A stretch of DNA of 7,455 bases from a bacterium (GTDB lineage: Bacteria; BMS3Abin14). Below are positions 1-7,455 of this stretch, one piece after another. How positions within the stretch are numbered: position 1 is the first letter of the stretch; each line of letters opens with the position of its first letter. Location: positions 1 to 7,455 of the forward strand of contig JARGFV010000117.1 of assembly GCA_029210545.1 (NCBI GenBank), in the 5' to 3' direction. A model generated the notes under the pieces. It was given only the letters and a program-made list of their open reading frames with translations. It made no database searches and was not told the DNA's origin. The translations under genes were made by a program, and so were the position numbers.

Positions 1-13
1 CATTGATTTGTAA

Positions 14-43
14 GGAAAGGGAAAACGACGCTTTTCCCTTTCC
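14..43. repeat. Perfect 12-bp inverted repeat in the leader
   Basis: The arm at 14-25 (GGAAAGGGAAAA) is perfectly complementary to 32-43, with a 6-nt loop CGACGC. No T-run follows on the + strand, so it is not a convincing terminator for + strand transcription. It may be the end of an upstream unit or a dispersed palindrome. No function is assigned. Confidence 0.6.
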
Positions 44-48
44 GTGGA

Positions 49-76
49 GCGAAAAGTCCCGGATTGGACTTTTTGC
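49..76. repeat. Second leader hairpin (11-bp stem)
   Basis: GCGAAAAGTCC (49-59) pairs with 66-76 through one G-T wobble, leaving the loop CGGATT. The arm motif ACTTTTTGCGGGTTCC recurs in degenerate form as ACTTTTTACGAGGTTTCC at about 89-106, so the leader carries a partial direct repeat as well. The TTG at 64, which would open the longest form of the next reading frame, lies inside this hairpin. That is one reason to prefer the ATG at 166. No promoter is recognisable. Confidence 0.5.
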
Positions 77-150
77 GGGTTCCTGGAAACTTTTTACGAG
101 GTTTCCCGGTATCGGTTCAGGATGAGAGGGGCCGCTATTTTGAAAAAGCT

Positions 151-160
151 GGGGAGGGGG
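151..160 (+). promoter_or_regulatory. Ribosome binding site for the first gene
   Basis: The purine run GGGGAGGGGG ends 5 nt before the ATG at 166. It contains GGAGG and decides the start, because the in-frame TTG at 64 has no comparable site. Confidence 0.6.
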
Positions 161-165
161 CAGAA

Positions 166-1254
166 ATGAGAGATGTGAAGGGAGCCGAAAAGGAACCCGG
201 AAAGAGAATTCCGGGTATCGACAGGGCCGTCTGGAAAACAGTTTTGGACCGGCTGACTGCCTCGGCCCTTGCTGTCGCTTTCGCCATGGGACTCGTTTTC
301 GCTACGCCGGTCACCGGCGCCGCTTTCAGGAATCTCACCAAGGGCGGACCTGTCCCCGACTTCACCCTGAAGGATCTCGAGGGGATGGACCGCACCCTGT
401 CCGCCGAAAAAGGCAAGGTCGTTGTCCTCGGGTTTGTCAAACCGGACCAGGATCGCTCCATAAAGGTGCTCAACGCCCTCGAAGAAGTGAGCGGCACCCT
501 GCTAAACGACGGGGTGACAGTGTGGGTCGTGTCGGCGAAGGCCGAGGACCCGGCGGCTATCAAGACTCTCGTGGAAAAGATGAGCCTCCAATACCCCATT
601 CTCGTGGACGAAGATCAGAAACTGTACGGCGAGTATGGGCTGTTCACTTTCCCTGTCACCGCGATCATCGACCAGGAGGGCAGCTTCGTCTTCGATTACT
701 CCTCCTACAGCGGCGATTACACCGAAACGATTGTCAACGAGGCGCGGATGCTCCTCGGGTTGATCAGCCGGGAGGAACTGGAAAAGAGCAGTGAGAAAAC
801 CGAGATCGTGGAAAAGAGCAAGGAGGAAAAGGAAGCCGACCGCGCCCTGCAGATGGGGAAAGTTCTCCTTGAAAGAGGGTTCGGGACCAAGGCGCTGCCC
901 AAATTCGAGCAGGCTCTTGCGCTGAACCCGTCCCTGGTCGAGGGAAGGCTCCTTTCCGGCGAGATCTACCTCAAAGAGGAACAGTACGACAAGGCCCGTG
1001 AACAGTTCGAGAAGGTCTTCGAGGTCGAGGCCAGCTCCAACGAGGCCCGGATCGGCATGGCTTCCGTCTTCATTGCCGAGGGGAAATTCGATGAAGCCGA
1101 GGAGCAGCTTCAGAAGGCAATCGCTCTTAACCCCGATCCCACCCTGGCTCTATACCGCCTCGGGCAGATCTACGAGAAGAAGAGTGATGTGCAAAAAGCC
1201 ATGGAAACCTACCGCAACGCGCTGGAGCGCGTATTGAAGAAATCGGGGAAATAG
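166..1254 (+). CDS. Secreted cysteine-free thioredoxin-fold (TlpA/AhpC-like) protein with C-terminal TPRs
   Basis: The protein has 362 residues from the ATG at 166, which follows a strong purine-rich RBS. A hydrophobic segment at about 25-48, after a basic stretch, is a probable signal peptide or membrane anchor, so the protein should lie in the periplasm. Residues 60-200 look like a TlpA/redoxin domain: PDFTLKDLEG near the start and TFPVTAIID with the fold's cis-proline (P163). The active-site position reads FVKPDQDRS (90-98), so the CXXC is gone, and there is no cysteine anywhere in the protein. A charged linker (about 205-225, with a 12-nt direct repeat at 779-790 and 809-820) leads to about four TPRs (226-358). 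It is a paralogue of the protein at 2389-3633, sharing GF-TKALP-FE and DYSSY/DLSSY. Its stop is 2 nt before the next start. It is probably a scaffold or chaperone for cytochrome assembly rather than a reductase; that role is inferred. Confidence 0.85.
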   Translation: MRDVKGAEKEPGKRIPGIDRAVWKTVLDRLTASALAVAFAMGLVFATPVTGAAFRNLTKGGPVPDFTLKDLEGMDRTLSAEKGKVVVLGFVKPDQDRSIKVLNALEEVSGTLLNDGVTVWVVSAKAEDPAAIKTLVEKMSLQYPILVDEDQKLYGEYGLFTFPVTAIIDQEGSFVFDYSSYSGDYTETIVNEARMLLGLISREELEKSSEKTEIVEKSKEEKEADRALQMGKVLLERGFGTKALPKFEQALALNPSLVEGRLLSGEIYLKEEQYDKAREQFEKVFEVEASSNEARIGMASVFIAEGKFDEAEEQLQKAIALNPDPTLALYRLGQIYEKKSDVQKAMETYRNALERVLKKSGK

Positions 1255-1256
1255 GG

Positions 1257-1952
1257 ATGACCTGGACTGTATCAGAAAAGATCACCACTGTGTTAATAGC
1301 GTTTGCCATCAGCCTTGTACCGGGAAGGGTCTTCGCCGGGGCCGAGTTCAGGATCCTGGCTCCGGCCGAGGAATCGTTCGTCGGCATGGAGGAAGTTCTC
1401 ATCATCGGGAAGGTCGATGGTTTCAGCGAAGCCAAGATGGTGGAAATTACCGATAACGGCAAGACCCTCGGGTTTGCCCCCCTCCAGAAAAACAGCTTCG
1501 TTTTCCGGTGGAAACTGGGCGAAGGCCGCCATGAGGTCGTTCTGACTGCTCCGGATATTGATCGCAAGGCCATCAAGGTGTTCGTCGGCAAGCAGAAGGG
1601 GTACCGCTACCACATCGAGACCGGAGAGGGTACCTGCGGCGAGTGTCATGCCGGCGCGGCGAAGCACGATTACGCTGTACCTCCCATGCAGGAAGAGATC
1701 TGTTCCAAGTGCCACGACGCCAAGGGAACGAAGGAGTTTGTCCATGGACCGGTTGCGGCTGCATCCTGCTCCCCGTGCCACGATCCGCACGGTTCCCGGT
1801 TCGCCGGCTTTCTCGTGGCAACGGGAAAGGACCTGTGCCTTGTCTGCCACAGCCAGAACCTGAGCAAGAAGCATATCGAGGAAAGACAGAACGCCGACTG
1901 TGTGAAATGTCACGATCCCCACAGCTCGGATAAAAACTATCATCTGCGCTAG
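1257..1952 (+). CDS. Periplasmic pentahaem c-type cytochrome (doubled-CXXCH type) with N-terminal Ig-like domain
   Basis: The protein has 231 residues. A signal peptide (about 1-27, ending VFA before GAEF) sends it to the periplasm. Residues 28-115 form a beta-rich, Ig-like region that ends just before the haem part; the 26-haem protein at 4986 has a similar region. Five CXXCH haem c sites follow: CGECH 127, CSKCH 149, CSPCH 171, CLVCH 194 and CVKCH 215. Their CHDPH and HGPV surroundings are typical of the doubled-CXXCH family, where extra histidines can be distal haem ligands. It should carry electrons, probably to or from neighbouring periplasmic partners. The start is 2 nt after the preceding stop, so the two genes are probably co-translated. 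The last codons, CGC TAG, overlap the end of an inverted-repeat element, so the native C-terminus may have been cut short or replaced. Confidence 0.93.
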   Translation: MTWTVSEKITTVLIAFAISLVPGRVFAGAEFRILAPAEESFVGMEEVLIIGKVDGFSEAKMVEITDNGKTLGFAPLQKNSFVFRWKLGEGRHEVVLTAPDIDRKAIKVFVGKQKGYRYHIETGEGTCGECHAGAAKHDYAVPPMQEEICSKCHDAKGTKEFVHGPVAAASCSPCHDPHGSRFAGFLVATGKDLCLVCHSQNLSKKHIEERQNADCVKCHDPHSSDKNYHLR

Positions 1953-2161
1953 GAGCCTGTCGGAGAACCCCATGCAGGCTCCTGGATATAGTTTTTCGGA
2001 AGTAGCATTTAGACCGAAAAGAACAAATATATGGCACATTTGGTAATTCACCGGAGTTATTTACCGGTTTAATGCTCTTGTTTTCAAGAAAAGACCCAAA
2101 AAAGGGCTTTCCGAAAAACTTATAGCAGCGTGTCAAGAGGTTTTCCGACACGCTGCTAGCG
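1947..2161. mobile_element. MITE-like element, about 215 bp, with hairpin-forming inverted ends
   Basis: The two ends are diverged inverted copies of each other. From the left: CGCTAGGAGCCTGTCGGAGA onward; from the right on the - strand: CGCTAGCAGCGTGTCGGAAA onward. A second shared block, AGTTTTTCGGAA at 1990-2001, is perfectly inverted at 2109-2120. Each end also folds on itself: 1951-1959 pairs with 1975-1983 (9 bp), and 2123-2134 pairs with 2147-2158 (12 bp). The interior (about 2000-2110) is visibly AT-richer than the flanking genes and has no reading frame, so the element would need a transposase from elsewhere. No clear target duplication is visible, and the IS family is not assigned. 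It sits between two gene pairs and may also end transcription in both directions. Confidence 0.65.
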
Positions 2162-2273
2162 GGTGAACCGCAGGTGGTCCACCGGGCAACCCGCCAATAC
2201 CGGCGCGAGCCGTACCGGGGCTGCCCACGGCGTGGCCGCCTTGCCGCAAGGTCCGGAAGAATTTCCGGCAAGG
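2159..2273 (+). promoter_or_regulatory. GC-rich chain of stem-loops, candidate structured leader
   Basis: The 227 bases 2162-2388 contain no gene. Within them, GCGGGT 2159-2164 pairs with 2189-2194 and encloses the palindrome GGTGGTCCACC (2173-2183). Bases 2198-2204 pair with 2209-2214 with one bulge and cap a GCGA (GNRA) tetraloop. CCAC 2225-2228 pairs with 2232-2235. CCTTG 2239-2243 can pair with CAAGG at 2247-2251, or CCTTGCCG 2239-2246 can pair with 2266-2273. These last two choices exclude each other, and a further stem 2253-2258/2263-2268 competes with the longer one. I do not recognise a known riboswitch. About 115 nt of plain sequence follow before the next start. Confidence 0.3.
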
Positions 2274-2388
2274 TTGTTCCTGGAAAGACAATAACAAAAT
2301 AGAGGCCTGCCACGGTTTCCCCCCCCTGGGACCGGTTCAGAACAAGGCGGATCCGGTCGCCGGAAAACCCCCAGCAAGAGGTGCGCCC

Positions 2389-3633
2389 ATGCGAAGAAAC
2401 GAGTATCGATTCATCGTCCGCCGCAGCCTGATGGCTGTGTTCCTTCTGATTCTCATGACCTTTTCGGTCACGGGCGCGGCAGCTGCCTTCAAGAATATAA
2501 AGGTCGGTGACCAGGGACTGCCGGTCCAGCTCAACGATCTCGATGGGCAGGAGCACTCCCTGGCCCGGTACAAGGATGCCGGCGCGGTTCTTATGCTTTT
2601 CTGGGCGACCTGGAGCCAGAAGTCCATCCTCGAGCTTGAAGATCTCCAGAAATTTCATGAACAGTACGGCGACAAGGGCCTTCAGGTGCTGGCCATCAAC
2701 GTGGAGAACCAGGATATCGATGATGAGGACCTGCGTCAGATCCGGGCAGTCATCGAGGAACACGGGATCGGGTTCCCGGTGCTCATCGACTACGGCTTGA
2801 AGACTTACAACGAATGGGGTGTCATCGCCACACCCACGGCCGCCATCGTGGACGGTGACGGTACGGTTTCATATGATCTTTCCAGCTATCCCACAAGTGC
2901 CTGCCAGGATATGGACGAGGCGATCCAGAAAGCCCTCGGACTGTGGGTGGAGGAGGTCGTGGCCGAGGATTCCGGACCGTCCTATAAGGCCACGAAGCTG
3001 GCGCTCCTGCACCTGGGCCTCGGCAAGCGTCATGCCGAGAAAGGGTTTATGACCAAGGCGCTTCCCGAGTTCGAGAAGGCGGCGGTGGCCGATTCCGGGT
3101 GGGCCGACCCCAACATCTACCTGGGGTTTGTCCACCTCCGGGAAGGGGATAACGACAAGGCGAAGGAGAGCCTGGAACGGGCGGCAAGATTGGATCCGGG
3201 GCGGGAGGAGACCACCCTCCTCACCGGCTACCTCCTGGTATCGGGGGAAAAGGTTGACGAGGCGATCGCTTTATTGCAAGGTGGTGAGCCTCTGGTTTCG
3301 CAGGCTCCCGATCCGTCAGACCCTGCAAAACCAGAGGCTGATATTTCACCTGCCGATGTTGAACCGGTGAAATCCAGTGATGAAGGCTCGCCGGTTGCGG
3401 AAGTTGGGCCGCCCGATGAAACGGCTTCCGGAGGGAAACCCGCAAGACTGATCGACCTTTCCGAAGTCCTGGCCCTGCAGGCTGACGGGAAGGCCTCGGA
3501 GGCCGCTTCCGCCCTCGAACAGCTCCTGACTGCAAGGCTCGGGGAACTCGGTTTCACCATGGAGAAGAAAAAGAAGGTGGACGCCATGGAAAAGATGAGG
3601 CTCATGATGCAGAAGAAACAGCAGGGGCAGTAG
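2389..3633 (+). CDS. Secreted TlpA-like thioredoxin-fold protein with CXXC replaced by SXXS, plus TPRs
   Basis: The protein has 414 residues; GAGG at 2378-2381 lies 7 nt before the ATG. A signal peptide (about 1-33, ending TGAAAA) makes it periplasmic. Residues 35-186 form a TlpA/ResA-like domain with FWATW (71-75), VLAINVE and a cis-Pro at ATPT (P149). The active site reads W-S76-Q-K-S79 where TlpA reductases have WCxxC, so both redox cysteines are serine. The only cysteine is C172. About three TPR-like units follow (203-298), then an acidic, proline-rich linker (about 300-350) and a helical, lysine/methionine-rich tail. The linker is encoded by strong palindromes, listed separately. The fold and TPR layout match the 166-1254 protein. 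A disulfide-reductase role is unlikely; binding or scaffolding is inferred. The next gene starts 1 nt after its stop. Confidence 0.87.
   Translation: MRRNEYRFIVRRSLMAVFLLILMTFSVTGAAAAFKNIKVGDQGLPVQLNDLDGQEHSLARYKDAGAVLMLFWATWSQKSILELEDLQKFHEQYGDKGLQVLAINVENQDIDDEDLRQIRAVIEEHGIGFPVLIDYGLKTYNEWGVIATPTAAIVDGDGTVSYDLSSYPTSACQDMDEAIQKALGLWVEEVVAEDSGPSYKATKLALLHLGLGKRHAEKGFMTKALPEFEKAAVADSGWADPNIYLGFVHLREGDNDKAKESLERAARLDPGREETTLLTGYLLVSGEKVDEAIALLQGGEPLVSQAPDPSDPAKPEADISPADVEPVKSSDEGSPVAEVGPPDETASGGKPARLIDLSEVLALQADGKASEAASALEQLLTARLGELGFTMEKKKKVDAMEKMRLMMQKKQQGQ
3287..3339. repeat. Intragenic palindrome in the linker of the thioredoxin/TPR gene
   Basis: AGCCTCTGGTTTCGCAGG (3287-3304) is the reverse complement of 3322-3339 at 17 of 18 positions, with a 17-nt loop. 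It lies inside the 2389-3633 frame and encodes the start of a proline/acidic linker between the TPRs and the C-terminal helix. It looks like a palindromic element that has been accommodated in frame. Confidence 0.7.
3343..3373. repeat. Second intragenic palindrome, adjacent
   Basis: ATTTCACC (3343-3350) pairs perfectly with GGTGAAAT (3366-3373) around a 15-nt loop. It follows the preceding palindrome by 3 nt and lies in the same linker. A weaker 6-bp pair, CGGAAG 3398-3403 with CTTCCG 3425-3430, continues the pattern. Confidence 0.55.
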
Positions 3634-3634
3634 G

Positions 3635-3778
3635 ATGAGATATCTAAGGTACGGCATAAAGCTGCTCCTGGTCCTCGCCGGCGCGGCGGCCCTGTACGCG
3701 GGAGTCGTCCAGGGAGAATGGGGCGAGACCATGTTCAACGCCACCCTCCTCTGACTGTCCTGCATCGGGGTCGGGTGA
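3635..3778 (+). CDS. Candidate selenoprotein: 47-aa single-pass membrane microprotein with UXXC, CD1871A-family-like
   Basis: The ATG at 3635 is 1 nt after the previous stop, with GGGG at 3624-3627 as RBS. Read conventionally, the frame ends at TGA 3752-3754 after 39 residues. If that TGA is selenocysteine, the protein continues U40-L-S-C43-I-G-V-G and stops at TGA 3776-3778. Residues 8-25 are one hydrophobic membrane segment preceded by arginine, tyrosine and lysine. The segment is followed by GEWGETMFNATLL and the UXXC end. From memory, proteins annotated 'CD1871A family CXXC motif-containing' are about 45 residues long, have one membrane segment then G-E, and end in a C-x-x-C-I-G-x-G motif. 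This frame matches that plan exactly, with Sec in place of the first cysteine. Neighbouring TlpA-like and NapH-like genes fit the same family. A hairpin in SECIS position supports recoding. Alternatives are a nonsense mutation or a base error turning TGC or TGT into TGA. Confidence 0.72.
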
Positions 3779-3783
3779 CCCTG
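3752..3783 (+). promoter_or_regulatory. Candidate bacterial SECIS (Sec UGA plus downstream hairpin)
   Basis: The UGA is at 3752-3754. Eleven nt later, 3766-3772 pairs with 3777-3783: C-G, G-U, G-C, G-C, G-C, U-A, C-G. The 4-nt loop is GGGU (3773-3776). Eighteen nt separate the UGA from the loop, and the first loop base is G. This fits the usual bacterial SECIS rules as I know them: a stem-loop just after UGA with an early loop G, and about 11 nt to the minimal hairpin in E. coli fdhF. CTGACT 3751-3756 can also pair with AGTCAG 3785-3790 to form a lower stem that includes the UGA. Confidence 0.6.
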
Positions 3784-3882
3784 TAGTCAGGGACGTCGGA
3801 AGATCGGTCTGTCCCCCGGGAAAGGGAGAGGGGGCGAAAAGGAGAGTGGGGGAACCGCGATCCCTGCTGCTCTTTGGCGTCC

Positions 3883-3918
3883 TTCCGGACATCACACTGT
3901 AGGCGTGATGAGCCGGAA
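3883..3918. repeat. REP-like hairpin
   Basis: TTCCGG (3883-3888) pairs with CCGGAA (3913-3918), and CATCAC (3890-3895) with GTGATG (3905-3910). Together they give a 12-bp stem with a small internal loop and a 9-nt cap. The right flank, GCCGGAATCCAGAA, resembles the widespread proteobacterial REP motif of the GCGGGAATCCAG type. No T-run follows, so I do not call it a terminator. Confidence 0.5.
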
Positions 3919-3926
3919 TCCAGAAT

Positions 3927-4099
3927 AAAAGCCTTAACGCGATAGAGTTGCGCAGAGGCGGCTCACTGGGAGGCCGCGTGGACCGCAGGGTTACGCAGTT
4001 AAGAGCTTTCCAATCCTTGACTGCTTGGTTTAACCGCGGCCCCCTGCGGCAGCGCCTGAAAGACGGCGCTATCGGCGGCCCTATGCGTTACAGCTTTTA
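3927..4099. repeat. Two-hairpin inverted-repeat element between the microprotein and polyferredoxin genes
   Basis: The 350 bases 3779-4128 have no gene. AAAAGCCTTAACGCGATAG (3927-3945) recurs in diverged inverted form at 4081-4099 (AAAAGCTGTAACGCATAG on the - strand). A first long hairpin is formed by AAAGCCTTAAC 3928-3938 with 3998-4009 (one bulged A), with GCGGC 3958-3962/3973-3977 inside it. A second is formed by AGCGCC 4051-4056/4065-4070, with TAAC-GC 4031-4037 against GCGTTA 4085-4090 outside. It could be a BIME or MITE, or a structured RNA. The stretch 3815-3856 before it is purine-rich and featureless. Confidence 0.4.
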
Positions 4100-4112
4100 A
4101 ACATCTCAAAAC

Positions 4113-4118
4113 AGGAGG
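4113..4118 (+). promoter_or_regulatory. Ribosome binding site fixing a TTG start
   Basis: A perfect AGGAGG lies 10 nt before TTG 4129. An in-frame TAG at 4123-4125 excludes any start further upstream, so TTG is the best start. Confidence 0.75.
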
Positions 4119-4128
4119 CCTCTAGCCC

Positions 4129-4971
4129 TTGCATAGGCTGCTGTTCAGACGCATCATCCAGTCATCCCTCGGGTTGGGCATCACCAACGGCTACCTCAAG
4201 GGGTTCATCCCTCCCGGGACCCTCTGGCAGGGCCAGTCCAGGGGGCTCTGTGTTCCGGCCCTCAACTGCTACGCCTGCCCGGGATCGATCTTCGCCTGTC
4301 CCATCGGCACCCTCCAGCACTTCGTCATCATCCGTGCCGTCCCCATGTATTTCGCCGGATTATTTATCACCTTCTGCATGGCCATAGGGCGGATGGCCTG
4401 CGGCACGATATGTCCTTTCGGGTACCTGCAGGAGATCCTTTACAAGTTTCGCTCCTCCAAGCTGCGGATACCCGGCTGGATGACCTATATCAAGTACGCT
4501 GTCCTGGCCGGGCTCGTGTTCGCCATCCCCTTCTACACACTCCAGCCCTGGTTCTCCAAGCTCTGTCCAGTGGGCACTCTCATCGGCGGCCTGCCCTGGG
4601 TGACCGTCAACCAGGAGATCCGCCTCATGATCCACGAGCTTTTCTGGGTCAAGATCGCCATCCTCATCACGGTGGTCTCTTTCTCAGCGCTTTCCAAGCG
4701 CCCCTTCTGCCGGGTGATCTGCCCTCTCGGAGCCATTTTCAGCCTCTTTAACCGCGTCAGCGTCCTGAGGCTTTCGTGGAATGAGTCCGAATGTTTCCAC
4801 TGCGACAAATGCACCAGGATCTGTCCCATGGACATCTCGGTTTACAAGGACGCCAACAACCACAACTGCATCCGGTGCCTGGACTGCTCCCAGTGCCCGG
4901 CTGTTTCGGTGGTGGTGGGACCGGGCAAGCTCCGGGAACCGGTTACAGAACCTGCAGCGGACGTTGCCTGA
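4129..4971 (+). CDS. NapH/CcoG-type membrane polyferredoxin with two 4Fe-4S motifs
   Basis: The protein has 280 residues from a TTG start. Hydrophobic segments lie at about 68-88, 120-137, 148-160 and 170-187. Cysteine pairs typical of NapH-like proteins are spread through the membrane part: NCYACPG (46-51), ACPIG (56-60), CGTICPFG (91-98), CPVG (146-149) and CRVICPLG (194-201). The C-terminal part carries a classic ferredoxin motif, C222-x2-C225-x2-C228-x3-C232-P. A second motif is C247-x2-C250-x2-C253-x2-C256-P, one residue shorter than usual before the last cysteine. Proteins of this class pass electrons between the quinone pool or cytoplasmic donors and periplasmic partners. Its place just before a 26-haem cytochrome fits a feeder role, which is inferred. 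NapH itself is not claimed, since no other nap genes are present. Confidence 0.9.
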   Translation: MHRLLFRRIIQSSLGLGITNGYLKGFIPPGTLWQGQSRGLCVPALNCYACPGSIFACPIGTLQHFVIIRAVPMYFAGLFITFCMAIGRMACGTICPFGYLQEILYKFRSSKLRIPGWMTYIKYAVLAGLVFAIPFYTLQPWFSKLCPVGTLIGGLPWVTVNQEIRLMIHELFWVKIAILITVVSFSALSKRPFCRVICPLGAIFSLFNRVSVLRLSWNESECFHCDKCTRICPMDISVYKDANNHNCIRCLDCSQCPAVSVVVGPGKLREPVTEPAADVA

Positions 4972-4985
4972 TTCTGGACTGACTG

Positions 4986-7277
4986 ATGCCTGGGATCTCG
5001 CTCCTGCGCCTCCTCAATGCCTGCAGCCCTGAAAGCTTCCGCCACCGGGAAAACCCCTTCAATTTGTGTAATATTTTCGGATCCTTTCTCGCCGGGGTCC
5101 TCGTTCTCATTTCTGTGATCACCCTGACTGTCGATCCATCCCCGGCTGCCGCCCAGTGCGAGGTCATCTTCCCCCTGGACAAGACTTCTGTGGACCTCGG
5201 CACCACAACGGTCTTCGGCCTGGTCTGTGAACCGGACCATATGCCCAGGATCACCCTGAACCGGGGGGGGATCATACCCCGGCTGTACCCCAACGGGACC
5301 TTTCGCCAGTCCATGGTCCTCAAGCGGGGCGTCAATATCCTCAAGGTGGACAACCGGCGCTACTTTCTCTCCTTCGACCCCCCCGGGGAGAAGCCGGCCA
5401 AGGGGTATATAAGGAGAGCCATCCACGTGCCGGTGGAAGAGGATTGCGGGAACTGCCACGATTTTTCGGTGCCCGGGAAGACGGAGCTCCTCGCCAAAGG
5501 GAAGAAACTTTGCCTGGAGTGTCACGACGACCCTGCCGAGGGGTTGTCCCACCTCCACGGGGCCCTGGAAGAGGGGTGCACGGCGTGCCATGATCCCCAC
5601 GTCTGGGATGAGGGGAGCCCGCTTGAAAAGAGCGTTCCCGAGCTATGCTACGGCTGCCACGACACGGTGACGGCGGGCAAACACGTCCACGATCCGGCGG
5701 CTGAGGGGGAGTGCGGCTCTTGCCACGATCCCCACGGTTCCAACAACCCGGGGCTGCTCGTCGCCGCTGCAAATGACCTGTGCCTGAAGTGCCACGACGA
5801 TCCGGTGGCCGGACGGAAGAATGTTCACCAGGCGCTGGAGGAAGGGTGCCTGGGCTGTCACACTCCCCACTCGTCCGGATCTTCCAAACTCACCGTAGCT
5901 GCCGGTACCGGCCTGTGCCTCCGTTGCCACGACGACCCGGTGGCGGGAAAAGCCGTGACCCACGAAGCCCTGGGGGAGGGGTGCACGGCGTGCCACGATC
6001 CCCACGCATCCTCCGGGGGCAAACTGCTGGCCGGGGAGCAGGCCGCGGTGTGCGGGGAATGCCACGACGACATCCTGCCCGATGGGCCGGGTGTCCGCGG
6101 CCACTCGCCCATCTCCGACGACGGTGAATGCACGCCTTGCCACGATCCCCATGCGTCGGGATCGAGGGGGCTTCTTCTTCAAAAGACCCCGGCCCTTTGC
6201 TACGAGTGCCACGACGTCGTCTCCGCCGGGGCGGGGGCCAGGGGGGTCGTTCACTCGCCGGTGGAGGAGGGGAGGTGCACCGACTGCCACAACCCCCACG
6301 GCGGCCCGTCCGCGCTGTTCGTGGCAAAAGAGCTGTGCGCCGAATGCCACGATCCTTTCAAGGCGCCGGACAAGGGCAGCATCCACGATCCGGTGTCCGG
6401 CGGCGAGTGCGGCGAGTGCCATGCGGCCCACGCTTCACAGCACCCCTCCCTGCTGAAGGCCGAGGGGACGGCGCTCTGCTACACTTGTCACGATAAGTTT
6501 GAAGGAGAGATGATCCACTCCCCAATAGCCGACGACGATTCGTGTACCAAATGCCACGACCCCCACGCGGGCAGCGACAAACACCTTCTGCCCAAATCCG
6601 GCATGGCCCTTTGCCTGGAGTGCCACGCCAACCCGGCCAACCCCTACAACCCTGACAACAAGATCATTCACTCCCCCATAGGAGACGACAAGGAATGCAC
6701 CCCGTGCCACTCTCCCCACGCCGGTGAGAAAAACATGCTGGTAGAGCGTCAGCCGGCCCTCTGCTACCAGTGCCACGACAACATGACCCTTAAAAGGGAC
6801 GGCAGGGAGTACGCGTACATCCACGGCCCGGTCAACTTCGGAGGGTGCACCGGCTGCCACGGCCCCCATGCGGCCAGGGAGCGTTTCCTCCTCGGTGAAA
6901 AGGGGAGCAATGTCTGCCTGGCCTGCCACGACAATCCTTCCGTTGACAAGGAGGGCAAACCCTGGGTATCCAGACATCCGCCGGTGGAGGAAAACTGTGC
7001 TCTGTGCCATACTCCCCACGCCTCGGACTTCAAGGGGATCATGAAAAAAGCTGTTTTTGACCTTTGTTTTTCCTGTCATCAGGAACATCCAGCTCATAGT
7101 CTTGATGCCGGCAGAGTTTTGTCTGGACAGACCAGAACTGCCCACCTGCCGAAGGGTCTTGCGGTTACCCGCGATGAGATGATGGTCTGCACGGCATGCC
7201 ACGTTCCCCACGGCGGATCCCATGCCCCGCTGTTTCCCGAGGAACGGATGCAGGTGTGCGCCAGGTGCCACGGTTGA
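4986..7277 (+). CDS. Exported 26-haem c-type cytochrome (doubled-CXXCH repeats)
   Basis: The protein has 763 residues. The ATG is 14 nt after the previous stop, but no clear Shine-Dalgarno precedes it, so it may be coupled or may start slightly downstream (for example TTG near 5062). A hydrophobic segment (about 30-48) ending in PAAAQ is the signal peptide. Residues 57-145 are a beta-rich region like that of the 5-haem protein. I count 26 CXXCH sites from CGNCH (154) to CARCH (758), ending one residue before the C-terminus. They alternate between an LCxxCHD type and a CxxCHDPH type, making about 13 doubled units of roughly 45 residues. Histidines in H-[SGD]-P-[IV] and in DPH are likely distal haem ligands. 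Near-identical DNA at 5571-5601 and 5976-6006 (30 of 31) points to expansion by duplication. It should form a long electron wire in the periplasm or outside the cell. No porin gene is in view. Confidence 0.93.
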   Translation: MPGISLLRLLNACSPESFRHRENPFNLCNIFGSFLAGVLVLISVITLTVDPSPAAAQCEVIFPLDKTSVDLGTTTVFGLVCEPDHMPRITLNRGGIIPRLYPNGTFRQSMVLKRGVNILKVDNRRYFLSFDPPGEKPAKGYIRRAIHVPVEEDCGNCHDFSVPGKTELLAKGKKLCLECHDDPAEGLSHLHGALEEGCTACHDPHVWDEGSPLEKSVPELCYGCHDTVTAGKHVHDPAAEGECGSCHDPHGSNNPGLLVAAANDLCLKCHDDPVAGRKNVHQALEEGCLGCHTPHSSGSSKLTVAAGTGLCLRCHDDPVAGKAVTHEALGEGCTACHDPHASSGGKLLAGEQAAVCGECHDDILPDGPGVRGHSPISDDGECTPCHDPHASGSRGLLLQKTPALCYECHDVVSAGAGARGVVHSPVEEGRCTDCHNPHGGPSALFVAKELCAECHDPFKAPDKGSIHDPVSGGECGECHAAHASQHPSLLKAEGTALCYTCHDKFEGEMIHSPIADDDSCTKCHDPHAGSDKHLLPKSGMALCLECHANPANPYNPDNKIIHSPIGDDKECTPCHSPHAGEKNMLVERQPALCYQCHDNMTLKRDGREYAYIHGPVNFGGCTGCHGPHAARERFLLGEKGSNVCLACHDNPSVDKEGKPWVSRHPPVEENCALCHTPHASDFKGIMKKAVFDLCFSCHQEHPAHSLDAGRVLSGQTRTAHLPKGLAVTRDEMMVCTACHVPHGGSHAPLFPEERMQVCARCHG

Positions 7278-7314
7278 GGGTGGGCGCATGGGAGCGTGGG
7301 CGAGGGGGTAGAGC

Positions 7315-7338
7315 AGACACGGAGACACGGAGACACGG
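7315..7338. repeat. Three tandem 8-bp repeats AGACACGG
   Basis: AGACACGG occurs at 7315-7322, 7323-7330 and 7331-7338, all identical, in the non-coding 3' flank. Similar ACACGG tandem tracts are common in intergenic DNA of many environmental bacteria. Confidence 0.75.
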
Positions 7339-7384
7339 GGATGTGCGCGTGGGCGCAGGGAGCGCCACCTTAAAAGCCGTTTCA

Positions 7385-7409
7385 CCACAGAGCCACAGAG
7401 GGCACTGAG
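7385..7409. repeat. Tandem 8-bp repeat CCACAGAG, two copies plus a decayed third
   Basis: CCACAGAG is at 7385-7392 and 7393-7400, followed by GGCACTGAG. It is related in period and style to the AGACACGG array 47 nt upstream. The rest of 7278-7455 has an imperfect GC hairpin (GTGGGCGC near 7349 with GCGCCAC near 7361) and no gene or clear terminator. Confidence 0.6.
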
Positions 7410-7455
7410 AAAGGCGGATAACCTGTGTTAAGGCTCGGGCGTGTGCCGCCAATGC

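Follow-up and report, generated by a model that had tools for sequence, protein, structure and literature searches.

A CD1871A-type membrane microprotein with a probable selenocysteine in its C-terminal motif, encoded beside a NapH-like gene among multihaem cytochromes

The described system closest to the gene reported here is the CD1871A group of microproteins (NCBIfam NF040920). Both are short membrane proteins with an end of the C-x-x-C-I-G-x-G type, and in nearly all sampled members a NapH-like gene lies directly downstream. The typical CD1871A tail is KAxxICLECIGIG, whereas the tail found here is of the FNATLLULSCIGVG type, in which the first Cys is replaced by a putative selenocysteine (Sec) and a SECIS-type element lies over the stop codon. 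The window, that is, the whole stretch of 7,455 nucleotides that we analysed, carries one such gene within a cytochrome locus. The likeness to CD1871A, to which an earlier note on this DNA had pointed, is genuine: the microprotein matches NF040920 over the full profile length (1-38) with E=2.5e-5, but its score of 24.1 bits lies below the curated cut-off of 32, and we therefore treat it as a relative of CD1871A without filing it as a member. All 17 alignment members matched the same profile. Where CD1871A proteins carry a C-terminal CXXC, the window microprotein has UXXC, Sec standing for the first Cys. The NapH-like neighbour (4129-4971) is common to the window microprotein and CD1871A, a resemblance observed here that lies outside the NF040920 model.

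A microprotein gene split by an in-frame TGA

The features of the gene are as follows.

3635..3778 (stop included), + strand: gene for a 47-residue membrane microprotein with a putative Sec, from the translation with TGA as U and from 36 TGA and 32 Cys homologues
3752..3754, + strand: UGA almost certainly read as selenocysteine, residue 40 and first position of UxxC, aligned with TGC/TGT in Cys homologues and with TGA in 36 Sec homologues
3776..3778, + strand: true stop codon (TGA); the U falls in the loop of the hairpin, the GA in its stem
3766..3783, + strand: SECIS-type apical hairpin CGGGGUC-GGGU-GACCCUG overlapping the true stop (7 bp, -10.6 kcal/mol; covariation)

Translation of 3635-3778 with TGA as U gave MRYLRYGIKLLLVLAGAAALYAGVVQGEWGETMFNATLLULSCIGVG, followed by a second TGA as stop. 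The earlier note had described an in-frame TGA that splits a micro-gene ending in U-L-S-C-I-G-V-G, and this description proved exact. It had also warned that standard gene callers would cut the product at 39 residues; under the standard code the frame does end after 39 amino acids, and the whole C-terminal motif is lost. A single nucleotide separates the ATG from the TAG (3631-3633) that ends the upstream gene, and an AGGGG lies 5' of the ATG. Because TGA is the normal stop for other genes of the window (the NapH-like gene and the large cytochrome gene), the reading of codon 40 does not reflect a general change of code. Hydropathy and charge predict one N-terminal transmembrane helix in an N-in/C-out orientation, which would place the tail in the periplasm. 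Longer forms with a second predicted N-terminal transmembrane helix (MENWLEFWEL...) were seen in L050 (5890-6135) and likewise in L051, L052 and L053.

The window comes from a small phylum, of which 12 genomes, all from one family, were searched, and we found a member of the microprotein family in 10 of the 12. In nine of these 10 genomes, the window's own among them, the gene has one TGA, located at codon 40 as in the window, and the other eight TGA members share 56-75% identity with the window microprotein. A wider scan of a genome collection, for which the query was the microprotein alignment with X at the Sec codon, returned further members from Deltaproteobacteria, Deferrisomatales and one MAG labelled Poribacteria. 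In the phylum of one Deltaproteobacteria-type relative, a member was found in 86 of 345 sampled genomes, with a TGA-bearing copy in 29 of those 86 by table count. After removal of duplicates, the comparison set held 36 Sec-type (TGA) and 32 Cys-type (TGC/TGT) sequences, so that the in-frame UGA at codon 40 aligns with Cys in 32 homologues and with UGA in 36. A homologue search with X at codon 40 had been proposed in the earlier note, and its outcome was TGA or TGC/TGT at the codon together with conserved residues beyond it.

Downstream of the TGA, codon variation across the 36 Sec genes is almost wholly synonymous. Leu is written as CTG, CTT, CTC or CTA, Ser as TCC, TCG, TCA, TCT, AGC or AGT, Cys as TGC or TGT, and Ile as ATC, ATA or ATT; the sole amino-acid changes are two of Ser to His, one of Ser to Thr and two of Val to Ile. 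Judged from these sequences, a TGA at the homologous codon in 36 distinct genes is far beyond chance. Misreading of TGC or TGT as TGA through sequencing error is excluded in practice, as many independent assemblies carry the TGA.

We examined the history of the two forms on a tree built from the NapH-like proteins encoded near the microprotein. The Sec loci fell into a main group that also contained two Cys loci (L110 and L112), with a single Sec locus (L057) outside it, a pattern that forces at least three changes between Sec and Cys. Since the tree was rooted arbitrarily and has long branches, the direction of these changes can only be inferred. In the Cys-type locus L112 (608-634), which lies inside the Sec clade, five of the six stem pairs of the hairpin are left and GTC is changed to ATC, which looks like a SECIS decayed after reversion from Sec to Cys.

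A hairpin over the true stop codon and the Sec decoding machinery

The hairpin places a GGGU tetraloop 18 nt after the UGA on the stem GGGGUC/GACCCY, and a wider fold (3756-3795) reaches -19.5 kcal/mol with a z of -2.2. It has been reported that bacterial SECIS (bSECIS) elements have a loop of 3-9 nt, a stem of 4-16 bp and a G in the first two loop positions, lie 16-37 nt from the UGA and have an MFE of -7.5 or lower (PMC13188914). The check for a bacterial SECIS suggested in the earlier note came out positive under these rules (PMC13188914): the window element has the loop GGGU (4 nt, G first), 7 bp, a spacing of 18 nt and -10.6 kcal/mol. On the bare stem, 23 of the 36 Sec members pass the energy line and 9 more stand at -7.4, compared with 0 of 32 Cys members. 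A search of the window against Rfam gave no match.

Comparison of the two sets of genes separated them sharply. With the register fixed, all six stem pairs formed in 33/36 Sec genes versus 0/32 Cys genes, and pairing held in 99% of cells in register versus 31-66% when the partner was slid. Two stem pairs are altered on both sides, a compensatory change. The spacing from UGA to hairpin is nearly always 18 nt among Sec members, and of the 13,758 TGA triplets found elsewhere in these loci, 54 have such a hairpin. Furthermore, the true stop is TGA in 33 of the 36 Sec genes, its GA completing the stem, whereas TAA, TAG and TGA all occur as stops among the Cys genes. In the divergent member L084 the hairpin reads GGAAUC-GGUU-GAUUCC, two Sec members with TAA stops retain five pairs, and L057, with a TAG stop, has a shifted stem; the weak hairpins of L111, L113, L084 and L057 were counted against the Sec reading.

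The earlier note had pointed to Sec genes in the same genome, and most of these were present. The window's genome (G000) has a tRNA-Sec (74.3 bits) and adjacent selA (577.8 bits) and selB (363.2 bits) genes. No selD was found in this 241-contig draft, which we counted against the Sec reading; only two weak matches were seen there, and by sequence and neighbours these look like ThiL and HypE. Clear SelD proteins, each with one in-frame TGA, were found in the relatives G001, G003, G004, G007, G009 and G011, and tRNA-Sec scored above cut-off in every tested genome with an intact Sec member. In an unrelated genome (G115; L084:1366-1614) the ATG of the microprotein gene lies 8 nt downstream of the tRNA-Sec gene on the same strand, and the two are probably co-transcribed; no NapH-like gene was seen there within the flanks examined.

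Taken together, the 36 TGA and 32 Cys homologues, the hairpin confined to Sec genes, and the tRNA-Sec, selA and selB of the genome support the proposal of a hidden selenoprotein. On this comparative evidence, SelB and tRNA-Sec almost certainly insert Sec at UGA-40 under the direction of the hairpin, which starts within the last codons and extends past the true stop. Were the UGA a genuine stop, the product would have 39 residues and the downstream match would be a remnant or a coincidence at the DNA level. The standard code and the selD not seen in the window's assembly fit that account. Against it, the one relative whose copy has lost the ULSCIGVG tail (G010; L055:4940-5160), its frame ending just before the NapH-like gene, has a genome that is 71% complete and in which tRNA-Sec was not detected; the loss could be real or an assembly fault. 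The post-TGA residues kept through synonymous changes in 36 sequences, the Sec-specific hairpin and the Sec machinery leave a genuine stop very improbable. We consider it slightly more improbable still that the hairpin is a transcription terminator or another regulatory stem and that a different amino acid is inserted at the UGA: although a stable G+C-rich stem near a gene end would suit a terminator, no T-run follows the stem in the window, the stem is absent from 32/32 Cys homologues at the same gene end, its distance from the UGA is nearly constant, and TGA stops other genes of the window.

Neighbouring genes and a proposed electron route

The microprotein gene is flanked by genes for redoxin, Fe-S and cytochrome proteins.

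166..1254, + strand: second redoxin-TPR protein, with zero cysteines (domain matches; Cys count)
1257..1952, + strand: five-haem c-type cytochrome (Paired_CXXCH_1, 70 bits; 5 CxxCH)
2389..3633, + strand: redoxin (ResA-like) domain fused to TPR, with SxxS (WATWSQKS) for CxxC (AhpC-TSA, 65 bits; TPR matches)
4129..4971, + strand: NapH-like membrane Fe-S protein, start codon uncertain (Fer4_5, 57.6 bits; NapH TIGR02163, 50.9 bits)
4986..7277, + strand: multihaem c-type cytochrome with 26 CxxCH motifs (Paired_CXXCH_1, 451 bits; motif count)

No neighbour accompanies the family more constantly than the NapH-like gene, which lies near 28 of the 36 Sec and 27 of the 32 Cys members. At 50.9 bits against a curated TIGR02163 cut-off of 213, its product is NapH-like and not NapH. 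It has 16 near-invariant Cys, eight of them in a ferredoxin part of the two-[4Fe-4S] type; the other eight (47, 50, 57, 91, 95, 146, 194 and 198) include N-C-Y-x-C-P-x5-C-P. Solved structures matched a structure model of the protein (pLDDT 80) mainly, and weakly, in the ferredoxin-like part (209-265), and the absence of a convincing match of its membrane part to solved structures proves nothing. Between the microprotein and the NapH-like gene lies a 350-nt gap (3779-4128) with no evident gene; in L014 the two genes are much closer. A search for repeats in the two long intergenic gaps of the window found none.

The earlier note had placed the microprotein between a thioredoxin-fold gene and a NapH-like gene; these positions are right, but the thioredoxin-fold gene is thiol-inactive. 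Its redoxin (2389-3633) has one Cys in 414 amino acids and lacks the CxxC of ResA/TlpA, and with SxxS in its place this neighbour is not thiol-active. Redoxin-type genes are present in 27/36 Sec loci, and in 14 of the redoxin-bearing ones, the window included, the active site is SxxS, or once SxxA, for CxxC. Sequence comparison thus suggests that redoxin-TPR proteins without active-site Cys form a thioredoxin-fold scaffold, conserved but redox-dead, that is associated with cytochromes and with the microprotein. Elsewhere the thioredoxin-fold neighbours keep CxxC or are of the Thioredoxin_7, DsbC-like or AhpC-TSA type, and such genes recur beside both Sec and Cys members. In several relatives the gene directly upstream of the microprotein encodes CcsB, a protein of cytochrome c biogenesis by system II, a pathway that requires reduced apocytochrome thiols.

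From this gene context, the membrane redox step proposed in the earlier note is plausible. In the mechanism that we propose, the UxxC tail would undergo reversible Se-S chemistry on the periplasmic face, and the NapH-like Fe-S membrane protein encoded nearby would feed electrons to the selenol-thiol pair. The pair would pass them on to periplasmic disulfides, those of thioredoxin-fold partners where CxxC is kept or, in cytochrome operons, those formed by the CxxCH thiols of apocytochromes, or those of their assembly factors, with a probable use in cytochrome c maturation. The microprotein and the NapH-like protein together might then act as CcdA or DsbD do, by a different route. We give about even chances to this role, the direction of electron flow included. 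As a whole, a selenoprotein working in a periplasmic selenol-thiol relay from the NapH-like protein seems the best explanation, somewhat more probable than all others combined.

Both redoxin neighbours in the window lack CxxC, so that no thiol partner is seen there, and this counts against the relay. The same observation favours an alternative to which we assign a minor but appreciable probability: the protein would still be a selenoprotein, and its UxxC tail would bind a metal or Fe-S cluster or dock as a small subunit of the NapH-like protein, with no electron shuttling to disulfides. The NapH-like gene is indeed a more constant neighbour than any thiol protein, and its product has extra conserved Cys; yet thioredoxin-fold genes recur beside members of both kinds, and UxxC is a frequent redox motif of selenoproteins (PMC13188914). 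A system that oxidises periplasmic thiols or senses redox state, its selenol or thiol electrons passing to the NapH-like protein and the quinone pool, appears distinctly unlikely. The electron exchange of NapH-type proteins with the quinol pool counts for such a system, and the gene context is compatible with either direction of flow, but the association with CcsB, TlpA/ResA and DsbC-like proteins favours a reductive role. Extending the relay reading, we propose tentatively, and with more doubt than confidence, that the multi-cluster NapH-like Fe-S protein and the U/CxxC microprotein may form a previously undescribed membrane electron conduit, which would supply the periplasm with selenol-based reductant for maturing or repairing many-haem cytochromes, together with the redox-dead SxxS thioredoxin-fold TPR scaffold and independently of CcdA/DsbD.

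Comparison with described selenoproteins and thiol-reducing systems

We regard the microprotein as a Sec-bearing version of an already described group of Cys microproteins (CD1871A-type) that is new relative to the published selenoprotein catalogues that we compared. The family is absent from the 2022 table of 87 selenoprotein families (PMC9312934) and from the 2026 table of 119 (PMC13188914), which includes the families of Haft & Gwadz 2023 and Haft & Tolstoy 2025, and it is not named among the new families of deep-Sep (PMC12013277). A literature search for CD1871A gave no match. We attribute its having stayed hidden to its tiny size, to the false stop at which it ends and to a SECIS that lies over the true stop codon. 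The finding adds a family, widespread among diverse bacteria, beyond the 2022 and 2026 catalogues. It also gives a functional clue to the uncharacterised CD1871A-type microproteins, which have the NapH-like gene as a constant partner: occurrence of the motif with Sec implies that their first Cys takes part in redox chemistry. The route by which electrons arrive at periplasmic thiols in many-haem bacteria thereby becomes open to direct test.

Two listed groups resemble the microprotein in part. TsoA, the LULAxC selenoprotein (NF045695), shares the short L-U-L string but has LULAxC where the microprotein has LULSCIGVG, and 0/17 members matched it in an NCBIfam scan with E up to 10. The KCU-star and UXX-star selenoproteins (NF033934, NF041114) presumably share with it a Sec near the C-terminus that gene callers easily miss; they gave no match in the NCBIfam scan, and here the motif is UxxC, in a membrane protein that has one helix and is partnered by a NapH-like protein. 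TsoA and both star families appear in the 2026 table (PMC13188914).

The proposed likeness to CcdA/DsbD lies in moving reducing equivalents through the membrane for use by thioredoxin-fold proteins of the periplasm and in cytochrome c maturation. No sequence relation between these proteins and the microprotein was found. A CcdA/DsbD-type (DsbD_TM) protein was not detected in the window's own genome, but DsbD_TM is present in G007, G009, G011 and many other genomes with Sec members. This coexistence in relatives rules out the microprotein as a simple replacement for CcdA; the microprotein route would therefore be additional or parallel to that of CcdA/DsbD.
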